Shown piece by piece: positions 1 to 64,000 of a stretch of 64,000 nt of DNA. The DNA is from Acidobacteriaceae bacterium (GTDB lineage: Bacteria; Acidobacteriota; Terriglobia; Terriglobales; Acidobacteriaceae), in NCBI GenBank assembly GCA_003132405.1, contig PKXQ01000150.1, positions 42,584-106,583 of the forward strand. Reading direction: 5' to 3'. Below the pieces are notes generated by a model. The model worked only from the letters and a program-made list of their open reading frames with translations, searched no databases and was not told the origin of the DNA. Within the stretch, counting starts at the first letter, position 1. Each line of letters starts with the position of its first letter. A program made the translations under genes and the position numbers.

Positions 1-302
1 GTTTTGTTCCCGCCGGAATAGGATTGCGCGATCGCCGCCGTAACCGCTACGAGCAGGCTGCCGAACAGTCCCAGTTGCGTTACTGCCAGAAGAATGACGG
101 GCAGATTTCCCGACATTGAGGTCGTGAGCCCAGGTAGTTTCACCTTGAGGCGGGAACTCACTGCGGCTGCGGCTGAAAGAAGCAGCAACTGCGGCCAGGC
201 TTGCGTTTGCCATCTGACGACCCCGAAGGACAGGGCGCACAGGCTCGCAACGGCCACCATTCCGATCATGACTTTCGCTTTGATTGGTAATGTATTTGTC
301 AT
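1..302 (-). CDS. Membrane signalling protein, N-terminal fragment (cut by window edge)
   Basis: Reading the minus strand from an ATG at 302 gives 100 codons that run off the window. GGAG lies 6 bases before the start. The visible part has three hydrophobic segments: roughly residues 9-24, 30-42 and 62-85. Between them is a short basic stretch, SSRLKVKLPGLTTSMSGN. This KVKLPG...TMS-type motif is one I associate with the membrane input region of acidobacterial GGDEF or HD-GYP proteins, so c-di-GMP signalling is a guess; the effector domain is not visible. It lies 33 bases downstream of the S8 protease gene and may be co-transcribed with it. Confidence 0.6.
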   Translation of the reverse strand, partial: MTNTLPIKAKVMIGMVAVASLCALSFGVVRWQTQAWPQLLLLSAAAAVSSRLKVKLPGLTTSMSGNLPVILLAVTQLGLFGSLLVAVTAAIAQSYSGGNK

Positions 303-335
303 GGTAGTCTCCGAATATGGTTTTCAGTCGGTTGT

Positions 336-2195
336 CTAGTCGTCCCCCGGATCGCCATCACTAAGTGCTGACGTCGTGGTGGCTACGTTGGAAGTTGCAC
401 CCCAGACTACGCTGTCGCCAGTAACGGAGGTCGCTCCCCAGACCACGCTGGTTGCGCCCCATACTACCGAGGTTGCTGAGATTGTGTTAGCGCCCCACAC
501 CACCGAATTTCCCCAGACCACCGAAGTCGCACCCCAAACAACACTGCTGCCGGCGAAATTGGAGTCGGGATTTGTATTGGTGATGGTGACGCTACCGTTT
601 GAGTTAAGGACTGCGGTCGGGGAAAGCGCTAGTCCCGTCGCGAGGTCCGTGCTGCCAAGAGCGGCGTCGACATTCAGATACCCCGCTCCATAAGTGAAGA
701 GGTCATACTCGTTGTTGTAAAGGTTTCCGCGGCTGTCGTGTGAATATGTAAACTGCCCAACGCTTTTCCAGGCAGTTTTCATCAAGCGAGCTTTCACTTG
801 ATCAGGGGTTAGCGAAGGCGTCTGTTGCAGCATAAGCGCTACCGCACCGCTCACGATTGGCGCTGCCATGCTGGTACCGCTCAATTCATAGTACATGGCG
901 GTTCCGGGAGGTGGGGTTCCGGGAGGTGGGGGTCCGGGAGGTGGGGTTCCGGTAACTGGCCCAACTTCATATTGCGGATAGGCCGCATCCAGCGTGCTGC
1001 CCGCAACCCGCAAGGAGACCTGCCGGTTTCCCGGCGCGGTCAAGTCAGGTTTACAAATGTGATCGAGCGTCGTCGGACCTTTGGAACTGTAACTCGCAAT
1101 CTGGTCGTCGGCGCGCGACGGCGTTAGCTCCGTCATGGCCGCTCCCACAGTAATGACAGAGGGATCATTTCCCGGAACCACGATGGTACCGAAGCCGTCC
1201 GTAGGAAGATAACGCCCGTTGTTGCCGGCAGCCGCCACCACCACAATGCCAGCCTGCCATGCGGCTTCCACCGCCTGGTCAACCGGATCGAGGGTGTAGC
1301 TCTCGAACACCGGTCGTCCCAACGACATGTTGATGACGCGGATGTTGTAGGTACTTTGTAGTGCGATCGCTTCTTCGATGGCCGCGATCACTCCGCTATC
1401 CGTGCCCGAACCGTTCTGGTCCAGGACGCGCAGGTTGATAATGTTTACGTTAGGAGCCATACCGGCGTAGGTCGCGGCATAGCCATTGGCTGTGCCGGAA
1501 CTTGAGCCGTTGCCACCGATCAAGCCCGACACGTGCGTTCCGTGCCCGAACTCGTCGGAAGTCGTCGCGTCGCCAGTCACAAAGCTCTGGCTATAGACCA
1601 CTCGGCTGACGCCATTGGCGTTGTTCAGATCAGGGTGCGCTGCGACTCCGCTGTCGATGACCGCTACGCCGACGCCGGTGCCATCGAAACCATACTGCGC
1701 CGCCGCAACATCCGCCTCGACTGCGGTAGCGAACTCTTCGGTGACCGGGTTAGCGGCCATCTTTTGCGCGCGGTCAGGAGTGATGTAGGTGACGTTCGGA
1801 TCTCGCGCCAATTCCGCTAGCATGCTGGCGGGTATGCGCATCGTCACTGCACGGATGCTGTGGAACTGCGACCTAATTGCCGCCCCACGGCCCTGCATGC
1901 TCTTCAAATGTGCGGCAGAAGGCATCTGGCGATGTTGAACGATGATGGTGACCATGCCGTTCGCCTCGACGCGCTGTTGAAGATCGGAGGCAAACTTCGT
2001 GTTGCCCGGCGCCGGCTTCGGGCCAGCGTAAGAAGGAACTGCTGAGAGAGCCAGCAGGACCAGTGCGAGAACTCGGCCCCAGGCAGCACTAAATGCCGGG
2101 GTACTGAGCGGACGGTCTTTGCGTCCGTATGTGACCTGCGATTTATCGCTGTTCTTCATAAGTTTTTGTGTCGACTTTTCCGAAGGACATGTCAT
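336..2195 (-). CDS. Exported S8 (subtilisin-like) serine protease with SVVWG tail
   Basis: Secreted or surface endopeptidase of 619 residues. A hydrophobic stretch at about 41-56 ending SAVPSYAG looks like a signal peptide. An inhibitor-I9-like propeptide (about 65-150) precedes the subtilase domain. The triad is Asp181 (AVIDSG), His218 (FGHGTHVSG) and Ser442 (SGTSMAAP), with the oxyanion Asn in AAAGNNG near 325. Two oddities: a Pro/Gly insert (about 416-433) just before the Ser motif, and six SVVWG units at 550-602 near the C-terminus. The start at 2195 is preferred because GAGGG lies nearby; an internal ATG at 2159 would also keep the signal peptide. The substrate is unknown. Confidence 0.9.
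   Translation of the reverse strand: MTCPSEKSTQKLMKNSDKSQVTYGRKDRPLSTPAFSAAWGRVLALVLLALSAVPSYAGPKPAPGNTKFASDLQQRVEANGMVTIIVQHRQMPSAAHLKSMQGRGAAIRSQFHSIRAVTMRIPASMLAELARDPNVTYITPDRAQKMAANPVTEEFATAVEADVAAAQYGFDGTGVGVAVIDSGVAAHPDLNNANGVSRVVYSQSFVTGDATTSDEFGHGTHVSGLIGGNGSSSGTANGYAATYAGMAPNVNIINLRVLDQNGSGTDSGVIAAIEEAIALQSTYNIRVINMSLGRPVFESYTLDPVDQAVEAAWQAGIVVVAAAGNNGRYLPTDGFGTIVVPGNDPSVITVGAAMTELTPSRADDQIASYSSKGPTTLDHICKPDLTAPGNRQVSLRVAGSTLDAAYPQYEVGPVTGTPPPGPPPPGTPPPGTAMYYELSGTSMAAPIVSGAVALMLQQTPSLTPDQVKARLMKTAWKSVGQFTYSHDSRGNLYNNEYDLFTYGAGYLNVDAALGSTDLATGLALSPTAVLNSNGSVTITNTNPDSNFAGSSVVWGATSVVWGNSVVWGANTISATSVVWGATSVVWGATSVTGDSVVWGATSNVATTTSALSDGDPGDD
390..548 (-). repeat. SVVWG protein repeat at the protease C-terminus
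   Basis: Six SVVWG units occur within about 53 residues, separated by AT, N, ANTISAT, AT and ATSVTGD. The underlying DNA repeats a motif close to accacgctggttgcgcccca on the plus strand. The array follows the catalytic domain and ends about 17 residues before the acidic C-terminus SDGDPGDD. Such Trp-rich tandem units could form a surface-binding or self-assembling tail; that is inference. Confidence 0.85.
897..950 (-). repeat. Pro/Gly-rich in-frame repeat inside the protease domain
   Basis: A short purine-rich tandem repeat (ccgggaggtggggtt and variants, plus strand) encodes TGTPPPGPPPPGTPPPGT within the protease. It lies about ten residues before the catalytic Ser motif GTSMAAP, where typical subtilases have a short surface loop. 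The repeat units are nearly identical, which suggests recent expansion by slippage. Confidence 0.8.
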
Positions 2196-2437
2196 AAACT
2201 ACGCCCTCGTGCGTGGCCTTTAATGGGCAATTGCGAGGCCAATCATTCAATAGCTAACTGACTTATTTACATAGAGTTGAATAACTGTCGATGCAATTGC
2301 GTGGGGGGACAATTTGGCCCACCGGAACGGACCGAAGCGACGGTAAACTGTGTAACTGAAACAAAACAAAGGTGGGGCTTGGTCGGGGCTAGGTTGGGTG
2401 ACAAAGTGGCCCGATCTTGAGGTCGGGGAATTGATTT

Positions 2438-3466
2438 CTATGCTCGCGCCGAACTCCCGGCTAGCACGGAGCGTAAAGGCGCGCTGAGTCCGCGCATGAC
2501 GCTCTCAAACTGTCGAAGATCAAGAGATTGAGGTCCGTCAGAGAGGGCCCGCTCAGGGCAGGGATGCACCTCAACAATGAGGCCATCGGCACCGACCGCA
2601 ATCGCAGCCCGCGACACTGGTCCAATCAGACTCTGCTTGCCGGTGCCATGCGAAGGATCGGCCACCACCGGCAGGTGCGAAAGTTCCTTGGCGAGAGCGA
2701 CAGCGGCCAGGTCGAAGGTGTTTCGCATGCCGGTTTCGAATGTCTTGATTCCGCGCTCGCACAGAACGACCTGATCGTTTCCTCCCGAGAGCAGGTACTC
2801 CGCTGCCAGCAACCACTCTTTCACACTGGCGGACGGCCCCCGTTTGAGCAGGATCGGCTTCTTGAGAGTTGCGAGGCGACGCAGCAGGGCGAAGTTCTGC
2901 ATGTTGCGCGCGCCCACCTGGAGCATGTCGGCGTACTCGCAAATCAGATCCACGTCTTCGGTACTCATCACCTCGGTTACTACCGGTAGGCCGGTGAGTT
3001 CGCGCGCTTCGCCTAGAATCTTGAGTGCTTCGATTCCGAGCCCCTGGAATTCATAGGGCGAGGTGCGCGGTTTATAGGCGCCTCCACGCAGCATGGTCGC
3101 ACCGGCGCGCTTCACGCCCTCAGCTGTTTCTAATAGCTGCTCGCGCGACTCGACCGAGCAGGGCCCGGCAATCACGACCACGTCGGCGCCTCCAATCTTG
3201 ACGCCGCCAACCTCGACGATCGACGGTTGCGGGCGCGTTTGACGGCTGACCAGCTTGAAGGGCTGTGCGATGGCGACCACGTTGTCCACGCCGGGCGCGA
3301 CCGATAGCGCCTCGATTTCATGGCGGCGACCGCCGCTGCCGACCGCCGCAACGATGGTTCGCTCGGTGCCGCGCGTGACGTGGGGCTGGAATCCGGCCTC
3401 GCGGATGCGCTGAATGATGTGTTCGATCTGCTGCTCGGTCGCGCTGTCGGACATGTTGACGATCAT
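2438..3466 (-). CDS. aroF: 3-deoxy-7-phosphoheptulonate (DAHP) synthase
   Basis: First enzyme of the shikimate pathway: phosphoenolpyruvate plus erythrose 4-phosphate gives DAHP. The 342-residue protein has a ferredoxin-like N-terminal domain (about 1-70), known in the Thermotoga-type family as the feedback-control module. A class I-beta KDO8P/DAHP synthase barrel follows. Visible motifs are [40 protein letters not shown] and DPSHGTGK. The start at 3466 is chosen because AAAGGA lies 7 bases upstream and the N-terminus [13 protein letters not shown] fits the family; a longer frame would read through the attenuator hairpin. Expression is probably controlled by the upstream leader peptide and terminator. 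Confidence 0.93.
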
Positions 3467-3490
3467 GGTTGGGTCCTTTCTATGTGGTTT

Positions 3491-3524
3491 AAAAAATAAA
3501 AAGCCGCGATCGTGATCGCGGCTT
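3491..3524 (-). terminator. Attenuator terminator upstream of aroF
   Basis: On the minus strand AAGCCGCGATC and GATCGCGGCTT form a perfect 11-base-pair stem with almost no loop (in practice 9-10 pairs and a small loop), followed by TTTATTTTTT. It lies 25 bases before the aroF ATG and after the leader peptide, so it would stop transcription before aroF. Confidence 0.85.
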
Positions 3525-3529
3525 CGGCG

Positions 3530-3574
3530 GAATCTTTGAGCTCTCTCTACTACCCTGGGGATCGGCTCAGATTC
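3530..3574 (-). promoter_or_regulatory. Alternative RNA hairpin between leader peptide and attenuator
   Basis: GAATCTGAGC (3574-3565), within the end of the leader peptide frame, can pair with GCTCAAAGATTC (3541-3530), leaving two A unpaired. In addition AGCCGATC (3567-3560) copies most of the 5' arm of the terminator. It could therefore pair with the 3' arm GATCGCGGCT (two-base bulge), preventing the terminator. A ribosome at the leader stop codon would cover AGCCGATC; one stalled at the aromatic codons would leave it free. The pairing is read from sequence; the mechanism is inferred. Confidence 0.5.
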
Positions 3575-3639
3575 AGCGCCTCCGCCACAAAAGTAAACCA
3601 ATAGTGGCTAAACTGGTGAAAGTTGCTAAATCGAGTCAT
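3550..3639 (-). CDS. Aromatic-amino-acid-rich leader peptide of aroF
   Basis: A 29-codon frame beginning [17 protein letters not shown] lies between a promoter-like -10 and the aroF attenuator. Five of its first 17 residues are Phe, and there is one Tyr and one Trp, the three end products of the pathway that aroF opens. The stop codon TAG (3552-3550) lies just ahead of the terminator stem. This is the layout of ribosome-mediated attenuation as known for pheA, trp and aroF-like operons elsewhere. The ribosome binding site is weak. It is too short for ordinary gene finding. Confidence 0.75.
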
Positions 3640-3674
3640 AAAATTGTTAGACGAGAACCTTGAAACCCTAGCTC

Positions 3675-3705
3675 AGTATAATTGTTCGCGGACGGAGACT
3701 GGTAA
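3675..3705 (-). promoter_or_regulatory. Possible promoter of the aroF leader transcript
   Basis: Minus-strand TATACT (3680-3675) is a good -10 match. A weak -35, TTACCA (3705-3700), is 19 bases away. A transcript starting near 3668 would begin about 30 bases before the leader peptide ATG. It lies just past the pilin stop codon. Confidence 0.4.
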
Positions 3706-3873
3706 TTACTGCCCTAGAGAACTGGCTACACTGGAGAATGCATTATTGGCATTACTCCCGATAAGACGCACTGTACCGATCACCAATACCAGAATGACAG
3801 CTAACATGACGGCATACTCAGCGATATCTTGCCCCTGCTCGTCGCTGCCGATATGACGAAGAAACTCAATCAT
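3706..3873 (-). CDS. Flp/Fap-type (type IVb) pilin
   Basis: A 55-residue protein starting MIEFLRHIGSDEQGQDIAEY. Charged residues and the GQDIAEYAVMLAVI signature lead into one hydrophobic helix (about 21-40), as in Flp pilins, where prepilin peptidase cuts just before the helix and Glu/Tyr are conserved. GGAGG lies 5 bases before the ATG, and a strong promoter sits upstream. The C-terminal half NANNAFSSVASSLGQ also fits the family. No tad/cpa assembly genes are nearby, so it is an orphan copy here. Flp pilins form adhesive pili; which machinery exports this one cannot be told. Confidence 0.85.
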   Translation of the reverse strand: MIEFLRHIGSDEQGQDIAEYAVMLAVILVLVIGTVRLIGSNANNAFSSVASSLGQ

Positions 3874-3923
3874 CAGAACCTCCGGGGCCCCAGCAGAAAA
3901 CTCTGGGACAAACTGTGCAGCTA

Positions 3924-3952
3924 ATAATGCCGACTCGGAAGGCGAATGTCAA
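3924..3952 (-). promoter_or_regulatory. Sigma-70-type promoter of the pilin gene
   Basis: Minus strand TTGACA (3952-3947), 17 bases, CATTAT (3929-3924). The -35 is perfect and the spacing ideal. Transcription would start near 3917, about 44 bases before the pilin ATG. Confidence 0.7.
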
Positions 3953-4076
3953 TCGCCGCCACGGCTTTTCTTTCCACAGGCGCGTCTTAACCAGGAACGT
4001 AGAAATGAAGCGCCGGACAAGGCTTTGCGGGTGTCAGGTCAAGGTGTGTCACGTAGCTTCAGGAGAATTGGAAACA

Positions 4077-5633
4077 CTACGGTTGCATTGACTCGGAGCC
4101 TTCCAGCACGGGCGGACTCGCCGTATCGCGCACGAGTTGGGCGCCCGAGAGCGCGGCGTAGTCGAGCACGCGTCCGGGTACCACGCCCAGAAAAAGAGTC
4201 AGGACCACGCAAACAGAAATCGCCAGAGCAGCGGTCAAGGACAAACGAGTAACCGGCACTTCGCCGCGAGCGTCGCGCATATACATCAAAACGATAATGC
4301 GCAGGTAATAGTACGCGCCCACGGCGCTATTCAGTACCAGGATGATCGACAGCCCTACGAGGTTCGATTTCAATGCGGCACTTAGCACGTAGAACTTAGC
4401 GAAGAAGCCGCCCGTGATCGGAATGCCGATCAAAGACATCAGGAAAAAAGTAAAGGTCGCGGCGAGCATTGGCGACTTCCTGCCCAGCCCCGCATAGTCC
4501 TCGATAGTCACATAGCGTTCGTCGGCGGCTGCCAAGTGGCTGACTATGGCAAAGGCCCCCACGTTCATGGCCGCATAAGCCGCGGTGTAGAACATTGCCG
4601 CTGAGGTGCCCAATTCAGGCTGAGCCGCAAAGGCCACCAGCAGGTATCCGGCGTGCGCGATTGAAGAATAGGCGAGCAGGCGCTTAACGTTATCCTGCAC
4701 CAACGCGCATACGTTGCCGATGGTCATGCTGAGCGCGGCCGAGACCCACAGCAACCAGAAATATCCGGGCGCCCGTGCCTCAAACAGAACGCGCAATAGA
4801 ACCGCGAAGGCCGCGGCCTTGGGGCCAGTCGACATCAGCCCAACGACCGGAGCCGGCGCCCCTTCATAAACGTCAGGAGTCCACACATGAAATGGCGCCG
4901 AGGCAACCTTGAAACCGAGGCCGACGAACATCAGCGCTGTCGCCACATAAGCCAGCATGGGCACGCTGGCATTGCCGGAGTTCAGCGCCTGATTGATGGC
5001 GTCGAGGTTCGTGGAACCAGTAGCGCCGAATATGAGCGCGACACCGTAGAGGAAAAACGCAGTAGCGAATGAGCCGAGCAGGAAATATTTCAACGACGAT
5101 TCGCTGCTCGTAGCATTGTGGCGACGGAAGCCGGCCAGTATGTAAGTGGAGATCGATGAGATTTCGAGTGCTATAAAAATCAGCACGAGTTCGATCGCCG
5201 ACGACATCAAGCACATGCCGACCGTGCCGAACAAGATGAGACCGTAATATTCCCCGGCGCGGATGCGCTGCACTTTCAGATATTCGAAGGAGCTGAGAAT
5301 CGAAACTGCCGCAATGGCGATGATGAGAACGTGAAAGAAGACGCTGAAGGGCTCGACGCGAATCATGTTCGTGAACGCGGTGCCGGGATACTGCGCCATC
5401 CAGTAAGTCGAGGCCAGCGCCGCCAGAGCGCCCACCAATGCGATTGTCCCGAGAGACTGGTGGCTACTTTCGGGATCGAGCAGCGGATCGACAAGCATGA
5501 TCACCATGCCGAAAATCGTTAGTATCAGCTCCGGCAAAACCCGAATGTAATCGGCGAGAGGCGGCGACTGGAAGGCTTGCGCCTGCGCCAGGAGCGCTGG
5601 CAAGTAGTGGGCAATCGTCGACACTAGTGTCAT
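4077..5633 (-). CDS. nuoN: NADH-quinone oxidoreductase subunit N
   Basis: A 518-residue membrane protein of the Mrp-antiporter-like family, one of three proton-pumping subunits of complex I. Hydrophobic helices cover most of its length. Conserved stretches include YILAGFRRHNATSSESSLKY, APFHVWTPDVYEGAP, LAYSSIAHAGYLL and GIPITGGFFAKFYVL, with the Lys and Glu expected in the proton path. The ATG at 5633 overlaps the nuoM stop by four bases (ATGA), implying coupled translation. It is the last gene of the operon; a short intergenic region separates it from the oppositely regulated pilin gene. Confidence 0.95.
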   Translation of the reverse strand: MTLVSTIAHYLPALLAQAQAFQSPPLADYIRVLPELILTIFGMVIMLVDPLLDPESSHQSLGTIALVGALAALASTYWMAQYPGTAFTNMIRVEPFSVFFHVLIIAIAAVSILSSFEYLKVQRIRAGEYYGLILFGTVGMCLMSSAIELVLIFIALEISSISTYILAGFRRHNATSSESSLKYFLLGSFATAFFLYGVALIFGATGSTNLDAINQALNSGNASVPMLAYVATALMFVGLGFKVASAPFHVWTPDVYEGAPAPVVGLMSTGPKAAAFAVLLRVLFEARAPGYFWLLWVSAALSMTIGNVCALVQDNVKRLLAYSSIAHAGYLLVAFAAQPELGTSAAMFYTAAYAAMNVGAFAIVSHLAAADERYVTIEDYAGLGRKSPMLAATFTFFLMSLIGIPITGGFFAKFYVLSAALKSNLVGLSIILVLNSAVGAYYYLRIIVLMYMRDARGEVPVTRLSLTAALAISVCVVLTLFLGVVPGRVLDYAALSGAQLVRDTASPPVLEGSESMQP

Positions 5634-7156
5634 TGCCCCACCACCTTGCTGGCCATCTGCGTGACGGGCGCGAGCACTGCCTGCACCGCCGGATCAATCG
5701 CACTGAGCCAAACCATCGGTGCTACTCCCATTACCAGAGCCGCGATTGCAATCGGGGATAGCGCCACCTTCTCGCGCAGGGTGAGGTCGGGCAACGTGTT
5801 ATTCACCGCGAGTTTCACCTGTCCGTAGAAAACGCGCTGATACATCCATAGTAAGTAGCATGCGCTCCAGATCACGCCAGTGGCGGCGAGGATTCCATAG
5901 ATGGGCCGGGCTTGAAATGCTCCGCTCAGCACCAGAAATTCGCCGATGAAACCATTGAGAAGGGGCAGCCCGACCGAAGCCAGCACCGTGACTAAGAAGA
6001 AGGTAGCGTAGCGGGGCATCGGTGTTGCGAGCCCGCCAAACTCGGTGATCTCATAGGTATGGCGGCGTTCGTAGAGAATGCCGGCCAGCATGAAGAGACC
6101 GCCGGTAGCGACGCCATGGGCCAGCATGACGAAGACGGCTCCATTCAAGCCAGCCGTGGTGAAACTGAAAATTCCCAAGACGACGAAGCCAAGATGGCTG
6201 ATCGAAGAGTACGCGATCAGCTTTTTCATATTCGGCTGCACCAGGGCAACCAGCGCGCCATAGATGATGCCGATCAGTGCCAGCACGATGATCCAGGAAG
6301 CGTTGCGGCGCGCCTGGTCAGGGAAGAGGCCGACATTGAAACGCAGCAAACCATAAGTACCCATCTTTAGCAAGACTCCGGCCAGCAACACCGAGCCGGC
6401 AGTGGGCGCTTCGACGTGCGCGTCAGGCAGCCATGTATGCACCGGGAAGAGTGGCACTTTCACCGCGAACGCGATGAAGAAGCCGAGGAACAGCCATAGG
6501 GAGGCGTGTTCAAAGCCAGGCACGTTGCCGCTATGAATTGCATTTTGAATGTCGACAAAATCGAAAGTGCCTGTCTTCGCATAAAGCCAAAGAATCGCGG
6601 CCAGCATGAACATTGAGCCGATCATGGTGAAAAGGAAGTACTTCACCGCGGCGTAAACCTTTCGCCCATGGCCGTAGATGCCGATCAGGAGCGCCATTGG
6701 GATCAGTGTCGATTCCCAGAAAAAGTAGAACAAGAACAGATCGAGCGAGGTGAAAACACCGATCAACGCCGACTCCATGATCAGCAGCAGAATGAAGAAC
6801 TCCTTCACTCGCGTATGAATCGAAGTCCACGAAATCAGCACGCACAGCGGTGTGAGGAACGTAGTGAGCACAACCAGCCAGACGGAAATTCCGTCGATGC
6901 CCATGTGGTAATGAATATTGGGATTGGTGATCCAGACCTTATTGATCTCAAACTTAAACAGGTTGTGATCGCGATGCAGGTGCACCGGCAAGTGTAGCGA
7001 CGCGACAAACGCCAATATAGAGACGACGAGCGCAAACAGCTTGATATCGCGATCGCGCCGTGGAATCAGCAGAATGAGCAGCCCACCCACGGCGGGAATA
7101 AATGTCACCAGTGAAAGGATGATGGGATTGAAGCTATCCATATTCATCGGACCCAT
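5630..7156 (-). CDS. nuoM: NADH-quinone oxidoreductase subunit M
   Basis: A complex I antiporter-like subunit of about 508 residues. Typical stretches are FYFFWESTLIPMALLIGIYG, PLFPVHTWLPDAHVEAPTAG, KLIAYSSISHLGFV and GLPLLNGFIGEFL. The start is placed at MGPMNMDSFNP (7156), just after the nuoL stop at 7159, because a longer frame reads back through the nuoL C-terminus; 7147 and 7141 are other possible ATGs. It follows nuoL and overlaps nuoN, as in other complex I operons. Confidence 0.93.
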   Translation of the reverse strand: MGPMNMDSFNPIILSLVTFIPAVGGLLILLIPRRDRDIKLFALVVSILAFVASLHLPVHLHRDHNLFKFEINKVWITNPNIHYHMGIDGISVWLVVLTTFLTPLCVLISWTSIHTRVKEFFILLLIMESALIGVFTSLDLFLFYFFWESTLIPMALLIGIYGHGRKVYAAVKYFLFTMIGSMFMLAAILWLYAKTGTFDFVDIQNAIHSGNVPGFEHASLWLFLGFFIAFAVKVPLFPVHTWLPDAHVEAPTAGSVLLAGVLLKMGTYGLLRFNVGLFPDQARRNASWIIVLALIGIIYGALVALVQPNMKKLIAYSSISHLGFVVLGIFSFTTAGLNGAVFVMLAHGVATGGLFMLAGILYERRHTYEITEFGGLATPMPRYATFFLVTVLASVGLPLLNGFIGEFLVLSGAFQARPIYGILAATGVIWSACYLLWMYQRVFYGQVKLAVNNTLPDLTLREKVALSPIAIAALVMGVAPMVWLSAIDPAVQAVLAPVTQMASKVVGQ

Positions 7157-7158
7157 AT

Positions 7159-9162
7159 CTAGCGAACCCCCATCCACACCATGTAGGCGATCACGGCGGC
7201 CCCTCCGGCGGCAATCCATCCAGCGTAAGAACGCAGATTGCCCGACTGCATGCGGCGCGCCGCGTCGGACACGCGGTTCGCAGCAGAGGCTGAGTCGTTG
7301 AATACGGCATCAATCACTCCCTGATCGACGCCGTGCCAGAGAATCGTTGTCGATCCGTCAATCAGCGGCTTGACGAACAGAACCGCATAAAGTTCATCGA
7401 TGTAATACTTGTGGACGACAGCCTCGTAGAGACCGCCGAGGCTGGTGGCAATGCGCGCCGGAAGTTCCGGGCGACGGCTGTAGAGCAGATAGGCGAGCAG
7501 CCATCCGAGGAAGGCTACGCTTACTGAAACGCCCATGAGCAGATACTCGGTCGTATGACTAGCTGCTTCTCTGGCGGTTTCGTGCGCCAGTTCTGCTCCG
7601 GCCGTGCCCTGGAAAACTGGAGCCAGGAAATGTTCGAAGCGTCCGCCAATGCCGACGAGGCCGCCGACAAGCGACAAAATCGCGAGAACCACCAGCGGAC
7701 CGAGCATGACCCACGGACTCTCATGTGGTTCGCCATGCCCGTGGCCTTCATGACTGTGCTTATCGCGCATGGCATGCGCGTCGGCAGATTCATGTTTCAC
7801 ATCGTGCGCCGCAGGGGCGCCGCGGTATTCACCGCCGAACGTCATGTACATCAAGCGGAACATATAGAAGGAGGTGATCAGGGCTGTGATTACTCCGATC
7901 AGCCAATAGACCCAACTCGTATTGAAGGCCTTCCAAAGAATTTCGTCTTTAGACCAGAAGCCCGCGAGAGGCGGAATGCCAGCAATAGCCAGGGTGGCAA
8001 TCCCCATCGTGGCAAACGTGACCGGCATGTATTGCCGCAACCCGCCCATCTTGCGCATGTCCTGCTCGCCGCCCACGCCGTGAATCACCGAACCGGCCGC
8101 AAGGAACAACAAGCCCTTAAAGAACGCATGCGTCATCAGATGAAAAATTCCGGCCGAGAACGCACCCACGCCGCAGGCCATGAACATATAGCCAAGCTGC
8201 GACACGGTGGAGTAGGCCAGCACTTTTTTAATATCGGTTTGAGCGATACCAATAGTCGCGGCAAACAGAGCAGTTAGTGTTCCGATGATCGCAACCACCA
8301 TCATCGCCATCGGCGCGCGATCAAAAATCGCGGAAGACCGGGCGACCATATAAACGCCAGCCGTCACCATGGTCGCGGCATGGATTAACGCGGAAACCGG
8401 CGTTGGGCCTTCCATCGCGTCGGGCAGCCAGACGTAAAGTGGGATCTGCGCCGACTTGCCCGCAGCGCCGACCATCAGCAGGAGTCCGATCGCCGTGAGT
8501 GTCCCGACGCCCGCAGTCTCTGTCGGCCACGCAGTGACCTGCGAAAAAACCTTCGTGAAATCTAGCGATCCGAAATGCTTGATCATCAGAAAGAGGGCAA
8601 TCAAAAATCCAAAGTCGCCAATTCGATTGACGATGAATGCTTTCTTGCCGGCTGCTGCCGCTGAGTCTTTCGTGAACCAGAAGCCGATCAAGAGATACGA
8701 GGCCAGTCCCACGCCTTCCCAGCCGATGAACATGACGAGATAATTCTTCGCCAGCACCAGCGTCAGCATGAAGAACATGAAGAGATTCAGGTAGGCCATG
8801 AAGCGGTAATAGCCGTCGTCGTCCCACATGTAGCCGACCGAGTATATGTGAATGAGGAAGCCGACGCCGGTCACCACCAGCAGCATGACGAGCGATAGCT
8901 GATCAAGGTAGAAGCTGAATTCGACCTGAAAATTTCCCGAGCGGAACCAATGGGCAAGGGTGCAATAGTAGGGCGCGGAGACCGATGAGAAACTTAGGGC
9001 AATCCCCAACGCCGCCGCGAACGCCGCTCCGCTAAATACTAAGGCGACAGTGGAGATCGCGTTGTTCGACGCTTTCCTGCCGAAGAAGCCGTTGATCGCT
9101 GCCCCGGCGAGCGGAAGAATCGGAATGATCCAGAGAAAAGGATTGAGAGTCGGCGGCGTCAT
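7159..9162 (-). CDS. nuoL: NADH-quinone oxidoreductase subunit L
   Basis: A 667-residue antiporter-like subunit. It carries the long C-terminal lateral helix region that couples the pumping subunits in complex I. Motifs: [56 protein letters not shown] and [16 protein letters not shown] His-rich loop with [13 protein letters not shown] near residue 470 lies between helices; it might bind metal but is often variable. The ATG overlaps the nuoK stop by four bases. Confidence 0.95.
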
Positions 9163-9464
9163 AATTTGAGCAGGTTTACCCGGTCGACATTCAAGGTTTC
9201 ACGCGTGCGATAGACGGCAATGATGATGGCCAAGCCTACCGCGGCTTCCGCAGCCGCCACGACCATAACGAAGAAAACGAAAACCTGGCCGCTGAGCGCG
9301 TGCCATTGCGCGGCGAAGGCGACGAAGGAAAGATTCACGCCATTCAGCATCAACTCGATCGACATGAAAATCGTGATGATGTTGCGCTTGATCAAGAATC
9401 CGATCACACCGCAGGCGAACAGAAATCCGCTCAACATTAGATAGTACGAAAGGGGAACCATCAT
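9159..9464 (-). CDS. nuoK: NADH-quinone oxidoreductase subunit K
   Basis: A 101-residue protein with three transmembrane helices, the usual size for NuoK. The conserved Glu residues of the second and third helices are visible in [15 protein letters not shown] and [13 protein letters not shown]. The start ATGATG overlaps the nuoJ stop (9463-9461), and its stop overlaps the nuoL ATG. Confidence 0.95.
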
Positions 9465-9985
9465 CCATCCCTTCTGGGGCCGCGAGCCACGGCTGCAGGA
9501 CGGCTCGTCAGCACGACCGCGCCCATGATGGCGATCAGAATCAGCACTGATGTGATTTCAAAAGGCAGTAAGAAGTCATGGAATAGAAGTTGCGCGATCG
9601 CGCGTGGATCGCCCTTCAATGCGCCAATCGGAACCGCGCGCGTATTGGAATGAAACAACAGCGTCCATCCGATGAGCAGCGTGCCGACCAGCGCTCCGGG
9701 AATGCCCAGCACAATCGCAACCCGGCTCCCGCCGCTGCTGGCTTCTTTGCCGGCATTCAGCAGCATGATGGTGATGACAAACAGCACCATGATGGCGCCG
9801 GCATAAACAATGACTTGGACCGCGTTTAAAAATTCCGCGCCCAGCAGGAGATACTCAACGGCTAGCGATGCCATTACCGCGATCAACGACAGCGCGCTAT
9901 TAATAGGATGGCTCTGCACCAGTAGGTTGACGGCGCCCGCGACGCAGATCGCTCCGAAAAATAGAAATAGGATTAAGTGAAACAT
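9461..9985 (-). CDS. nuoJ: NADH-quinone oxidoreductase subunit J
   Basis: A 174-residue membrane subunit with about five helices. The family stretch [23 protein letters not shown] continues into [21 protein letters not shown], which contains the pi-bulge helix known from NuoJ. It follows nuoH by 33 bases with no room for nuoI, which normally lies between them. Confidence 0.95.
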
Positions 9986-10018
9986 TTCTTACGAGCTCTC
10001 AGCTTTCAGTGCGGCTTC

Positions 10019-11035
10019 TTAACCTCTCCACGCCACAATCAACGCGGTAACCACGATATTGGCAAGCGCCAAAGGCAGCAGGATCTTCCAACCGAACGCC
10101 ATGAGCTGGTCATAGCGAAAGCGGGGAAGAGTCCAACGCACCCAGACGTATAGAAACATGAAAAAGAAAACTTTGAGGCAAAACCAGATGACGGGCAGCA
10201 GGGCTTGCACAATTGGCGGCCCACCAACCGGGCCGAGCCAGCCTCCGAAAAACATTAAAGTTGCGAGGCATGCCACGGTCACCATGTTGCAGTACTCCGC
10301 GACAAAAAACATGGCAAACTTCATCGAACTGTACTCGGTATGATATCCAGCCACCAGTTCCGATTCCGCTTCCGGGAGATCGAAAGGAGCGCGGTTAGTT
10401 TCGGCATAAGCGGAGATCAAATAAACAACAAATCCTACGGGTTGGAAAAAGATGTTCCAGTGCAAATGGCGTTGCGCATTCACGATATCGCGCACACTGA
10501 GACTGCCCGCCATGATAAGGACGCCCACGAGCGCTAAGCCGAGCGAAACTTCATAGCTGATCATCTGGGCGCTAGCGCGTAGTCCGCCCAGCAGCGAATA
10601 CTTGCTGTTCGACGACCACCCGGCCAACGCCACGCCGTACACGCCCATGGAAGTGCTGCCGAGAATGACGAGCAGCCCAATGTTCAGGTCCGTAACCTGC
10701 AGGTATGTGCCCCACGGACCAACCTCGACCCAGTTGCCAAACGGAATCACCGCAATCGATGTCAGCGCAAACATCATCGCGATGATCGGCGCCGCAATGT
10801 AGAGCGGCTTATAGACATTTGCCTCGACCAAGTCTTCTTTGAATATGAATTTGACACCGTCAGCGAGCGGTTGCAGCAGGCCGAACGGTCCGACCTTGGT
10901 GGGCCCCCAGCGATTCTGTATGTGCGCCGAAACCTTGCGCTCCAGCCAGACGCTATAAGCCGCCGCCGTCATCATTACAAAAATGACTGCCAGAGACTTA
11001 ATCAGCGAAATGATGACAAATGTCGTGATGCTCAT
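10019..11035 (-). CDS. nuoH: NADH-quinone oxidoreductase subunit H
   Basis: A 338-residue membrane subunit that joins the peripheral arm to the membrane arm and helps form the quinone chamber. It shows WLERKVSAHIQNRWGPTKVGPFGLLQPLADGVK and PFDLPEAESELVAGYHTEYS, both hallmark loops. Length is normal. About 106 bases separate it from nuoG; they contain no coding sequence for nuoI. Confidence 0.96.
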   Translation of the reverse strand: MSITTFVIISLIKSLAVIFVMMTAAAYSVWLERKVSAHIQNRWGPTKVGPFGLLQPLADGVKFIFKEDLVEANVYKPLYIAAPIIAMMFALTSIAVIPFGNWVEVGPWGTYLQVTDLNIGLLVILGSTSMGVYGVALAGWSSNSKYSLLGGLRASAQMISYEVSLGLALVGVLIMAGSLSVRDIVNAQRHLHWNIFFQPVGFVVYLISAYAETNRAPFDLPEAESELVAGYHTEYSSMKFAMFFVAEYCNMVTVACLATLMFFGGWLGPVGGPPIVQALLPVIWFCLKVFFFMFLYVWVRWTLPRFRYDQLMAFGWKILLPLALANIVVTALIVAWRG

Positions 11036-11141
11036 CGAGTATTAGTGTGGCGCAGACACTCTTGTCCGCGGCAGTTGACCTTGTACTTGCTGTTGTCCCG
11101 ACTTCTTACTTTGCTGTTCTTGTTCGTCTGACGTGAGTGAG

Positions 11142-13496
11142 CTAGTCCGCCGCAACTTCGGGTACGGCGGACTTATTTTCGCAAACTGAGTTTAAAGTCT
11201 TGGAATACCGCCCCAGCGTCCCCGAGCTGAACAGATCGTCGTTGGCTGGAACAATCAACTCCGGCGGCTGAATCAGGCTTGCTCCACTTTCGGCAATCTC
11301 GAGATGCTGATCGTTGCCGGCCAGTAGATTGACACGCGACACATCGTATCCGGCAACCACGCGCTGCACTTCATCGAGAATGGCCATGGGGTCGAACGGT
11401 GTCATCTTCGGCTCCAGATTGTGCGCTTCGAGCCAGACCGCGTGGCGATCGGCCTCGCCTGACTGCGCGCCGCGGGTCTGCCCCATATCAGAATGCGTGC
11501 CACCGCCGAACGGTACCAGACCGCGAACGTCGAAACCGATGGCGTCGGCGATGCGCACGATCATCTCGAAGTCGCTCTTTGTGTCGGAAACTTCACCTGC
11601 TTTCTTGACCAGTTGCAGGTCGCCGCAGGTGTTCGTGTAGGTTCCCGTTTTCTCGTATGCGTTCGCCGCCGGCAAAACCACATCGGCGATGTTCGCCGTT
11701 TCGGTCAGGAACATGTCCTGCACTACCACAAAACTTTTCGAGAGCACAAAAGGATCAATACCAAAACGACTCACCGGATTGGAGCCGACCACGTAAAGCG
11801 CCTTCAGTTTGCCGGCCTTGGCTGATTCCACCATCTCCGGCAGGCTCAGACCTTTTTCCGGTGGCAGATTACCCCATTCCTGCTGAAATGTTTTCGTGGC
11901 GGCAACCGGTTCGTAACCCGGCAACAGATCGGGATACAAGCCCATCTCGCTGGCGCCGCGCGAATTCGCATAATCGCCCAGGCAGATCAGTTTTGCTTCG
12001 GTCAAAGTTGCAGCGAAACCTACTAACTTCTCGATGTCACGTCCTCGGAGTTCAGAACCAAAGACGATAACCAGCTTCTGTTCGGCGCGAATTTTCTCTC
12101 GCAACGCAATCCACGCGTCGCGCGTCGTGTCGCCGCTGAGCAGCGCATCGAGCAGGGAATCGTCGCCCGCAAGAAATGCGACGGCTTTCGCCTCTGCGCC
12201 TGCCGGCAGTAGCCCGAATGCTGTGGCCTGACGGCGCAGTTTGATCGGGGCTGAATTAATGATGTAGAGCTTTGCGCGGCGCAACCGCACGTTCGTGCGA
12301 ATCTGCCATCCCAGCAGCGGATGCTGATTCGTAGGATCGTTGCCGATTACGAGAATCGCCGGCGCGTTCAGCACATCGCGCATCGAGGCTGTTTTCTGCG
12401 GCTTGCCGTGCAGTGCAGAGGCGAGGGCAGGGAAGTCGGCCGTCCGATGATGATCGACGTTGTTGGTCTTAAGCACAACGCGGGCAAATTTCGAAAGCAG
12501 ATAATTTTCTTCGTTGGTTGTGCGATTCGATCCGATAACGCCGATCGCGCTTCCGCCACTCTGGTCGCGAATTTCTCGAAAGCGCTGGCCGACCAACTCA
12601 AACGCCTCTTCCCACGTGGAAGGAGTGAGCTTGCCATTCTTGCGAATAAGCGGTTGCGTAAGCCGATCCTGATGATGGGCAAAGTCAAACGCATAGCGGC
12701 CCTTGACGCACAGGAAATCGCCATTGATCCCGCTCTTGTCGCGATTGTCGCCGCGCACGATCTCCATCCCGGTTTCCGAGCGGCGCACGCCCAGCGTAGT
12801 TTTGCAGCCATCTCCGCAGTGCGTGCAGATGGTGCCTACGTGGTTCATCTCCCAGGGCCGCGTCTTGTAGCGATACGCGCCCGAGGTTAGCGCGCCGACC
12901 GGGCAAATGTCGATGCACATGCCGCACTCTTCGCAATCAAGATGATCCTCTTGATTTGGGGCGATAACCGAACCGACGGCGCGATTTTGTATGCCGAGCG
13001 CCCAGACATCCATCCCCTCGCCGCAGACGCGCACGCAGCGATAGCACAGAATGCAGCGTGGCCGATCGAAATAGACAACAGGGGACCATTGCTGTTCGTC
13101 GCGGTGATTCTTGGCCTCGGCGAATTTCGACTCGGCAGCACCGTAGGAGAACGTCATGTCCTGCAGTTCGCATTCGCCGCCCGCGTCGCAGACAGGGCAA
13201 TCCAGCGGATGGTTGCCAAGCAGCAGTTCGACCATGGCCTTGCGCGCCTGACGTACCTCATCGCTGTCGGTCGAGACGATCATGCCTTCGGTCACGCCCG
13301 TAGTGCAGGCGGTCTGAAGCTTCGGCATCTTCTCTACTTTTACGACGCACATACGGCAAGCGCCCTGCAGCGAGAGCCCGGGATAGTAGCAAAAAGAGGG
13401 CACCTCGATGCCCGCGCTTTTGCAGGCCTCGATCAGCAGCGAGCCCGCGGGAGCCGTGATCTTTTTTCCATCGACAGTGAGTGTGACATCAGGCAT
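11142..13496 (-). CDS. nuoG: NADH-quinone oxidoreductase subunit G
   Basis: A 784-residue iron-sulfur subunit. The N-terminal [2Fe-2S] domain has CYYPGLSLQGACRMC. A His-Cys-type and ferredoxin-like region follows (DCPVCDAGGECELQ, CILCYRCVRVC, CEECGMCIDICPVG). The Cys set CTHCGDGC begins the molybdopterin-oxidoreductase-like domain, which continues to the C-terminus. It passes electrons from NuoF/E toward the quinone arm. The start MPDVTLTVDGKKI fits the family. It lies 12 bases after nuoF. Confidence 0.95.
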   Translation of the reverse strand: MPDVTLTVDGKKITAPAGSLLIEACKSAGIEVPSFCYYPGLSLQGACRMCVVKVEKMPKLQTACTTGVTEGMIVSTDSDEVRQARKAMVELLLGNHPLDCPVCDAGGECELQDMTFSYGAAESKFAEAKNHRDEQQWSPVVYFDRPRCILCYRCVRVCGEGMDVWALGIQNRAVGSVIAPNQEDHLDCEECGMCIDICPVGALTSGAYRYKTRPWEMNHVGTICTHCGDGCKTTLGVRRSETGMEIVRGDNRDKSGINGDFLCVKGRYAFDFAHHQDRLTQPLIRKNGKLTPSTWEEAFELVGQRFREIRDQSGGSAIGVIGSNRTTNEENYLLSKFARVVLKTNNVDHHRTADFPALASALHGKPQKTASMRDVLNAPAILVIGNDPTNQHPLLGWQIRTNVRLRRAKLYIINSAPIKLRRQATAFGLLPAGAEAKAVAFLAGDDSLLDALLSGDTTRDAWIALREKIRAEQKLVIVFGSELRGRDIEKLVGFAATLTEAKLICLGDYANSRGASEMGLYPDLLPGYEPVAATKTFQQEWGNLPPEKGLSLPEMVESAKAGKLKALYVVGSNPVSRFGIDPFVLSKSFVVVQDMFLTETANIADVVLPAANAYEKTGTYTNTCGDLQLVKKAGEVSDTKSDFEMIVRIADAIGFDVRGLVPFGGGTHSDMGQTRGAQSGEADRHAVWLEAHNLEPKMTPFDPMAILDEVQRVVAGYDVSRVNLLAGNDQHLEIAESGASLIQPPELIVPANDDLFSSGTLGRYSKTLNSVCENKSAVPEVAAD

Positions 13497-13508
13497 TTTT
13501 GAGATTCT

Positions 13509-14822
13509 CTAAGCCAAAATCGGTTCTGCTGCGGCAGCCTTCTCGAACGGACAAGGCTTGCCATCCAAATGCTCTTCAAACTCTTTCCGGAATTTCTTCA
13601 CAAATGCCATGGTTGGCATCGCCGCCGCATCACCCAGCGGACAAAATGTCTTCCCTAACATGTTCTCAGACAAATAATAAATATTGTCGATGTCTTTCTT
13701 TACGCCCCCACCCGCATGGAATCTCGTCAAGGTCTTTTCGAGCCAATCCGTGCCTTCGCGGCAGGGAATGCACCAGCCGCAACTCTCGTGTTTATAGAAT
13801 TTCATGGTGCGCAATGCGAACTTAACCATGCAGGTCGTGTCGTCGAGCACCACGACGCCGCCTGATCCGAGCATTGAACCCGCCTTCGCGACCGAATCGA
13901 AGTCCATGGCGACGTCGATCTCTTCTGGCAGCAGCACCGGCGTTGACGATCCTCCTGGAACCACCGCCTTCAAACTGCGACCATTGGGGACTCCGCCTCC
14001 AACCTCATAAATCATCTTCTTGAGGTTGTATCCCATTGGCAGTTCGTAGACTCCCGGTTTGTTCAAATGTCCGGCGAGGCAGAACAATCGCGTGCCCCCA
14101 TTTTTAGGCGATCCCAGTTTTGTGTACCACTCGGCGCCGCCCAAAATAATGGCTGGTACGCTGGCCAGCGTCTCTGCATTATTAATGACCGTCGGGCCGC
14201 CCCACAGTCCCACCACGGCGGGGAAGGGTGGCCGTATGCGCGGAATGCCGCGCTTGCCCTCGAGCGATTCCATCAGCGCCGATTCTTCGCCCACTTCGTA
14301 CGCGCCCGCTCCACCATGCCAGTAAATGTCGAGATCGTATCCGCTGCCAAAAATGTTCTTGCCGAGAAATCCTTTAGCATACGCATCTTTAATCGCCTTC
14401 TGCATGATGACCAGCAGATAGCGATACTCGCCGCGGATATAAATGTAACCAGTGTGCGAGCCGACCGCCAGCGCCGCGATCATCAGGCCCTCAATGACCG
14501 AGTGCGGATCGTGTTCGAAAATCAGGCGGTCCTTGCAGGTACCCGGCTCGCTTTCATCGCCATTGCAAAGCACGTATTTCGGCTTCGCCGATTGCTGCGG
14601 AACAAACGACCACTTCATCCCGGTGCTGAATCCAGCGCCGCCGCGCCCGCGCAAACCGGAGTTCTTAACCTCGTTGATAATCGCGTCCGGCCCCATGCCC
14701 AACGCCTTCTGCACGGCCTTGTAGCCGTCCAGTTCAAGATAGCGGTCGATATCCGTCGCGCCTTGTCCAAAGCGCTTCGAAACCACGCGTACCTCGTCGG
14801 GATGGGAAACCAGAGAAGCCAT
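13509..14822 (-). CDS. nuoF: NADH-quinone oxidoreductase subunit F
   Basis: The NADH- and FMN-binding subunit, 437 residues from the preferred start MASLVSHPDEV at 14822. The glycine-rich FMN/NADH site reads GRGGAGFSTGMKWSF. The [4Fe-4S] N3 ligands are visible in ESCGWCIPCREGT and TFCPLGDAA. A frame extending to 14861 is possible, but its extra 13 residues come from the repeat-rich spacer. It works with NuoE and NuoG as the electron input module. Confidence 0.94.
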   Translation of the reverse strand: MASLVSHPDEVRVVSKRFGQGATDIDRYLELDGYKAVQKALGMGPDAIINEVKNSGLRGRGGAGFSTGMKWSFVPQQSAKPKYVLCNGDESEPGTCKDRLIFEHDPHSVIEGLMIAALAVGSHTGYIYIRGEYRYLLVIMQKAIKDAYAKGFLGKNIFGSGYDLDIYWHGGAGAYEVGEESALMESLEGKRGIPRIRPPFPAVVGLWGGPTVINNAETLASVPAIILGGAEWYTKLGSPKNGGTRLFCLAGHLNKPGVYELPMGYNLKKMIYEVGGGVPNGRSLKAVVPGGSSTPVLLPEEIDVAMDFDSVAKAGSMLGSGGVVVLDDTTCMVKFALRTMKFYKHESCGWCIPCREGTDWLEKTLTRFHAGGGVKKDIDNIYYLSENMLGKTFCPLGDAAAMPTMAFVKKFRKEFEEHLDGKPCPFEKAAAAEPILA

Positions 14823-14851
14823 AAAGCAATTTGGTAATTTTGCAATTGGGT

Positions 14852-14909
14852 GATTTTGCAATCGACGCCGAGTAAGTTGGTTTCAACCAACTTAACCGAT
14901 TACAAAATT
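14852..14909 (-). repeat. Nested inverted repeats between nuoE and nuoF
   Basis: The spacer holds a perfect inner palindrome AAGTTGGTTTCAACCAACTT (14874-14893). It is flanked by imperfect outer arms GATTTTGCAATCG (14852-14864) and CGATTACAAAATT (14897-14909), which match 11 of 13 when inverted. It would fold into a long hairpin in the operon RNA. It resembles the nuoD-nuoE spacer repeat. Confidence 0.75.
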
Positions 14910-14917
14910 ACAAAATC

Positions 14918-15400
14918 CTACTGTGTCCCTTTCTTCTTGTAGTCTTCGAGCACCTGATCCATCTTCTCGTTGGTTAAATTCTCGTGAAAATCGTAATTTA
15001 CCTGCGCCGCCGGGGCCCAGCTGCAGGCGCCAATGCACTCCACTTCTTCGAGCGAGAACAAGCCATCTTGCGTGGTTCCCTTGTGCCCAATGCCCAGCTT
15101 CTGCTTGCAGTGCTCGAGCAGTTCTTCACCGCCACGCAGCATGCATGCGATATTGGTGCACACTTGCACGTTATATTTACCGCGTGGCTTGGTGGTCAGC
15201 ATCGAGTAGTAGCTGATCACGTTGCGCACTTCGAGTTCGGTGAGATCGAGCCGCGACGCCAGTTCCGCGATAACTTCGTCGCTCATAAAACCGACCTCAT
15301 CCTGCGCATAGAGCAGCGTAGGCACCAGCGCCGAGCGCTTAGTCGGATAGTGCCCCAGCATCTCAGTGAAGCGCGCTTCGAATTGGTCAGAAAACTTCAT
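14918..15400 (-). CDS. nuoE: NADH-quinone oxidoreductase subunit E
   Basis: A 160-residue thioredoxin-like subunit that carries the N1a [2Fe-2S] cluster. The four Cys ligands are visible in VCTNIACMLRG and ECIGACSWAP. The N-terminal helical part (YPTKRSALVPTLLYAQDEVGFMSDEV) is standard. It pairs with NuoF. The start has only a weak ribosome binding site, and both neighbouring spacers are unusual, AT-rich and palindromic. Confidence 0.95.
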   Translation of the reverse strand: MKFSDQFEARFTEMLGHYPTKRSALVPTLLYAQDEVGFMSDEVIAELASRLDLTELEVRNVISYYSMLTTKPRGKYNVQVCTNIACMLRGGEELLEHCKQKLGIGHKGTTQDGLFSLEEVECIGACSWAPAAQVNYDFHENLTNEKMDQVLEDYKKKGTQ

Positions 15401-15408
15401 AAGTGAAC

Positions 15409-15505
15409 GATTTTGTAATTTTGTAATCTCACAATTTGGTAATTTTAAATCTAGATTCCACGTTGTTTAGATTACAAAATTCCCCGATTACAAAATTACA
15501 AAATC
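15409..15505 (-). repeat. Perfect 20-base inverted repeat between nuoD and nuoE
   Basis: GATTTTGTAATTTTGTAATC (15409-15428) and its exact inverse GATTACAAAATTACAAAATC (15486-15505) flank 57 bases rich in related TTTGGTAATTTT and GATTACAAAATT pieces. The arms are made of the 7-base unit TTACAAA/TTTGTAA. The element fills almost the entire spacer inside the nuo operon. Confidence 0.9.
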
Positions 15506-15506
15506 C

Positions 15507-16709
15507 CTATCTGTCGATATCCCCAAGTATCACATCAATACTTCCAATGGCCGCGATCACGTCGGCGATTAGTTGACCCTCGCACATCCTCGACAGCGTT
15601 TGCAGGTTCGCGTAGGACGGAGCGCGCATGTGTACGCGATACGGCTTTGCTGTTCCGTCGCTGACCACGTAGTATCCCATCTCGCCGCGCGGGGATTCGA
15701 TTGCCTGATAAACCTCGCCGGCCGGAACCGCGAAGCCCTCGGTGATGATCTTAAAGTGATAGATGAGCGCTTCCATCTGCGTCTTCATCTTTTCGCGGTC
15801 GGGCAGCACCACCTTGGGCGCGTCGGCCTTCACCGGTCCTTCCGGCATTCCCGCCAGTGCCTGTTGCACCATGCCGATCGATTCTCGCAACTCCTGTACT
15901 CGGCAAAGGTAGCGCGCGAAAACATCGCCCTCGTTGCGCACCGGCACGTTGAATTTGAAGTTTTCGTATCCGCTATACGGAGCATCGCGACGCAGGTCGA
16001 TGTCGATTCCGCTGCCACGCAATGTCGGACCACTGGCACCGAGAGCAATCGCATCCTCCGGGCTCAAATAAGCGACCCCCTTGGTGCGCATCATGAAAAT
16101 CGGATTGCCCGTCAGCAAATTCTCATACTCATCGACGTTCCCGGGAAAGCGGTCGGCGAACTTCTTTACTTTTTCAAAAAATCCTAGCGGCGGCTCCAGT
16201 GCTAGGCCGCCGATGCGGAAGTATGAGGTCATCATCCGCTGCCCGCTGACCATTTCGAAAAGTCGCAGAATGTCTTCGCGCTCGCGGAAGCAATATAGAA
16301 ACACGGTGAACGCGCCGATATCCATGGCGTGGGTTCCGAGCCAGACGAGGTGTGAATTGATGCGAGTCAACTCATTCATCATCACTCGCATCCATTGCGC
16401 TTTCGGAGGAATCTCCAGCCCCAGCAACTTCTCCACCGCCAGGCAGTAGCAGAGATTGTTGGTCATCGGGCAGAGGTAATCGATGCGATCCGTGAGCGGC
16501 ACCACCTGCTGATAGAACTTGGCTTCGCAGGTTTTCTCGATGCCGGTGTGCAGGTAGCCGATCTCCGGTCTGAGCCGTACTACGGTTTCGCCGTCGATTT
16601 CGAGAATGAGCCGCAGCACGCCGTGCGTCGAAGGGTGTTGCGGACCCATGTTCAGGACGAGTGTGCTGTCCTGATCGGGCTCAGCAGTAGCGAGGGGGAA
16701 TTGCGCCAT
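15507..16709 (-). CDS. nuoD: NADH-quinone oxidoreductase subunit D
   Basis: A 400-residue 49-kDa-type subunit related to the large subunit of [NiFe] hydrogenases; it forms the quinone site with NuoB. The quinone-site loop LNMGPQHPSTHGVLR is intact, and GYLHTGIEKTCE and GEVYQAIESPRGEMGYY follow. The start at 16709 (MAQFPLATAEPD) is two bases after the nuoC stop. The partner nuoB is not in the window. Confidence 0.95.
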   Translation of the reverse strand: MAQFPLATAEPDQDSTLVLNMGPQHPSTHGVLRLILEIDGETVVRLRPEIGYLHTGIEKTCEAKFYQQVVPLTDRIDYLCPMTNNLCYCLAVEKLLGLEIPPKAQWMRVMMNELTRINSHLVWLGTHAMDIGAFTVFLYCFREREDILRLFEMVSGQRMMTSYFRIGGLALEPPLGFFEKVKKFADRFPGNVDEYENLLTGNPIFMMRTKGVAYLSPEDAIALGASGPTLRGSGIDIDLRRDAPYSGYENFKFNVPVRNEGDVFARYLCRVQELRESIGMVQQALAGMPEGPVKADAPKVVLPDREKMKTQMEALIYHFKIITEGFAVPAGEVYQAIESPRGEMGYYVVSDGTAKPYRVHMRAPSYANLQTLSRMCEGQLIADVIAAIGSIDVILGDIDR

Positions 16710-16711
16710 GT

Positions 16712-17209
16712 TTACCGGTAGCCTTCCACTGGGTAGTCCTTCCGGAGCGGATGGCCTTCCCAATCGTCGGGCATCATGATGCGCTTGAGGTTAGGGTGTC
16801 CGGTGAAGCGTACGCCAAAGAGATCGAACACCTCGCGTTCGTAGAAATTGGCAGAGGGCCAAATCGATGTCACCGACTCGATAGCTGCGCTCGAGCCGTC
16901 CAGTCGGACCTTCAACCGCACCCGCTCTTTTTTTGCGATCGAAAGAAGATGATAAACCACCTCAAAGCGCGGCTCCGAGGGGTACCAGTCGACAGCCGTG
17001 AGGTCGCAAAAATAATTGAACGGGCAATCGGCGGAGTCACGCAAAAGGGCGCACGCCTCGCGGATGGCTTCCTTCTCGATCCAGATGGTCAGTTCTTCGC
17101 GATCGAACTTCGCCGCTTGCACCATGGGAGCATTCCACTCCAGCAAACGGGCGAGCGCGGGATGCGACTTTAACTGCTCAATATCGGTGATGGCAGGAGC
17201 GATCGGCAT
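16712..17209 (-). CDS. nuoC: NADH-quinone oxidoreductase subunit C
   Basis: A 165-residue peripheral 30-kDa-type subunit. Signatures are FNYFCDLTAVDWYP and FYEREVFDLFGVRFTGHPNLKRIMMPDDWEGHPLRKDYPVEG-type C-terminus. The start ATG at 17209 shares one base with the nuoA stop (TAATG), so translation is coupled. This direct A-C junction is where nuoB would normally lie. Confidence 0.94.
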   Translation of the reverse strand: MPIAPAITDIEQLKSHPALARLLEWNAPMVQAAKFDREELTIWIEKEAIREACALLRDSADCPFNYFCDLTAVDWYPSEPRFEVVYHLLSIAKKERVRLKVRLDGSSAAIESVTSIWPSANFYEREVFDLFGVRFTGHPNLKRIMMPDDWEGHPLRKDYPVEGYR

Positions 17210-17604
17210 TAGAAATCGCCTCGCTTCGAAGCCGCTAGGCCCCAGTCGAGCGCGCCCTTTTTCCATACGTAAAAGAGGCCGACCAGCACGATCGCGATAT
17301 ATACCATCATCTCCCAGAACCCAAACATCTTCAGTTCACGGAGAATCACCGCCCACGGGTAAAGGAAAACCGCTTCAATGTCGAACAAGATAAAGAGCAT
17401 GGCCACGAGATAAAACTTGACGGAGAATCGACCTTGGGCGTCGCCGATGGGCTGGACGCCGCATTCATAGGGCGACATCTTCGCCTTGCCGGGCTTATGC
17501 TGGCCAATGAGCCACGAAAGGACGACAATAGCTACCGCCAAGCCCGTGACCAGGCCAAAATGCATGAGAAGAGGCAGGTAGTTCCAGAAGTAATTGTCGG
17601 GCAT
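17209..17604 (-). CDS. nuoA: NADH-quinone oxidoreductase subunit A
   Basis: The first gene of the complex I operon, a 131-residue membrane subunit with three helices. The loop KMSPYECGVQPIGDAQGRFSVKFYLVAMLFILFDIE is characteristic, with the conserved Cys in YECG and the acidic residues of FDIE. The start is placed at MPDNYFWNYL (17604), because the longer frame would begin at or before the predicted transcription start; no clear ribosome binding site is seen. Confidence 0.92.
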   Translation of the reverse strand: MPDNYFWNYLPLLMHFGLVTGLAVAIVVLSWLIGQHKPGKAKMSPYECGVQPIGDAQGRFSVKFYLVAMLFILFDIEAVFLYPWAVILRELKMFGFWEMMVYIAIVLVGLFYVWKKGALDWGLAASKRGDF

Positions 17605-17649
17605 AGGAGGAGCTATATATAATTTGCGCCAAGCAACAGTAAACATTCC

Positions 17650-17678
17650 AGATTAGTTTTGGCTGAAGGAAGTGTCAA
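17650..17678 (-). promoter_or_regulatory. Probable promoter of the nuo operon
   Basis: Minus strand TTGACA (17678-17673), 17 bases, TAATCT (17655-17650). Transcription would start near 17643, about 39 bases before the chosen nuoA ATG. Confidence 0.65.
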
Positions 17679-17775
17679 GTTGAGCGAACGTTTTATTGAG
17701 GATTTTTCGATTCCGCGGACAAAGAACATGAACCACCCAGCACGCCAGCACGAAGGTTTTTCGTTTCCTGTTCTA

Positions 17776-17801
17776 CTTCGTGTACCTTTGTGACCTTGGT
17801 G
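17776..17801 (+). repeat. Degenerate dispersed repeat, AAGGxxACxAAGG type
   Basis: The stretch cttcgtgtacctttgtgacc and the following ttggtg is the inverse of the type caccaaggtcacaaaggtac. Related copies are at 35931-35971 and 45997-46027. It lies in an otherwise empty spacer between nuoA and the next plus-strand gene. Confidence 0.5.
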
Positions 17802-17856
17802 CTTAAAGCTTTCGCAGACATAATCATTGACGATTGAAACGAGACGCCTGAGTCGC

Positions 17857-18447
17857 ATGATCTTTGGCTTCAATACCGATATTCGGCACGACGATACGAT
17901 CTACCACGTGCAAAGCGAAGCCCGCGAGGCTGAGCAACTGCTGCAAACGCAGGTCTTCGTGCGCGGCCGCTGCATCGGAAAGCGCGCGATTCCGTTTGGA
18001 CCGCTGGCTGAAAATAGCGTTCAGAGCAACGACCAGGATATGGAGAAGCGCCTCCGCGAGTTGCATCGCGAGGTCCTCGATGCCATCCGCGACGGCAAAC
18101 TCGATTCCATCTTCGATAAGCGCGACACGCCGGAAACGCTGGCGGCGGTGAAAGAGCTCGACTTGCAGTGGGTCAATTCCGGTTCCGTTCACGCCAGCGG
18201 TGCATTAACCATGCAGATTCGCGTCACCGACGGCGGCGTCACTGTGGAAGGCGCGCGCCTCACGCTCCGTTTCGCCCGCCCAGACGCGGCCCCCTACTAT
18301 GCGCAGGTCCTCACCGACGCTAAGGGCAGCGCTGAGATGAAGGTGCAGGTCGATGAGAAGTCGCTCTCCGATGCGTCCGTGCTCGTACAGGCTAGCTTCG
18401 CCGGCAAGACCGCTACCCGCAAGTTCGAACTTCGCGCGTCACTTTAG
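17857..18447 (+). CDS. Conserved hypothetical protein
   Basis: A 196-residue soluble protein without a signal peptide. The N-terminus MIFGFNTDIRHDDTIYHVQSE is of a kind I have seen in acidobacterial hypothetical proteins; no function is known to me. The middle part (about 60-95) is helical and charged. The last 90 residues (LTMQIRVTDGGVTVEGARLTLRF...) look like an all-beta, Ig-like fold. The ATG at 17857 is preferred over an upstream TTG at 17827. It lies 31 bases before thiS and may be co-transcribed with it. Confidence 0.7.
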   Translation: MIFGFNTDIRHDDTIYHVQSEAREAEQLLQTQVFVRGRCIGKRAIPFGPLAENSVQSNDQDMEKRLRELHREVLDAIRDGKLDSIFDKRDTPETLAAVKELDLQWVNSGSVHASGALTMQIRVTDGGVTVEGARLTLRFARPDAAPYYAQVLTDAKGSAEMKVQVDEKSLSDASVLVQASFAGKTATRKFELRASL

Positions 18448-18478
18448 AGACATCTGTATAGGTACAACAACTTATCGC

Positions 18479-18682
18479 ATGAATCTAACGATCAACGGCG
18501 ATAGCCAAGCCTGTTCCGACGAAACTTTAAGCGCGCTCGTCCAGCGCCTCGGCATGAAGCCTGATCGCGTAGCCATCGAACTAAACCGCCAGATCGTGCC
18601 CCGCGATGAATGGTCGAAAACTCAATTGCGCGATGGAGACCGGCTCGAGATCGTCCACTTCGTGGGCGGCGGGAATTTCTGA
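18479..18682 (+). CDS. thiS: ThiS-type sulfur carrier protein with C-terminal extension
   Basis: A 67-residue ubiquitin-fold protein: MNLTINGDSQACSDETLSAL begins it, and VAIELNRQIVPRDEW and LRDGDRLEIVHFVGGG are typical ThiS stretches. ThiS normally ends in Gly-Gly, which is adenylated and turned into a thiocarboxylate that gives sulfur to the thiazole ring of thiamine. Here two residues, Asn-Phe, follow GGG before the stop. No thiG, thiF or other thiamine gene is adjacent. Trimming, or use in another sulfur pathway, is possible. Confidence 0.8.
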   Translation: MNLTINGDSQACSDETLSALVQRLGMKPDRVAIELNRQIVPRDEWSKTQLRDGDRLEIVHFVGGGNF

Positions 18683-18790
18683 AGAATTGCGATCCGCAGA
18701 GCAGCGAAGAAACTATATCTCTGGTTGCGCCGTGATCGCGCGAGCCGCAAATGTCCCTATCCGACTGTACGGGGCGAGCGGAGCGCAGGT

Positions 18791-18820
18791 TTGGCAACCG
18801 ATTTCCCGACCTGCTAACCT
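18791..18820 (+). promoter_or_regulatory. Possible promoter of the tRNA gene
   Basis: TTGGCA (18791-18796), 18 bases, TAACCT (18815-18820). Transcription would start about 20 bases before the tRNA 5' end. Confidence 0.45.
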
Positions 18821-18845
18821 GATTTAGCCGCTTCATTGCTCGAAC

Positions 18846-18920
18846 GGCCCCGTCGTTCAACGGATAGGACTTCAGTTTCCTAAACTGACTATGCAGGTTC
18901 GATTCCTGCCGGGGCTACCA
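18846..18920 (+). tRNA. tRNA-Arg (anticodon CCT)
   Basis: A 75-base cloverleaf. Acceptor GGCCCCG pairs with CGGGGCT, with one G-U pair at the end. The D-stem is GTTC/GGAC and the anticodon stem TCAGT/ACTGA, around the loop TTCCTAA (anticodon CCT, reads AGG). The T-arm is GCAGG TTCGATT CCTGC. Discriminator A and the CCA end are encoded. No integrated element follows. Confidence 0.95.
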
Positions 18921-19099
18921 AGATTTTTCCTGTCGCCACCGGAAGCGGAACAATTTTCCCCCCACCGGTCATCCTTGCCCGGTCCGAATTTCCAATTTTG
19001 GCCGCAGCACGCGACATATCAACAACATAAGCCTGCCTTTCTCCCTTTGGCACCGGACTTGCATCTTACCGTTGCAGGCATTTGCACAAGGAGCTTGCG

Positions 19100-19504
19100 A
19101 TGCGGAAACCGGAATTCGCTTTGCCTGAATCGCTGCCAATTTTGGCGCCGTTGATCGTGTGGTGTTTGATGATCCAGCCATCATTCGGCCAGAACACGGA
19201 CGATACGTCGCGCAGTGCCTCAAGCAGCCCGGCTGCACACTCCCAGCCCGTGCAACCTCCGAACATTAGTAACACCAGCAGTAACAAGGGCGATGGCGAC
19301 ACCGGTCAGAGTTCAGTAACAACATTTGAGGGAAGGATTGTGAGATCGGGTAACAGACTTGTTCTCACCTCCATCGATAACACTACCTATCAACTCGACA
19401 ATCAGCAGAAGGCTCATAACTCTCTTAACCAGAACGTGAAGGTCACGGGGGATTTGGATGCCACTACGGGAACGATTCGCATTCGGGCAATCGACCCTGT
19501 CTGA
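19100..19504 (+). CDS. Small exported protein, DUF5818-like
   Basis: A 134-residue protein. AAGGAG lies 7 bases ahead of the ATG at 19100; an upstream in-frame TTG is less likely. A hydrophobic segment (about 14-28) ending QPSFGQ looks like a signal peptide. A low-complexity Ser/Thr/Gln/Asn linker (about 32-70) follows. The C-terminal domain TTFEGRIVRSGNRLVLTSIDNTTYQLDNQQKA...VKVTGDLDATTGTIRIRAI resembles the beta-rich half of the acidobacterial DUF5818 family. The function is unknown. A terminator follows. Confidence 0.65.
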   Translation: MRKPEFALPESLPILAPLIVWCLMIQPSFGQNTDDTSRSASSSPAAHSQPVQPPNISNTSSNKGDGDTGQSSVTTFEGRIVRSGNRLVLTSIDNTTYQLDNQQKAHNSLNQNVKVTGDLDATTGTIRIRAIDPV

Positions 19505-19553
19505 GCCCACAGAAAGACGGTGCCTTTGAGCAGGGGCATCGGTCGGTGGGTGG

Positions 19554-19581
19554 GGGAGGCGGCTTCGGTCGCCTCCCTTTT
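19554..19581 (+). terminator. Rho-independent terminator
   Basis: GGGAGGCG, loop GCTTCGGT, CGCCTCCC, then TTTT. The 8-pair GC stem ends the transcript of the small exported protein. Confidence 0.85.
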
Positions 19582-19683
19582 CCGCCGCGAGATTGGCAGC
19601 GACAGTTTTCACACGGCGGTCGAATTTAGCAGCCAACCTGTCACAGCACTATTGCGTCCAAATCGCGGGTAAAAGGACGATGC

Positions 19684-22092
19684 ATGCGATTGTTGAGCGT
19701 TCGGCTTATTGTTTCTCTTATTATCGGTATCACTCTCGTTTCGTCCGGCTTTTCTTATTACGAGGTTCTGGCTCAGAAGCGCGCTCTCCGCGCGGATGTT
19801 GAGCGTCGGGACGAAGTGCTCGGAGAGAGTCTGGCTGGCAATGTCACTGCTTTGTGGAATCCCGCGAGCGACACAACGACCTCAGCCAGTCTTGCGTCAT
19901 CGACTCCAAACGCACCGTCGCGAGCTCCAGAGCGAGTGCCGGAAAAGGCGCCGAATGAAGAGGCACCGAGTAAAGCTTCATTGCAGCAACTTGTGCAACG
20001 CTTCGGGAATCGCGAGCGCCTGTTAGGTGTTGGCGTTTACGACCGGCAGGGCGTAGTGGTAGCGATTACTCCTGACTTGGCCAATGCCCTCTCCCCTAGC
20101 CCGCCCGAGATCACTAAGGCGATCGGGCAAGCGCGTGAAGACAGCTCCTTCGTGAAGCTGGGTAGCGTGCCCGTTCATATTCTCGCGTTACCGTTCCGTC
20201 GGCAGAATCAATCGGAAGCATTGGGGAGTTTGGTCTTAGTACACGACGTGAGCTACATTCACGAGCAAATCCTGCTCGTCTGGCGCCAGACTTTTTTCCG
20301 CGTCCTGGCTCAGGTCTTCCTCATCGTTCTGATTACGTTGCTGATCATCCGTTGGAGCATGGTCGGACCCATTGCGCGAGCGGCGCTGTGGATGCGCGGT
20401 CTTCGCACCGGCAAGATTTCTTTTCGTCAAGGATTGCCCGACCTCGACATGTTCCGTCCGCTGGCGCGAGAAGTCGCCACCATGGCCGAAAGCCTTAACC
20501 ACGCTCGCCATGCGGCTGAAAATGAGGCGCGCTTGCGCGACGCCGGAGCATCCCTATGGACCGCTGATCGGCTCTCCGTGCAACTCCGCACACGGCTCGA
20601 TGGCGGAAAGCTTGTCGTCGTCTCTAATCGCGAACCTTACATGCACGAGCGCAACGGCAAAACGATCGATGTCGTGGTGCCGCCCAGTGGTATCGTCACC
20701 GCGCTAGAGCCCGTGCTCAACGCCTGCGATGGCACGTGGATTGCCCACGGCAGCGGCAGCGCCGACGCTGAGGTCGTCGACTCGGGTGATTGCCTGCGCG
20801 TGCCTCCCGACGATCCCCGCTACACGCTGCGCCGCGTCTGGCTCACCAAAGACGAAGAAGAAGGCTATTACTACGGCTTCGCCAATGAAGGCCTTTGGCC
20901 GCTCTGTCACGTCGCTCACACCCGCCCGCTTTTTCGCGCTACCGACTGGCAGACTTATCAGGATGTCAACCGCAAGTTCACGAATGTCGTGCTCGAAGAG
21001 ATCAAGAATGTCGCGAAGCCCGTGGTGCTCGTCCAGGATTATCACTTCGCCCTGCTCCCGCGTCTCATCAAGGAGAAGCGTCCCGATGCCCGAGTAGCTA
21101 TTTTCTGGCATATTCCCTGGCCGAATACGGAGGCCTTTGGCATTTGCCCGTGGCAGCGCGAGTTAGTCGACGGTTTGCTCGGCGCCGACTTGATTGGCTT
21201 TCACATCCAGTCGCACTGCAATAACTTTCTCGAGACGGTCGACCGCGTTGTCGAATCGCGCGTGGATTGGGAGCACTTCTCGGCATTGCGGCAGGATCAT
21301 CGCACTCTCGTCCGCCCGTTTCCGATCAGCGTTGCTTTCGCGGACGACGATGCCGTCGAAAACAACAACAATAATAATGACGGATTCAACTACCTCGAAC
21401 GCTCGGCTCTCTTGCGCAGCGTTGGCGTAGAGGCGCCTTTCATGGGCATCGGCGTCGACCGCGTCGACTACACCAAGGGAATTCTCGAGCGCTTTCTCGC
21501 CATCGAGCGCTTCCTCGAGAAATATCCCAGCTATCAGGGAAAATTCACTTTTGTGCAGATCGGGGCGCCAAGCCGCACTCACATCAAGCGCTATCACGAT
21601 CTGCTCGCGGAGGTCGAAGCCGAGACCGATCGTATCAATTGGCGCTTCCAGAACGGCAACTGGAAGCCCATCGTTTTCCTCAAGCGCCAGCACAGCCATA
21701 AGGAAATCGAGCCCTTCTATCGCGCCGCGGATCTCTGCCTGGTCACGTCGCTGCACGACGGCATGAATCTCGTCGCCAAGGAATATATTGCGGCCCGGCG
21801 CGATGAACGGGGCGCGCTCATCCTCAGCCAGTTCACCGGAGCGGCGCGCGAGCTGCGCGACGCCTTGCTCGTCAATCCCTACGACATTGATCAGACTGCG
21901 GATGCCATTCGGGCCGCCCTGGAGATGGATCCTGTCGAAAGCCAGATGCGCATGCACCGCATGCGCGAGCTGATCAGGGAGCACAACATTTACCAATGGG
22001 CCGGCAACCTGATCACTGAGCTTTGTGAAGTTCGCCTCAATGCGCCCGAGGACGTCGAGGGGAAATTTCGTGTCCACGTATCCGTAGCGTGA
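19684..22092 (+). CDS. otsA: Membrane-anchored trehalose-6-phosphate synthase (sensor-OtsA fusion)
   Basis: UDP- or other NDP-glucose plus glucose 6-phosphate gives trehalose 6-phosphate. The 802-residue protein has a GT20 catalytic domain from about residue 309 ([11 protein letters not shown]), with [28 protein letters not shown] and [11 protein letters not shown]. Ahead of it is a receptor-like front: TM1 about 7-27, a 180-residue outer domain with a Pro/Glu/Ala-rich linker, TM2 about 205-223, and a HAMP-like helical stretch (about 224-280). Typical OtsA is about 470 residues and soluble. An Asn run (560-565) sits in a loop. AAAAGG precedes the ATG. otsB follows. Confidence 0.92.
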
Positions 22093-22161
22093 TTGCGTGG
22101 TCGGTCAAATCGGTTTGCTAGATCTAAATGCGACTTGCGTCAAACTCGAAAGGAGTATCGG

Positions 22162-23004
22162 TTGAGATCAGGTTTGCAATCCCAGCTCGAGCCATTTCTG
22201 CGCAAGGTTGCCAAAGCTCCGGAATCCGCCCTGCTGCTCGATTACGACGGGACTCTCGCGCCCTTCCAATCGCAGCGCGACCAGGCTTATCCCTATCCTG
22301 GCGTTGCTCTGCTTCTGCAAGAGATTGTGCGCGATCGCAGGACGCGCGTCGTCGTCATTTCAGGTCGCGATGCCACCGAGGTACTTCCCCTGCTCAATGT
22401 TCATCCGTCTCCCGAAGTGTGGGGAGTTCATGGTCTGCAGCGTCTCAAGCCCGATGGGAGCACGGAAATGCCGCAGCTCGATGAACGCACCCTCGAAGGC
22501 TTATCGGATGCCGAGCGCTGGCTCGGCTATCAGGAATTGCTTCACACTGCGGAATTCAAGGCTGGTAGTATTGCCGTCCATTGGCGCGGTCTAAGCGACA
22601 ACGACACAGAGGCTCTCCGAGCTCGCGTCCGTCTAGGCTGGCGCCCCATTGCTAAGCAACGCCACCTGGACCTGCTCGAATTCGACGGCGGCTTGGAAAT
22701 TCGTGCCCGCGCCGCCGACAAGGGCGAAGCGGTCCGCGCTTTTCTCGAGGAAATCGGGGCTGACGCGCCCATCGCTTATCTCGGCGATGACACCACCGAT
22801 GAGTCCGCATTTAAGGCATTGCAGGGCCGCGGCCTCACCATTCTGGTGCGTCCGAAGTGGCGGACCACCAGCGCGCAATTCTGGCTCAAGCCGCCGGAAG
22901 AGCTTCTGGATTTTCTCAGCCTCTGGCTGAAAAGTTGCGCCCAACGCGATGCCCTCAACAACAGAGGGATCGATGACAGAGAGATAAAGGTGGTGAATCA
23001 ATGA
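22162..23004 (+). CDS. otsB: Trehalose-6-phosphate phosphatase
   Basis: Removes phosphate from trehalose 6-phosphate. The 280-residue HAD-type protein has the nucleophile motif LLLDYDGTLAPF, VVVISGRDATEV, WGVHGLQ, and the metal-binding YLGDDTTDESAFKAL. The start is taken as TTG at 22162, since AAGGAG lies exactly 7 bases upstream; the frame is open back to a TTG at 22093, but that gives an unlikely basic extension. Its stop overlaps the next ATG by four bases. Confidence 0.9.
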   Translation: MRSGLQSQLEPFLRKVAKAPESALLLDYDGTLAPFQSQRDQAYPYPGVALLLQEIVRDRRTRVVVISGRDATEVLPLLNVHPSPEVWGVHGLQRLKPDGSTEMPQLDERTLEGLSDAERWLGYQELLHTAEFKAGSIAVHWRGLSDNDTEALRARVRLGWRPIAKQRHLDLLEFDGGLEIRARAADKGEAVRAFLEEIGADAPIAYLGDDTTDESAFKALQGRGLTILVRPKWRTTSAQFWLKPPEELLDFLSLWLKSCAQRDALNNRGIDDREIKVVNQ

Positions 23005-23681
23005 GCAGCACAGCGTCCGTAACTCCTCAACATAAACCGGTGAAGCCGTTCTACTTCAATACCTCGGCGCATCTCTTGCGCATCACCGCGCTCAAAGCGA
23101 ATACGCTATCGGAATTTCTCGAAGCTTTGCGCGCCTGTCCGGAAGACTCTATCTTTCAACACACCTTCCGCACTCTCCAGGAGCATCACTTTATTCGCGA
23201 AGGTTTTTCCAATGATTTCGCGCATTGGGCGCTGGCCGCTCTCAACCAGCCCGGCTTGGCCGAACAACTGGCCACAGTCGACGTGCGCGAATATACCTCC
23301 CTCGGCGAATTGCGCGATCGCTTTATTCAGATTGTCGAAGAGCATCTGAAAAACAGTCCCGCCGACGCATCGCGCGTCGCCGATGAGACGTTTTATTTTT
23401 GCGCTGCGGACATCGTAATGATGCCTACGAAGTTCGTGGCTCAGTCAATGCAGGAGTTTGCCAACGGTGTTCGCGAAGTTAGCGTGCATTCCATCCATCA
23501 TCATTTCATCGAAGCACGGCTGCGGCTCAAGCTCATGTCCAACGATTTTTCTCAATGGCTACTCGAGGATGTGGGGCTCACCGAAACCGCCCGCGCGCTG
23601 AATCGCATCGATATCTATACCGGAACGCTCGAAGATGTGCGTCGGCAAATTGTTCGCGTCGTTGAACGTTCATTAGCCTGA
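23001..23681 (+). CDS. DUF5752-type protein, internally duplicated
   Basis: A 226-residue soluble protein, translationally coupled to otsB (ATGA overlap). It is made of two similar halves of about 100 residues. The first has PFYFNTSAHLL...TLSEFLEALR...NDFAHWALAAL...YTSLGELRDRFIQIVEEHL. The second has TFYFCAADIVM...SMQEFANGVR...NDFSQWLLEDV...YTGTLEDVRRQIVRVVERSL. I recognise the family as DUF5752; its biochemical role is unknown. Placement between otsB and a TreT-like gene points to a part in trehalose or related sugar metabolism. Confidence 0.75.
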   Translation: MSSTASVTPQHKPVKPFYFNTSAHLLRITALKANTLSEFLEALRACPEDSIFQHTFRTLQEHHFIREGFSNDFAHWALAALNQPGLAEQLATVDVREYTSLGELRDRFIQIVEEHLKNSPADASRVADETFYFCAADIVMMPTKFVAQSMQEFANGVREVSVHSIHHHFIEARLRLKLMSNDFSQWLLEDVGLTETARALNRIDIYTGTLEDVRRQIVRVVERSLA

Positions 23682-23786
23682 AATCGCCGGTACCGAGTTG
23701 GCGCTGATTGCGGCTCCCGGGTTTCAGTGCAGTTCGCTACAAACAATGCAGGCAGGTCTAAGGGTCTAAAGGAGAAAAAGAAACTA

Positions 23787-25172
23787 GTGAAATCGCTAAG
23801 TGCAACCGATCGCCCATCGGCGCCGAACCGTTCCGGCGTGCCAGCAGAGGCGCGCCCTGATACAGAGAAGAAGCCAGTCCAGTCCGCTCAGCCAGCACCC
23901 CTCAACCCGGAACGCCGCAAAACACCGCGGTCGTGGGAGACGCCGCCCGCGCCTGTTGTCGCCCCGCCCTTTGACGCCTACGAAAGCATCGTTGGCGCCG
24001 CTGAGCTTGACGAATTGCGCTTCCTGGCACGCGAACTCAAAGGCAAGACGGTGAAGATGGTCAACTCTACCGCCGTGGGCGGCGGCGTCGCCGAAATGCT
24101 GAATCGCCTGGTACCGCTGCTTGGCGAGCTCGAAGTTCCCACCCACTGGGACGTGATCACCGGCGGCAACGACTTCTTCGAGATCACGAAAGCTTTTCAT
24201 AATGCTTTACACGGCACTCCCTACGAACTGACGCAAGCCGCGCGCGAGATATTTCTTTCCTACAACGAGCAGAACCGTCAGCGCATGCAATTCAACGAGG
24301 ATCTCATCGTCATTCACGACCCACAGCCCGCCGCCTTGATCGGTGCGCGCAAGGATTCTCATGCGCGTTGGGTCTGGCGCTGCCATATCGATTTATCGAA
24401 TCCGAATCCACAAGTCTGGGGATTTCTGCGTCCTTATATCGAGCAGTTCGACGCGGCGATTTTCTCTTCCCAATCGTTTGCCAGACAGTTGCCTATCCCG
24501 CAATATTTGTTTTACCCATGCATCGATCCCCTCTCGGAGAAGAATAAAGATCTTGATGAAAGCTTTGTGCAAAAAGTATGTGACGAATTCGGCGTCGATC
24601 GCTCGCGCCCCATCGTCACTCAGGTCTCCCGCTTTGATCGTTTGAAAGATCCCGCGGGTGTGGTGCAAGCCTACAAGCAGGCCAAGAAATATGTGGATTG
24701 CCAGCTAGTGCTGGCAGGCGGCGGCGCCAGTGACGATCCCGAAGGCGCAATCGTTCTTAAAGAAGTAAAAGAAGTAGCGGGCAACGATCCCGACATTATC
24801 ATTCTCGATCTGCCACCGTGGTGCGCGCTTGAGATCAACGCCCTGCAGCGCGCTTCAACCATCGTCGTGCAGAAGTCTCTGAAGGAGGGCTTCGGCCTCA
24901 CCGTTACCGAAGCGCTCTGGAAAGGGAAGCCCACTATTGCCGGCGCTGTAGGCGGTATTCCCAACCAGGTCATCCACAAACTTACCGGGATGTTGGTCCA
25001 TTCGGTGGAAGGCTGTGCTTATCAGATTCGCTATCTGTTAACGCATCCCGAATTCGCCGCACAAATGGGAAAAAATGGGCACGAGCACGTCAAAGAAAAT
25101 TTCCTGATGACCACGAACGTGCGCCGCTGGCTGTTGCTGCTGCGAATTTTGCTGGTCGAAGGAAAAGTCTGA
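23787..25172 (+). CDS. treT: TreT-like trehalose glycosyltransferring synthase (GT4)
   Basis: The catalytic part (about 60-461) matches the TreT family, which joins NDP-glucose and glucose to trehalose in one step. Visible motifs are VNSTAVGGGVAEMLNRLVPLL near the start, FFEITKAFHNALHG, VIHDPQPAALI, WRCHIDLSNPN, and the GT-B donor site QKSLKEGFGLTVTEALWKGKP. The N-terminal 50 residues are Pro/Ala/Lys-rich and probably unstructured. The start is GTG 23787 (GGAG 12 bases upstream, rather far); GTG 23727 is an alternative. A related trehalose phosphorylase activity cannot be excluded. Confidence 0.78.
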   Translation: MKSLSATDRPSAPNRSGVPAEARPDTEKKPVQSAQPAPLNPERRKTPRSWETPPAPVVAPPFDAYESIVGAAELDELRFLARELKGKTVKMVNSTAVGGGVAEMLNRLVPLLGELEVPTHWDVITGGNDFFEITKAFHNALHGTPYELTQAAREIFLSYNEQNRQRMQFNEDLIVIHDPQPAALIGARKDSHARWVWRCHIDLSNPNPQVWGFLRPYIEQFDAAIFSSQSFARQLPIPQYLFYPCIDPLSEKNKDLDESFVQKVCDEFGVDRSRPIVTQVSRFDRLKDPAGVVQAYKQAKKYVDCQLVLAGGGASDDPEGAIVLKEVKEVAGNDPDIIILDLPPWCALEINALQRASTIVVQKSLKEGFGLTVTEALWKGKPTIAGAVGGIPNQVIHKLTGMLVHSVEGCAYQIRYLLTHPEFAAQMGKNGHEHVKENFLMTTNVRRWLLLLRILLVEGKV

Positions 25173-25232
25173 AGGGACAGGCAGCGCAGTCTCACAGAAG
25201 TTACTTCGAAGGCGCTGCTGTGATGCCGTATA

Positions 25233-26219
25233 ATGAAAGCAGTGCTCAAATATTCCATCGTAGTTCCCCTGCACAATGAGCAGGAGAACGTCACTGATCT
25301 CTACGCGCGGCTTAAATCCGTGATGGAGGCGAGTGGCGAGACGTTCGAAATGGTGCTGGTCGATGACGGCTCCATCGACGGCACGTTCTCATTGCTTAAG
25401 GAAATTGCCGCCGTCGACAGCCGCGTGACCGTGGTTAAGCTGCGGCGCAATTTTGGCCAGACCGCCGGCTTGGCCGCGGGCTTCGACCATGCTCGCGGCG
25501 AATACATCATCGCGATGGACGGCGACCTGCAGCATGATCCTGCCGACATTCCGCTGTTTCTCGAGAAAATTGCAGAGGGCTACGACATCGTCAGCGGATG
25601 GCGCAAGAACCGCGTGGATAATTTCTGGATGCGGCGCATCCCGTCGCGTTGCGCCAATTGGCTGATGGCGAAGCTGAGCGGTGTAGATATTCACGACTTC
25701 GGCACAACGTTCAAAGCTTACCGGCGTGAGATCCTGGGCCAAGTTCCCCTTTACGGTGAGCTTCACCGCTTTATTCCAGCGCTTGCATCGTGGCATGGCG
25801 CGTCGATCATCGAAGTGCCGATTAAGAACGTGAACCGGGAGCGCGGCGCCTCGCATTACGGCATCTCGCGAACCTTCCGCGTCTTCTTCGACCTGATCAC
25901 CATCCGCTTCCTGCTGAAATATCTTTCGCGGCCGTTGCACTTTTTTGGCACGCTCGGGATGTTCAGCATTTTCGCGGGCAGCGGGATCTCGGGCTGGCTG
26001 ATTTTTGAGAAGCTTCTGCATCACTCAGATGTTATGTACCAGCACGGTCCGCTCATGATGTTCTCCGCCGTGCTTCTGTTGGCTGGCCTCAACATGCTGG
26101 CCGTTGGTCTGCTAGGAGAAATGCAGGTGCGTCACTACCATGAACCCACGCAGCGCGCCCCCTACTCGATCGATCGAGTGCTGCGGGCGCAAAGCGAAGA
26201 GAGCACCATTTCGGAATAA
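25233..26219 (+). CDS. Polyprenyl-phosphate-type glycosyltransferase (GT2) with two C-terminal helices
   Basis: A 328-residue protein. GT-A domain: SIVVPLHNEQENV, DDGSIDGT, RRNFGQTAGLAAGFDHA, MDGDLQHDP (DxD-type metal site), SGWRKNR. Two hydrophobic helices follow at about 235-260 and 275-300. This is the layout of GtrB/ArnC/DPM1-like enzymes that load a sugar onto undecaprenyl phosphate at the membrane. The ATG coincides with a TATAAT-like stretch, and no good ribosome binding site is seen. Whether it belongs to the trehalose operon is unclear. Confidence 0.85.
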   Translation: MKAVLKYSIVVPLHNEQENVTDLYARLKSVMEASGETFEMVLVDDGSIDGTFSLLKEIAAVDSRVTVVKLRRNFGQTAGLAAGFDHARGEYIIAMDGDLQHDPADIPLFLEKIAEGYDIVSGWRKNRVDNFWMRRIPSRCANWLMAKLSGVDIHDFGTTFKAYRREILGQVPLYGELHRFIPALASWHGASIIEVPIKNVNRERGASHYGISRTFRVFFDLITIRFLLKYLSRPLHFFGTLGMFSIFAGSGISGWLIFEKLLHHSDVMYQHGPLMMFSAVLLLAGLNMLAVGLLGEMQVRHYHEPTQRAPYSIDRVLRAQSEESTISE

Positions 26220-26223
26220 TGGC

Positions 26224-26318
26224 AGAGGTTAGAGGTCAGATTGCAGAGGTAAGAGGCGAAATTGCCAATCAGTAGTTGTCGGAAGATTTTCACCTCTGCA
26301 ACCTGACGTCTCACCTCT
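26224..26318 (+). repeat. Inverted repeat built of AGAGGT-like units
   Basis: The left arm (26224-26250) and right arm (26292-26318) match 24 of 27 positions when one is inverted. Both are strings of 7-base units such as AGAGGTT, AGAGGTC and AGAGGTG. They enclose 41 bases and sit between the glycosyltransferase stop and the next gene. Confidence 0.85.
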
Positions 26319-26352
26319 GACCTTATCAGAGCGCTATAATTTCCACGCAGCC

Positions 26353-27546
26353 ATGCCCACCACAACCCAATACGAATTGCGCCTGGCCGGCCGCATGTCG
26401 CGCCTCGGCACTGAAACTGCCTTCGAGGTCCTGAACCGCGCTCGTGCGCTTGAAAAGCAGGGCAAAGAGATCATTCACCTCGAAATAGGCGAGCCCGACT
26501 TCGACACTCCGTCCAACGTCATCGAGGCCGGGGTCAACGCCCTTCACAAAGGATGGACGCACTATGGCCCCGCCGCTGGTCTCCCCGAACTGCGCCAGAC
26601 TATCGCGGACTACGTCAGCCGCACCCGCAATGTGCCGGTTTCGAGTGACGAAGTGGTTGTAGTCCCTGGTGGCAAACCAATTATTTTCTTTACCATCCTC
26701 GCTCTAATTGAACAGGGAGATGAAGTCATTTATCCCAATCCCGGCTTCCCCATCTACGAGTCGATGATCAATTATTCTCTTGGCAAAGCGGTTCCCATTC
26801 ATTTGCGAGAAGAACGCGACTTTTCTGTTGACGTCAAAGAACTGGCATCTCTGATCACTGACCGCACCAGGCTGATCATCCTCAACTCGCCTCACAATCC
26901 CACCGGAGGCGTACTAACAAAAAAAGATATTCTCGAAATCGCCGAGGCCATCGGCGACCGCAACATCATGATTCTCTCCGACGAAATCTACAGCCGGCTC
27001 ATCTTCGAGGGCGAGGATTTCTCCATCATGAGTGTCCCCGGCTTCAAAGAGCGCACCATTCTGCTGGACGGATTCTCGAAGACCTACGCCATGACGGGAT
27101 GGCGCATGGGTTACGGTGTAATGCGTCCCGATCTGGCTACGCACGTGGCGCGCCTTAATACCAACTCAATTTCCTGCACCGCCAGCTTCACCCAGATTGC
27201 AGGGATCGAGGCGCTGCGCGGCGATCAATCGTCTGTCGACAAGATGAACGCCGAATTCAAACGTCGCCGTGATGTTTTTGTCGCCGGATTGAACAAGATC
27301 AAAGGCTTCTCCTGCCGCCTGCCTAAAGGCGCGTTCTACGCCTTCCCCAACATAACGAAGACCGGCTGGCCCTCCAGGAAACTTGCGGATGCTCTGCTCG
27401 AAGAAGCCGGCGTAGCGTGCCTCTCCGGCACCGCGTTCGGCGCCTTTGGAGAAGGATATTTGCGTTTCAGCGTGGCTAATTCGCTGGAGAATTTGAACGG
27501 GGCCCTGGCTCGGATAGAGGACTGGGCGGCAAAGAACCTGCGATAG
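26353..27546 (+). CDS. Class I/II PLP-dependent aminotransferase
   Basis: A 397-residue fold-type I aminotransferase, closest in look to aspartate/alanine-type enzymes. Motifs: IHLEIGEPDFDTP, HYGPAAGLPELRQTIADY, NSPHNPTGGVL, DEIYSRLIFEG, the PLP-Lys region GFSKTYAMTGWRMGY, and LRFSVANS for the carboxylate-binding Arg. The substrate is not certain. TATAAT lies at 26335-26340, only 13 bases before the ATG, so the mRNA may have a very short leader. Confidence 0.88.
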   Translation: MPTTTQYELRLAGRMSRLGTETAFEVLNRARALEKQGKEIIHLEIGEPDFDTPSNVIEAGVNALHKGWTHYGPAAGLPELRQTIADYVSRTRNVPVSSDEVVVVPGGKPIIFFTILALIEQGDEVIYPNPGFPIYESMINYSLGKAVPIHLREERDFSVDVKELASLITDRTRLIILNSPHNPTGGVLTKKDILEIAEAIGDRNIMILSDEIYSRLIFEGEDFSIMSVPGFKERTILLDGFSKTYAMTGWRMGYGVMRPDLATHVARLNTNSISCTASFTQIAGIEALRGDQSSVDKMNAEFKRRRDVFVAGLNKIKGFSCRLPKGAFYAFPNITKTGWPSRKLADALLEEAGVACLSGTAFGAFGEGYLRFSVANSLENLNGALARIEDWAAKNLR

Positions 27547-27644
27547 CGGTCTAAATAGACCGGTGGGACCATTAAACGGTTGCGGGAAGGTACAATGCTT
27601 TAGTCACGCAGAAGACGATCAATATTTATCTTGATTTGCCTTGA

Positions 27645-27654
27645 TTACATGTAA
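27645..27654 (+). promoter_or_regulatory. Palindrome TTACATGTAA, possible antitoxin operator
   Basis: A perfect 10-base palindrome overlaps a -10-like TAAAAT (27652-27657), about 20 bases before the RHH antitoxin start. RHH antitoxins usually repress their own promoter by binding such short palindromes. Confidence 0.45.
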
Positions 27655-27675
27655 AATGGTCATGAGAAGGCAATT

Positions 27676-27921
27676 ATGCCCGCCACCAAGACCGTGAAGA
27701 CCAAGAAGTTCACTCCTGAGATCGACGGCAAGCTTTACGATGAGTTCGTGGCGGTTGCCGAGCGCAACGGGCAAACGAAGCGGCATGTTCTCGAAGAGGC
27801 GCTTCGGTTCTACCTCCACAATGTTGTTCCGTCGCAACACCTGGTTCGCCGCGAAGTGATGGATGCCTTTGAACAGTCCGTAGCTCGCAACCGCGACCTG
27901 CTGCAGCGCCTCGCGAAGTAA
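27676..27921 (+). CDS. Ribbon-helix-helix antitoxin (partner of Doc)
   Basis: An 81-residue protein starting MPATKTVKTKKFTPEIDGKL. The stretch ID-GKLYDEFVAVAERNGQTKRHVLEEALRFYL reads as a strand-helix-helix DNA-binding fold, and the C-terminal tail (about 50-81) would wrap the toxin. GAAGG precedes the ATG. It is 8 bases upstream of the Doc-type toxin. Doc toxins are best known with Phd antitoxins; an RHH partner is less usual. Confidence 0.72.
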   Translation: MPATKTVKTKKFTPEIDGKLYDEFVAVAERNGQTKRHVLEEALRFYLHNVVPSQHLVRREVMDAFEQSVARNRDLLQRLAK

Positions 27922-27929
27922 AACGCCCG

Positions 27930-28304
27930 ATGTCCGATTACCTCACGGTAGCGGAAATCTACCGGATGCAGCACCGGTTGATCGAGATATTCGGCGGTCT
28001 CCACGGCATCCGAGATAAGGGCGCTATAGAGGCCGCCGTTTTTCGTCCGCAAACCGGCTATTACAATTCCATCGAAGAAGAAGCAGCCGCGCTGATGGAA
28101 TCGCTCGGCAACAACCATGGCTTCCTTGACGGCAATAAACGCATTGCGTTCACTGCGACCGATGTTTTCTTGCGGCGCAATGGTTTCTACATCGAGGTCG
28201 AAGGAGCGGATGGATACTCGTTCATTAATGGCTCGATGGAGCGGAACAAATTCCGCTTTGCCGAAATTCTCGACTGGATTCAACAGCACATTAAGTCGCT
28301 CTAA
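27930..28304 (+). CDS. doc: Doc/Fic-family toxin
   Basis: A 124-residue death-on-curing protein. The active-site motif reads HGFLDGNKRIA, fitting the Doc form HxFx(D/N)GNKR. The N-terminus DYLTVAEIYRMQHRLIEIFGG and GIRDKGAIEAAVFRPQTGYY are typical. Known Doc enzymes phosphorylate elongation factor Tu and stop translation. Paired with the RHH gene just upstream. Confidence 0.9.
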   Translation: MSDYLTVAEIYRMQHRLIEIFGGLHGIRDKGAIEAAVFRPQTGYYNSIEEEAAALMESLGNNHGFLDGNKRIAFTATDVFLRRNGFYIEVEGADGYSFINGSMERNKFRFAEILDWIQQHIKSL

Positions 28305-28381
28305 GTCTGCTTAAACAGTTTTCTTCCTTTCATCTTCCGTTGAGACCCCTCCACCCAGATTTGGTGTAAACTTCTGCGGCC

Positions 28382-29164
28382 ATGACTAACATCGATAAGC
28401 ACCCCGCTGGTACCTTCTGCTGGATCGAACTCCACACCACCGACCAGGCCGCTGCGAAGACCTTCTACGGCTCTCTGTTTGGTTGGGCGTCGCACGACAA
28501 TCCGATGGGCCCTAGCGACTACTACACGGAATTCAAACTTCAGGGGCGCGAAGCCGCCGCCGCATGCACGCTGCGTCCCGATGAGAAATCGCAGGGCATC
28601 CCTCCTTATTGGATGATTTACATCAGCGTCGACAACGCGGACGTGGCTGCCGCCAAAGCGCAGCAACTTGGAGGCAAGACTTTTGGCCCCGCTTTCGACG
28701 TGATGGATGCAGGCCGGATGGCGGTCGTCCAGGATCCGACCGGCGCAGTTTTCTGTGTATGGCAGGCGAACAAAAACGCCGGAATCGGAATCGCCCAGGT
28801 AGATGGCACGCTCTGTTGGGCCGACCTGAGCACACCGGATCCAAAGCGCGCCTCCGATTTCTACTCTGGCCTTTTTGGGTGGCAGCTGATTATCGATCCG
28901 AAAGATCCGTCCGGTTACGTGCATATCAAGAATGGCGAGCACCACATCGGAGGCATTCCTCCAGCGTCTTATCGCCAGCCTGGAATGCCGGCGCACTGGA
29001 TGGCCTACTTCCAGGTCGATGACGTCGACGCCACAGCCAATAAGGCGAAAGAGCTGGGCGCGAAGCTGTACTTGCCGCCGATGACGATGGAGGGTGTCGG
29101 CCGCATGTCAGTAATCGCCGACCCGCAAGGCGCGGCATTTTCGATCTTCAAATCGGCGCGGTGA
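28382..29164 (+). CDS. VOC (glyoxalase/bleomycin-resistance-like) protein, two domains
   Basis: A 260-residue protein with two beta-alpha-beta-beta-beta modules. The first starts AGTFCWIELHTTDQAAAKTFY, the second GTLCWADLSTPDPKRASDFY; both contain a GLFGW-type turn, and each ends with VVQDPTGAVFCVWQA or VIADPQGAAFSIFKS. The fold family includes glyoxalases and hydroxylases; I cannot name a substrate. The ATG at 28382 starts the first domain directly. It is flanked by toxin-antitoxin pairs. Confidence 0.85.
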   Translation: MTNIDKHPAGTFCWIELHTTDQAAAKTFYGSLFGWASHDNPMGPSDYYTEFKLQGREAAAACTLRPDEKSQGIPPYWMIYISVDNADVAAAKAQQLGGKTFGPAFDVMDAGRMAVVQDPTGAVFCVWQANKNAGIGIAQVDGTLCWADLSTPDPKRASDFYSGLFGWQLIIDPKDPSGYVHIKNGEHHIGGIPPASYRQPGMPAHWMAYFQVDDVDATANKAKELGAKLYLPPMTMEGVGRMSVIADPQGAAFSIFKSAR

Positions 29165-29204
29165 GCCAAAGCACGGTCCACCTTGGTTGGTGAACGGAAT
29201 CCTC

Positions 29205-29239
29205 TATGTATCTACAATATAGATACGTAGTGATATACT
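29205..29239 (+). promoter_or_regulatory. mazEF promoter overlapping an inverted repeat
   Basis: GTATCTA (29208-29214), five bases, TAGATAC (29220-29226) is a perfect 7+7 inverted repeat. TCTACA (29211-29216) and TATACT (29234-29239) with 17-base spacing fit -35/-10 boxes. The repeat covers the -35 and would suit self-repression by MazE or MazEF. Confidence 0.6.
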
Positions 29240-29266
29240 ATGTCTAAATGTGAGGAGTCGTTCATC

Positions 29267-29515
29267 ATGAGAACGCAAATGGTCAAATGGGGCAATAGTC
29301 TTGCCGTGCGCATTCCCAAAGCGGTCGTTGAAGAGGCCAAGCTGAAAGAAGGCGACGCGCTTGAGATTGAAGCGCCCGCCGAGGGGCGCGTGGAACTGCA
29401 CCGCGCCAGTCGAGTTCCAACGCTGGCGCAACTCGTCTCCCAAATCACTCCCGAGAACCGCTATGCGGAAGTCTCTGCTGGCGCGGCGGTAGGGAAGGAA
29501 GTTGTGGAATGGTAA
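29267..29515 (+). CDS. mazE: MazE-type (AbrB/SpoVT fold) antitoxin
   Basis: An 82-residue protein starting MRTQMVKWGNSLAVRIPKAV, the classic swapped-hairpin DNA-binding motif, with LKEGDALEIEA next. The C-terminal part from about 45 is the toxin-binding tail. GAGGAG nine bases upstream supports ATG 29267 over an earlier in-frame ATG. It overlaps mazF by seven bases. Confidence 0.88.
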   Translation: MRTQMVKWGNSLAVRIPKAVVEEAKLKEGDALEIEAPAEGRVELHRASRVPTLAQLVSQITPENRYAEVSAGAAVGKEVVEW

Positions 29516-29850
29516 GCTCCTACGTTCCCGACGCTGGAGACATCATAATGATGGATTTTGATCCGCAAGTTGGCCGCGAACAGGCCAAGCGGCGTCCAGC
29601 ATTGGTGTTGACGGATCAGAGCTACAATCGCGCCAGCGGCCTGGCGATCGTTTGCCCTCTGACGAGCAAGCGCAAACCCTATCCCTTTGCGCTACCCATC
29701 AGGTTTGATGAGGTCGACGGCGCAATTCTGGTGGATCAGTTAAAGAGCATGGATTGGAGTGGTCGAAAGGCAAAATTTCGCGCCAAGGCTGAGTCCGCTT
29801 TAGTCGGCAGGGTTCGTCAGTATATTGCAGTGCTGCTCGTGCTTCGGTGA
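29509..29850 (+). CDS. mazF: MazF-type mRNA interferase toxin
   Basis: A 113-residue toxin: YVPDAGDIIMMDFDPQVGREQAKRRPALVLTDQSYN holds the conserved GDI...P..GREQ..RRPALVL pattern, and ICPLTSKRKPYPF and ILVDQLKSMDW follow. Known members cut mRNA at short specific sequences. The start overlaps the end of mazE, so the pair is translated together. Confidence 0.92.
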   Translation: MVSSYVPDAGDIIMMDFDPQVGREQAKRRPALVLTDQSYNRASGLAIVCPLTSKRKPYPFALPIRFDEVDGAILVDQLKSMDWSGRKAKFRAKAESALVGRVRQYIAVLLVLR

Positions 29851-29916
29851 ATAGACGGCTCGCCGTTTGCCTGACCGACGATCCGAATGGTAAAACCCTC
29901 CTGAGGATCTCCACTC

Positions 29917-32682
29917 GTGAAAAAGATCGCACTTCTCATTTCCCCGGCCCTTTGTACACTCTTCGTTATATTCGCGGTCGGTCACGCAGCTGATTATTCG
30001 CGACGCATCAATCTTCCGACCGGCAAAAGCCTTACGCTCCCGGTGCCCGGATTTATCGCCCGCACTAATAGCTTTCCCGCGACCATCGCGATTAGTCCCA
30101 ACGGCCGCTATGCTGCCCTGCTCAATCAGGGATACGGCACGGAGCGGAGCGGCGGGCGGCAATCGATCGGCATTCTTGATCTGAGCAATAATCAGTTGCG
30201 CGATTTTCCTGACGATCGCCTGACGGACGAATACTCGACGCAACAAACGTATTTCATAGGCCTCGCGTTTTCGAGCGACGGCAAGCATCTCTACGCTTCC
30301 ATGGGATCGATCACCGATCCGACAGGCGAGAATCCAAAGAACACTGGCAACGGCATAGCGGTCTACAAGTTTGCGGCGGGCGAAGTGTCGCCCGAACACT
30401 TCATCAAGATTCCACCTCAGGCCATCGCGAAAGGGAAGAAAGTAGCATTCGGCCTGCGCAAGACTCCCGCCGGAACGGCGCTGCCGTACCCCGCAGGCTT
30501 TGCCGTGCTTCCAGGCCGTAAGAGCGACCGCCTGCTGATCGCCAACAATCTCGCGGACAATGTGGTACTTCTTGACGCCAAAATTGGGAAGATTGAAAAG
30601 TCATTCGACCTAAGCCGAAACCGCTACATTCCCAGTGAGTATCCCTATACAGTAATCGCCGATAAAGCAGGAACAAAGGCCTGGGTCAGCCTGTGGAACA
30701 GTTCCTCAGTTGCCGAATTGAATCTAGCAAAAGGCACGGTTGCCCGATGGTTGGATGTCACGAAACCGGCCGACCCCGTTGCGGCTAGCTCACATCCTAC
30801 AGCGATGGTTTTGAGCCCGAACGGTACCTTGCTTTATGTTGCCCTAAGCAATGCCGACTCGGTGATAGAGCTAAATCTGGACGATGGGTCCATCGACCAT
30901 ATCTACAGCACAAAACTCTTTGGCGGCGCTGTGCCCCAAGCCATCGCCCTCTCTAAGGATGACCGTCGTCTGTTTGTCGCGAGCGCTGGCCTCGACGCCG
31001 TCGCAGTATTTGGGGTTGGTGGTGTGGCTCACGGTTTCGAAGATCGAACGGAACTGCGTCCTGTCGGATTGATCCCCACCGAGTGGTATCCGAGTGCGCT
31101 TGCTGTCACTGGCAACGACCTGATCATCGCCACGGCCAAGGGCGAAGGCAGCGGTCCCAACAATATGCGGAACATCTTAGCGGGCGATCGCAAGAGAAAG
31201 GCCTATCCCTACATTCCGACGCTGATCGGCGGCTCGATCCAGCGCCTGAGCATTGAAGACATCAATAAGAATCTCGCCGCCTACACGCAACGGGTTGAAC
31301 AAGAGAATCTCTTGCGCTCTGACGGAGGCACGATCACATTCGCGAGCGGAGCGAATCCTATCCGCCACGTGATTTACATTCTGAAAGAGAATCGCACCTA
31401 CGACCAGATTCTTGGCGATCTGCCCGTTGGCGACGGCGACCCATCGCTAACAATATATGGCCAAGACATTACGCCCAATGAGCACAAACTGGCCCTGCAA
31501 TTCGGCGTGCTCGACAATTTCTACGACAGCGGAGAAGTTTCCGGCGACGGCCATCTCTGGTCGACCGCCTCGACTACTTCTGACTACAACGAAAAAGGTT
31601 GGCCCATCGCCTATCGTGGCAAAGAGCGCGCTTACGATTTCGGCGGGAGCGTGGCTGACGAAATTGCGCTGGAGGAGGGGATTCCCGACGTTGATGACCC
31701 AGGCACCGGTTTCCTTTGGGACAACCTCGCCCACAGCGGCCTCAGCTATCGCATCTACGGAGAATTCATCGCTGCAGTATGGTGCAAGAACGAAAAAGCA
31801 AAGTCGCCGACAGAGGGCACACCGTCGAGCTTTTCCGCCGCCTGTCCGGTGGCCGCGATTAATAAAGGCGCGCCACTGCCGCCAAACGTCGGTAATCCGC
31901 CGGGCGGGCCGAGCCCGTGGCCATGGCCGGTTCCGCAATTCAAGCGCATGCGTCCGACGAAGGCCGCGCTCCGCGATCACTACGATCCGCAATTTCCCGA
32001 CTTCAATACCGATTATCCGGACCAACTTCGCGCCGATGAATTTCTGCGTGAGTTTGCAGACTTTGTCAAAGCCAAGGGGAGCGGCAAAAAACTTCCACAA
32101 TTCGCGCTGCTCTATCTGCCGGACGATCACACCGGAGGCACACGCCCCGGCAAAGCTACGCCACAGGCGTCCGTAGCTGACAACGATCTGGCGGTCGGGC
32201 GAGTCGTTGATGCCGTTTCTCATAGCGCCTATTGGGATGACACGGCCATTTTTGTTCTGGAAGACGATGCGCAAGACGGCGCTGATCACGTCGACGCTCA
32301 TCGATCGACGACTCTGGTCATCAGCAAATATGCGCCGCGCCTGCCGCAAACTTTCGTCGACCACAGTTTCTATACGACGGCCAGCGCCATTCATACGATG
32401 GAGGCTCTGCTTGGCCTCGGGCCGATGAATCTCTTCGACGCGCACGCGCCGCTGATGGCGCCCCTTTTCGCCGGCCCCGGAACGCAGCCGGCATATGAGG
32501 TTGACGGCAAGAATCTGCGCAGCGGCCTCATCTATCTTGTGAATGAAAAAAACGCGCCCGGAGCCAAGCAATCGTCGCAGATGAATTTTTCGCGTCCCGA
32601 TGCAGTCGATGCGAAAAAGCTGAACGCGATTCTGTGGGAGGATGCAAAGGGCGATGTTGCGATGCCGACGACGAGGCGATAA
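29917..32682 (+). CDS. Exported beta-propeller/phosphoesterase fusion protein
   Basis: A 921-residue protein with a GTG start (TGAGGA upstream) and a signal peptide (about 1-24, FAVGHAADY). Residues about 40-450 are a YncE-like beta-propeller, with repeated blades such as IAISPNGRYAAL, MVLSPNGTLLYVAL and IALSKDDRRLFVAS. Residues about 485-900 are a PF04185-type phosphoesterase: VIYILKENRTYDQILGDL, SGDGHLWSTAS, DDHTGGTRPG, VLEDDAQDGADHVDAHR. Such enzymes include phospholipase C and acid phosphatases. The substrate is unknown, and the gene stands alone. Confidence 0.85.
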   Translation: MKKIALLISPALCTLFVIFAVGHAADYSRRINLPTGKSLTLPVPGFIARTNSFPATIAISPNGRYAALLNQGYGTERSGGRQSIGILDLSNNQLRDFPDDRLTDEYSTQQTYFIGLAFSSDGKHLYASMGSITDPTGENPKNTGNGIAVYKFAAGEVSPEHFIKIPPQAIAKGKKVAFGLRKTPAGTALPYPAGFAVLPGRKSDRLLIANNLADNVVLLDAKIGKIEKSFDLSRNRYIPSEYPYTVIADKAGTKAWVSLWNSSSVAELNLAKGTVARWLDVTKPADPVAASSHPTAMVLSPNGTLLYVALSNADSVIELNLDDGSIDHIYSTKLFGGAVPQAIALSKDDRRLFVASAGLDAVAVFGVGGVAHGFEDRTELRPVGLIPTEWYPSALAVTGNDLIIATAKGEGSGPNNMRNILAGDRKRKAYPYIPTLIGGSIQRLSIEDINKNLAAYTQRVEQENLLRSDGGTITFASGANPIRHVIYILKENRTYDQILGDLPVGDGDPSLTIYGQDITPNEHKLALQFGVLDNFYDSGEVSGDGHLWSTASTTSDYNEKGWPIAYRGKERAYDFGGSVADEIALEEGIPDVDDPGTGFLWDNLAHSGLSYRIYGEFIAAVWCKNEKAKSPTEGTPSSFSAACPVAAINKGAPLPPNVGNPPGGPSPWPWPVPQFKRMRPTKAALRDHYDPQFPDFNTDYPDQLRADEFLREFADFVKAKGSGKKLPQFALLYLPDDHTGGTRPGKATPQASVADNDLAVGRVVDAVSHSAYWDDTAIFVLEDDAQDGADHVDAHRSTTLVISKYAPRLPQTFVDHSFYTTASAIHTMEALLGLGPMNLFDAHAPLMAPLFAGPGTQPAYEVDGKNLRSGLIYLVNEKNAPGAKQSSQMNFSRPDAVDAKKLNAILWEDAKGDVAMPTTRR

Positions 32683-32698
32683 ATTTCGGGCGATTCGA

Positions 32699-33037
32699 TT
32701 ACGCGATGACGGATACTTCGCCGTGGTGTTTATCCTTGCGAGCCGGCCTTACTGAAATTTCCACGTCTTGTCCGAGAGCGGTAAGAAAATCCATAAGGCG
32801 TTCGACGGAGAAGTTCCCCGAGCGATTGCGCATCAGCAAAGAGACGTGCGGCTGCTTGATGCCGAGGATTTTGCTCGCCGCGGCTTGCGTCAGGTTGCGC
32901 CCCTTGATGAGGCGGTAAATCTGGAGAGTGAGCTTTGTCTTCAGGAGTTCCTGTTCGGAATGCGGAAGATCGAGGTCCGCAAAAACATTGCCGCTGCTTT
33001 TTTCCGCCCGCATTGGGCTTGTCCTTTTCGCAGCCAT
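32699..33037 (-). CDS. higA: HigA-type XRE-family antitoxin
   Basis: A 112-residue protein starting MAAKRTSPMRAEK. The helix-turn-helix reads LTQAAASKILGIKQPHVSLLMRNRSGNFSVERLMDFL, and GQDVEISVRP is a tail typical of this group. It starts one base after the toxin stop. Toxin-first order is characteristic of higBA. The end converges with the phosphoesterase gene 16 bases away. Confidence 0.87.
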   Translation of the reverse strand: MAAKRTSPMRAEKSSGNVFADLDLPHSEQELLKTKLTLQIYRLIKGRNLTQAAASKILGIKQPHVSLLMRNRSGNFSVERLMDFLTALGQDVEISVRPARKDKHHGEVSVIA

Positions 33038-33038
33038 A

Positions 33039-33404
33039 TCAATTTTCCCTTCGTCGGTGGAGTCGTTCGGCCTCGGCCAGACGTTGATGAATGAGGTCGA
33101 GGTCGCGTTTCGGTGTAGCAATGCCGCGCTTCGATTTCTTTTGGAAGGCGTGCAGGACATAGATCGCTTCGGAGTAGCGGACCGTATAAACTGCACGCCA
33201 CGTGTTGCCGCTGTAGTCTGCGACTATTTCGAGCACAGATCCTCCGCCAAAACCTTTGAGCGGCTTGGCCGAGGGATCGGTTTCGCCCTGCTGCGCCGCG
33301 TAGAGGGCTTGGCCGATTTCGCGCCGGATCTGGCGCGGGAACCCGCGCAAGTCTCTCCGGCTCGGACCCACCCAAACAATCTGGCGCTCCGATTCTGCCA
33401 CCAT
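33039..33404 (-). CDS. higB: HigB-like (RelE/gp49 family) toxin
   Basis: A 121-residue protein. Motifs: IVWVGPSRRDLRGFPRQIRREIGQALYAAQQGE, KPLKGFGGGSVLEIV, WRAVYTVRYSEAIYVLHAFQKKSKRG. These are the family signatures of ribosome-dependent RNases. The 5' region between promoter elements and ATG is very short and has no clear ribosome binding site. Confidence 0.87.
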   Translation of the reverse strand: MVAESERQIVWVGPSRRDLRGFPRQIRREIGQALYAAQQGETDPSAKPLKGFGGGSVLEIVADYSGNTWRAVYTVRYSEAIYVLHAFQKKSKRGIATPKRDLDLIHQRLAEAERLHRRREN

Positions 33405-33409
33405 ATATG

Positions 33410-33427
33410 TATACGTCTATTAGTATA
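33410..33427 (-). promoter_or_regulatory. Inverted repeat at the higBA promoter
   Basis: TATAC (33410-33414), eight bases, GTATA (33423-33427), inverted. On the minus strand TATACT (33427-33422) can serve as a -10 a few bases before the toxin start. A likely site for HigA self-repression. Confidence 0.45.
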
Positions 33428-33484
33428 TAATATCAAGATGTTTTCACCATTGCACCCCCTTAGCTAAAATGACATTACTTGAGG

Positions 33485-34509
33485 ATGACGAGGGTTCGCC
33501 ACTACGCCGAAATACTGAACGACCTGTTTGACCCCACTCCCCATATGAGACAGGATCGGTTTTTCGAGTTCGTGTGTGCACTCGTTCGAGCGGGTGGTGT
33601 TCACGGTCCAGGATGGGACCGTTGGAATCAAAGGCAGTCGTGGATGATCTTCAAAATCTCGCGAATTTGAAACTTCCGGAGGAAACGTTCCCAGATATTG
33701 AAAGAACGCAAGCACGGCTTGCCTTGCTTTCGTACTGTCACATCACTGAAATGGATCTGCCAAATGTCCTTCTTGCTAACCTGCTACGTCTACGGATGGG
33801 GCGCAAGTACTGCATAGCTCCTTTTGCCGATCTGGCAAAGCCCATTGGAAAGAAGGGTCTACTGCAAAAGATCAGGCCGCCGTCGCCTAATCAGAAGATT
33901 AAACGAATTAAGGAGTTGGCGGACGCTGTTGGGATGCCGAAGGTTGCGGAAGCGTTGACAGAGATCTATGACAGCGTCGTTCGGAACGCTGTGTACCACT
34001 CGGACTACATCCTTCATGACAAGAAGATGCACCTGCGAACAGACTTCCGAAAATCCAAGACCCACAAATATTATTCGCAGGTTGTTGGGTTTGATGAACT
34101 TGCTACTCTCATCAAGGACGCATTCGCGTTCTACGGGGCCCTTTCGTCCCTGTATGAGCGGTGCTTGCGCTCTTTTACGGATTTCAAAGAGAAATGTCTA
34201 CCTTACGATTTTCACTACAAGGGAATCATGGAGTGTGTATTCAGTGACGACGACAAACTGATCGGCTTTAGGGTTTACTGGCCAAATGGAACCCTTAGCC
34301 ACTCCATCAGAACAGATGAGGGTTGTGATGGGCGAAACATAGAGTTCGATCCGGATGGCAGTATCAATTTTTTCGTGGGGCTCTATGCGGCGAAACGTGG
34401 AGCATTCTCTCCGCTCGTCGAGAAAGATGGACAGCCCAATTACGCCACGCGGCCCGGAACGACCCTGCGACCTTACTGGCCAGAGTCCGTCGCATTTTAC
34501 AAGCTCTAA
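33485..34509 (+). pseudogene. Frameshifted gene of unknown function with HEPN-like motif
   Basis: Two plus-strand frames read as one broken protein. The first (ATG 33485) gives RVRHYAEILNDLFDPTPHM... up to GPGWDRWN near 33632; the second continues SKAVVDDLQNLANLKLPEE... to 34509. Total length is 1025 bases, so one extra base near 33630 would restore 341 codons. The second part has LSYCHITEMDLPNVLLANLLRLRMG and VRNAVYHSDYIL; RNAVYH fits the R-x4-H motif of HEPN nucleases, though other folds are possible. It sits next to higBA. A sequencing error could also explain the break. Confidence 0.6.
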
Positions 34510-34546
34510 AAACTTCCGTGGCGACGATAGGCCATTGCTCTACGAG

Positions 34547-35842
34547 CTACGCCTTCGACTTCTTGTACTCGTCAAACGCATCCAAAAACCGGTCGATATC
34601 CTGCTTCGACAGATAGTACGGCGTCGACAGCCGCAGCTTATTTGGTTCGCCTCCGCGGATGCGAATTTTCTTTTCTTTCCACATCCAGTGTTCGAGATCG
34701 ATGCGGACTATGGGCGGAACGTTTACCGTGGCCAGAGCGCAGCGCAGCGCTGGGTCGGGAGATGTCCAGGACTGGGCTCCTCGTTGGATCATGGCGTTCA
34801 GGATGTAGTCGCAGAGCTGGCGATGGCGATGCTCGATGCGGTCCATGCCGATATCGTTGGCTAGCTGGATCGAGGCGCGCAATCCCCAGAGCGCGGGGAC
34901 GTTGGAACTGCCGATGCGCTGGAAGCGTTCGGCGCGGAGCTTGGGGTCGTCCCAGCCTTCGGTGGCGATGGTGCTCCAGAGGCGGTCGATCATTTCGTCG
35001 CGGACGTAGAGGAAGCCCGAGCCTTTCGGCGCCTGGAGCCACTTGTGCGGGCTGGCGGAATACATGTCGCAGCCGAGGTCGTGCAGGTTGAGGCGCATCA
35101 TGCCGGGGACGTGCGCTCCATCGACGGCGGAAATCACGCCTTTGCCGCGAGCGACGGCGCAGAGTTCCTTGGCGGGCAGGACTACTCCGGTGGCCGTGGT
35201 GATGTGGCTGAAAAATAAAACTCGTGTGCGCGAGGTGATCTGGGCGCTGACCAGATCGACCACTTGCGCGGGATTGATGACCGGCTTCGGCAGATTGAAC
35301 TTCTTGACCACGATGCCGTAGCGCTTGGCGCGCAGGTCCCAGGGATGCTGGCCACCGGGATGCTCCTGATCGGTCATCAGCACTTCGTCGCCGGGCTTGA
35401 GATCGATGCCGTTGGCGATATAGCTATTGGCCTCGGTGGCGTTTCGGAGGAGCGCGATTTCGTCGCGGTTGCAGCCGACGAAGGAGGCCAGCGGGTCGCG
35501 AAAGTCGTTGCGCGCGTCGTATCCCCAGATCGGGTAGTCCTCGGGATCGGCCTGATCCATCTTTTCGGTGGTTTCGTAGCCTTCGAAAACGGCGCGCAGC
35601 ACGGGCGCAGGGCTCGAGCCCACGGTGCCGTTATTCAAGTAGATTTCGTCGGCGGGAATCAGATATTGCTTGCGCAGTTCGCGCCAATAGACTTCTTCGT
35701 TCTGGTCGAAAAGGGAACGGTCGGGAAGCTTGGAAGGGAGCGACTCGAGTTGCGCCCAGAGATGGCCGCGCCACGCCAGGCTGGCGCCTACGGCTACGGA
35801 GGAAGCGAGTGATGATGAGAGAAAATTGCGGCGGCTTAGCAT
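34547..35842 (-). CDS. Tat-exported class V aminotransferase-fold PLP enzyme
   Basis: A 431-residue protein. The N-terminus MLSRRNFLSSSLASSVAVG carries the twin-Arg motif SRRNFL, with a signal sequence ending near LWAQL. The rest is an isopenicillin-N-epimerase/cysteine-desulfurase-like fold: YLNNGTVGSSP, LLRNATEANSYIANGI, DQEHPGGQHPW, AVDGAHVPGMM, the PLP-Lys region ASPHKWLQAPKGSGFLYV. GAGGG lies before ATG 35842; a longer frame to 35881 is less likely. A PLP enzyme outside the cytoplasm is uncommon; the reaction is not known. Confidence 0.85.
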   Translation of the reverse strand: MLSRRNFLSSSLASSVAVGASLAWRGHLWAQLESLPSKLPDRSLFDQNEEVYWRELRKQYLIPADEIYLNNGTVGSSPAPVLRAVFEGYETTEKMDQADPEDYPIWGYDARNDFRDPLASFVGCNRDEIALLRNATEANSYIANGIDLKPGDEVLMTDQEHPGGQHPWDLRAKRYGIVVKKFNLPKPVINPAQVVDLVSAQITSRTRVLFFSHITTATGVVLPAKELCAVARGKGVISAVDGAHVPGMMRLNLHDLGCDMYSASPHKWLQAPKGSGFLYVRDEMIDRLWSTIATEGWDDPKLRAERFQRIGSSNVPALWGLRASIQLANDIGMDRIEHRHRQLCDYILNAMIQRGAQSWTSPDPALRCALATVNVPPIVRIDLEHWMWKEKKIRIRGGEPNKLRLSTPYYLSKQDIDRFLDAFDEYKKSKA

Positions 35843-35930
35843 GGACGGGCCCTCTTTCTGGAAAGTCGCGCCATGGTACACCAGCGAGATGGGAAACAGG
35901 AAGGGAGTTTGGGCGTGGGCGTACCCGGTT

Positions 35931-35971
35931 CACCACGAAGGGCACTAAGGGAACACGAAGCGGCACGAAGG
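35931..35971 (+). repeat. Dispersed repeat, CACGAAGG type
   Basis: The stretch caccacgaagggcactaagg and its continuation gaacacgaagcggcacgaagg is a tandem of near-10-base units (xxCACGAAGG). It lies in the spacer between two divergent genes. Related copies are at 17776-17801 and 45997-46027. Confidence 0.6.
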
Positions 35972-36107
35972 AAACTGGCGGGCGTCTAAAATAGCGGGTA
36001 ACTCGGGGGCGCGTGCCTGCGTCCAATTAGTAGGAAAACTACGTCGATGCTGCTTGCTATCGGGGGTATAATGGCTTTCATCGACCTGGTTTCCGCGGGG
36101 TGTGCCA

Positions 36108-37421
36108 ATGTCCTTCCGTAAATCGCTGATCTCCCTGAGTTTACTGGCGCTGCTGGCGTTGCCCGTTATGGCGCAGGATCAAACTTCCCAGAATTCGAAC
36201 GCCCAGCCGCAGGCGTCACAACCGCAGTCGCAGTCCAAAGATCAGAGCGCGCAGCAGCCTCAGACCACGGCTACGCAATCGACCGGATCTGCACCTGCAT
36301 CGACCACTGGCGCAAACACAAGCTCGACCGCGTCGCAAACTCCATCGACGCAGACCCCGCCTAGCACACCGAGTTCGACTCCGGCGGCGGACTCCTCTGG
36401 CAACACGACGAGCAATGCTACGCCGAGCGGAGAGCAACCAGTGCAGGAGCCTCCTGACAGCAAGGTGAAACACGATGGTGGGGAAGACGATGTCGATGCG
36501 ATTGGCAATCGCAAGATCGGCGGACGCGGCCTGGGCAACTGGTACTCGCTCGAGACCGAAATCAGAATGGGCAAGCAGTATGCGATGCAGGTCGAAAACA
36601 GCGTAAAGCTGGTGCAGGACCCAGTCGTGAACGAGTATGTCAATCGCATAGGGCAGAATCTGGTGCGCAATTCTGATGCCCAGGTACCGTTTACCATCAA
36701 GGTAATCGACTCCGATGAAGTGAACGCGTTCGCGCTGCCGGGCGGATTCTTCTATGTGAATTCCGGCCTGATTCTGGCGGCTGATGAAGAGGCCGAGCTG
36801 GCCGGCGTGATGGCGCATGAGATATCGCACGTTGCCGCGCGCCATGGCACTCGCCAGATGACACGCGCGCAGTGGGCCAATATCGGCACCATTCCTCTGA
36901 TTTTCCTGGGCGGAGGCATCGGCTATGGAATTTACGAAGCTGCCGGACTTGGCCTGCCGCTAACGTTCATGAAGTTCCAACGCAACTTCGAAGCGGAAGC
37001 GGACTATCTCGGCCTGCAATATATGTATAAGACGGGGTATGATCCGCAGGCGTTTATCAGCTTCTTCGAAAAGATTCAGGCGAAAGAGAAGAAGAAGCCG
37101 GGCACCATCGCCAAGGCTTTTGCGTCGCATCCGCAGACGCCCGATCGCATTGCGGCATCGCAGAAGGAAATTGCGACCATTCTTCCGGCGAAGGCGCAGT
37201 ACATCGTGACCACTTCAGAATTTGATGACGTGAAAGCGCGGCTGGCCACTATCGAAAACCGGCACAAGGTTCTGGAAGAGAAAGATGGAAGCCGTCCCAG
37301 CCTGCGCCGCACTTCGACGAGCGACAAGAGCGGCAATGGCACCAGCACCAGCGATGACGATCGGCCGACGCTGAAGCGGCGTGACGACAATCCGGACCAG
37401 ACGCAACAACAACAGCAATAG
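36108..37421 (+). CDS. M48-family metalloprotease (BepA-like), exported
   Basis: A 437-residue protein with a signal peptide (about 1-24, ALPVMAQ) and a Gln/Ser/Thr-rich, probably flexible stretch to about residue 120. Zinc motif HEISH in GVMAHEISHVAARHG, third ligand Glu in FEAEADYLGLQYMYKTGYDP. This matches outer-membrane quality-control proteases of the BepA/YfgC and LoiP type, without the TPR domain of BepA. The C-terminus is charged and low-complexity, ending with a Gln run. The ATG at 36108 is taken; a GTG at 36102 is possible. A terminator follows. Confidence 0.88.
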   Translation: MSFRKSLISLSLLALLALPVMAQDQTSQNSNAQPQASQPQSQSKDQSAQQPQTTATQSTGSAPASTTGANTSSTASQTPSTQTPPSTPSSTPAADSSGNTTSNATPSGEQPVQEPPDSKVKHDGGEDDVDAIGNRKIGGRGLGNWYSLETEIRMGKQYAMQVENSVKLVQDPVVNEYVNRIGQNLVRNSDAQVPFTIKVIDSDEVNAFALPGGFFYVNSGLILAADEEAELAGVMAHEISHVAARHGTRQMTRAQWANIGTIPLIFLGGGIGYGIYEAAGLGLPLTFMKFQRNFEAEADYLGLQYMYKTGYDPQAFISFFEKIQAKEKKKPGTIAKAFASHPQTPDRIAASQKEIATILPAKAQYIVTTSEFDDVKARLATIENRHKVLEEKDGSRPSLRRTSTSDKSGNGTSTSDDDRPTLKRRDDNPDQTQQQQQ

Positions 37422-37444
37422 CGAAGATCGCGAAGACAAAAAGA

Positions 37445-37471
37445 AACCGGCGGGTTATCCGCCGGTTTTTT
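37445..37471. terminator. Bidirectional terminator between converging genes
   Basis: AACCGGCGG, loop GTTAT, CCGCCGGTT, then TTTT on the plus strand. On the minus strand the stem is followed by TTCTTTTT. It ends both the M48 gene and the delta-60 repeat gene. Confidence 0.88.
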
Positions 37472-37523
37472 ATTGTGCTGACAGCTTTCGCTTCTTCGGC
37501 TACGGCTCCTTTCCACCGGCCGC

Positions 37524-38882
37524 TTATTGTGCCAGATATCGAGCCACATAAGCACCGGTGCCGCTGCCGAATCCCTGATCCACGGCCGTATTCCCGGCGG
37601 CTACGATTTTGCCATCGCTTTGGATCGCCAAGCCGGTCACATCGGAATAGACATTCGAGCTGCCACTCAGGATGGTAGTCGTCACCAATCCACCCGATCC
37701 GAAGCTGGAATCGAGCTGACCCGTACTGGTGAAGCGAGCCAGGCCGAACGCGGAGTCGAAGCTGAGGTTGGCAGCGCCCTGCGCGGCTGCGCCGGCGGCG
37801 ACGATGTCACCGTTGGACTGAATGGCGAGGGCGAAGGCTCCGGAAAGCGGCGCGTTCGCTCCGAAATCAGCAATGGCCACTCCTCCGCTGCCAAAAGTCT
37901 TATCGATGCTGCCACTGGAAGTGTAGCGGATGATCCCGAAGCCGACATCGTTCGCTGCGGGAGCGGCATTGATCTTGCTAGTAAGCGCGCCGGCGACCAC
38001 GATCTTGCCATCGCTTTGCAGCAATAGAGCTGAGGCCGAACCCACAGAGGCAGCCGTGCCCGACGCCCCGAAGGTGGCGTCGAGAGAGCCATTGCTGTTG
38101 TAGCGGCTGATGGTTCCCGCCTGAAGCTGCGGCGTCGGCGCAAGACTGCCGGAAGCCACCAGTATCTTACCGTTCTTTTGGACGGCGATTTGGGTTGGAG
38201 CGGTCGAGAAGCTGGCGCCGGCATTTGCCAGGTTGACGATGCCGCCGCTGCCAAAAGTCGTATCCAGCTGCCCGCTGCTGGTGAAGCGTGCCATCAGGTT
38301 CGAGTAGCCTGCGGCCACCAGAATCTCTCCGTTGGGCTGGAGCGCCAGCGCGACGTTTCGTGAGGCAGAACTATTGTAAGGAGTGGTTGTAATCGCGGTG
38401 GTGGTGGTGAATCCTCCGCTGCCGAAGGACGGATCGAGGCTGCCGTTGGTTTGAAACCGTGCCACCTGGACAATGACGCTGCCCGATTCGAGTTGGGCAG
38501 CGCCGGCGGCGACAATTTTGCCGTTCGATTGGATGGCGAGAGCGAAAAAGCCGTCGACGTAATAGACGCTCCCGCCCGGGTTGGTGATCGTGACGACGCC
38601 ACCGGAGCCAAAGCTCTGGTCGAGCACGCCTGCCGGCGTGAGGCGAATCAACGTGTCGGCGGAAGTTTGATTAAAAGCTCCGCTGCCAGCGACGACAATG
38701 TTGCCATCGCTCTGAATGGCGCCCCCCTGCGCACCTCGCAGAGTGCCCGGTGCAGCGAAAATGCCGTTGTTGGCGAACGTGAGGTCGAGCGTGCCGGGCT
38801 GGGCAGCGGCATAGGTGGTACTGCATAACACTACGACGAGAGCGAACAGGTAAAGCCGACGCGCGTTGTGGCATGGTTGCAT
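37524..38882 (-). CDS. Exported delta-60 repeat protein
   Basis: A 452-residue protein with a signal peptide (about 8-27, TTYAAAQP). It consists of about seven repeats of about 60 residues, each with a core like RLTPAGVLDQSFGSGGVV and AIQSNGKIVAAG. The family (TIGR02608-type delta-60 repeat) forms a beta-propeller-like structure and is common in large secreted proteins. No catalytic motif or anchor is seen. It stands alone and is convergent with the M48 gene. Confidence 0.88.
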   Translation of the reverse strand: MQPCHNARRLYLFALVVVLCSTTYAAAQPGTLDLTFANNGIFAAPGTLRGAQGGAIQSDGNIVVAGSGAFNQTSADTLIRLTPAGVLDQSFGSGGVVTITNPGGSVYYVDGFFALAIQSNGKIVAAGAAQLESGSVIVQVARFQTNGSLDPSFGSGGFTTTTAITTTPYNSSASRNVALALQPNGEILVAAGYSNLMARFTSSGQLDTTFGSGGIVNLANAGASFSTAPTQIAVQKNGKILVASGSLAPTPQLQAGTISRYNSNGSLDATFGASGTAASVGSASALLLQSDGKIVVAGALTSKINAAPAANDVGFGIIRYTSSGSIDKTFGSGGVAIADFGANAPLSGAFALAIQSNGDIVAAGAAAQGAANLSFDSAFGLARFTSTGQLDSSFGSGGLVTTTILSGSSNVYSDVTGLAIQSDGKIVAAGNTAVDQGFGSGTGAYVARYLAQ

Positions 38883-39164
38883 AGGGTTCTCCTGTATTTT
38901 GGCTGAGTATTCTTATGTGGCGGCGGTCTCAGCCTCTGAACGCGGCGAGTCTACCCTATGCCGGGTCAATCTATGTCACTAAGTTGTAAAAACTATTGTC
39001 AAAATTGCGGGGAAAACGAATGCAACAAAACGGCCGGAGGGATGAAGCGAGCAGGGTGGACTGCGTGGAATGTTTATGCGTCCGCAACATGGAGAGCCCT
39101 ACTTCGCTCCACCCCTCGTATCTGTGTTGAACAGCGTATTGGCCTTGAGTCCGAAGAAAGCCTG

Positions 39165-39515
39165 CTAGGATCCTGCCGCCACCGATTTCACCGTGAACGT
39201 GTCACCATCCACATCGCCGGTGATCTTCGCCTTTCCGCCTGCCAGATCGTTCAGCTTACCGAGCGCGGTTTGATCGGAGGTCTGCAGCGTGTAGACCTTG
39301 TCTCCGACCACGAGCGCGTATTGACTTCCATGCTTGACGCAACCGCGCGTGCACGCCGCAGCGTTGCCGGGCATCTCATGCTTGGCTCCGCACATGGCGT
39401 CGCTCACCTCGCCGGTTAAGGTCTGACTCTTGCCGGCAGCGAGCGCGGGAATCGCCGCCACACTGGTCAACATTTGCATTCCGAGAACAGCAGCCGCAAT
39501 TCGATTCACTTTCAT
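39165..39515 (-). CDS. Small exported cysteine-containing protein, DUF5818-like
   Basis: A 116-residue protein starting MKVNRIAAAVLGMQ; AGGAG lies about 11 bases upstream, so the shorter start is chosen over 39554. A signal peptide ends near IPALAAG. The mature part has LTGEVSDAMCGAKHEMPG, CTRGCVKHGSQYALVVGDKVYTLQ and ITGDVDGDTFTVKSV. The three Cys and the SDxMCG/CTxxCVK pattern recur in acidobacterial secreted proteins, which I link to DUF5818. The Cys/His pattern could bind metal. The function is unknown. Confidence 0.7.
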   Translation of the reverse strand: MKVNRIAAAVLGMQMLTSVAAIPALAAGKSQTLTGEVSDAMCGAKHEMPGNAAACTRGCVKHGSQYALVVGDKVYTLQTSDQTALGKLNDLAGGKAKITGDVDGDTFTVKSVAAGS

Positions 39516-39617
39516 CTGATGATTTCTCCTGTGAAATAAGGGTGACGGTCTCATGACGCCACGCCGATAGTCTTACTCTTATGATGTCAATAGAAACAGT
39601 TTCGTGCAACCGTCACG

Positions 39618-40958
39618 CTATTGCTGCTTGAAGCGTATTTCCACGTCGACGGTCTTGTCTTTTTCCAGCGATTCATGCACCGTAACTGCCCACTGCACGC
39701 CGCGCGGCAGAAGCTTGCCGGTTTCCATGCGAAACTTGTTGGGATAGTCGGCATTATAAGGCTGGCCCTCGCGCAATACCCACGCGGCCCGCATGTGGGC
39801 TGTGGTCTGCGTATCGAGACCCAGTATTTCTAACTCTCCCATCTTATAGAGATCCCCTTCAACCACATTCAGGTCGTAATGCACTGCGCCCTTATCGTCA
39901 TCGAATTGCGTGTCTGGCTTGACTTGTACCAGCATGTAGCCGCGGCTGCGATACAGTTTGCTCACATTTTCGATGTCGCGGAGCAGTCGTACCGCATCCG
40001 CAGGTTCGCCCACAGGCAGATGGATGAGCGGTGCAAGGTCTGCGGTGCTGATCGCCGAATTGCCCTTCCACGCAACGCCCGAGGTGGAATATATCTTGCC
40101 CGGCGCCACGGGCACGATGGCGTCTACTTCAATCTCCGCGCGGTCTTGTGAATCTGTCGCCGCGGTTTGGGAGATGACGCGCGCGTTCGATGGCGCGAAC
40201 GCTGCCTTCAAATATCCGCGTTGCAGGTATACAGGCAACAGGTCAAACTTGGCCACCGCTGCGACCGCAGTGCGCCTGTATTCCGAGCCTTTAAGACTGT
40301 GAGCCGCGGCTTCCAGCAGGGCCGCCTGGTCTGGCGACGCGCCAGGGAATTCAACTTCGCGGATGCCTATGCCGACTTCCTCGACGTGATAGTCGATTCC
40401 ATGCAGGGCGCCGCCCGCGTCGTCGCCTTCGCGCAGGTAATCGACGCGCCCGGGATATTGCCGGTCGCTGAGAATAGACTGTAATCCTTCGGAAACCCTG
40501 TCGGGAAGATTGCCCGTAATCGGCAGCAATAACTTGAAGAGTGGCACACGCTTTTGCAACTCCTTAACGAGTTCGTCGTCGGTAAACCAGACAAAATTAT
40601 CAAAGTGCGCAGGGACCAGCTTGCTCTCGTCGATGTCCGTGAGCTGCAACTCAAGCTTCATGCTCGCGCCCGAGGAAGTGTAGGAATAAACGACGCCGGT
40701 GAAGAGGCCCGAATTGCCCAACCGCTGCACCGCCTCTTTGAAATCGCCATCGGCGGCGAGCTGACCGATCTGGAGGCCGCTCGCTGCCAGAATTTCCTTG
40801 TCGGTATAGCGCGACGTTCCAGTGACTTTTAGCGCGGAGAGTCTCGGAGCAGCGAGTGAGGATTGCTTCTGGCCGGCGACCACACTCGTCAGGAACAAGA
40901 AGAAAACGAACCGGAGCATCTGCTTCATTGCAACCGGCTTCGTCACAGCCCTGGTCAT
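39618..40958 (-). CDS. Exported POTRA-domain protein without an outer-membrane barrel
   Basis: A 446-residue protein with a signal peptide (SVVAGQ near 30). It has several POTRA-like modules: LSALKVTGTSRYTDKEILAASGLQIGQ at the start, KIYSTSGVAWKGNSAISTADLAPLIHLPVGEP in the middle, and YKMGELEILGLDTQ...REGQPYNADYPNKF near the end. BamA or TamA would continue into a beta-barrel, but this protein stops after the last module. The ATG at 40958 overlaps the LysR stop (ATGA). It may be a periplasmic assembly partner; that is inference. Confidence 0.75.
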   Translation of the reverse strand: MTRAVTKPVAMKQMLRFVFFLFLTSVVAGQKQSSLAAPRLSALKVTGTSRYTDKEILAASGLQIGQLAADGDFKEAVQRLGNSGLFTGVVYSYTSSGASMKLELQLTDIDESKLVPAHFDNFVWFTDDELVKELQKRVPLFKLLLPITGNLPDRVSEGLQSILSDRQYPGRVDYLREGDDAGGALHGIDYHVEEVGIGIREVEFPGASPDQAALLEAAAHSLKGSEYRRTAVAAVAKFDLLPVYLQRGYLKAAFAPSNARVISQTAATDSQDRAEIEVDAIVPVAPGKIYSTSGVAWKGNSAISTADLAPLIHLPVGEPADAVRLLRDIENVSKLYRSRGYMLVQVKPDTQFDDDKGAVHYDLNVVEGDLYKMGELEILGLDTQTTAHMRAAWVLREGQPYNADYPNKFRMETGKLLPRGVQWAVTVHESLEKDKTVDVEIRFKQQ

Positions 40959-41866
40959 TTCGATCGTTTCCCGGTGGCTGCGGAAAAATTCTTCTCTTTC
41001 ACAGCGATTTCGATGAAGGCTTTGGCGGCGCGGCTGAGCGATTTATCTTTGCGGAAGACGAGCGCCAGGTCGCGGCGGATTTGCAGGTCGGCAAGCGTGA
41101 TCGCTACCAGCGCCTTGGCGCGTATATCCTGGTCAACATTCGAGCGTGGGATAAATCCCACTCCGACGTCGGCCGCGACAAAGCGTTTCAGCAGTTCGCT
41201 GGAATCCAGCTCCATTGCCACCTGTGGTTTCAGGTGATGGTCATAGAAGAGCGCGTCGAGCGCGTCGCGCGTGTGTCCGGTTTTGGGCAGCACGAGAGGA
41301 TAAGTCGCAACCTCGCTGACCGTCACACTCTTCTTTGCGGCTAGAGGATGCTTCGGAGAAGTGATGACCACGAGTTCGTCGCGATGGATCATCTGCGCCT
41401 CAAGCCGATTGTCGTTGACGGGCAGCGAGATTACGCCAAAGTCAACCACGTTCTCGATGATCGACTCAAGAATCCGGGCATAATCGGATCGCTTGATGTT
41501 GACGGAAACATTGGGATAATCGCGTTTGAATTGCGCGAAGACTCCGGGCAGAATATGCAGGCAGGTGCCTTCATTGGCTCCCACAACAATTTCGCCGCGC
41601 GGCACGCGCTCGGTATCGGCGATCTCGTTGAGGATGGTTTTGCGGCGCTCCAGCGTTTCTTCTGCATATTTAAAAAATAGTTTTCCGGAGGCGGTGAGCG
41701 AAACTCGGCCTCCAGAGCGGTCAAGCAGTCGGGCCCCCACTTCTTCTTCAAGGGCGCGGATCTGCGAGGAGATGGCGGGCTGGGTGCGAAAACGCTTTTC
41801 CGCCGCGCGCGAGAAGCTGGAGAGGCGCGCTACTTCGAGGAAGATTTCTAGCTGATCGAAATCCAT
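40955..41866 (-). CDS. LysR-family transcriptional regulator
   Basis: A 303-residue protein. N-terminal winged helix-turn-helix: MDFDQLEIFLEVARLSSFSRAAEKRFRTQPAISSQIRALEEEVG. The effector-binding domain (about 90-300) has GEIVVGANEGTCLHILPGV and VVITSPKHPLA, the form seen in CysB/CbbR-like members. The target and ligand are unknown. It is upstream of and coupled to the POTRA gene, an unusual operon partner. Confidence 0.9.
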   Translation of the reverse strand: MDFDQLEIFLEVARLSSFSRAAEKRFRTQPAISSQIRALEEEVGARLLDRSGGRVSLTASGKLFFKYAEETLERRKTILNEIADTERVPRGEIVVGANEGTCLHILPGVFAQFKRDYPNVSVNIKRSDYARILESIIENVVDFGVISLPVNDNRLEAQMIHRDELVVITSPKHPLAAKKSVTVSEVATYPLVLPKTGHTRDALDALFYDHHLKPQVAMELDSSELLKRFVAADVGVGFIPRSNVDQDIRAKALVAITLADLQIRRDLALVFRKDKSLSRAAKAFIEIAVKEKNFSAATGKRSK

Positions 41867-41960
41867 CGGGTGCTGGTCTCAGACACTATAGCGAGACTGA
41901 GGCGATCGCGGAAGAAAAATCAAGGGGCAGTCGCCTGCGGTTCGGGCAGGCCGCCCTCAG

Positions 41961-41972
41961 CGGCTAAAGCCG
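41961..41972. repeat. GGCTAAAGCC palindrome (copy 1)
   Basis: CGGCTAAAGCCG between the mdh stop and the LysR gene. It is one of at least five copies of the same core in this window. Confidence 0.75.
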
Positions 41973-42029
41973 ACCGTCTCTAGCGCTTATGGCACGACCG
42001 AAGTCCTGCCCTTCGCCAAAACTCCACGG

Positions 42030-42956
42030 CTAGACGTTGATTACCGCGATAAGTTCCTTGACCGCCGCCGCGCTCTTATCCAGCGCCGCTTTTTCTTCCG
42101 GCGTGAGTTTGATCTCGATGATCTGCTCGATGCCATTCGCTCCCAGCTTTACAGGGACGCCTACAAACAGGCCGTGGATGCCGTACTCTCCGTTGAGGTA
42201 GGCGGCGCAGGGAAGAATCTTTTTCTTGTCTTTGAGAATCGCCTCGACCATTTCGGTGGCGGCCGCTGACGGAGCGTAGTAAGCGGAGCCGGTCTTTAGA
42301 TATTTGACGATCTCGGCGCCGCCGTCGCGGGTGCGCTGCACGATGCGATCGAGCGTGGCTTTGTCCATCAGTTCGGTGATCGGAATTCCGGCGACCGTGG
42401 AATAACGCGGCAGCGGGACCATGGTGTCGCCGTGCCCGCCGAGGACGAAGGCGTTTACGTTCTCGACGCTTACTTTAAGTTCTTGGGCGATGAAGGTGCG
42501 GAATCGAGCGGAGTCGAGCACGCCGGCCATGCCGATTACGCGCTCGCGGGGGAACCCACTCATCTTGTAGGCGGCCTGCGCCATGGCGTCTAGCGGATTC
42601 GAGACGATGATGAGGATGCAATTTGGCGAGTGCTGCACGATCTTGCCGACCACATCGTTCATGATTTTGTGGTTGGTGTTGAGGAGATCGTCGCGGCTCA
42701 TTCCGGGCTTGCGTGGGATTCCAGCGGTGATGACGACAATGTCGGAGTTCGCAGTGTCGGCGTAGTCGTTGGTGCCGAGAATTGCGGAGTCGCGCTTCTC
42801 GATCGGCATCGATTCGAGCAGGTCAAGGCCTTTGCCTTGCGGAACGCCTTCGATGATGTCGATGAGGACAACGTCGGCCAACTCTTTCGAAGCAATCCAA
42901 TGAGCGGCGGTTGCGCCTACGTTTCCCGATCCGACAATCGTTACTTTATTGCGCAT
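42030..42956 (-). CDS. mdh: Malate dehydrogenase (LDH-like type)
   Basis: Oxidises malate to oxaloacetate with NAD in the TCA cycle. 308 residues: [13 protein letters not shown] (NAD site), [14 protein letters not shown], the mobile loop [17 protein letters not shown] with Arg residues for malate, [13 protein letters not shown], and the active-site [10 protein letters not shown]. The length fits the lactate-dehydrogenase-like MDH clade. It lies 99 bases downstream of icd, a spacer filled with palindromic repeats. Confidence 0.95.
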
Positions 42957-42970
42957 GAATTATTCCCTCA

Positions 42971-43024
42971 GGGGCTAAAGCCCCGTATCGTTGCGACGTG
43001 TTGCGGCACGGCTAAAGCCGTGCC
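42971..43024. repeat. Two GGCTAAAGCC palindromes between icd and mdh
   Basis: GGGGCTAAAGCCCC (42971-42984) and GGCACGGCTAAAGCCGTGCC (43005-43024). Each would form a tight GC hairpin around the AA of CTAAAG in the icd-mdh transcript. Confidence 0.85.
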
Positions 43025-43055
43025 CTTTCAAAACAATCTCAATTCAAAAAGAACT

Positions 43056-44474
43056 TCAATCGGCAGCGACAGCCACGCGCATGTTTTCAATCATGCAATC
43101 GGCGAATTCGCTGGTCTTGACTTTGGTGGCGCCTTCCATCAAACGTTCGAAATCGTAAGTGACTTTTTTCTGTTCGATGGTGCGCTCCAGGCTTTGCTCG
43201 ATCAAGTCGGCGGCTTCGTCCCAGCCGAGGAAGCGGAACATCATCACGCCGGAAAGAATCACGGAGCCGGGATTGATGACGTCTTTGTCGGCATACTTCG
43301 GAGCGGTGCCGTGCGTGGCTTCGAAGATGGCATAGCCGTCGCCGATATTCGCTCCGGGAGCGATGCCGAGCCCGCCAACCTGCGCCGCGCAAGCGTCGGA
43401 AATGTAATCACCGTTTAGATTGGGCGTGGCGAGCACGCTGTATTCATCGGCGCGCGTCACAATCTGCTGGAAGATGGAATCGGCGATGCGATCGTTGATC
43501 ATCAACTTTTGCTTCCACCCGCCCTTGCCGTGCGAGGCGTAGATCGAATCGAGACAATCTTTCACTTCTTTGTAGAGATCGCGGCGGAAATCATCGCTGG
43601 CGAATTCGAGGCCCGGCTCGATCAGATTCGCGTTCTCTTCGATGGTGAGATTGGGCTTCTTGTCTTTGTTGTCGATGATCCAGCTCTCGCGCTCGGTCAC
43701 AACCTGATCGCGGAATTCTTCGGTAGCGAGTTCGTATCCCCACTTGCGGAACGCGCCTTCGGTGAACTTCTGGATGTTGCCTTTATGTACGAGGGTGACG
43801 GCTTTATTTTTATTTTCGAGAGCGTGCTTGATCGCCATGCGCACCAGGCGCTTGGTGCCGGTGATGGAAATCGGCTTGATGCCGACTCCAGAATCGAGGC
43901 GGATCTGCTTCTTGCCGTTCTTCAACATATCTTTGTTGAGGAACTCAATCAGCCGCGCTGCATCGGCGGTGCCTTCCTCCCACTCAATGCCCATATAAAC
44001 GTCTTCCGTATTTTCGCGGAAGATGACAATGTTCATGCGCTCCGGATGCTTCACGGGCGAAGGCACCCCGGTGTAATACTTCACTGGGCGCACGCAGCCG
44101 TAGAGGTCGAGAATTTGGCGCAGAGCGACGTTGAGCGACCGGATGCCGCCTCCGACAGGCGTCGTGAGCGGACCTTTGATGGCTACGCGAAGTTCACGGA
44201 TGGCGGTTACGGTGTCGTCGGGAAGCCAGTTCTGAAAACGCGCCTTAGCTTTCTCGCCGGCAAAAACTTCATACCACGCAACGGAACGCTTTCCTTGATA
44301 CGCGCGCTCGACCGCAGCGTCGAAGACTCGGACCGAAGCCTTCCAGATGTCGCGCCCAGTGCCGTCTCCCTCAATGTAAGGGACGATCGGGTGATCAGGA
44401 ACCGTGTACTTGCCGTTGCTGTATTCGATCTTCTGCCCGTTGGGCGGAAGTGGAACGCCGTTGAACGATGCCAT
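43056..44474 (-). CDS. icd: Isocitrate dehydrogenase
   Basis: Oxidative decarboxylation of isocitrate to 2-oxoglutarate. 472 residues. It shows [14 protein letters not shown], the substrate loop [43 protein letters not shown], and the cofactor region [25 protein letters not shown], in which the Lys/Tyr of the loop favour NADP. The protein is somewhat longer than the E. coli enzyme (416 residues). It is followed by mdh, giving a TCA pair. Confidence 0.95.
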
Positions 44475-44605
44475 CAGAATGCCTCCAGAAGCCTCTCGGA
44501 ATGAACCGGATCATTATAAAGAATATCGAGTGCGGAGTAAGAAGGCTAGCCATCACAGGAGAATGTGACCACGATCACAGGGTTGCCAGCGGCCTGATCG
44601 CAACG

Positions 44606-45133
44606 CTACTCGCGCTCGATTTTCACTGACTTCACAACGACGTCTTTATTGGGACGATCCTGGCGATTCTTGGCGACTTTCGAGATTTTTTCTACGACGT
44701 CATAGCCCTCAACCACCTCGCCAAAAATAGTGTGTTTGCCGGTGAGCCAGTCGGTATTGGCGACGGTGATGAAGAACTGCGACCCGTTCGTGTTGGGGCC
44801 TGCATTCGCCATCGCCAGCTTTCCTGCCTTATCAAAGCGATGCGGCGAACCTTTGGTCTCGTCTTCGAACTGATAGCCGGGGCCGCCAAAGCCGGTGCCC
44901 ATGGGGTCGCCGCCTTGAATCATGAAGTCGGGAATGACGCGATGAAAAATGGTTCCGTGATACAGCGGATCTTTAACCTTCTTGCGGGTGGTGGGATGCG
45001 TCCACTCGCGCTTACCTTCGCTGAGCTCAACAAAGTTAGCGACAGTTTTCGGGGCGTCCTTTTCAAATAGGCGGCAAACAATCGTGCCCTCGCTGGTTTC
45101 GAACACGGCATACGTTCCGGGTGTGCGGGTCAT
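44606..45133 (-). CDS. Cyclophilin-type peptidyl-prolyl isomerase, cytoplasmic
   Basis: 175 residues from ATG 45133 (GAGGAG upstream); a longer open frame lacks support. Catalytic stretches FHRVIPDFMIQGGDPMGTG, LAMANAGPNTNGSQFFIT and HTIFGEVVEGYDVV hold the conserved Arg, Phe, Gln and His residues. No signal peptide, so it should act in the cytoplasm. It lies directly after an exported paralogue. Confidence 0.93.
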   Translation of the reverse strand: MTRTPGTYAVFETSEGTIVCRLFEKDAPKTVANFVELSEGKREWTHPTTRKKVKDPLYHGTIFHRVIPDFMIQGGDPMGTGFGGPGYQFEDETKGSPHRFDKAGKLAMANAGPNTNGSQFFITVANTDWLTGKHTIFGEVVEGYDVVEKISKVAKNRQDRPNKDVVVKSVKIERE

Positions 45134-45209
45134 AATCTCCTCGAACTCTTGAATTTTCTCAAACTGTAAAGAGGGGCAATGCTTCGTCTCAAATGCAGCC
45201 TTGCCGCCG

Positions 45210-45902
45210 CTACATAGGCCTCGCGGCAGCCGATGGCTTAGACGTAGTTTTATGCGCAGTTGCACCTGCCCGATGGATTTCAATGTGCGTGATTTTGATC
45301 GGACGCAGCGGGCGATTGCTGCTCGGATCGCTAGCCATACGCGCAATCTGCTTGACCAGTTCGACCGCCGCATCATCGCACTGACCGAAGATGGTATAGC
45401 CGCCATTCAGGCTGGGATAAGGAACTTCGGTGATAAAAAATTGCGAGCCGTTGGTGTCGGGTCCGGCGTTGGCATATGCGAGACGGCCGGCCCGATCAAA
45501 CGTAACGCCTGGCGAAGTCTCATTCTTGAATTTATAGCCGGGGTCGCCGGTGCCATCGCCTTTAGGATCTCCGCCCTGAATCATGAACTCGGGAATCACG
45601 CGATGAAAAATCGTGCCGTCATAAAGTGGCACGCCGTGTTTCTTGGCGTGCGATGTCGGGCTGGTCCAGTCTTTGGTGCCTGTGGAGAGGCCTATAAAAT
45701 TCTCAACTCCGATGGGAGCGATCTTCGGAAACAGCGTGCAGTGCAAATCGCCGGCGGTGGTGCGAATAATGGCGGTGGGCTCGGTGCTGGCGGGCTTGCT
45801 GGCCGGCGGTGAAGCCTTCGTCTGCGGAGTTGAGGGTGCTTGTGCCGCGCCAAGCAGGGAAGTCAAGAGGATCAGGACAAGCGTGTGCAGCAGAGTTCGC
45901 AT
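45210..45902 (-). CDS. Cyclophilin-type peptidyl-prolyl isomerase, exported
   Basis: 230 residues from ATG 45902 (AGGAG upstream). A signal peptide (about 1-20, LLGAAQAP) and a Pro/Ser/Thr-rich linker come first. The cyclophilin domain follows: FHRVIPEFMIQGGDPKGDG, LAYANAGPDTNGSQFFIT, YTIFGQCDDAAVELV. The C-terminal tail is Ala/Thr/Lys-rich. It probably helps fold exported proteins in the periplasm. It is a tandem paralogue of the next gene. Confidence 0.92.
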   Translation of the reverse strand: MRTLLHTLVLILLTSLLGAAQAPSTPQTKASPPASKPASTEPTAIIRTTAGDLHCTLFPKIAPIGVENFIGLSTGTKDWTSPTSHAKKHGVPLYDGTIFHRVIPEFMIQGGDPKGDGTGDPGYKFKNETSPGVTFDRAGRLAYANAGPDTNGSQFFITEVPYPSLNGGYTIFGQCDDAAVELVKQIARMASDPSSNRPLRPIKITHIEIHRAGATAHKTTSKPSAAARPM

Positions 45903-45996
45903 GGATGCTCCTGTGGGTATTTTGGCAATCCTTAATTGTACGACAGCGCTTAGCGAGTGCGGGTGCTTCAACAGTTTGCGGCGCGCCAAGTTCGTT

Positions 45997-46027
45997 AACC
46001 ACAAAGGGCATCAAGGTTCACAAAGGG
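45997..46027 (+). repeat. Dispersed repeat, AACCACAAAGG type
   Basis: The run aaccacaaagggcatcaagg followed by ttcacaaaggg is a degenerate tandem related to the copies at 17776 and 35931. Confidence 0.6.
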
Positions 46028-46051
46028 TAAACCGATAGAACCGCTAAGTGG

Positions 46052-47290
46052 CTAATTAGTTTTAGCCTGCATCTTTCGACTGACGCGCTCGGCTTCTCTG
46101 AAGACTCGCAGGAGGTGGCCCCCTAAAATCTTACGTATGTCGGTGGCGCTGTAACCGCGGGCGAGCAGCGCTTGCGTGATCTTTGGTAGGTCGGCGGCGG
46201 AGTCAATGCCCTCGGGGGTCGCTCCGCTGACGCCATCGAAATCCGATCCCAGGCCGACGTGATCAACGCTTGCAATCTTAGCGATGTGGTCGATGTGATC
46301 GATCAGCGAACTCAGCGGCGGGCGTGGAATCTTGGCGTACCACTCACGCTCAATGCGATCATCGTCGAGATAAGTGACGGCTTTTCCCGCAGCCTTAAGC
46401 TGCCCGGCGTTGGCCTTGGTCGCGGCGTTGCGTTCTTTAGACTGCGCTTCGGCCGCCTTGCGAAAGTTCTCGTCGACAAAAGCGCTATAAAAATTGACCT
46501 GCACCACGCCACCATTCTTGGCGACCGCGCGAAGCATGTCATCGGTCATGTTGCGCGGATGGTTGGTGAGAGCACGAGCAGAGGAGTGCGAGGCAATTAT
46601 CGGCGCTTTGCTGACAGCAATCGCATCGTAAAAAGTCTTATCAGCGACATGGGAAATATCAACCAGCATGCCTAGGCGATTCATCTCGAGAACGATTCGC
46701 TTGCCGCCTTCGGTGAGTCCGTTGTGATGCTCGACCTGGGGATTATTGATATCGCCGGAAGAGTCGGCGAATTCGTTGGTGTTCGACCAGCTCAAAGTCA
46801 TGTAGCGAACGCCGAGCCGATAGTAATCGCGCAGCAGGCGGATATCGTTTTCGATGGAGTGGCCGCCTTCAATGCCCAGCAGCGCGGCCAGTTTATGCTC
46901 GCGGTGCGCGCGCTCGATGTCGGCAACGCTGAAGGCCATCATCATGCGGTCGGGATGGCGCGCGGCCTGCTCATATACGGAATCGATGAGATCGAGCGTG
47001 TGGTGGGCGAAGTGGCCTTGATTCGTTTCCGGCTCGACCCAGATGGAGAAAAACTCCGCCCCCAGATTGCCGGCCTTGGCCTTGTCGAGGCTGATGTGCC
47101 CGTGATCGTTCGCGTCAGTCGATCCAATGTCGTAGTTTTCGTCAAGAAAGCGCTGCAGCGTATCGGCATGCGTGTCGATGACGATGGCGGAGTTTTGAAT
47201 CTCCATAGCCTTCTTGCTGACAGGAGTTTGCGCGCTGGCGAATGCAGGGAGACCTAGCGCGATAGCGACGGCGAAAGTGAGCTTGGTCAT
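46052..47290 (-). CDS. Exported membrane-dipeptidase-type (M19) zinc dipeptidase
   Basis: 412 residues from ATG 47290, the start of a clear signal peptide (MTKLTFAVAIALGLPAFASAQ); a GTG at 47344 would add a basic extension. The metal sites of renal-dipeptidase-type enzymes are present: IDTHADTLQRF (HxD), GIEGGHSI (Glu), VDISHVADKTF and ASHSSARAL (His), and GSDFDGV. It would split dipeptides (including D-amino-acid forms) outside the cytoplasm. Confidence 0.9.
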   Translation of the reverse strand: MTKLTFAVAIALGLPAFASAQTPVSKKAMEIQNSAIVIDTHADTLQRFLDENYDIGSTDANDHGHISLDKAKAGNLGAEFFSIWVEPETNQGHFAHHTLDLIDSVYEQAARHPDRMMMAFSVADIERAHREHKLAALLGIEGGHSIENDIRLLRDYYRLGVRYMTLSWSNTNEFADSSGDINNPQVEHHNGLTEGGKRIVLEMNRLGMLVDISHVADKTFYDAIAVSKAPIIASHSSARALTNHPRNMTDDMLRAVAKNGGVVQVNFYSAFVDENFRKAAEAQSKERNAATKANAGQLKAAGKAVTYLDDDRIEREWYAKIPRPPLSSLIDHIDHIAKIASVDHVGLGSDFDGVSGATPEGIDSAADLPKITQALLARGYSATDIRKILGGHLLRVFREAERVSRKMQAKTN

Positions 47291-47347
47291 GATCAAGATG
47301 GATTCTATACGACGCGTAGAAAAGCGTAGAGAGCGGTCCGGCACGTG

Positions 47348-47863
47348 TCAGGTAGCGATGGAGGCAAGAGCCTGCTCAACGCAGTTGTCAAGCGGTTGAT
47401 CGGTATCGATCGTAGTTTTCGGATAGAGGATCGGCTCGAATCGCGGTTTCACTTCTAAATAAAGCGCAAAGCTTCGGTTCTGCGCCGGGTGAGACGGACC
47501 GGGCGCAAGCTCAAGCCGTCGCCGGGCAGATTCATCCGAGCAGAGGCATTCGATAATCTTCCACGGCTGGGCAAGTTCGCGCGCTAATTCAAGCACGCGA
47601 TCGATCTGATACCGCCGCGAGAAAGGCCGGCCATCGAGAAGCACGATGCGCGCCGAATTCCTTTGCAGCAGGTAGCGCCCGGTATCGAGCATGACATCCA
47701 TCACAAAATCGTCTTGCTCAACGGAGTATTCAACATCTTCTGGCGCAAAGAGCGCTGAACGAACTTCATCTTTGCCCAACACCGCGCCGTCCGTGCGCCG
47801 CGCCAATTCGCGGGCCAGCGTCGTTTTACCGGTTCCGGGAAGGCCGGCCATGAGAACAATCAT
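47348..47863 (-). CDS. P-loop kinase-like ATPase
   Basis: A 171-residue protein. The Walker A motif is at the very start: IVLMAGLPGTGKTTLAREL. A Walker-B-like IVLLDGRPF follows, and SDESARRRLELAP resembles the lid of small-molecule kinases. This is the AAA_33/zeta-toxin-like kinase group. The substrate is unknown. It is immediately upstream of the dipeptidase. Confidence 0.78.
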   Translation of the reverse strand: MIVLMAGLPGTGKTTLARELARRTDGAVLGKDEVRSALFAPEDVEYSVEQDDFVMDVMLDTGRYLLQRNSARIVLLDGRPFSRRYQIDRVLELARELAQPWKIIECLCSDESARRRLELAPGPSHPAQNRSFALYLEVKPRFEPILYPKTTIDTDQPLDNCVEQALASIAT

Positions 47864-47931
47864 TGTGGTGAGATTGTAGCGGAGGCGAAAACTCAGATCG
47901 AAGTTTTATCGAACACACTCAATGCGAGTCC

Positions 47932-48753
47932 CTAGTTAGAGGCAGGCGTCGCGGCGACGGGGGCGCTGTCGGTGGTCGCAATCGCCGTGGCCGGCATAAC
48001 GGTAGGCCGTTCTACCGGAGCGACCGGGAAGAACGTTTGCGTTTGGCGCCAGTCATCGTAGCGGTCGGAAACCATGATGTGGAAGCACCAGTGGCGGCGC
48101 TCTTCTTCGGGTTCGACCAGGCCGAGCGCATTCAGATAAAAGAGATAGTGCTCGACGAATCGCATCTGCTCTTTGGTCATGCCGCGGCGTTGCAGATCGA
48201 TGGTAATGCCGGCGAGATGAGAAGACGCGGTATCGCCATCGATTGGCGCGGCGTTGCGATTGTGCCGCCGTAATTTCTTTTGCACCTTGACGGTGCGCAC
48301 GGCAGAGTTCAACTGGATTTGCGCGTGAAACTCGCGGTAATAACTATCGGCGAGGTCCTGTACGAAGTCGCGAGTCCACGGACGGCAATAGCGTCGCGAC
48401 GGATCAAGGCCGTGCTCAATTTTCAGCGACTCACTCGCGTTAATCGGCACCAGTTCGCCTGAGGCCTTTAGCGCCTCGAGTTCATCGTCGTCCTGAATAC
48501 GGGGCAGATCGAGCCGATCAATTTCTTCATTCTGGCGTACCAGGGAATCGTGCGATGGGCGAAACAGCGGATTCCAGAGCATGCCGCGGAGACCGCGGAA
48601 ACGAAACGCTTGCAGGATGCGATGGCGGCGGGGATGGCTGACGCGATGGAGCGCGGAGGCGGATTGCGTTGTCACGAGGAAAAATACAAAAACCATCGCG
48701 AGCAGAATCGGTGACGTCAGCAGCGTGCCGCGCGCTTTGAATCTGGGCATCAT
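47932..48753 (-). CDS. DUF5715 protein, M15-peptidase-like pattern
   Basis: A 273-residue protein with an N-terminal signal or anchor helix (about 14-33). I recognise the family as DUF5715. The middle holds INASESLKIEHGLDPSRRYCRPWTRDFVQDLA. The later stretches SAVRTVKVQKKL, GDTASSHLAGITIDLQRRG and HWCFHIMVS resemble the SxHxxGxAxD and HxH zinc motifs of M15 D,D-peptidases. A cell-wall role is therefore possible, but unproven. The C-terminus is Ala/Thr-rich. Confidence 0.7.
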   Translation of the reverse strand: MMPRFKARGTLLTSPILLAMVFVFFLVTTQSASALHRVSHPRRHRILQAFRFRGLRGMLWNPLFRPSHDSLVRQNEEIDRLDLPRIQDDDELEALKASGELVPINASESLKIEHGLDPSRRYCRPWTRDFVQDLADSYYREFHAQIQLNSAVRTVKVQKKLRRHNRNAAPIDGDTASSHLAGITIDLQRRGMTKEQMRFVEHYLFYLNALGLVEPEEERRHWCFHIMVSDRYDDWRQTQTFFPVAPVERPTVMPATAIATTDSAPVAATPASN

Positions 48754-48969
48754 GCCGATTGCAGCGTCAAACCTTTACACATCATCTCAAGCCTCGGCTC
48801 TGTGGAAATGGCCACTTTTCCCTAGAGGCTATCGAATTGTAAACCAGAGGTGAATAACTTTGTGAAGGATTTCTAACTAAGACCGCTTACTTAAGGCAGA
48901 TGTCGATAGTCACCAGAGGGTAACTTATTGATCTCAGGTGCCGTGTTTGGAAACGTGCCGTTTTGGAAC

Positions 48970-49722
48970 TTACTTTCGCAGCAGGTCGCCGAGCGCCTGC
49001 TTCATGACCTGCCCGCCCACTTCGGCGATCGAGGTAGTCAGCGGTATTTCCTTCGGGCATATTTCGACGCAGTTCTGTGCGTAGCCGCATTCCTGTATGC
49101 CGCCGTCGCCCATCAGCGCCGACAGTCGCTCGCGCTTCAGGGCGGCGCCGGTGGGATGCGTGTTGAACAACCGCACCTGCGAAATGGTCGCGGCGCCGAC
49201 GAAGCCTGTGTCTTCATTGAACTGCGGGCAGGCCTCCATGCAGCAGCAGCACGAGATGCAGTTCGACAGCGGATAGGCTTGTTCCTGCGCCTCCATGGTG
49301 ACGCGCGGGCCGGGGCCGAGGTCGTAGGTGCCATCGACCGGCACCCAAGCTTTTACTTTTTGCAGGTTCTCAAAAAGCACGCTGCGATCGACCGCGAGAT
49401 CGCGCACGATGGGAAATTTTGATAACGGCTCGAGCTTGATCGGTTGCTCGAAATGGTCGAGCAGGGCAGAGCAGGCCATGCGAGCGCGCCCATTGATCAG
49501 CATGGCGCAGGAGCCGCAGATCTCTTCGAGACAATTCGAGTCGTAGGTGACAGGCGTGGTCTGCTTGCCGTCGCGGGTGACGGGATTGGCTGCGATCTCC
49601 ATCAGCGCTGACGTGACATTCATGTTCGGCTTGTAGGGGATCTCGAACTCTTCCCACGACGCGCGGGCGTCGGGGGTGAGTTGGCGTTTGATCTTGATGA
49701 GGACGGATTTTGTGCTTGGCAT
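48970..49722 (-). CDS. sdhB: Succinate dehydrogenase iron-sulfur subunit
   Basis: 250 residues carrying the three clusters that link FAD to quinone: [2Fe-2S] CLEEICGSCAMLINGRARMAC, [4Fe-4S] CISCCCCMEACPQ, and [3Fe-4S] with CGYAQNCVEICPKEIPL. The Cys-rich CISCCCCMEAC has more Cys than usual. Order in the transcript is sdhC, sdhA, sdhB. Confidence 0.95.
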   Translation of the reverse strand: MPSTKSVLIKIKRQLTPDARASWEEFEIPYKPNMNVTSALMEIAANPVTRDGKQTTPVTYDSNCLEEICGSCAMLINGRARMACSALLDHFEQPIKLEPLSKFPIVRDLAVDRSVLFENLQKVKAWVPVDGTYDLGPGPRVTMEAQEQAYPLSNCISCCCCMEACPQFNEDTGFVGAATISQVRLFNTHPTGAALKRERLSALMGDGGIQECGYAQNCVEICPKEIPLTTSIAEVGGQVMKQALGDLLRK

Positions 49723-49759
49723 TTAGCTCTTAGCCTTTGGCTTTTAGCTCGAAACTCGC

Positions 49760-49843
49760 TGTCATCCTGATCGATGCGAAGTACACATGGATTGTGTTGG
49801 CGCCAGCAAACTGCATAGGTCCTTCGCTGCGATCAGGATGACA
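49760..49843. repeat. Inverted repeat of the TGTCATCCTGA type
   Basis: TGTCATCCTGATCGATGCGAAG-like left arm (49760-49781) and its inverse at 49822-49843 match 20 of 22. They lie between sdhA and sdhB and enclose 40 bases. The core TGTCATCCTGA is a common dispersed sequence in related genomes. Beside it (49722-49750) is a run of TTAGCTC/TTAGCCT/TTGGCTT units. Confidence 0.8.
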
Positions 49844-49893
49844 CGTATTTTTCTGATAACAAGCAATTGGGGTCATAGGGATTACCTCGCGCT

Positions 49894-51660
49894 TCAATAC
49901 TTCCTCGGCCGAGGCGGAATCAGACTCGCATCCACCGGCTCGAATTCAAACTTCGGCTCATCCAGATCGGGCGCGAACGTCGCCTTCGTGGTCTTCATCC
50001 AGTTGACATCGTCGCGTTCTGGGAAATCTGGCTTGTAGTGCGAGCCGCGCGATTCGTTGCGCATGGCTGCTCCCTGTGCGATTACCCGCGACAATTGCAG
50101 CATGTTGTAGAGCTGGCGCGCGAAGGCGATTGTCGTATTCGCCCACTGCGAGCGATCGCTCAGATTAATTTTCTGGAAGCGCTGCAACAGGTCCACCAGT
50201 TTGGCGTCCGCTGCCTCACACTTCTTGTTGTAGCGGATGACGGTGCAGTTCTCGGTCATCAATGCGCCCAGTTCACGCCAAAGCAAAAATGGATTTTCGT
50301 TGCCGTCCGCTTTCATCAGGCCGGTATTGATTTCCTGCTGGCGTTTACGCTCTGCGTCGAAGTGTCCGTTAGCGGGAGCTGCTTGCAGGTTCTTCGCATA
50401 CTGAACGGCATTCGGGCCGGCAACGAACCCTCCGAAGATGCATGACACTAGCGAATTGGCACCTAGCCGATTGGCGCCGTGGTATTGATATTCGGCTTCG
50501 CCTGCCGCGAAGATGCCGGGTATATTCGTCTGCTGTTTGTAATCGATCCACAGGCCGCCCATGGTGTAGTGCATGCCAGGAAAAATCTTCATGGGCGTGT
50601 CGCGCGGATCGTCGCCGACAAACTTCTCGTAGATTTCGAGAATGCCTTCCAGCTTACGATCGAGCGTCTTGCGGTCAATGTGGGTGAGATCGAGGTAGAC
50701 CATCGGCTTGCCGTCGATGCCGAGATTGAGCTCGAAGACCACTTTGAAAATCGCGCGCGTGGCCACGTCACGCGGCACCAGGTTGCCGTATTTCGGATAC
50801 CACTCCTCGAGAAAATACCAGCGCTCTTTCTCAGGAATGGATTTCGGATCACGCTTGTCGCCCTGCGTTTTTGGAACCCAGACGCGTCCGCCCTCGCCGC
50901 GCGCCGACTCCGACATCAGGCGCAGCTTGTCTTCTCCGGGGATGCAGGTAGGGTGCACCTGAATAAATTCTCCGTTCGCGTAGTAGGCGCCTTGCTGATA
51001 GAGCGCTGATTGCGCCGATCCCGTACACACCACGGAGTTGGTGGACTTGCCGAAGATGGCGCCACATCCACCGGTGGCGATAATGATTGCGTCGGCAGGA
51101 AAGGTTCGTACTTCCATCGAGCGCAGATCCATCGCGCAGATGCCGCGCGCGACGCGTTGTCCGTCGAGCACGGCGGAGAGAAATTCCCAATGCTCGTACT
51201 TTTTTACTTTGCCTTCAGATTCGTAGCGTCGAACCTGCTCGTCGAGCGCGTAAAGGAGTTGCTGGCCGGTAGTCGCTCCGGCAAATGCGGTGCGGTTATA
51301 AAGTGTTCCGCCGAAGCGTCGAAAATCTAACAGGCCCTCGGGCGTGCGATTGAAAGGGACGCCCATGCGGTCGAGCAAATCAATGATGCCCGGAGCCGCT
51401 TCGCACATGTCTTTGACGGGTGGCTGGTTGGCCAGGAAGTCGCCGCCGTAAATCGTATCGTCGAAATGCTTGTAGGTGGAGTCGCCTTCGCCTTTCAGAT
51501 TCTTGGCGGCGTTGATGCCTCCTTGCGCGCAGACTGAATGCGAACGCTTCACCGGGACGATCGAGAAAAGATCAACTTCGCCGCCCATCTCGGCGATCTT
51601 GATGACGGCGGCAAGGCCGGCGAGGCCTCCGCCCACTACGATAATTGTTGGAACTGCCAT
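49894..51660 (-). CDS. sdhA: Succinate dehydrogenase flavoprotein subunit
   Basis: 588 residues. It has the FAD-binding IIVVGGGLAGLAAVIKIAE, the region of the covalent-FAD His (KRSHSVCAQGGINA), GATTGQQLLYAL, the active-site HPTCIPGEDKLRLMSESARGEGG, and EYQYHGANRLGANSL. It resembles the Bacillus/epsilon-type SdhA/FrdA, in keeping with the single-cytochrome SdhC. It takes electrons from succinate (TCA cycle) and passes them to SdhB. Confidence 0.95.
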   Translation of the reverse strand: MAVPTIIVVGGGLAGLAAVIKIAEMGGEVDLFSIVPVKRSHSVCAQGGINAAKNLKGEGDSTYKHFDDTIYGGDFLANQPPVKDMCEAAPGIIDLLDRMGVPFNRTPEGLLDFRRFGGTLYNRTAFAGATTGQQLLYALDEQVRRYESEGKVKKYEHWEFLSAVLDGQRVARGICAMDLRSMEVRTFPADAIIIATGGCGAIFGKSTNSVVCTGSAQSALYQQGAYYANGEFIQVHPTCIPGEDKLRLMSESARGEGGRVWVPKTQGDKRDPKSIPEKERWYFLEEWYPKYGNLVPRDVATRAIFKVVFELNLGIDGKPMVYLDLTHIDRKTLDRKLEGILEIYEKFVGDDPRDTPMKIFPGMHYTMGGLWIDYKQQTNIPGIFAAGEAEYQYHGANRLGANSLVSCIFGGFVAGPNAVQYAKNLQAAPANGHFDAERKRQQEINTGLMKADGNENPFLLWRELGALMTENCTVIRYNKKCEAADAKLVDLLQRFQKINLSDRSQWANTTIAFARQLYNMLQLSRVIAQGAAMRNESRGSHYKPDFPERDDVNWMKTTKATFAPDLDEPKFEFEPVDASLIPPRPRKY

Positions 51661-51725
51661 GCTGTATAAGTCCGATCTTTGGTGAATATGATTCCGGGCT
51701 GCGCCCGTGCCGTGCCGCGACCTCG

Positions 51726-51778
51726 GCGGCTAAAGCCGCATCCAAAGTAATCCTGACACCGCAGCACTAAAGCGCTGC
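51726..51778. repeat. GGCTAAAGCC palindromes between sdhC and sdhA
   Basis: GCGGCTAAAGCCGC (51726-51739) and a degenerate copy GCAGCACTAAAGCGCTGC (51761-51778) lie in the 167-base spacer. Confidence 0.75.
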
Positions 51779-51827
51779 GCCACCCAAAAACAAACGCAAC
51801 GCCGAATCTTCGCACGCTATTGTTGCG

Positions 51828-52586
51828 TCAATATCGCGTCGCAATATTTTCCGGCGCATTCGAATCCAGCGGTTGCTGCGGCGTTCTAAAAAATCCAACC
51901 ATACTGAGGGCGCCGAGTAGAATCAACCCGAGAGCTAGCGCGGTGCAAAGATAACCAAAGCGTCGGCGTGCTCTTTCTCCGGTCGTGATTCCCCATTTTG
52001 CCGCGAACAGCCACAGGCCGTAGCTGAAGTGCCACGACGCGGCGATGATGCCGGTGCAGTAAAAGGCGACCATCCATGGGTTCTGAAATTCCGCTTGCAC
52101 CTTGGCAAACGACTGCATAGGGTGCGTCGCCAAGTGCACCCCGGTGAAGCGCAGGTAATAAGTGTGCTGCACCATGTAGGCGAGCGCGATGATGCCTGTC
52201 CAGCGCTGCGAGCTATACAGCCAATTGCCGCTCCACGGATACGATGCAATATTCGTGTCACCCCGATACCAGATATATAGGCCGTAGAGCCCGTGATAGA
52301 GAATCGGAATCCATATAAAAAACAGCTCGAGGAGAAAGACGCCGGGCAGGCTGTTTAGAAATTCGACTTGCCTGCCGTAAGCGATAGGGCCTTTGAAGGC
52401 TTCGGAGTTCGAGATGAAGTGTTCTAGAAGGAAGGCCCCGATGGGAACGACGCCGCTAAGCGAATGCAGGCGGCGCAGCCAAAACGAAGTGCCCTGGCCG
52501 GCGCGCAGGGGGGCGACTCCTGGCTTGATATTCGGCCCTGAAGCTGGAACTGAAAGTGGAGCGACGGAATTGGCAGTTGATGCCAC
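51828..52586 (-). CDS. sdhC: Succinate dehydrogenase cytochrome b558 subunit
   Basis: A 252-residue membrane anchor with about five helices and no separate SdhD, as in the Bacillus type that holds two haems. His residues in RLHSLSGVVPIGAFLLEHF, LYHGLYGLYIW, MVQHTYYLRF and ASWHFSYGLWLF can serve as haem ligands. A GTG start at 52586 is preceded by GAGGAG. First gene of the sdh operon. Confidence 0.92.
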   Translation of the reverse strand: MASTANSVAPLSVPASGPNIKPGVAPLRAGQGTSFWLRRLHSLSGVVPIGAFLLEHFISNSEAFKGPIAYGRQVEFLNSLPGVFLLELFFIWIPILYHGLYGLYIWYRGDTNIASYPWSGNWLYSSQRWTGIIALAYMVQHTYYLRFTGVHLATHPMQSFAKVQAEFQNPWMVAFYCTGIIAASWHFSYGLWLFAAKWGITTGERARRRFGYLCTALALGLILLGALSMVGFFRTPQQPLDSNAPENIATRY

Positions 52587-52785
52587 GTTGACTGCTCCTC
52601 ACGGTCATGCAATGTGAAAACTAATTATTATCGAGTTCCGTGGGAAGATAAGTCAAGGCGAGCTGGAACCTTGAACCGCGGAGGTCGCAGAGTGCGCAAA
52701 GAAAAATTGCCGATCAAGGGCGAAGGTAGGCTCATCTACGCGCCCACTCCAGATTTGGCTTAGCAAATCTTCGGGCGCTCGGCGG

Positions 52786-53424
52786 TTAAATCTGTTGGCT
52801 GGTAGTTGCTCGGTACCACTCCAGGAAAGCGCGGAAGGCGGCGCCACGATGGCTGTAGCGCGACTTTTCTTGTGCATCTAACTCCGCGAAGGTCTTTCGA
52901 ATTGCAGGGAAGTAGAACAGCGGATCGTATCCGAATCCGTTCGTACCTCGCGGCGCATCGAGGATGAGTCCTTCAGCTGTGCCGCGAAATGTTGCCAAAG
53001 TTTTTCCCTCGCGAGCGGCGGCGAGGACGCAGACGAATCGCGCCGTGCGCTTTTCATACAGAATATTTTTGAGTTCGCGCAGCACGCGCGCGTTGTTGGC
53101 TGCGTCATCGGTATTTTGCGAAGCATTGTTTTGCGAATGACGGGTAGCATAGCGCGCAGAGTAGACTCCCGGCGCTCCATTCAACGCATCAACCTCTAGG
53201 CCGGAATCGTCGGCTAGTACTACTTCTTCGCCCGGCGCTGCAAGACTGTAGGACTCGGCCTTCTTGCGGGCGTTGGCTTCAAAAGTCGCGCCATCTTCAA
53301 CCACCTGCGGCAGGGAGGAAAAGTTTGGGAGGTTGGCGACTTCAATGTTTAAGGGCGCGGCCGCTCCAGCAAAATCGCGAAGCTTACCGGCGTTCGAAGT
53401 AGCCAATAGAATCAGGCGATCCAT
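52786..53424 (-). CDS. rdgB: XTP/dITP diphosphatase (RdgB/HAM1)
   Basis: Cleans the nucleotide pool by splitting xanthosine, inosine and non-standard purine triphosphates to monophosphate and pyrophosphate. 212 residues from ATG 53424: LATSNAGKLRDF, VEDGATFEANARKKAE, LADDSGLEVDALNGAPGVYSARYA, GTNGFGYDPLFYFP and SHRGAAFRAF are all family signatures. The start shares one base with the stop of the membrane protein gene upstream (TGATG). Confidence 0.94.
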   Translation of the reverse strand: MDRLILLATSNAGKLRDFAGAAAPLNIEVANLPNFSSLPQVVEDGATFEANARKKAESYSLAAPGEEVVLADDSGLEVDALNGAPGVYSARYATRHSQNNASQNTDDAANNARVLRELKNILYEKRTARFVCVLAAAREGKTLATFRGTAEGLILDAPRGTNGFGYDPLFYFPAIRKTFAELDAQEKSRYSHRGAAFRAFLEWYRATTSQQI

Positions 53425-55109
53425 CACGCAAATCTTTCTCGCGTGCCCCCGCGCTTGGTCGTGATCCACACAATAACGAAAATGGCTGCGGTGATCAGCG
53501 ACACGATGCCTCCGACAAGCCGGTCAATCGTTCGCCGGAAATAAATTTCCACATCGTTGTCTCCGGCAGCGATTGGAACAACAATTAGACCAGTGACGTC
53601 CGTCTTGAGGATCGCGACGGGTTGGCCATTTAGGACGACATCCCAGGCCGGGTAGCTGTAAAGACGCACGGTTAAATTTTTCGCGGCAGCGGCATGCACA
53701 GTGAAATGCTTTTCTGTTGGCCGCCACGCCATGATCTTAGCCCCAACCGGCGCGCCCGTTTCGTCGCTGACGCGAGGGAGAGTCTTGTTTAACTCGTAGG
53801 CGTCGGCTGCGGCGGGAACGTATTCGTCGGTGCCCTCATAGCCAGTACCGTCGGCCATGGCATCGCTCATCTCGCGAAAATCGGCGGCCTTGTCCCACCA
53901 TGGAGGTTGAAAGTGATGTCCAGCAGCGATCAGTGCGGCCAGCAAAACTGCCGATGCCATCAGGCGCGGCATCCAGCGCTTGGATGCCATTGTGAGGAGT
54001 ATGGCTAGAGCGGCGTTCATGCAGAGAAGCCAGCGGAATGGAAGTTGCATGAAGCGCAGCTTGGGCAAATGTTGCCACACAACATTGCTCACAGAAAGCA
54101 TGAGAATCGCACAGCCGAGGCCCCATGCGGAATGGAGTACCCATGGCGTTCGACAGTTGGTCAGCGTTCGCCCGCGGCGGGAGAATCCGATGGCGAGTAG
54201 TAGAACGCCGATTTCGACAGTCGCAAGACTTGAGACCAGAAAATTGAAGTGATTGTGGTCGACATCGGCGAGCGTGGTGAAGAGGAAATTATCCTGCGGG
54301 CGAACTCCCGGCGACAACACCTGGGTCACGTCAATCCACTTCTGTTCGTAGATAGCCGGGATCAAGTAAAACGAGGCCAAGCCGGCTCCGAGAACGATTG
54401 CGATTCCAATTTGAATCAATCCCCGCCAGTGTATGCTGCGCGACTGTCGTTCCAGTCCCGCGCCGCCAGGTTCGCCAGTCGCGACCAAAAGCAATGCGAG
54501 TCCCGCAGCGGAATAATGAATCATCACTGCGGCGGGCGCATTCGTGAGCCATGCCGCCGCCAATACGAGACTCAACCACAGCGTGGGGTGAACGTGGGTG
54601 TCAGACTTCGGCGAGAAAACTCGCACCAGGCAAAGCACCAGCAGCGGCAACAGGACAGCGGATAGCAACTCGGCGTAGGCGCTTCGCCAGTAGACGATTA
54701 AAAGGTGATAGGGATTCAGCGCATAAAACACGCCAGCAAACAGCGCGTCCCGCGGTGATAGCCACTCACGGCCGAGACGATACATCGCCGCACCAGCGAG
54801 GGTGAGGACAATCCAGCAATACGCGCCCGGCACCATCTTCCAGGGCAGAATGGCGCCGAGCGCTGCGCCCAGCGTCCAGGAAGCGGGCGGGTAAAACAGG
54901 AAGCGCGCTTCGCCATATCCCCAGTGCGCGAGCGCTGCCCAACGTGGATAAATAATGCCGTATTTCCATTGGCCGAGCACTTCCATCCACGAAAAAACAT
55001 GAAACTCGAAGTCGTGGCCGGAGGGACTGCCCCACCAGAGAAATGGAAGGATGACCGCGAAACAAGCGCCTGCAAGCGTCAACGCACGAGAGATCGAATT
55101 TCTGAGCAA
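53424..55109 (-). CDS. Polytopic membrane protein, glycosyltransferase-like
   Basis: A 561-residue protein with about 10-12 hydrophobic helices through residue 420 and a final one near 535-555. The early loop GHDFEFHVFSWMEVLGQWKYGIIYPRWA, with its acidic residues after the first helix, and ALNPYHLLIVYWRSAYAELLS resemble GT-C-type enzymes and the group labelled 6-pyruvoyl-tetrahydropterin-synthase-related membrane proteins. The outer domain (about 420-530) is beta-rich (HFTVHAAAAKNLTVRLYSYPAWDVVLNGQP). The function is unknown. Coupled to rdgB. Confidence 0.7.
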   Translation of the reverse strand: MLRNSISRALTLAGACFAVILPFLWWGSPSGHDFEFHVFSWMEVLGQWKYGIIYPRWAALAHWGYGEARFLFYPPASWTLGAALGAILPWKMVPGAYCWIVLTLAGAAMYRLGREWLSPRDALFAGVFYALNPYHLLIVYWRSAYAELLSAVLLPLLVLCLVRVFSPKSDTHVHPTLWLSLVLAAAWLTNAPAAVMIHYSAAGLALLLVATGEPGGAGLERQSRSIHWRGLIQIGIAIVLGAGLASFYLIPAIYEQKWIDVTQVLSPGVRPQDNFLFTTLADVDHNHFNFLVSSLATVEIGVLLLAIGFSRRGRTLTNCRTPWVLHSAWGLGCAILMLSVSNVVWQHLPKLRFMQLPFRWLLCMNAALAILLTMASKRWMPRLMASAVLLAALIAAGHHFQPPWWDKAADFREMSDAMADGTGYEGTDEYVPAAADAYELNKTLPRVSDETGAPVGAKIMAWRPTEKHFTVHAAAAKNLTVRLYSYPAWDVVLNGQPVAILKTDVTGLIVVPIAAGDNDVEIYFRRTIDRLVGGIVSLITAAIFVIVWITTKRGGTRERFA

Positions 55110-55359
55110 ATGGGAAGCCCTGTATCCTTTAGAGGCAGCGCTCGCCGCGAGACCGTCGCGAGCCTAGTCTCCACGGGAAGGGCAATTCTATTGCATGAGA
55201 AAAAATTCTCGGAAAATTAATCGCGAGGAAACGAAGAGTGGGCAACCAGAGTTAATCTGCGGGCAGGGACGTGAACCCTTTAGTCGGGGAACCGGGGGTG
55301 AATGCCAGAGGCGAGGTGTCGATCCAGTTCCCGGGTTTTAAATAATCAAGGTTAATGCT

Positions 55360-56499
55360 TTATTGGCTGACCGGCGCCGGAGTGCGCTGCTTGTGCAGTT
55401 CGGCGAGAAATTCTTCCTCTTCGAGCTTCGTGCCGGTGCGCAGCAATTCCAACAACGGATCCTCAACGTCGCTTTCCGGACCGCTCGCCTGATTCAGGTC
55501 GTCGGAGTTTGCGACCAGAGAACGCGGCGACGTTTCCAGATGCGGATCGGCGCCGGGCTGGCCGGTCAGAAATGCAATGAAGTCGCCCACACTCTTACGC
55601 TGCTCTTCGGTGCGAGCAGGGAATTCAATTCCCATGCCACGGCCGGGATGCATAACCCGCACCAAACCTTCGGTGTGAATTTCCATCCCCGCTGCTCGCA
55701 GGCAGAGGTCAACCGCTGAGGATTGAGGGAATGGCGATTCCGTCTGCACATAACAACCGCCCAGGCTAAGGTCGGTCAGTTTGCAGGGGCTGACCTCTCC
55801 CGGTTCTTCAGGCAAAGCCTCATGGGACCGTGCGTTGAGCCACTCGCCCATTCTCTCTCGCGTCGTGGCTTCAATGTCGATAAAGCGCAATCCCGTTTGA
55901 CCATTGGCGGTGCTCCACGCAACTTCTGCCGAGCCTTCGATAGCGCCAACGCAGTCGGGCAGTTCAAAAGAGACGTGCACTAGGGTTGTCGATGGCAACG
56001 GCTTCGCAGCCAGCACATCCATGCCACCCATGCTCAGGTCGAGCAGGATGCCCTCGACCGGACTTCCACCTTCAATGTTCAATGAAATTGCCGCCTGAAC
56101 CGCGATCCGCGCGGATTGCCGTCTTTCGCGGCGCAGCAGGGCGGTGGCAGCTCGAAAGGTATTCTGTGCCTGTTCGTAAACCACTGGCTTGGTCAGAATG
56201 AAGTGTGCACCGGCGCCGAGAATGGACCGTATCTTCGAAGCATCAGGTAGCAGCGCAATGGTCACCGGTGGATTGCGGTCAGGACCGGCGAGACCACGGC
56301 AGCCCTCAAGCATTTTCAAGGCCGCTTCTGTATCGTCGAAGTCGACGATTGCGAGATCGAAACGTTCCTCGGCCAGCCGCGAGAGAGCGACGTCGGCCGC
56401 GTTCGATCGATCAACGGCAACGCCATACTGCACCAGGACCTGAATCAACCTTTCCGCCGTCAGGTCATCTTTTGACATCAGGAGTGTCTGCAATATCAT
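55360..56499 (-). CDS. Receiver-like plus double-PilZ protein
   Basis: A 379-residue cytoplasmic protein. Residues about 1-120 resemble a response-regulator receiver (FDLAIVDFDDTEAA, GAHFILTKPV), but the phosphate-accepting pocket looks altered. A first PilZ domain follows, with RRERRQSARIAV and LDLSMGGMDVLA; a second has KLTDLSLGGCYVQT and GMGIEF. PilZ domains usually bind c-di-GMP through RxxxR and (D/N)xSxxG; the first copy has both motifs, while the second lacks an obvious RxxxR. The C-terminal 60 residues are acidic. A link to motility or surface behaviour is plausible. Confidence 0.8.
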   Translation of the reverse strand: MILQTLLMSKDDLTAERLIQVLVQYGVAVDRSNAADVALSRLAEERFDLAIVDFDDTEAALKMLEGCRGLAGPDRNPPVTIALLPDASKIRSILGAGAHFILTKPVVYEQAQNTFRAATALLRRERRQSARIAVQAAISLNIEGGSPVEGILLDLSMGGMDVLAAKPLPSTTLVHVSFELPDCVGAIEGSAEVAWSTANGQTGLRFIDIEATTRERMGEWLNARSHEALPEEPGEVSPCKLTDLSLGGCYVQTESPFPQSSAVDLCLRAAGMEIHTEGLVRVMHPGRGMGIEFPARTEEQRKSVGDFIAFLTGQPGADPHLETSPRSLVANSDDLNQASGPESDVEDPLLELLRTGTKLEEEEFLAELHKQRTPAPVSQ

Positions 56500-56527
56500 G
56501 ACGCCTCGCGCTTCTGCGGTCTGCTTC

Positions 56528-56788
56528 TTACGGCCACCGCGGAGTCACGCTGCGCCCTGGCTTAGCTGCGGCAGGTGTGGATTGAGCGCTGGCTTTAGCC
56601 GCCATCGCGTTAGAGTTCTCGTCCTCGACTTCCGTCAGGACAGCGCTATCGTCTTCGGAGTCGGTTTCCGCGAGCAAGGGCGCGACTTCGCGAAGCTTCT
56701 CGGCTGCCTGCTGCAGCATCTCGATCTGCTTCCCCAGTTGTGCGTACTGCGCCTGCTTGCGGCGCAAAACCTCATGGATATCTTTCAT
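56528..56788 (-). CDS. Small coiled-coil protein
   Basis: An 86-residue protein. MKDIHEVLRRKQAQYAQLGK and the following residues to about 38 form a heptad-like helix, probably a short coiled coil; the rest is acidic then Ala/Ser/Pro-rich and likely disordered. I have seen similar MKDIHEVLR starts in acidobacterial hypothetical proteins. It lies 28 bases upstream of the PilZ gene and may share its transcript. The function is unknown. Confidence 0.6.
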   Translation of the reverse strand: MKDIHEVLRRKQAQYAQLGKQIEMLQQAAEKLREVAPLLAETDSEDDSAVLTEVEDENSNAMAAKASAQSTPAAAKPGRSVTPRWP

Positions 56789-56996
56789 ACTTCCCCCTGC
56801 GGTGACTCTAGGTTTGTACTAACGTAAGGTCAACGCCAAAGCCATTTCTCACCATTACGGCAGTAACCGGGCAGAAGGGAACGACGTTCGGGAGGGATGG
56901 GATGCTACTGGAGGAGGGTTTGATATCGAGACTAGAGGAATACGAGAGCTGGGCGAACGCGACGACGGAGATATTCAAGGGATTAACTTGAAAATC

Positions 56997-57020
56997 AAAA
57001 GCCCCGCCTTGCGACGGGGC
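56997..57020 (-). terminator. Rho-independent terminator after the PEP-CTERM gene
   Basis: On the minus strand GCCCCG, loop TCGCAAGG, CGGGGC, then TTTTGATTTT. It lies 38 bases past the stop codon at 57058. Confidence 0.85.
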
Positions 57021-57057
57021 CATGAGTTGAGCGTTCTGGGCGAACCAAAACTTTAAG

Positions 57058-57699
57058 TTAGCGACCGATCAGTTTGCGACGGAACATTCCAGCGATACCA
57101 ACCAGCCCCGTTCCAAGAAGACCCAAAGTTCCGGGTTCCGGCACGGCCAGCTGCGTGCTGCCCATGTTGATGTGTCCGATGCCCGCGGCCAGTTGGCCCT
57201 TGGAGCTATAGATCTCCTGGGTTGTAGTTCCGTTCACCATGCGACCGTTCCAAAGCGTACCGGAGATGTCGCCACTGAGTGTATAGAACACCTTCCCACC
57301 CTGCTGGCCGGTCATCGTCCAAGTGATCGGGCCGGTGAAGCTGCCAGAGAACAGCGAGCAACCTCCGCCGCAAGACGAGCCGGTTATGTTGCTTGCCCAT
57401 TTGCCTTTGCCGATAACGTCAAAGGATGAGCCTGTCGATGAAAACGTTCCGCCCGTCGCAACGGAGCCACTCAGCAGAACGCCGGTGGTGTAGTTAACGG
57501 TGCCCAGGGACTGTCCCTTGGCAGACATGTAGCTGCCCCATTGAACCAGTTCCGATTGTGTCGAACTGATGGTGCTATAGCCGATTCCCCCAGGTGTGAT
57601 GGAAATCGATCCGAACTCGTTAACGATCGTGATTCCATCCGCCCAAGCGGCCATCGGTAATGCCAATGCCAGTAATGCTAGGACTACCACTCGCCTCAT
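57058..57699 (-). CDS. Exported PEP-CTERM protein
   Basis: A 213-residue protein. A signal peptide (about 1-20, LPMAAWADG) precedes a Gly/Ser/Thr-rich body (GSVATGGTFSSTGSSFDVIG, a CGGGC pair). The C-terminus VPEPGTLGLLGTGLVGIAGM, followed by FRRKLIGR, is a standard PEP-CTERM sorting tail: PEP motif, hydrophobic helix, basic end. In other bacteria exosortase (EpsH) cuts at this tail and links the protein to exopolysaccharide export. No exosortase gene is in the window. GGGAGG precedes the ATG. Confidence 0.88.
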   Translation of the reverse strand: MRRVVVLALLALALPMAAWADGITIVNEFGSISITPGGIGYSTISSTQSELVQWGSYMSAKGQSLGTVNYTTGVLLSGSVATGGTFSSTGSSFDVIGKGKWASNITGSSCGGGCSLFSGSFTGPITWTMTGQQGGKVFYTLSGDISGTLWNGRMVNGTTTQEIYSSKGQLAAGIGHINMGSTQLAVPEPGTLGLLGTGLVGIAGMFRRKLIGR

Positions 57700-57736
57700 G
57701 TTAAATTCCTCCCAATTTCCTTCGTTTCCCCGAATT

Positions 57737-57762
57737 TACCTTAGATTTTCTCCCCTAAGGTA
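57737..57762 (-). promoter_or_regulatory. Hairpin in the leader of the PEP-CTERM gene
   Basis: TACCTTAG and CTAAGGTA form a perfect 8-pair stem around a 10-base loop, about 40 bases before the ATG. It could be an operator or a 5' mRNA structure. Confidence 0.5.
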
Positions 57763-58328
57763 TAGGTCGCCTACATTGTTTGGTGCATTTGTCGTTCCAA
57801 AGCTGCCAATCTAGTTTCATCCTTATTTATCAATAACATAAAGCCATTTATCAGCTCTGCTCTTAGTTTCGGAATGCAAACTGATGCACACTTGGCCACA
57901 ATTCACTTTCCTTGACGCCACCAGTCGTTTCGTCGCGCACTCGAGACACTGACTGCCAAGAATCAACCACTGGGGTTTGGAACCGGCAGGGGAGATCTCG
58001 CGTTAAAAAGAAAACCCTTAACGCTGAAGATCCGTTTCCAGAACCTAGCGCGACGTTGGTAACTAATCGCAAGGTTACCGATGGTAGCACAGGAGCTTCC
58101 TTTGGCAAGTGGCCCTTTCGTGCTATGCGCCATTCCCCAGGAGTGGAGTACCGAACCGCAGACCCTTGTCATATCGTTTGCGACTGAGCAGTTCCGGGGG
58201 AGGGCTGTTCGGGCGTCCCGAAATCTTTAGATCCGGGGCGCTTCTTATTTTTCCGAGATTTTCTTTCCGAATAGAGTTATGCCGGCTGCACAACCCTCCT
58301 AAAAACGGACTTCGATCGCCGTAGGGAA
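57763..58328. other. 566-base region with no recognised gene
   Basis: The stretch between the PEP-CTERM leader and the oxidoreductase stop has lower GC at its left end and only short, unconvincing frames. I see no tRNA, riboswitch or clear promoter consensus in it. It presumably contains the PEP-CTERM promoter. Confidence 0.6.
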
Positions 58329-59345
58329 CTATCTACCAGCGTCGTCGAACATCGACGTTATCTTTTCACTCTTACCCGAGGTCATGCTGTGATAGGCAGC
58401 GTCCAGAATAATCTGGTTTCGCCAGCCTTCCTCGCCCGGGGCTGCAAATTTTTCATCGCATTCCAACGCGGCCGCAAAGCCATCGACCTGACGGGCGTAG
58501 GCCATTTGATTCGAAACGGTCTCTTCGGCGATGCACTGGCCATCTCGCCGCAACTCTAACTTGACCGGCCGCTCGACATTAAGCGCATCGTCGGCCCGGA
58601 TCATGCCCGGTTCCCCGACGATCTCCAGCGGCGTTCGATATTGAGCGCGCGTCGAAACCAGTACCGTGGCGAGCGTGCCGCGCTCAAATTCGAGCGTCAC
58701 CGAGGCCGCCGCCTCCACATCGCCAGATTGTTCGTCAGACCGGCCCAAAGCACTCACCACCCGCGGCTCATCCTGGAGAATGTAGCGCAGAACGTCGATG
58801 CAGTGCACACCTACATCGGCGATTGGGCCGCCGCCGGCAAGCGCACGATTGTAGAGCCATTTGCGAGGATGGCCGGAGCCGGGATAGGAGAATTCTGCCC
58901 GGGCAAAGATCGGACGGCCAATGTCACCCGCCGCAACCCGCGCGCGAAACCGAGCTGTGCTTTCTTCAAAACGAAACACCTGGGCAACGCCGAGCAAAAC
59001 GCCAGCCCGGCGCGCCGCTTCGACCATCTGGCGGCATTCGTCCGCATCCATACCCATGGGTTTTTCGCACAGAACCGGTTTGCCGGCTGCGACCGCAGTA
59101 AGCACATCCTGCAAATGGCATGCATTCGGAGTCGTGACCAGAACCGCGTCAACCTCGGGGCAGCGGCAAAGCTCTTCCGTAGAAGGGAAGACGTGCGGAA
59201 TCGCGAAACGGGCCGCGGCTTCGCGGGCTTTATCAGCGTCGCGCCGCGACAGAGCAACCACCTTGCAGTTCTGAGCGAGGGAGAAACCCGACATCAGTCG
59301 CCGCACGGCGTGCAATCCAAATCCCGCGATGCCAAAACGAATCAT
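58329..59345 (-). CDS. Gfo/Idh/MocA-family oxidoreductase
   Basis: 338 residues. N-terminal Rossmann fold begins IRFGIAGFGLHAVRRLMSG; the family motif EKPMGMDADECRQMVEAA is present, followed by GVAQVFRFEES. The C-terminal domain has GGGPIADVGVHCIDVLRYIL, with the Asp and His expected at the active site. Such enzymes oxidise or reduce sugars and sugar-like compounds with NAD(P); the substrate is unknown. Confidence 0.88.
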   Translation of the reverse strand: MIRFGIAGFGLHAVRRLMSGFSLAQNCKVVALSRRDADKAREAAARFAIPHVFPSTEELCRCPEVDAVLVTTPNACHLQDVLTAVAAGKPVLCEKPMGMDADECRQMVEAARRAGVLLGVAQVFRFEESTARFRARVAAGDIGRPIFARAEFSYPGSGHPRKWLYNRALAGGGPIADVGVHCIDVLRYILQDEPRVVSALGRSDEQSGDVEAAASVTLEFERGTLATVLVSTRAQYRTPLEIVGEPGMIRADDALNVERPVKLELRRDGQCIAEETVSNQMAYARQVDGFAAALECDEKFAAPGEEGWRNQIILDAAYHSMTSGKSEKITSMFDDAGR

Positions 59346-59356
59346 TAAGAGTCAGT

Positions 59357-59440
59357 CCTCAGGTACTAGGTCTTAGGTCTCAGAAAAATCAGCAGCGGCA
59401 TTTCATCTCTTCGTTTTTCCTAAGATCTTAAGACCTGAGG
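59357..59440. repeat. Inverted repeat overlapping the dehydratase stop codon
   Basis: CCTCAGGTACTAGGTCTTAGG (59357-59377) pairs inverted with 59419-59440 with one gap and few mismatches. The right arm includes the last codons and the stop of the dehydratase gene (GLRS-stop). The units CTAGGTC, TTAGGTC, CTCAGGT are 7-base variants. Confidence 0.8.
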
Positions 59441-60408
59441 CCTACGACCTTTTCCCGCCGCAGTTCGGCCAGCAGCGCCGGATCAATATTGCCGCCACTG
59501 ATCACAGCGACGTTGATCTGGGTGGCAGGCAACTCGGAGGCGTGGAAAAGAAAGCCAGCCGGAGCGACAGCCCCGCTCGGCTCAGGGACCGTCTGCCGGT
59601 TGGCGCTTAGCGCGCGCATGGTCTCGCGAATTTCGTCTTCCGTCACACTGACGATGTCATCGACATACGCGCTGATGTGTTCAAAATTGATGGCGCCGAT
59701 GCTCTGGGTGCGCAGCCCGTCGGCCAGCGTCTCGGAAACTTGCTGCGCCGGGAACGATACAATGCGGCCAGCACGCAGGCTGGCTCGAGCATCGGCGGCC
59801 AACGCGGGCTCGGCGCCAATCACTTTAATCTTTGGATTGGTAAGCTTGATGGCCGCCGCAACGCCGCTGATCAACCCGCCTCCGCCGACCGGCACAATCA
59901 CAGTTTCAACATTGGGCAAGTCTTCGAGGATTTCGAGGCCCACGGTTCCTTGGCCAGCGATGATCTTCTCGTCGTTATAAGGGGGCACGATCACATATCC
60001 ATGCGCAGCTGCCAGCGCTTCGGCGCGCAGTCTCCGCTCCTCGCTGCCCGGCCCGACGATGACGATTTCAGCCCCCAGCGCGGCGGTAGCGTCGAGCTTG
60101 TTTTTCGGAGCATTCGATGGCATGACGATGATGGCTCTAACACCCAGCGCCCGCGCCGCGTAGGCCACGCCCTGCGCGTGATTTCCGCTGGAATAAGAAA
60201 TCACTCCGCGCCGCCGCTCGTCTTCATTCAGAGACGCGATCTTGTTGTAGGCGCCGCGTAATTTGAAAGCACCGATGGGCTGCAGGTTTTCGAGCTTAAG
60301 GAAGAGCTTGCGATCGTCCTTCGCGCTTGTCCATTCGAAGAGCGGCGTGCGGACCGCGACGCCGTCAAGCAGAGTCCGGGCTTGCTGGATATCAACTAGG
60401 GTTACGAT
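59428..60408 (-). CDS. Threonine dehydratase-like PLP enzyme with apparent ATC start
   Basis: 326 residues if started at ATC 60408. Fold-type II PLP enzyme of the threonine/serine dehydratase and serine racemase group: PLP-Lys in GAFKLRGAYNK, phosphate and substrate loops YSSGNHAQG and PVGGGGLISG, no ACT domain. No ATG, GTG or TTG lies between the upstream in-frame stop and residue 48. AGGAG lies nine bases before ATC, and IVTLVDIQQARTLLDGVAVRTP then matches the family N-terminus. So either ATC is used or the start codon is lost. It is 45 bases after RNase J. Confidence 0.8.
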   Translation of the reverse strand: MVTLVDIQQARTLLDGVAVRTPLFEWTSAKDDRKLFLKLENLQPIGAFKLRGAYNKIASLNEDERRRGVISYSSGNHAQGVAYAARALGVRAIIVMPSNAPKNKLDATAALGAEIVIVGPGSEERRLRAEALAAAHGYVIVPPYNDEKIIAGQGTVGLEILEDLPNVETVIVPVGGGGLISGVAAAIKLTNPKIKVIGAEPALAADARASLRAGRIVSFPAQQVSETLADGLRTQSIGAINFEHISAYVDDIVSVTEDEIRETMRALSANRQTVPEPSGAVAPAGFLFHASELPATQINVAVISGGNIDPALLAELRREKVVGLRS

Positions 60409-60453
60409 ACCGGCTTTCTCCTCTGCGCCTCGGCCTCTTGGCGGTGAAACTTT

Positions 60454-62118
60454 TTATATCTCTAATATCACCGGCATAATCAGCGGCCGCCGCTGCGTCT
60501 GGCGCGAGATGTAGCGCTTCAAATCCGTCCGGATTTTCTCTTTGATTACGCCGTAGTCTGCTTTCTCTTCCGCGCTCGATGCATCGAGCGTCTCGACAAC
60601 GATCTCCCGAATGCGATTGATCACGCCGTTTTCACCGGGCGCGAAACCGCGTGTCACAATTTCAGGCGATGTTTCGACTCGCCCAGTGAGCTTGTTGATG
60701 GCGATGATTGGCATCACGAAGCCGTCTTCGCTGAGGTGGCGCCGGTCTTTTATCACCAGATCTTCGACAACGTCAGCGCGCGATCCGGAATCGATGCAGA
60801 CACGGCCAACGTTGACGCGTCCCGCTTTACGCGCGCCGAGTTCGTCGATCTCTAGCACGTCTCCACTTTCGATCAGCATCACGCTTCCGACCGACCCGTG
60901 CATCGACCCGGCCAGTTCGGCATGCAATTTGAGCTGCCGGTATTCGCCGTGAATGGGCACGAAGTATTTAGGCCGTACGAGATTGATGATGAGTTTCAAT
61001 TCTTCCTGGCTGGCGTGTCCGCTGACGTGGATCGGCGGATACGAGCCATCGTCATAGATGACGAAGGCTTCGCGGCGGAAGAGGTGATCCACCATGCGGT
61101 AGATAGCTTTTTCGTTGCCCGGAATAATGCGCGACGACAGCACCACGGTGTCGCCTTTTTCGATTTTGGCGTGCTTATGATTATCGACCGCGGCGCGCGA
61201 CAGCGCCGACATCGGTTCGCCCTGCGTGCCGCTGATGAGCACACAAACTTTTTCCGGCGGAAAGTTTTTCATCTCGCCGGGGTGAATCATCATCCCTTCG
61301 GGAATCTGCACATAACCCAGGTCTTCAGCGATCTCGGAAGAATTCTCCATCGACCGCCCGATGAAACAAATCTTGCGCCCATGCTCGCGTGCCATGTCGA
61401 CTGTCAGCTTGATGCGATGAATCGACGACGAAAAGCAGGAGACGAACAGGCGCCGCTTGGTGCGGACAAACACCTCTTCAAATTTGCGCCGCACCGCTCG
61501 TTCGCTCGGCGTGTAGCCCTTGCGCTCTACATTGGTGGAATCCTGCAAGAGGGCGAGCACTCCTTCTTTGCCATACTCCGCGAATCCGTGCAGATCAAAA
61601 AGACGATTGTCGGTGGGCGTGGGATCGACTTTGAAGTCGCCGGTGTGCAGCACCACTCCGAGCGGCGTGTGAATGGCGAGCGCCACACAATCGACCAGGC
61701 TATGCGTAACCTGCAGCGGATGAATCGTGAACGGGCCAACCTTGAAGCGCTCCCCGGGCCGGATCTCGTGCAGGTCAGAGTCATCGAGAAGCTGATGCTC
61801 GTCGAGCTTGTCTTCAACGTAAGCCAGCGTGAATTCCGTGCCCCAGACAGGAACGTTCAGTTCGCTGAGAATCCAGGGCAGCGCGCCGATATGGTCTTCG
61901 TGGCCATGCGTGAGAATGATGCCGCGGACATGCTTGCGATTTTCGAGGAGGTAGGAGATGTCGGGCACGACGATGTCAACGCCCAACAACTCCGCTTCCG
62001 GAAACATGAGTCCGGCGTCAACTACGACGATGTCATCGCCGTAGCGGATGGCCATGCAGTTCATACCGAACTCGCCTATCCCGCCCAGCGGCACTATATG
62101 GAGTTTTCCGATTGCCAT
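60454..62118 (-). CDS. rnj: Ribonuclease J
   Basis: A 554-residue metallo-beta-lactamase/beta-CASP nuclease that matures and degrades RNA (endonuclease and 5'-exonuclease). Motifs: LTHGHEDHIGALP (HxHxDH), HTGDFKVDPTP, beta-CASP region CFSSSIHRIKLTVDMAREHGRK, SGTQGEPMSALSRAA, and SGHASQEELKLIINLVRPKYFVPIHGEYRQL. The start MAIGKLHIVPLGG at 62118 fits the family; GTG 62139 is possible. It is co-directional with the dehydratase gene. Confidence 0.93.
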   Translation of the reverse strand: MAIGKLHIVPLGGIGEFGMNCMAIRYGDDIVVVDAGLMFPEAELLGVDIVVPDISYLLENRKHVRGIILTHGHEDHIGALPWILSELNVPVWGTEFTLAYVEDKLDEHQLLDDSDLHEIRPGERFKVGPFTIHPLQVTHSLVDCVALAIHTPLGVVLHTGDFKVDPTPTDNRLFDLHGFAEYGKEGVLALLQDSTNVERKGYTPSERAVRRKFEEVFVRTKRRLFVSCFSSSIHRIKLTVDMAREHGRKICFIGRSMENSSEIAEDLGYVQIPEGMMIHPGEMKNFPPEKVCVLISGTQGEPMSALSRAAVDNHKHAKIEKGDTVVLSSRIIPGNEKAIYRMVDHLFRREAFVIYDDGSYPPIHVSGHASQEELKLIINLVRPKYFVPIHGEYRQLKLHAELAGSMHGSVGSVMLIESGDVLEIDELGARKAGRVNVGRVCIDSGSRADVVEDLVIKDRRHLSEDGFVMPIIAINKLTGRVETSPEIVTRGFAPGENGVINRIREIVVETLDASSAEEKADYGVIKEKIRTDLKRYISRQTQRRPLIMPVILEI

Positions 62119-62301
62119 TCTTAAGGTCGATGCTAGCACAGCGGTTGTCGTTGGAGGCAGGGCGCCCGTCGGTTAACCGCGAAATCCGAATCAAAAACAA
62201 TATGAAGGTGTCGAACTTTCGAAGGCAAGCGAGCTTTCCACTCTTCCACTCGCGATCCTTAGCGCTCTTCGTGGTTAAAGAACTCCACTGATAAACTCAT
62301 A

Positions 62302-63015
62302 ATGGATATGGCCGCCGACAATAAAGATGAGAAACAATCGTGGCTGCGCCGCCGCGTGGAAGGCGCGATCCGCGGCGGCCTGACTCGCGCCTACGAGACC
62401 ATCAAAGTCGATCCGGGACGCTTCCTGATGCAGCTACGCGTTGCCCACGGCTTGCCGCTCGCCACTTTTCATGGCGTCTACACGCTTCCTGTCGAACGCC
62501 TCGACGATGTGGCGGAGTCAGTGATCCGCGGGGGCATGAAGCTGGCGGCGGCCGAGGGAGCGGGTTTCGGCCTCGGCGGCATCCTCACCATCGTCCCCGA
62601 CCTCGGCATCCTCTCGGCCATCACCATGCGCACGATTCAGAAGCTCAGCTTGATTTACGGATTTGAGTTGAACACTGACGACGAAATTGCCGAGCTTTGG
62701 ATTGCCGCCGCCAGCGCCGCTGGTGTCGACATCAGCCGGGAATTGCTGGAAAAAGAAGTGGTCAATCGCTTCGTGCCGCGAGTCATCCAGCGTATCGCAG
62801 CTAAAGTGGGCGCCGAAGTTACAGAGAAGTGGATGGGACGCCTGATTCCTTTTGCCAGCTCAGCCATCGGATGCGCGCTGAACTATTACTTCGTGCGGGC
62901 CTGGGGACGCCGGGCACGCACGCATTTCCGCAAGAAGCACCTCGAAGCGCGAGCTCGTTTTGCGGCCGAACAGGCGCAGCTATCAAGCGCACCTTCGCAG
63001 ATTTTGCCGTCGTGA
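62302..63015 (+). CDS. EcsC-family protein
   Basis: A 237-residue protein. The EcsC-like region (about 60-200) has GGMKLAAAEGAGFGLGGILTIVPDLGILSAITMRTIQKLSLIYGF and IPFASSAIGCALNYYFV. Two hydrophobic stretches could touch the membrane; the ends are basic. EcsC-family proteins have no firm function. It is divergent from RNase J, with a 183-base spacer that includes a fragment of the AACCAC-type repeat. Confidence 0.8.
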   Translation: MDMAADNKDEKQSWLRRRVEGAIRGGLTRAYETIKVDPGRFLMQLRVAHGLPLATFHGVYTLPVERLDDVAESVIRGGMKLAAAEGAGFGLGGILTIVPDLGILSAITMRTIQKLSLIYGFELNTDDEIAELWIAAASAAGVDISRELLEKEVVNRFVPRVIQRIAAKVGAEVTEKWMGRLIPFASSAIGCALNYYFVRAWGRRARTHFRKKHLEARARFAAEQAQLSSAPSQILPS

Positions 63016-63104
63016 GCGGGTCTAGATAAGCCATTGCTCCGTTTCACGATCATTCCTAGGGCAGGCGCTGCAAATGTAGAACTTGCCGGAGATTGCTAGG
63101 TTTC

Positions 63105-63956
<852 letters not shown>

Positions 63957-64000
63957 AGGAAGGTCGGGGACCTATTCAACGGACTGATCGAGACAAAACT

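What the first reader, a model, noticed from the sequence alone, without database searches (positions are those of the whole stretch)
3466..3680. Complete attenuation control for aroF: Phe/Tyr/Trp leader peptide, competing hairpins and terminator
A 29-codon frame with five Phe, one Tyr and one Trp in its first 17 residues ends just ahead of a perfect GC-rich terminator that precedes aroF. The octamer AGCCGATC inside the leader copies the terminator's 5' arm and could pair with its 3' arm, so a ribosome stalled on aromatic codons would block termination. Leader attenuation is known for pheA and trp operons; I know of no description for an acidobacterial DAHP synthase. One leader sensing all three end products would be neat for a common-pathway enzyme.
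Basis: partly seen in the sequence, partly recalled or inferred. Interest (0 to 1): 0.78.

Follow-up and report, generated by a model that had tools for sequence, protein, structure and literature searches.

The report
Aromatic leader-peptide attenuator of aroF
Ahead of the gene for the first enzyme of aromatic amino acid synthesis, this bacterium and many relatives carry a tiny gene packed with phenylalanine, tyrosine and tryptophan codons plus a transcription terminator, which very probably lets stalled ribosomes switch the enzyme on when aromatic amino acids run short.

Summary
On the minus strand, 3639-3550 encodes [29 protein letters not shown], followed by an 11-bp terminator (3525-3500) and a DAHP synthase gene, aroF (3466-2438). 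Comparison makes it much stronger: 76 of 87 assessable, distinct upstream regions of related aroF genes hold an aromatic-rich short ORF, and a terminator scores >=25 in 70 of 75 of them against 0 of 33 before DAHP synthase paralogues. Best reading: ribosome-mediated transcription attenuation. The likelier switch is GCCAC:GTGGC (regions 1:2) against region 2 with the terminator arm; partner-swap tests support it in divergent groups, not within the window's own group, and equilibrium folding of the window shows no switch. All three aromatic residues occur in 58 of 75 leaders, so one leader may sense all three end products; this is inferred. A DAHP synthase leader is known in Corynebacterium glutamicum (Phe-Tyr-Phe), so this is a new member of a known kind; I found none described for Acidobacteria. 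A Tyr-rich analogue stands before aroF in a family outside the class.

The parts
3550..3639 (-). Leader peptide ORF, 29 codons plus stop, [29 protein letters not shown]
   Evidence: conserved in relatives
3595..3603 (-). Likely control codons Tyr13-Trp14-Phe15 (TAT TGG TTT)
   Evidence: position between regions 1 and 2; in alignment A1 Phe15 in 16 of 16, Trp14 in 13 of 16, Tyr13 in 12 of 16
3604..3608 (-). Region 1, GCCAC
   Evidence: can pair with 3588-3584; relatives have GCCGC:GCGGC
3584..3588 (-). Region 2, GTGGC, partner of region 1 or of the terminator 5' arm
   Evidence: inferred switch
3565..3574 (-). Region 2 inner part, GAATC T GAGC
   Evidence: can pair with 3541-3538 and 3534-3530; swap test positive in groups B, AB, ABC, weaker in C, not in A
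3530..3541 (-). Region 3 inner part, GCTC AAA GATTC
3515..3525 (-). Terminator 5' arm (region 3), GAAGCCGCGAT
3500..3510 (-). Terminator 3' arm (region 4), ATCGCGGCTTT
   Evidence: terminator covariation in group B, 16 double-changed cells, 0 of 500 shuffles
3490..3499 (-). T-rich tail of the terminator
3474..3480 (-). GAAAGGA, likely ribosome binding site of aroF
   Evidence: sequence; recognised by eye
2438..3466 (-). aroF, DAHP synthase with N-terminal ferredoxin-like domain

Best explanation
A ribosome-mediated transcription attenuator of aroF. Shown by sequence and comparison: a conserved short ORF rich in Phe, Tyr and Trp codons, a conserved intrinsic terminator between it and aroF, and helices that could alternate. 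Inferred: when charged tRNA for an aromatic amino acid is scarce the ribosome stalls at Tyr13-Trp14-Phe15 and covers region 1; region 2 is then free to pair with the segment before and in the terminator's 5' arm, so RNA polymerase reads on into aroF. When aromatic tRNAs are charged, the ribosome runs on to the stop codon, regions 1 and 2 pair behind it, and the terminator forms. Stalling at early Phe codons (4, 7) would leave region 1 free, so Tyr13, Trp14 and Phe10/15 should be the effective sensors.
For: 76 of 87 assessable distinct upstreams carry the aromatic ORF; 71 of 89 have >=5 aromatics in 14 codons against 102 of 3560 shuffles. Terminator score >=25 in 70 of 75 leaders, 8 of 375 shuffles, 0 of 33 paralogue upstreams. 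In group B single-base codon differences are synonymous in 0.42 in frame against 0.25 and 0.31 in the other frames. Own 1:2 pairs beat partner-swapped pairs in group B (0 and 7 of 5000 with two segment choices), C (0 and 19 of 5000) and all groups together (0 of 5000 twice), controls negative; own 2:3a pairs likewise in B and in all (0 of 2000), C 51 of 2000. Where the terminator changes from GCCGCG to CCCAC type the leader changes with it: 9 of 9 CCCAC leaders fit CCCAC arms better, 57 of 61 GCCGCG leaders fit GCCGCG arms better (2 leaders of neither type not counted). In some divergent leaders equilibrium folding switches as predicted, e.g. L110 P(terminator) 0.98 to 0.00 and L026 0.93 to 0.05 on stalling.
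Against: In the window itself equilibrium folding gives the terminator 0.97 in both states; over 72 leaders the terminator arm is as sequestered without a ribosome (mean 0.55) as with a stalled one (0.57), less at the stop (0.38), and some leaders change the wrong way (L057, L029). Within the window's own group the swap tests show nothing (2:3a 345 of 2000; 1:2 2301 and 663 of 5000), nor do column counts for 2:3a, nor is there an excess of synonymous change (0.24 against 0.28 and 0.29). Column counts for 1:2 in group B are negative; 2:3b does not vary within B and says nothing there. One control pairing (region 1 with the terminator 3' arm) is mildly low in group A, 73 of 2000. Single leaders are rarely significant for 2:3 (13 of 72 at p<0.05). 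11 related aroF genes lack the leader. Relatedness of the sequences is not removed by these tests. No expression data; promoter of the window's lineage not found.
Confidence: 0.85

Rival explanations
1. The terminator is a plain terminator of the upstream pilin-like gene, and the aromatic ORF is an accident.
For: A Flp/Fap-like pilin gene lies directly upstream in the same orientation (window 3706-3873; 18.7 bits, below Pfam's cut-off of 32.2); by a motif search a pilin-like frame lies within 600 nt upstream in 18 of 18 group A loci. No promoter of 9 of 12 or better at the tested distances before the leader ATG in group A, 0 of 17.
Against: The aromatic ORF persists in 23 of 58 other leaders in which the pilin motif was not seen and with quite different terminators; 10 of 22 divergent leaders have a good sigma-70 match 6-13 nt before the leader ATG (shuffle rate 0.002).
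Confidence: 0.05
2. Attenuation is real but senses mainly Phe and/or Tyr; Trp codons are incidental.
For: Of 75 leaders 75 have Phe, 70 Tyr, 60 Trp. In C. glutamicum the Phe-Tyr-Phe leader responds to Phe but not Tyr (PMC11802643, passages, reporting Neshat 2014). Of 10 leaders seen in family f36, 9 have no Trp.
Against: Trp is a rare residue (recalled), yet 50 of 75 leaders have all three aromatics within 5 residues and 32 have F, Y, W consecutive in some order; Trp14 is kept in 13 of 16 close relatives.
Confidence: 0.4
3. Translational or reinitiation control: leader translation affects aroF initiation rather than termination.
For: In family f36 most hairpins lack a strong T tail (2 of 11 upstreams score >=25) and are closely followed by the ribosome binding site.
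Against: In the window and most leaders of the class the stem is followed by a T-rich tail, and in the window by a separate ribosome binding site.
Confidence: 0.06

Closest known systems
aroR-aroF leader of Corynebacterium glutamicum (PMC4046766 passages; PMC11802643 passages reporting Neshat et al. 2014, which I did not see)
   Same: Leader peptide before a DAHP synthase gene with aromatic control codons; ribosome-mediated attenuation reported.
   Different: Leader has Phe-Tyr-Phe; responds to Phe, not Tyr; other phylum; no Trp codon is mentioned in the passages. Its sequence was not compared here.
uORFC-13-1 motif, Acholeplasma (PMC8632094, section 26 read)
   Same: uORF upstream of aroF next to a terminator, Phe codon(s).
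   Different: 24 representatives, Acholeplasma and environmental; Phe only named; predicted, not tested.
pheA (pheL), pheST and trp (trpL) leaders of E. coli (PMC11802643 passages; details recalled)
   Same: Leader codons of the end product, attenuation; competing hairpins and terminator (recalled).
   Different: Each senses one amino acid and controls a branch or tRNA synthetase gene, not the common pathway.
ilv leaders: C. glutamicum ilvBNC (PMC11857589 passages), E. coli ilvGMEDA (recalled)
   Same: One leader holding codons of several end products of a shared pathway; the C. glutamicum transcript starts one nucleotide from the leader ATG, as the divergent leaders here may.
   Different: Branched-chain amino acids.

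Membership tests
Ribosome-mediated (leader-peptide) transcription attenuators | Short ORF with codons for the pathway's end products upstream of the structural gene | tested here: met
   promoter of the window lineage unresolved
Ribosome-mediated (leader-peptide) transcription attenuators | Intrinsic terminator between leader ORF and structural gene | tested here: met
   covariation in group B
Ribosome-mediated (leader-peptide) transcription attenuators | Mutually exclusive antiterminator and anti-antiterminator pairings | tested here: inconclusive
   Supported by swap tests in divergent groups and lockstep changes and by 2:3a column counts in group B; not by equilibrium folding or within-group tests for the window, nor by 1:2 column counts in B
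Ribosome-mediated (leader-peptide) transcription attenuators | Leader is translated and stalling changes read-through | not testable with these tools
   needs expression data
Rfam leader families | Match to a family's covariance model | tested here: not met
   no match up to E = 1 in 3300-3900; in nine relatives' loci the only match at gathering score was a group II intron
C. glutamicum aroR leader | Homology of the leader sequence | not tested
   the aroR sequence was not retrieved

The most novel reading that the evidence does not exclude
One leader peptide with a Tyr-Trp-Phe stall site is a single sensor for all three end products of the shikimate pathway, gating its first enzyme across much of a class of Acidobacteriota, while a second acidobacterial lineage evolved a Tyr-specialised version, partly on another DAHP synthase lineage.
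Probability: 0.45. Interest if true: 0.68.

Novelty: new member of a known kind. Interest (0 to 1): 0.5.

Why it matters
[quoted passage not shown] this gives one with a clear target, wide conservation and a testable codon logic. If one leader really reads all three aromatic amino acids, it would do by one RNA what E. coli does with three DAHP synthase isozymes and repressors (recalled), and the natural variation in codon content offers a ready-made series for asking which amino acid is sensed.

Tried and rejected
Pairing of the invariant CGATTT (codons 3-4) with codons 22-24: it is in the window's minimum-energy fold, but the partner changes in relatives while CGATTT does not, so not adopted. 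Thermodynamic switch for the window: tried, negative (stall codons were picked by rule, oddly in L059, L022, L107). Same leader elsewhere in the genome: pattern ATGACNCGATTTA gave one other hit, inside a kinase-like frame, taken as chance. trpE and the prephenate dehydratase gene of the same genome: open frames end 26 and 49 nt before them, which leaves no room for such a leader directly before them; the starts of possible larger operons were not examined, and the leader scan was not run there. First 1:2 swap test used segments overlapping by 3 nt; repeated without overlap. No structure prediction and no covariance model was made.

Rows dropped: of 113 loci whose match lacked the aroF start (L004, L096, L105), 19 duplicates of the same sequence, L032 (assembly gap) and L095 (131 nt upstream only) as not assessable, own-genome paralogues L002 and L003. 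L103 was left out of the 75-leader statistics although it has a leader and hairpin, hence 76. Related aroF genes without leader: L027, L030, L033, L081, L083, L087, L088, L090, L091, L099, L104. For L059 I took the second-ranked ORF (GTG start). Groups A, B, C were set by me from sequence likeness; alignment A2 holds 26 of 34 group B leaders and the test 33 of 34. Tree: 5 loci skipped as unclear (L095, L116, L125, L128, L139), L129 and L134 left out for lack of the start, then 71 of 109 rows used, close ones thinned.

Full report
What is there. The minus strand reads, in order: a pilin-like gene (3873-3706), a 29-codon ORF (3639-3550), an 11-bp hairpin with T-rich tail (3525-3490), a likely ribosome binding site and aroF (3466-2438). 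AroF is a DAHP synthase with a ferredoxin-like N-terminal domain. The genome (5.7 Mb in 158 contigs, about 89% complete) has two further full-length DAHP synthases, 52% and 49% identical. No Rfam family matches the region.

Is it more than chance. By itself moderately: 5 of 3000 shuffles reach seven aromatics in 14 codons. Comparison decides it. From (61 genomes; 80 loci) I had 113 loci; 110 gave an upstream region, 91 of them distinct. Without the two paralogues and two unusable ones, 76 of 87 have an aromatic-rich ORF. I picked the most aromatic ORF per region, so the fair control is the same rule on shuffles: 71 of 89 regions with >=5 aromatics in 14 codons against 102 of 3560 shuffles. Examples: MTRFSTFRLFSRYWFPFAAEVQDRSQSPGQ, MTRFTSFTGQFRYYWFTGVAAAAALAGRSSHP, MHATRFSAGFSYRYWFESSGAGAPCVPA, MVWAYASFWGFTYRYWGFAL. 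A terminator of score >=25 lies before 70 of 75 of these aroF genes, before 0 of 33 paralogues, before 1 of 11 relatives without leader (L030), and in 8 of 375 shuffles; the three leaders for which a first finder saw none show a hairpin by eye.

Anatomy of the switch. In the window's group: region 1 GCCGC (window GCCAC) directly before Tyr-Trp-Phe, region 2 GCGGC (window GTGGC) shortly after, GCCGC in the terminator's 5' arm, GCGGC in its 3' arm; a second pair of segments (GAATC..GAGC with GCTC..GATTC) extends the 2:3 pairing. The window's A-U in place of G-C in 1:2 is one compensatory event. Swap tests, in which each leader's segment is paired with other leaders' partners, favour own partners for 1:2 and 2:3a in groups B, AB and ABC and for 1:2 in C (2:3a in C: 51 of 2000), with the control segments negative apart from one mild value in group A (region 1 with the 3' arm, 73 of 2000); in group A alone, where sequences are very alike, neither pairing shows. 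Column counts: the terminator covaries in group B; 2:3a in B is supported (0 of 500 for percent paired, 7 of 500 for score); 1:2 in B and 2:3a in A are not; 2:3b hardly varies within B. Relatedness of sequences is not removed by these tests. Between groups the terminator changes from GCCGCG to CCCAC type and the leader changes with it, 9 of 9 and 57 of 61; of two leaders of neither type, L031 fits its own arm best and L097 does not.

Coding. The frame is open by selection, so the lack of stops proves little. Single-base codon differences in group B are synonymous in 0.42 in frame against 0.25 and 0.31 in the shifted frames; in group A there is no such excess, 0.24 against 0.28 and 0.29.

What folding says. 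Equilibrium folding supports a clean switch in a few divergent leaders (L110, L026, L031, L024, L053) but not in the window, where the terminator wins in either state, and two change the wrong way; a real switch in the window must rest on the order of folding during transcription. This is the weakest point of the model.

Which amino acid. Of 75 leaders 75 have Phe, 70 Tyr, 60 Trp, 58 all three; 50 have all three within five residues, 32 consecutively. Phe is written TTT in 78% of leader Phe codons against 28% in five genes of the window, and Arg CGA in 38% against 10% (shared ancestry inflates this).

How far it reaches. The leader clusters on the AroF protein tree (7 changes against 23.6 in shuffles, quick tree), in genomes of the window's family and class by kinship code or record title. 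Paralogues have none (0 of 33 with >=5 aromatics). In the Pyrinomonas and some other lineages aroF instead follows a frame ending in a motif like that of prephenate dehydratase (VLGSY or VLGCY; by eye, motif recalled) and no leader was seen. In family f36, outside the class, 10 of 11 upstreams read show, by eye, a different short ORF, mostly Tyr-rich (MNNRFYSYYYYGSYQTDP, MKSMAVRYYRFYYRGYFKTDP; L132 has few aromatics, L121 a GTG start and Trp; L190 is cut short), before a hairpin whose T tail is poor in most. Of the three f36 genes on the tree two belong to another DAHP synthase lineage, which suggests separate origins.

Exceptions. L042 has a 5-nt deletion that shifts the frame but stays open with four Phe; L085 has a stop where others have Trp; L030 keeps a terminator with a leader ORF poor in aromatics.

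Promoters. In 10 of 22 divergent leaders a sigma-70-like promoter (>=9 of 12) ends 6-13 nt before the ATG (shuffles 0.002), so these leader mRNAs may be leaderless or nearly so; 3 of 35 in group B and 0 of 17 in group A; at the comparison distance of 25-35 nt it is 2 of 22, 0 and 0. Leaderless attenuator ORFs are known (PMC11857589, PMC7298713, passages).

Literature. Searches of the held library showed no acidobacterial DAHP synthase leader in their listings; 'leader peptide' + 'attenuation' + 'Acidobacteriota' gave 0 papers, with 'Acidobacteria' 3, of which I read passages in two (neither main text holds 'aroF') and only the listing of the third. Supplementary lists were not searched, and survey papers may hold this site as an unnamed prediction. 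Most subscription papers are not held; Lopatovskaya 2010 and Neshat 2014 were not seen.

Noticed in passing
window 3639-3550, codons 3-4; 64 of 75 leaders: CGATTT (Arg-Phe) near the leader start is invariant in 16 of 16 close relatives and present in the first 45 nt of 64 of 75 leaders, although CGA is a minor Arg codon in five window genes; no pairing explains it.
   Followed up: partly
window 3706-3873 minus strand: Small Flp/Fap-like pilin gene directly upstream of the leader; a pilin-like motif is also upstream in 18 of 18 group A loci.
   Followed up: partly
window 336-2195 minus strand: Subtilase-like protein whose C-terminal part repeats SVVWG many times (family recognised by eye).
   Followed up: no
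L186-L189, L191-L193, L136, L132, L121 upstream regions: Mostly Tyr-rich leader ORFs before DAHP synthase genes in a family outside the class, hairpin close to the ribosome binding site.
   Followed up: partly
L030 upstream of aroF: aroF relative with terminator whose leader ORF (MMILSVVADEVVLEIVRVFAAIYIDSEDTVGM) is rich in Val and Ile rather than aromatics.
   Followed up: no
L028 2609-2705: Group II intron domain match downstream of aroF.
   Followed up: no
L116 upstream of aroF: Tandem repeat giving FGFWLLA repeats in a frame before aroF; probably a repeat, not a leader.
   Followed up: no
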